A stretch of 8,215 nucleotides of DNA from Candidatus Roizmanbacteria bacterium CG22_combo_CG10-13_8_21_14_all_34_12 (lineage in GTDB: Bacteria > Patescibacteriota > Microgenomatia > UBA1406 > GWC2-37-13): the NCBI GenBank assembly GCA_002786595.1, contig PCTC01000033.1, forward strand, positions 1-8,215, written 5' to 3'. The position numbers and the translations under genes are program-made. Under the pieces are notes generated by a model. That model was not told where the DNA came from, did not search any database, and saw nothing but the letters and a program-made list of their open reading frames with translations. Shown one piece after another: positions 1-8,215 of the stretch; the first letter of the stretch is position 1, and the number at the start of each line of letters is the position of its first letter.

Positions 1-1456
1 CAACTAAATGAACCTGAAAAGGGGCTACCGATTCAGGCCAAATTATTCCTTTTTCGTCATGAAGTTTTTCAACAATTATTCCCATGATTCGGGAAGGTCC
101 AATTCCATAACATCCCATGTATATTGGCTTTTGTTTTCCGTCCTGGTCTGTAAATTTGTAATTAAATGCGTCTGTAAATTTGGTGTAAAGAGGAAAAATA
201 TTACCGATTTCAGCCGCTTTTTTAACTTCATACCTTTCATTAGTTTCAGGATCAACATCTCCGTCTCGAGCAACTTTTATATCGTAAAATTCTTTTGGTA
301 ATGGGAGGTCTCTTCCGAAATTGACGTTAACTGAATGATAATCGGTTTTGTTAGCTCCGCACTCAAAATTTAAGCGATTATTTACCGATTCATCGATATA
401 AACATTAACTTCTTTTGGTAAGTTGAGAATCCCTGCATAACCGACTTCGGCGCCAGTGACTTTTTTTACTATTTTGGCCGACGCTAGTTTTAAAGCTTTA
501 CATTTTACAATTTTTCTTAATTTATCTTCATTAACATCATAACCTCCTCGAACCGCAACGGCGATTACTTTATTATCGTCAGTTTCAAAAATTAAAGTTT
601 TGGTAGTTTTTTCAACTGGAATTTTTAAATAGTCAGCCAATTCTTGAACACCAATAATTCCCTTACCCAGAACATCTTTTTTTGGAAGCATTTCCTTATC
701 TTTTTCGATAATTCTTGGAGCAGTACTTGGAGCAACCTCTCGATTATAATAAATATTTTTGCTTTTGGCATAAAATATCACATCTTCCCCAGTCTCACAG
801 AAGGTTTGAAATTCATGAGAATAATCATCAGTAAAAGAACCGCCTGAAGCCAGCACGATCACCGTGTCATCTTTTAAACCTAATCTTTCAAATACTTTAA
901 AATAAACTTTTTTAGAAATTTCATAATATTTTTTAAAATCTTCTATAGTCGTATGAAAGCTGTATAAATCCTTCATTCGGAATTCTCTACCCCGCAATAA
1001 TCCTGATTTAACCCTCGGTTCATTCCTAAATTTTGTTTGAATTTGATATAAAGCAAAAGGAAAATCTTTATAACTTAAGTTAAATTTTTGACCTAGCGGG
1101 GTAACTACTTCTTCATGGGTTGGATTTAAAACGTATTGGGCCGCATTTTTAGCTTCGGCAAATTTATTTGCAGCGGTAGTTTTCATTAAGATGTCAACGG
1201 TTCCAAGTCTTCCGGTTTTTTCCCAAGCTGATTGCGGAGCAAGCGAAGGCATAAATACCTCGTTGCTTATTTTGTTCATTTCTTCGCGGATAATATTTTC
1301 AATTTTGTTTAAAACCCTTAAACCTAAGGGTAAATAAGTATAGACTCCAGCCATTACCTGGTCGATAAAACCACCCTTTTGCAAAAAAGTAGCATTAGCC
1401 GAATCGTATTTTTTTGAATCCTTTTTAGTTTTCCCAAAAAGTTTTGAGTAAAGCAT
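1..1456 (-). CDS. proS: Prolyl-tRNA synthetase, bacterial type with editing insertion (3' end outside window)
   Basis: Class II aminoacyl-tRNA synthetase that charges tRNA-Pro with proline in the cytoplasm. The frame is open from the ATG at 1456 to the left edge, giving 485 residues. The N-terminal region GVYTYLPLGLRVLNKIE (37-53) is typical. Motif 2 is seen as FRNEPRVKSGLLRGREFRMK (143-162), followed by the SHEFQ segment (213-217). An INS (YbaK-like) editing domain spans about 240-375, with the family signature CGANKTDYHSVN (366-377). Motif 3 is MGCYGIGPSRIMG (447-459). By comparison with E. coli ProRS (572 aa), only the C-terminal anticodon-binding domain, about 90 residues, lies outside the window. 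No Shine-Dalgarno is visible before the ATG; a TATAAT sits 10 nt upstream. It lies 44 nt downstream of the 77-aa gene on the same strand and may also be read from that gene's promoter. Identification is secure. Confidence 0.97.
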   Translation of the reverse strand, partial: MLYSKLFGKTKKDSKKYDSANATFLQKGGFIDQVMAGVYTYLPLGLRVLNKIENIIREEMNKISNEVFMPSLAPQSAWEKTGRLGTVDILMKTTAANKFAEAKNAAQYVLNPTHEEVVTPLGQKFNLSYKDFPFALYQIQTKFRNEPRVKSGLLRGREFRMKDLYSFHTTIEDFKKYYEISKKVYFKVFERLGLKDDTVIVLASGGSFTDDYSHEFQTFCETGEDVIFYAKSKNIYYNREVAPSTAPRIIEKDKEMLPKKDVLGKGIIGVQELADYLKIPVEKTTKTLIFETDDNKVIAVAVRGGYDVNEDKLRKIVKCKALKLASAKIVKKVTGAEVGYAGILNLPKEVNVYIDESVNNRLNFECGANKTDYHSVNVNFGRDLPLPKEFYDIKVARDGDVDPETNERYEVKKAAEIGNIFPLYTKFTDAFNYKFTDQDGKQKPIYMGCYGIGPSRIMGIIVEKLHDEKGIIWPESVAPFQVHLV

Positions 1457-1466
1457 ATTAAAAGTA

Positions 1467-1472
1467 ATTATA
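1467..1472 (-). promoter_or_regulatory. Possible -10 box of proS promoter
   Basis: On the minus strand a perfect TATAAT lies 10 nt before the proS ATG, in the gap between the 77-aa gene and proS. No convincing -35 hexamer is seen 16-18 bp upstream, so this is a weak call in AT-rich DNA. If used, the transcript would start about 3-4 nt before the ATG and be nearly leaderless, which fits the lack of a Shine-Dalgarno. Confidence 0.35.
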
Positions 1473-1500
1473 ATACAAAAAAATTAAAGAAGTTATTTTA

Positions 1501-1734
1501 TTATTGTAGTAGCCGACTTAAACCAACGATACCAGCACAAAATAAGGTAGATCCCAAGGCTAAACCTGTCCAAAATATAGGTTCAGTAACCCTTAATTTG
1601 CATTTTCCTACTTCTACCGTTATCACCGATTGCCTTTTCGTTTCATATCCCGTATATGTATATTGGGGTAAAGTATATCCAGTAAAAATTGAATACCTCT
1701 CATTTGATTGTTTTATTCTTATTGGTGATTTCAT
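1501..1734 (-). CDS. Small predicted single-pass membrane protein, function unknown
   Basis: A 77-residue protein that I do not recognise. The N-terminal half is polar and tyrosine-rich (for example FTGYTLPQYTYTGYET, residues 17-32) and carries several basic residues. The C-terminal third (about 53-75, starting IFWTGLALG) is a glycine-rich hydrophobic stretch long enough to cross the membrane once. That suggests a tail-anchored or C-terminally anchored protein. No signal peptide or enzymatic motif is visible. The strongest reason to believe it is a gene is the promoter ahead of it: TTGACA, 17 bp, TAGAAT, then only 6 nt to the ATG, predicting a leaderless mRNA. It ends 44 nt before proS on the same strand. 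Its function is unknown; the fit of start codon to promoter raises confidence that it is expressed. Confidence 0.6.
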   Translation of the reverse strand: MKSPIRIKQSNERYSIFTGYTLPQYTYTGYETKRQSVITVEVGKCKLRVTEPIFWTGLALGSTLFCAGIVGLSRLLQ

Positions 1735-1740
1735 TCGACG

Positions 1741-1769
1741 ATTCTAATACTATTACTACTACTTGTCAA
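1741..1769 (-). promoter_or_regulatory. Strong sigma70-type promoter, leaderless, for the 77-aa gene
   Basis: Read on the minus strand: -35 TTGACA (1764-1769, 6/6 to consensus), a 17-bp spacer, and -10 TAGAAT (1741-1746, 5/6). The expected transcription start, 7 nt past the -10 box, is the A of the ATG at 1734, so the mRNA would have no 5' leader. The -35 lies inside a 15-bp sequence found identically upstream of the 161-aa gene. Confidence 0.75.
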
Positions 1770-1776
1770 GGGATTT
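1762..1776. repeat. 15-bp box, copy 1 (contains -35)
   Basis: The plus-strand sequence CTTGTCAAGGGATTT is identical to that at 3066-3080. Its reverse strand contains TTGACA, and in each case a minus-strand ATG follows 28-29 nt after the hexamer. It is either a shared promoter/operator element or the end of a dispersed repeat that carries a -35. Confidence 0.6.
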
Positions 1777-1821
1777 ATGGTTGTAACAATCTAAAATGGC
1801 GATTTTGTAGGTTATAAGCGG

Positions 1822-1850
1822 TTGACAAAAATTTTATTACAAAATACATT
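1822..1850 (+). promoter_or_regulatory. Candidate promoter of the PaaX/Cas2-like gene
   Basis: Plus strand: TTGACA (1822-1827, 6/6), 17-bp spacer, TACATT (1845-1850, 4/6). The predicted start near 1857 gives a leader of about 65 nt that contains the first CGGCCG-centred palindrome (1871-1900). It is divergent from the promoter of the 77-aa gene. The -35 is perfect but the -10 is mediocre. Confidence 0.45.
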
Positions 1851-1870
1851 TTATTTGAATAAGTATTTAA

Positions 1871-1900
1871 ACCTATTTATGACGGCCGCCACATATAGGC
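1871..1900. repeat. CGGCCG-centred palindrome, upstream copy
   Basis: A 30-bp imperfect palindrome: CCTAT and ATAGG arms around CGGCCG, with 11 of 15 positions complementary. It lies 21 nt before the PaaX/Cas2-like ATG, downstream of its candidate promoter. It matches the copy at 2494-2522 at 21 of 29 positions in direct orientation. One of the changes is compensatory: the pair at positions 11/20 is G-C here and A-T in the other copy. It could be an operator for a dimeric regulator or an RNA hairpin in the leader. Confidence 0.65.
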
Positions 1901-1921
1901 ATTGTATTAAGAAGAAAAAAT

Positions 1922-2503
1922 ATGAGTAAAAAATTTAAAAAAGGAGAAATTACAAAAATGGTTTTAGCAACATTAGGAATTGGAGCACTTTTAGGTGGAA
2001 CAGTATTGATTACTCCAAATTTTCCAATAATAATTGGTACTTTTATTAAATTGATTGAGGAAATAAAAGGTATCAAGCTACCAAAGAAAAAAGTAAAGCG
2101 GGCTCTACAACAATTAGAAAAAAGGAAAATGTTAAATTTGGAGGTAAAAGATAATGAAGTTTATGTTGAAGTGGAAGATATTTGGAATAAGGAAATTATA
2201 AAATATTCTATTCAAAGTCTTCTTGAATTAAAACAAAAAACTAAATGGTCAGGAAAATGGTTTTTAGTGATGTTTGATGTTCCAGAAATAGAGAGGAACA
2301 AACGATATTATTTAAGAAATTTTTTGAAGATAATCGGTTTTTATCAATATCAACAAAGCGTTTATGTCTTTCCATATGAATGTGAAAAAGAAGTTACCTT
2401 AATTAAGAAAATTATTGAAGGTGGCAAATATCTAAGTTATATTATTGCAGAAAAAATCGAATATGAAAATAAACTAAAAATTTATTTTGGTTTACCTATT
2501 TGA
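1922..2503 (+). CDS. PaaX/Cas2-like winged-helix protein (standalone, no CRISPR)
   Basis: A 193-residue protein with two parts. Residues about 8-75 resemble the PaaX N-terminal winged helix; the first part (13-40, MVLATLGIGALLGG and on) is unusually hydrophobic and could instead be a membrane segment. Residues 109-193 form a Cas2/PaaX-middle ferredoxin-like domain: WSGKWFLVMFDVPE (109-122), LKIIGFYQYQQSVYVFPYEC (135-154), and a C-terminal strand LKIYFGLPI. D119 sits where Cas2 nucleases carry the conserved first-strand Asp. PaaX proteins are repressors and Cas2 acts in spacer integration. Standalone members like this are common in CPR genomes and often labelled Cas2, but no cas1 or repeat array is here, so a regulator is more likely. 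It is the only plus-strand gene in the window, and palindromes flank it on both sides. The start has only a weak AAGAAG upstream. Family assignment is firm; function is not. Confidence 0.85.
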   Translation: MSKKFKKGEITKMVLATLGIGALLGGTVLITPNFPIIIGTFIKLIEEIKGIKLPKKKVKRALQQLEKRKMLNLEVKDNEVYVEVEDIWNKEIIKYSIQSLLELKQKTKWSGKWFLVMFDVPEIERNKRYYLRNFLKIIGFYQYQQSVYVFPYECEKEVTLIKKIIEGGKYLSYIIAEKIEYENKLKIYFGLPI

Positions 2504-2523
2504 AACGGCCGTTGGAGATAGGT
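2494..2523. repeat. CGGCCG-centred palindrome, downstream copy
   Basis: A 30-bp palindrome with 12 of 15 Watson-Crick pairs plus one G-T. It overlaps the last two sense codons and the TGA stop of the PaaX/Cas2-like gene. It is a direct repeat of the copy at 1871-1899. No T-run follows on either strand, so it is not a standard intrinsic terminator, although the adjacent gene on the minus strand is convergent. It could be an operator, a recombination or processing site, or an RNA stem protecting the mRNA end. Confidence 0.65.
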
Positions 2524-2553
2524 TAGGTTTGGTTGTAATGAATTTAAGAAAAA

Positions 2554-3039
2554 TTATTTTGAAGGAACAAAAGAAACCGTAGCTTTGAAAGGCAAACCTG
2601 CTCCTGTTTGAGCAGTTATTTCTAAAGAACTAACTAATTCATCTCTAATTCCCTTAACACCCGGAGGCACTAATAAAGTTTCATAGAATTTATTAGCTGG
2701 AATGGAAAAAACTTCAATGACACTTTGGATCACTGGTTCTTGATGTATATTTACTCTATCTCTAGGAATAGATAAATTTACTGTTTTAACTTCAATCAGA
2801 CTTCTATCAACGACAATATTACAGTATCCTCTACCTCCACTTCTAAAAGCAATTATTGGCAAAGGTCCATTTTTCTTTCTTTGTTGTTCGATATATTTTT
2901 CTTCATCACCATGTTCCTCCATTTTGAGAGCAGGAATATTGGAAACCTGAGAAAGTAAACCACCTTCATGAATCGCAAGAGAGAAATAACCAAACCCAAC
3001 TTGATTTTCTATATGTTCAAACCTACGAGCTTCCTTCAT
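2554..3039 (-). CDS. Hypothetical soluble protein, 161 aa
   Basis: I do not recognise this protein. It has no signal peptide or membrane segment. A strongly charged stretch (KMEEHGDEEKYIEQQRKK, residues 39-56) is followed by alternating hydrophobic patterns that suggest a mainly beta domain. Examples are PLPIIAFRSGG (59-69), CNIVVDRSLIEVKTVNLSI (73-91) and a C-terminal GLPFKATVSFVP. It converges with the PaaX/Cas2-like gene, 50 bp away. Upstream on the minus strand is TTGACA inside the same 15-bp box that precedes the 77-aa gene, with the ATG 28 nt beyond it, again leaving almost no leader. A coding bias toward normal protein composition and the matching promoter position support a real gene. 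It is not part of the conserved neighbouring cluster and probably belongs to the accessory insertion. Confidence 0.65.
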   Translation of the reverse strand: MKEARRFEHIENQVGFGYFSLAIHEGGLLSQVSNIPALKMEEHGDEEKYIEQQRKKNGPLPIIAFRSGGRGYCNIVVDRSLIEVKTVNLSIPRDRVNIHQEPVIQSVIEVFSIPANKFYETLLVPPGVKGIRDELVSSLEITAQTGAGLPFKATVSFVPSK

Positions 3040-3044
3040 TGTGC

Positions 3045-3073
3045 CTAATTTTACTTCTTCTTCTTCTTGTCAA
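3045..3073 (-). promoter_or_regulatory. Probable promoter of the 161-aa gene
   Basis: Minus strand: TTGACA (3068-3073, 6/6), then a purine-rich AGAAG-repeat spacer. At 17 bp the -10 is a poor AATTAG (3045-3050). An alternative TAAAAT (3048-3053) is a better hexamer but leaves a 14-bp spacer. Either choice places the start within about 0-3 nt of the ATG at 3039. The -35 is convincing and the -10 is uncertain. Confidence 0.45.
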
Positions 3074-3080
3074 GGGATTT
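3066..3080. repeat. 15-bp box, copy 2 (contains -35)
   Basis: Identical to 1762-1776. The core TTGTCA on the plus strand also begins the repeat units at 3091 and (reversed) 3328, so this box may be related to that intergenic repeat family. Confidence 0.6.
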
Positions 3081-3090
3081 TAAGATTCGA

Positions 3091-3155
3091 GTTGTCAGAT
3101 GATAAATGTTACCGAACCTTGAAGAATAGTAGGGAGTTGCCAGATATATAATTAT
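3091..3155 (+). repeat. Left arm of intergenic inverted repeat (two ~45-bp units)
   Basis: Two units in tandem, starting GTTGTCAGAT at 3091 and GTTGCCAGAT at 3136, 45 bp apart. The first contains TGTTACCGAAC and ends near TAGGGA. The same order of motifs occurs inverted at 3301-3374. The paired, inverted arrangement resembles transposon ends with repeated transposase-binding sites; no transposase is present. The sequence relationship is visible, the origin is inferred. Confidence 0.55.
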
Positions 3156-3203
3156 CACTCAATATTTCGAATATTTGCAATTATGTAGATCTAATAATGC
3201 TTT

Positions 3204-3233
3204 AAAAATTGTCATTCCCGCGTAGGCGGGAAT
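3204..3233 (-). terminator. Candidate intrinsic terminator for the kinase operon
   Basis: On the minus strand an 8-bp stem (core TTCCCGC / GCGGGAA, 3214-3221 with 3226-3233) with a 4-nt loop is followed, after a few bases, by five Ts (3208-3204). It lies about 180 bp past the stop of the last kinase gene and is the best terminator-like hairpin on that side. It is also one end of the 91-bp MITE-like element. Confidence 0.4.
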
Positions 3234-3300
3234 CCAAGCTAAATATTCTTCTTTAAAAAATGTGATTATAGTCTGGATCCCCGTCTTCACGGAGATGACA
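3210..3300. mobile_element. 91-bp MITE-like palindromic element
   Basis: The 27-bp ends 3210-3236 and 3274-3300 are inverted copies of each other (21 of 27 identical), beginning TGTCAT and closing with ATCCA. Each end is itself a hairpin (CCCGC/GCGGG type with a 4-nt loop). Five of the six differences between the ends fall in stems and keep pairing: two Watson-Crick compensations and one G-U. The 37-bp centre is AT-rich and codes nothing. The TGTCATTCCCGC...GCGGGAATCCA pattern resembles intergenic repeats widespread in bacteria (Neisseria dRS3-type by memory). No clear target-site duplication is seen. Confidence 0.7.
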
Positions 3301-3374
3301 GGAAAGTAACAGTTTATTATTTGACAAGCCCTATGAGAATCCTACCGTTCGGTCACATAATTAAATCTGGCAAC
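3301..3374 (-). repeat. Right arm of intergenic inverted repeat (two ~46-bp units)
   Basis: Read on the minus strand, units start GTTGCCAGAT at 3374 and CTTGTCAAAT at 3328, 46 bp apart. The first contains TGTGACCGAAC and TAGGG, the second CTGTTACTTTCC, matching the left arm's motifs in order. It abuts the 91-bp element directly. Nothing else coding is seen in the 376-bp gap from 3040 to 3415, apart from a short AATATT-TCG-AATATT inverted repeat at 3161-3175. Confidence 0.55.
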
Positions 3375-3415
3375 ACGAAGATAATCCACAAAATTGGGAT
3401 AATGACAGAAATAAT

Positions 3416-3940
3416 TTATTTCAATGAGTTTAAAACCTTTTTAATAACATCTTGTGAAGAAATGTTTGAGGTATCAATAATCAGGTCATAATTTTTTGGG
3501 TCCATAAAATCGTTACGCTTATAGATTTTTTTTAACTTGCTAAGCCAATTATTTTGGCGCTCATCAACTCGAATCTTTGCTTCGTCTAAATTGATTTTTT
3601 CCCTATTGGCAAATCTTTTGTAGCGAATAGTGTCTTCACAAATAAGTAAAACTTTCAAAACATTGGAAAAATTATTAGCCATTATTCCTGACATCCAGCC
3701 ATCAACAATTAAATTTCCCGGCTGTTTTATCAGATTTCGAACCTGATAATCAATTTTTTTTGTAAGCGCTTCACTCTGCTCTTCAACATGTTCCAAATTC
3801 AATCTATTTTTTTTTACATATTCACGAAACAATTGTCCGGTCATAAAGACGGGCCAATTCAATTCTTTTTGGAGACTTTTTAAAAGAGTAGATTTACCTG
3901 TGCAGATTTTACCTGAAATAGTTATTTTATTAATTGTCAT
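3416..3940 (-). CDS. Cytidylate-kinase-like NMP kinase, copy 2
   Basis: A 174-residue P-loop kinase of the archaeal-type cytidylate kinase family (Cytidylate_kin2-like), predicted to move phosphate from ATP to a nucleoside monophosphate such as CMP. It has a canonical Walker A, GKICTGKST (10-18), an NMP-binding region MTGQLFREYVKK (33-44), the VDGWMSG strand (79-85) and an Arg-rich LID region (YKRFANREKINLDEAK). I chose the ATG at 3940. A TTG at 3946 would add two residues, but the ATG puts the P-loop at the usual distance. The start overlaps the end of the upstream paralogue by 11 nt, so translation is probably coupled. It is the last gene of the operon. Substrate is inferred from the family only; it may be a broader nucleoside or metabolite kinase. 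Confidence 0.8.
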   Translation of the reverse strand: MTINKITISGKICTGKSTLLKSLQKELNWPVFMTGQLFREYVKKNRLNLEHVEEQSEALTKKIDYQVRNLIKQPGNLIVDGWMSGIMANNFSNVLKVLLICEDTIRYKRFANREKINLDEAKIRVDERQNNWLSKLKKIYKRNDFMDPKNYDLIIDTSNISSQDVIKKVLNSLK

Positions 3941-4481
3941 ACCCAATTTGATCTAACACTTTTCCAAGTGTTTCCAAAGGCCCTGTTTTATAAGTATTAA
4001 TTACCAGATCAAAATATTTTGGGTCCCAAAAATTATATTCCCCATACAACCGTTTCCATTTATCGGTATTTTCATTCTCTCTTTGCTTAATCCAATGTTT
4101 TGCCTCTTCAACTGACACATTGTCTCTGTTGGCAACCCGATCAACCCTGATATCATCATGAGAGCAGATAAGAAGTACTTTAAGAACATCCTTATAAGAG
4201 CGGGCAAAAAATCCGGTAAGCCAACCCTCATAAATTATTTCTTTTTCAACTTTAAGCATTTGTTGTGTTATCGCATCAATCTTTTTTTCATGATCATCGG
4301 TACGGGATAAAGCACCCATTTCGTTTTCTTTAAACTTACACCTACGATCATGATTACGTTGGATTGCCCCAATATTAATATGCTTCCAATGGAGAGAATT
4401 TACAAGATTCTTTGTTAAAGTTGTAGTTCCAACAGCGATTTTACCAGAAATAGTTATTAAGCGAAATTTAGAATTTAACAT
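3930..4481 (-). CDS. Cytidylate-kinase-like NMP kinase, copy 1 (Thr for Lys in P-loop)
   Basis: A 183-residue paralogue of the next gene with the same architecture: P-loop GKIAVGTTT (13-21), an NMP-binding region HINIGAIQRNH, IYEGWLTG (83-90), LKVLLIC (100-106), and a LID with R112, R115 and R119 then EEAKHWIKQREN. The Walker A lysine is replaced by Thr (GTTT, not GKST). I recall archaeal cytidylate kinases with a GTGTTT P-loop, so this need not be inactivating. The ATG directly abuts the rseP stop (TAAATG) and the 3' end overlaps copy 2. Having two adjacent diverged copies suggests a heteromer or split substrates. With no pyrH in the cluster, one may cover UMP or CMP phosphorylation; that is inference. 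Confidence 0.8.
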   Translation of the reverse strand: MLNSKFRLITISGKIAVGTTTLTKNLVNSLHWKHINIGAIQRNHDRRCKFKENEMGALSRTDDHEKKIDAITQQMLKVEKEIIYEGWLTGFFARSYKDVLKVLLICSHDDIRVDRVANRDNVSVEEAKHWIKQRENENTDKWKRLYGEYNFWDPKYFDLVINTYKTGPLETLGKVLDQIGYDN

Positions 4482-5552
4482 TTATTTTTTAAATAGTTTG
4501 ACCACATCATTAACCGTTATTATTGCTGCCAGTGATAGTAACATTATAAATCCAATTAAGTTCGTATATTTTTCAAAATTTTTATTTGGCCGCTTTTTGG
4601 TTATTCCTTCATAGAGCACAAAGACTAACCTTCCGCCGTCTAAAGCGGGAAAAGGGAGAATATTCATAATAGCTAAATTTAAAGATAATAGAGCTAAAAA
4701 TTCTAGAAATGCATTTTTACCAAATTTAACTGCCTGTCCTGCTAAATTTGCTATCCCGATCGGACCGGCCACATCAACATTTTGCTTATGAAAAGTGACC
4801 AAATTATAAAGCATTTTTCCCAGTTCTGAAGAAATTTTAGCAGTAATATTAAATGCTTCAATTAAGCCGTAGTAAGGAGCAGTATACCAGGGATATTTTT
4901 TTTCTATAAAGGAAGTGATAGCGATTCCCAAAGGCCCTTCGCCTTTAGGTGGATTGACTCTAGGAACAAGATCAACAGTCAATTGTTGGTGACCCCTTTG
5001 AACCAAGAGCTTTACATTTTTTTCGGCATATTTTTGAGTTAAGGTAATTAGGGAAGTTGAAGAAGTAAGGGGGATTGGGGACATTGGGGATATTGGGGGA
5101 ACGAACTTAAGAATGACATCTTTTTCTTTAAGGCCGGCCATGGATGCAGGAGAGTTTTTAGTAACTTTCTCTACAATAACATTATTTGTTGGTACTGGGA
5201 CTCCCTGTGTAACCAAATATGAAAAGATAAACCATCCTAACAAAAAATTTCCAAGAACGCCCCCTAAAACGATTAATGTTTTTTGCCATGGTTTTTTATT
5301 GACAAATGTCCGATTTTTATCAAGGGCAAGTGGGGTACTATATTCCTCACCAAATAATTTAACAAATCCACCAATTGGTAATAAATTAACACTATATAAA
5401 GTCTCGCCTTTTTTTATTCCAAATAGCTTTGGTGGTAGGCCAATCCCAAACTCCTCAACTTTAACACCCATTTTTTTAGCCATTAAAAAATGGCCAAGCT
5501 CATGGACGAGAACGAGGATAGATAAAGTCAGAATGAAAATAAGTATTGTCAT
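4482..5552 (-). CDS. rseP: RIP site-2 metalloprotease, RseP/RasP family
   Basis: A 356-residue intramembrane zinc protease. In the family it cleaves transmembrane anti-sigma factors or remnant signal peptides. The first helix carries HELGH (17-21), supplying two zinc ligands and the catalytic Glu. A second membrane helix is near 92-114. A single PDZ domain spans about 121-195 (SPASMAGLKEKDVI, 134-147). The third ligand motif is NILPFPALDGG (297-307, D305), followed by a last helix at about 331-347. E. coli RseP has two PDZ domains; one is common in shorter homologues. A Pro/Ser/Thr-rich stretch (151-166), encoded by a 9-bp tandem repeat, is inserted in the PDZ. The gene starts 4 nt after the frr stop with GGAAG 9 nt upstream, one of the few Shine-Dalgarno-like sites here. 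Identification is secure; the substrate is unknown. Confidence 0.95.
   Translation of the reverse strand: MTILIFILTLSILVLVHELGHFLMAKKMGVKVEEFGIGLPPKLFGIKKGETLYSVNLLPIGGFVKLFGEEYSTPLALDKNRTFVNKKPWQKTLIVLGGVLGNFLLGWFIFSYLVTQGVPVPTNNVIVEKVTKNSPASMAGLKEKDVILKFVPPISPMSPIPLTSSTSLITLTQKYAEKNVKLLVQRGHQQLTVDLVPRVNPPKGEGPLGIAITSFIEKKYPWYTAPYYGLIEAFNITAKISSELGKMLYNLVTFHKQNVDVAGPIGIANLAGQAVKFGKNAFLEFLALLSLNLAIMNILPFPALDGGRLVFVLYEGITKKRPNKNFEKYTNLIGFIMLLSLAAIITVNDVVKLFKK
5072..5098. repeat. Three 9-bp tandem repeats inside rseP
   Basis: Plus strand GGATTGGGG, ACATTGGGG, ATATTGGGG. On the coding strand each unit is CCA-ATN-YCC, giving Pro-(Ile/Met)-Ser/Pro at residues 152-160 of the protease. It is in frame and sits where PDZ domains normally have a short loop. 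Confidence 0.75.
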
Positions 5553-5556
5553 TTTA

Positions 5557-6114
5557 TTAAACTTCCATTATTTCTTTTTCTTTACTTTCCTTAATAATAT
5601 TTATTTCTTCCATAAATTTGATGGACTGAGCGTCAATTTCTTTTTCCAGCCGATATTTTTCGTCTTCACTCATTTCTTTTTTTTCGAAAGCATTTTTTAT
5701 AGTTTTTCGTGAATCATCCCGATGATTTCTTATTGTCACTTTTTTTTCCTCAACTTTTTCCGCAACAACTTTGATATATTTTTCCCTTTGTTCGGTATTA
5801 AGAGATGGTATTCTAATAACAATTTTTGCTCCAAGTGTTGTTGGGGTTAATCCTAACGGTGACTTTAAAATTGCTTTTTCAATATCCTGGATAACAGACG
5901 GATCATAAGGACTAATCGAAATAGACGATGCACCTTCGGTCATAATAGTTGCAAGTTCTAATAATCTAAGTTTTGTAGTACCCCCATAAGTTTCAACGGT
6001 TAAATTTTCAACCAAAGATGGTGAGGCGCGACCGGTTCGGATTGATTTGAGATCTTCTTTGAGGGACGCAATTGTTTTGAGTGTTTGATTGGAAAAAGTA
6101 GAAACAGTATCCAT
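5557..6114 (-). CDS. frr: Ribosome recycling factor
   Basis: Splits post-termination ribosomes together with EF-G. The protein carries the hallmark SIRTGRASPSLVENLTVETYG (25-45, with R26), followed by SPLGLTP (85-91) and the second helical arm IRNHRDDSRKTIK (128-140). It ends with the coiled-coil helices of domain I. I chose the ATG at 6114, which gives exactly 185 residues, the E. coli length, and puts the RTGRAS motif within two residues of its E. coli position. An ATG at 6135 in the same frame would add seven residues and overlap tsf by 13 nt. A GGAG lies 15 nt before 6114, longer than a usual spacing. The start used here leaves 8 nt after the tsf stop. pyrH, usually between tsf and frr, is absent. 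Confidence 0.96.
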   Translation of the reverse strand: MDTVSTFSNQTLKTIASLKEDLKSIRTGRASPSLVENLTVETYGGTTKLRLLELATIMTEGASSISISPYDPSVIQDIEKAILKSPLGLTPTTLGAKIVIRIPSLNTEQREKYIKVVAEKVEEKKVTIRNHRDDSRKTIKNAFEKKEMSEDEKYRLEKEIDAQSIKFMEEINIIKESKEKEIMEV

Positions 6115-6122
6115 AAATTTTA

Positions 6123-6572
6123 TTATACACTCCATCGCACAAACTTTACTAGTTTAATATTTTCCCCGAATTTTAAAACAGCTTCCTTTATTAAGTCACT
6201 TACTTTTTTTGATGGGTCTCTAATATATTCCTGATTAAGAAATTCTTCATTGGTTTCGGTGCGGATAGAAGCAACTTGCATTGCTAATTCTTGACCTAAT
6301 GATTGAAAATCTTTATTTCCTGAGACAAAATCAGTTTCACAAGCGAGTTGAATTAAAGAGGCGACTTTTTTATTGTGATGGACGTAGGAAAAAATTATAC
6401 CTGTGCCAGTATTACGGCCGGATTTATCTTGCGCTTTAGCTATCCCCCATTTATTTAGTAATTTCTTTGAGGCTTCAATATTGTTTTTAGATTCTTCAAG
6501 AGCTTTTTTGCAAAGGGAAAAAGAGACTCCTGTTTCTTCACGAAGTTGTTTTAGTTTTTTAATATCGTACAT
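6123..6572 (-). CDS. tsf: Elongation factor Ts, short form
   Basis: Nucleotide exchange factor that regenerates EF-Tu-GTP. It has an N-terminal UBA-like domain (1-45) with LREETGVSFSLCKKALEES (10-28) and GIAKAQDKSGR (43-53). The core domain contains the EF-Tu-contacting TDFV (80-83) within CETDFVSGNKDF, and the protein ends GENIKLVKFVRW. At 149 residues it is about half of E. coli EF-Ts (283) and shorter than Thermus EF-Ts (196). The second core subdomain and coiled coil are missing. The C-terminal motif is intact and the gene ends cleanly, so this is a compact form rather than a broken gene; short EF-Ts is typical of CPR bacteria as I recall them. No Shine-Dalgarno precedes the ATG, which follows a repeat-rich 129-bp gap after rpsB. 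Confidence 0.95.
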   Translation of the reverse strand: MYDIKKLKQLREETGVSFSLCKKALEESKNNIEASKKLLNKWGIAKAQDKSGRNTGTGIIFSYVHHNKKVASLIQLACETDFVSGNKDFQSLGQELAMQVASIRTETNEEFLNQEYIRDPSKKVSDLIKEAVLKFGENIKLVKFVRWSV

Positions 6573-6701
6573 AATTAATTATTAAAGATTAAATATTAAA
6601 GGTTAAAGAAATATTAAACATTTAAATATTAAAAAGTTTTATTGTTTAACTGTTTAATCTTTAACAGTTTATTTAACCTTTAACCGTTTAAGATTTAACA
6701 T
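6573..6701. repeat. rpsB-tsf spacer made of inverted TTAAA-type 12-mers
   Basis: The gap holds almost only TTAAA/TTTAA words. TTAAAGATTAAA (6582-6593) has a perfect inverted copy at 6653-6664, and TTAAAGGTTAAA (6596-6607) has one at 6672-6683. The perfect pairings cross each other. Nested pairings (6582 with 6672, 6596 with 6653) differ by one position each, so the RNA could take alternative folds. It may act as an attenuator or processing site between the two genes, or be a slippage-grown repeat. Confidence 0.6.
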
Positions 6702-7433
6702 TTAAGATTTGTTTTTAGAAGTTTCTTTAGCCTTTGCTTCTTGTCCTTTAAGATAAGATGATGCGTATGCTTCAATTATTTCCTTCAAAAAATATTCAAT
6801 AGACGTAAGAGAGTCGTCATTACCAGGAATAGGATAGTTTATTGGATCAGGATTAGCATTAGTATCGGTCACGGCAACCGTTACGATTTTCATTTCTCCC
6901 GATTCTTTGACAGAATTTTTCTCCTTTTTTATATCAATAATAAAAAGAGCGTCAGGTAATTTTTTGAGATTTGCGATTCCTCCATAAAATTTTTCTAACT
7001 TATTTAGATCTTTGTCCAATTTGACCTGCTCATGTTTAACAAATTTACTCCATTCTCCTTTCTCCTTTTCTTCTTTCATTGAATTTAGTTTTTTTACATT
7101 TTTTATAATCATTTCAAAATTAGTCAATAATCCTGCTGGCCATTTGGTATTTATAAACGGCAGATTGTTTTTTTCGCACAATTCTTTAGTTAAACTTGAA
7201 GCAATCTTTTTAGTACACACAACAAGAAGAACTTTTCCGTTTGTTCCTAGTTCAGAAACAAACTTTTTTGCTTTTTCAAGATAATTGGCTGTTTTAGTCA
7301 AATCAATTATAGAAACCCCGTTTTCAAACGAATATATGTATTTATTAGTTTTTGGATGTACTCTGTTAGATTTATGTCCAAGATGGATTCCTGCAGCAAA
7401 AAGCTCTTCTACTTTTTTATCATTATCATTCAT
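6702..7433 (-). CDS. rpsB: 30S ribosomal protein S2
   Basis: Small-subunit protein, needed to bind S1 in many bacteria. Conserved features seen are FAAGIHLGHKSNRVHPK (12-28), the NTKWPAGLLTNFEMI region, the FYGGIANLKKLPDALFIID segment, and VTDTNANPDPINYPIPGNDD. The tail is lysine-rich. I chose the ATG at 7433 (243 residues; E. coli 241) because it puts the HLGH motif where E. coli has HFGH. A TTG at 7451 would add six residues but lies upstream of the predicted transcription start. The gene begins 37 nt after the galU stop and has its own promoter in that gap, with essentially no leader and no Shine-Dalgarno. In many bacteria S2 protein represses its own rpsB-tsf mRNA through a leader; here there is no room for that leader. 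Confidence 0.97.
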   Translation of the reverse strand: MNDNDKKVEELFAAGIHLGHKSNRVHPKTNKYIYSFENGVSIIDLTKTANYLEKAKKFVSELGTNGKVLLVVCTKKIASSLTKELCEKNNLPFINTKWPAGLLTNFEMIIKNVKKLNSMKEEKEKGEWSKFVKHEQVKLDKDLNKLEKFYGGIANLKKLPDALFIIDIKKEKNSVKESGEMKIVTVAVTDTNANPDPINYPIPGNDDSLTSIEYFLKEIIEAYASSYLKGQEAKAKETSKNKS

Positions 7434-7441
7434 AAGTATAC

Positions 7442-7470
7442 ATTTTATCAATATGCCTAAGATATTGCAA
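7442..7470 (-). promoter_or_regulatory. rpsB promoter, near-leaderless
   Basis: Minus strand: TTGCAA (7465-7470, 4/6), 17-bp spacer, TAAAAT (7442-7447, 5/6), then 8 nt to the rpsB ATG. The expected start is 2 nt before the ATG. The -35 begins immediately after the galU stop codon. An overlapping TATACT at 7435-7440 would start transcription inside the gene and is less likely. Confidence 0.55.
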
Positions 7471-8215
7471 TTAGATTTTGAGTGATTTTATGAAGGTTTT
7501 GAATTCCCCATTCATTTCTTCGTGCTCTAAAGCAAATTCGATTACTGTTTTTAAATATTCAAACTTATCTCCCGTGTCATAATATTTTCCATTCTCAATC
7601 ACAACGGTATAGATAGGGATTCCTTCTTTCATTAGTAAATTGATAGCATCAACCAACCAAATCTCTCCACCTCTTCCAGGCTGGGTTTTTTTTAAAGCCG
7701 AAAAAATTTCCGGAGGTAAAATATAACCTCCATGAGTAGCAATATCTGAAGGCGCCTTATCAGGCTCGGGCTTTTCAACTATTTTATTTATTTTGTAAAC
7801 ATTATTTTCTACGTGGGTTATGTCAGCAATTCCATATTTTTTCAAATCTTCTTTATTTTCTATCTTTACGCCAGATATAACAATTCCTCCAAATTTTTCA
7901 TAAACTTTGATCATCTGTGCCAACCTAGGTGGCTTAGAATAAATGAATTCATCACCCCAAAGGACAGCGAAAGGCTCATCTTCTATGGCCGGTTCTGCTG
8001 TTAAAACCGGGGTGCCATTTCCATAAGGACCTTTTTGACGAATATAAATAAAATTGGCCATGTTGGAGATTCTTTGGATCTCTTTAAGTAGATGTTCTTT
8101 TTTCCCTTGTATTAAATTTTTAACTAAATCCTCAGAAGGCGCATCAAAATGATCTTCAATCGCCCGTTTGTTAGAACCAGTAATAATAATAATATTCTTA
8201 ACATTAGAATCGATT
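7471..8215 (-). CDS. galU: UTP--glucose-1-phosphate uridylyltransferase (5' end outside window)
   Basis: Makes UDP-glucose from UTP and glucose-1-phosphate for cell-surface polysaccharides. The frame is open to the right edge; 247 residues are visible. From the edge: IIIITGSNKRAIEDHFD (8-24) matches the GalU segment IVLVTHSSKNSIENHFD. Then come a sugar-nucleotide core EPFAVLWGDEFI, VEKPEPDKAPSDIATHGGYI, GGEIWLVDAINLL and GKYYDTGDKFEYLK, and it ends LEHEEMNGEFKTFIKSLKI. The missing N-terminus, about 50 residues by comparison with E. coli, carries the nucleotide-binding GxGTR signature. An internal ATG at 8061 is not the start because homology continues upstream. The loop usually read GLGHA is GNGTP here. 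It lies 37 nt upstream of rpsB on the same strand. GalU is favoured over other sugar nucleotidyltransferases, but exact sugar specificity is not proven. Confidence 0.9.
   Translation of the reverse strand, partial: IDSNVKNIIIITGSNKRAIEDHFDAPSEDLVKNLIQGKKEHLLKEIQRISNMANFIYIRQKGPYGNGTPVLTAEPAIEDEPFAVLWGDEFIYSKPPRLAQMIKVYEKFGGIVISGVKIENKEDLKKYGIADITHVENNVYKINKIVEKPEPDKAPSDIATHGGYILPPEIFSALKKTQPGRGGEIWLVDAINLLMKEGIPIYTVVIENGKYYDTGDKFEYLKTVIEFALEHEEMNGEFKTFIKSLKI

Follow-up and report, generated by a model that had tools for sequence, protein, structure and literature searches.

A gene for a small PaaX/Cas2-like protein in a Candidatus Roizmanbacteria genome (G000; 649,759 bases in 84 contigs) is enclosed by two related palindromes, and the resulting unit, found at unrelated places in related genomes, is likely to be a self-contained mobile gene. 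In our preferred reading, to which we give a probability just above one half (about 0.52), it is an autoregulated, palindrome-bounded, single-gene mobile unit, in which the protein is predicted to occupy both palindromes as a dimer and would repress its own promoter from the left one, and the pair would serve as the ends of the moving unit. The boundaries at the palindromes in a group of close relatives, presence and absence at two sites, an architecture that recurs across the phylum and compensatory change between left and right palindromes were all seen directly. We infer the protein to be the binder, repression to act at the left site and the pair to serve movement. Throughout, the window is the whole stretch of DNA analysed (8,215 nucleotides, positions 1-8215 of contig C68 in G000).

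The gene and its two palindromes

The window holds a single plus-strand gene, surrounded by genes on the minus strand, identified by eye as proS, kinases, rseP, frr, tsf, rpsB and galU (Table 1). That this gene is real, as an earlier note on this DNA had claimed, is borne out by its product, which matches Pfam PaaX_M (PF20803; E 6e-19, 68.3 bits, above the curated cut-off of 24) and, weakly, Cas2 (TIGR01573, 28.8 with a cut-off of 24.5; Pfam Cas2, 20.5 with a cut-off of 23.8). Its score against the NCBIfam PaaX equivalog TIGR02277 (26.1 bits) is far under the cut-off of 264.55, and the Y1 (HUH) transposase domain PF01797 was absent from its Pfam matches with E up to 1. The predicted model has a mean pLDDT of 71.9, mostly 53-75 across the N-terminal half and 63-92 from residue 111 onward. 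In it a helix-helix-helix-wing arrangement precedes the Cas2-like domain; the best match among solved structures is E. coli PaaX (8a39), followed by Cas2, and VapD is also among the fold matches. A family profile built from 36 members is more conserved in the Cas2-like half than in the N-terminal half. This Cas2-like half carries the invariant motif residues S146, P151, C154 and E157, and D119, the aspartate following the first strand of its domain, is more than 90% conserved in A2. Some family members are named 'Cas2' in public records. Elsewhere in the window, two paralogous nucleotide-kinase-like genes lie side by side (3416-4481), and a dispersed inverted repeat (GTCATTCCCGCGTAGGCGGGAATCC ... 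GGATCCCCGTCTTCACGGAGATGAC) is found at 3209-3301, with several more in L123.

Table 1. Features of the palindrome-bounded unit and its upstream region (nucleotide positions are those of the window).
Feature	Position	Strand	Remark
Promoter-like motif TTTGTAGGTTATAAGCGGTTGACA	1804..1827	+	Outside the unit; putative promoter role
-35 hexamer within TTTGTAGGTTATAAGCGGTTGACA	1822-1827	+	
Possible -10 hexamer TACATT	1845..1850	+	17 nt past the -35; read from the sequence alone
Left palindrome, core CGGCCG	1871..1900	+	Leader/promoter region; left edge of shared unit
PaaX/Cas2-like gene	1922..2503	+	Encodes a 193-aa protein
Predicted winged helix	Residues about 9-85 of the 193-aa protein		Low confidence
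Cas2-like/PaaX_M domain	Residues 107-190 of the 193-aa protein		
Right palindrome	2494..2523	+	Spans stop codon; right edge of shared unit

Both 30-bp palindromes lie where the earlier note had placed them (1871-1900 and 2494-2523), one 21 nt 5' of the ATG and the other over the stop codon. Their dyad pairs match at 11/15 and 12/15, and the 11/20 pair indeed switches from G-C in the left copy to A-T in the right. Left and right agree at the 21 positions claimed, out of 30 rather than 29. Among candidate pairs in the window (30-mers each with at least 10/15 dyad matches, 30-1,000 nt apart) they have the top joint score, 44, which none of 100 dinucleotide-preserving shuffles of the window reached; a chance origin of the pair is unlikely. 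The spacing CCTAT-N8-9-CGGCCG-N7-8-ATAGG proposed for a genome search was wrong, both copies being CCTAT-N6-CGGCCG-N6-ATAGG. With gaps of 7-10 and 6-9 the pattern had no match in the genome, and with the N6 spacing both window palindromes were recovered; allowing up to two mismatches, a third near-copy with one mismatch was found within an ORF reading as glmS. The right palindrome was dismissed by eye as an intrinsic terminator, as no T run follows it and the same palindrome precedes the gene.

The left palindrome sits between a promoter-like motif and the start codon. This motif, TTTGTAGGTTATAAGCGGTTGACA, has 19 copies in its own genome (up to three mismatches), and across 12 genomes searched there were 14-31 copies each in six and 0-3 in the other six; as a genome-wide promoter-like motif it was ruled out as an attachment site. 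It joins a conserved block to a -35 box and may be an activator site or mark a special promoter class. The same block occurs on the reverse strand (AAATCCCTTGACAAG) at 1748-1776 and 3052-3080 of the window, upstream of two orphan minus-strand ORFs. In the wider sample described below, TTGACA lies inside 8/54 left and 2/54 right palindromes; the overall difference in promoter likeness between the two sides is not significant (p = 0.13). Because the left palindrome contains TTGACA in some copies, and in the window lies just downstream of the promoter-like motif, binding there would be expected to repress the gene.

Boundaries of the unit and empty sites in relatives

Orthologues at 80-90% identity were found at four loci (L034, L035, L036 and L037), all with both palindromes and no more than a single change among the fixed letters. 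L034 represents the same genomic place as the window copy, whilst L035 and L036 (99.8% identical DNA) and L037 lie elsewhere. When the three insertion sites were compared, DNA similarity spanned the unit from outer palindrome edge to outer palindrome edge (within 4 nt) and then ended, giving a shared palindrome-gene-palindrome unit of 653 bp in the window. The exception is the match between L034 and L037, which begins within the gene. The window and L034 have a further 68 bp in common upstream, but they occupy the same site.

Empty sites were found at two of these places. Among nine relatives with both flanks of the rseP-proS region, one (G016) has the unit and eight lack it; G015 and G002 have a YerC/TrpR-like gene (identified by eye) in that region instead, and G014 has nothing. 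At the L037 site, eleven relatives were compared and the unit is missing from all ten that have both flanks. The gap there is 27 nt in L285 and 908 nt in L037, of which 649 nt are the unit and some 260 bp are extra DNA next to it. The same unit at unrelated sites, together with empty sites in relatives, is the pattern by which an insertion sequence is recognised. As the unit's sole gene is this one, retention of a second palindrome would be most simply explained by a pair that marks the moving ends. Weighing against the preferred reading are the extra DNA at the L037 site, the L034-L037 match that begins within the gene, and the lack of target-site duplication, which some IS families also lack; words shared outside the palindromes were no longer than those of controls. 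The promoter comparison above, and the variable orientation of the pairs, the arm comparison and the solo palindromes described below, weigh against it too. Among the copies compared, the sole close pair within one genome is L065/L066 (91%), both at contig ends. When the neighbours of 36 copies were clustered, a small excisionase/MerR-like gene (by eye), convergent with the unit, was seen directly after it in L046, L051 and L062 and near it in L065, possibly marking an insertion hotspot.

These boundaries bear on a rival explanation, in which the protein is a self-regulating PaaX-like repressor, perhaps also controlling a few other genes, the palindromes are its operators, possibly looped across the gene, and the gene has been moved passively in genomic islands. 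The PaaX fold and the placing of the left site between promoter-like motif and start codon fit such a repressor, as does the result for target-site duplication, for which none of 60 copies had a shared word of at least 7 nt outside the palindromes (controls, 3.9%). It leaves unexplained, however, why similarity between sites ends at the outer palindrome edges and why 54/60 copies retain a site at the stop codon or immediately beyond it. We regard passive carriage of a repressor gene as possible and lean against it. The autoregulatory operator pair and the cassette-moving recombination ends offered in the earlier note as alternatives both retain support, the former from a pair that is copy-specific and has its left member in the promoter or leader, the latter from a shared unit that ends at the palindromes; the two do not exclude each other.

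A phylum-wide family with copy-specific palindromes

The family profile had matches in 96/379 Patescibacteria genomes sampled evenly across the phylum, the highest counts being at least eight per genome. Sixty further copies were taken from the listed matches, roughly by E-value and before their flanks were seen, passing over copies that were already sampled, at contig edges, broken or short. In 54 of the 60, the upstream and downstream flanks contain a pair whose similarity exceeds the 99th percentile for mismatched pairs. This percentile test was relied upon because a joint palindrome score of at least 40, reached by 82/92 units, is lenient (25/150 mismatched pairs also reach it). Most pairs are palindromes, about 28-44 bp long, whose cores are self-complementary, the commonest being CGATCG and others including CGGCCG, CATATG, CCATGG and CACGTG. 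They are alike within a locus and different between loci, even inside one genome, and 36 of the 54 are in direct orientation, 14 inverted and 4 equal.

Six copies had no passing direct pair: L214, whose right side is masked by N, L258, which gives a better pair when inverted, and L238, L240, L256 and L259, with no direct pair over the threshold. A longer paralogue group of 14 members (13 of 244-264 aa; L024 of 190 aa) failed the threshold in 13 cases, L025 passing, and the other long relatives L018, L019, L022 and L077 have matching flanks. None of 68 neighbouring ORFs had strong palindromes on both sides; six passed the similarity test by itself, through A/T-rich text, a short common word or a duplicated stretch, and had no palindromes. 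One scan of viral contigs for a phage origin gave 40 stretches fitting the peptide pattern, with no relative of the family among them. In L121 and L122, a YerC/TrpR-like gene (by eye) on the reverse strand between proS and kinase genes has the palindrome TGTATCAATCTATCAATAGATTGATACA, or nearly so, on both sides, and may follow the same design with another DNA-binding protein.

Selection for symmetry, suggested earlier from the window alone, finds support across the family, in that most double changes separating the left palindrome of a locus from the right one are compensatory. There were 44 such changes (8 expected) in 82 of 92 units, 34 of them complementary, a count made in sequence windows picked for their symmetry, a choice that biases towards complementarity. 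The dyad is most pronounced at positions 1-3 from the centre and again 11-14 bp out, less so at 6-9, and most copies have a 6-bp core at the centre that is self-complementary or nearly so. Such a profile is what a dimer sitting on duplex DNA would be expected to leave, unlike an RNA hairpin, and it also fits the repressor explanation above. The idea that the palindromes form hairpins in the mRNA, on which the Cas2-like domain would act by binding or cleavage, draws on sites in the leader and at the stop codon that are probably transcribed, and on VapD and some Cas2 proteins, which cleave RNA and are among the fold matches. The symmetry, however, peaks at the very centre, in a core where a hairpin must have its loop, and falls at 6-9. 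RNA stems, one of the alternatives in the earlier note, are for this reason disfavoured, and we hold them to be highly improbable. The palindrome core tracks the Cas2-like half of the protein (partial r = 0.29, p = 0.003, 68 units). No tracking was found between the arms and the N-terminal half (partial r = 0.01, p = 0.39, 68 units), in a test that is weak because that half is very divergent.

The palindromes might alternatively be sites of a host or third-party recombinase, as in pdif/Xer modules or integron attC sites, with the Cas2-like gene as cargo. The 11+6+11 layout of the window sites resembles that of dif-type sites, and the lack of target duplication, solo palindromes near accessory-looking genes (L273, L276) and the YerC/TrpR-like gene bounded by its own palindrome would all be in keeping with this. 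A common recombinase would need a common site, however, and the arms vary between gene copies of one genome; the absence of strong palindromes on both sides of any of the 68 neighbouring ORFs also speaks against it. We think such a recombinase improbable.

Palindromes of the window type were also found alone, at 11 places in 8/54 genomes (five with no mismatch, two with two). The reversed control pattern matched at 13 places in 12/54 genomes, so the two-mismatch solos may be chance. Four intergenic solos (L273, L276, L278, L280) lie 28-127 nt 5' of a codirectional ORF (mechanically called), an arrangement that would suit operators and so favours the repressor explanation. It is not favoured by G008, G015 and G017 (80-94% complete), which have window-type solos and no close window-type gene, nor by G080, whose one searched palindrome has no sites beyond the two in that genome. 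HEPN/MNT-like and toxin-antitoxin-like ORFs (by eye) lie beside the solos in L273 and L276, and the L276 solo looks like a relic, text resembling the gene's last codons preceding the palindrome. In-gene solos lie in one reading frame in glmS-, trpS- (two paralogous copies in G006) and recJ-like ORFs, and in another frame in a 569-aa ORF. The recJ site carries window-type arms in G016, but arms of the L042 type in G008 and G002 (27/30 and 26/30). Plain insertion was rejected for the in-gene solos, there being no length change in trpS, recJ or the G000-type glmS site; the glmS of G006 is 3 aa longer. It is possible that the in-gene sites are targets, scars or a small regulon. The earlier note had counted orthologues without palindromes, or copies scattered next to unrelated genes, against its proposal; the L034-L037 orthologues keep both palindromes, and a few solos do lie beside or inside unrelated genes.

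When 1.31 Mb of DNA was scanned with 156 palindromes, matches of at least 24/30 lay at 25 places over 260 nt away from any family ORF; some of these, L178, L187 and L196 among them, are probably a unit's own flanking copies farther out. Element-type palindromes were also noted within housekeeping or other long ORFs (L082 1106-1133, L274, L275, L277, L310, L311, L137, L279 and L042 8445). For the two palindromes searched genome-wide, the window type (three in its own genome, at most five per genome in 54 relatives) and the G080 type, REP-like amplification was absent.

Relation to known systems and significance

The closest parallel is the RAYT/REPtron system, in which one small gene lies between two imperfect palindromes whose symmetry is kept by compensatory change and which differ between lineages (PMC2817692, PMC6006769). 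The units described here have the same small gene between symmetry-keeping palindromes. They differ in a PaaX/Cas2-like protein with no Y1 transposase match, in pairs that are more often direct where RAYT palindromes are inverted, and in the small number of sites that each of the two searched palindromes has in a genome, where RAYT palindromes are many and dispersed. With no Y1 match, ends that are not mainly inverted and few repeats of the two palindromes searched, the units do not belong to REP/RAYT.

Minimal size, palindromic ends and no larger target duplication are features shared with IS200/IS605. The ends of IS200/IS605 are hairpins bound by an HUH enzyme, whereas the symmetry here looks to be of the duplex type and no HUH domain was matched. 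With PaaX repressors (E. coli 8a39; PF20803), for which dimeric operator binding is the expected mode, the protein shares the fold of the C-terminal half and a predicted winged helix in front of it. It is shorter (about 195 aa as opposed to about 300 aa), falls far below the equivalog cut-off and has cognate palindromes on either side of its own gene. As in Cas2 and VapD there is a Cas2-like fold with an aspartate (D119) after its first strand, but here the domain is fused to a predicted DNA-binding domain. No description of palindrome-bounded PaaX/Cas2-like genes was found in the portion of the open-licence PubMed Central literature covered, and the unit of roughly 650 bases, if it moves as proposed, would apparently be a minimal mobile gene of a kind not described before.

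Patescibacteria are a major, mostly uncultured bacterial branch with small genomes, and to our knowledge few mobile elements have been described in them. We know of no Cas2 or PaaX protein that moves DNA. A bolder and rather unlikely reading is that the Cas2-like protein is itself a recombinase, a dimer of which would read the copy-specific palindrome and cut or join at its core, so moving its own 650-bp gene. Were this true, the units would be extant relatives of the pathway that brought a Cas2-type protein together with palindromic repeats in CRISPR adaptation, and the solos within glmS, trpS and recJ would represent scars or target sites. With members in roughly one in four sampled genomes, often several per genome, the family offers candidate protein-DNA specificity pairs. 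A single small protein and a 40-bp DNA suffice for testing the unit in vitro, and the unit has a bearing on the roles of Cas2-fold proteins outside CRISPR.
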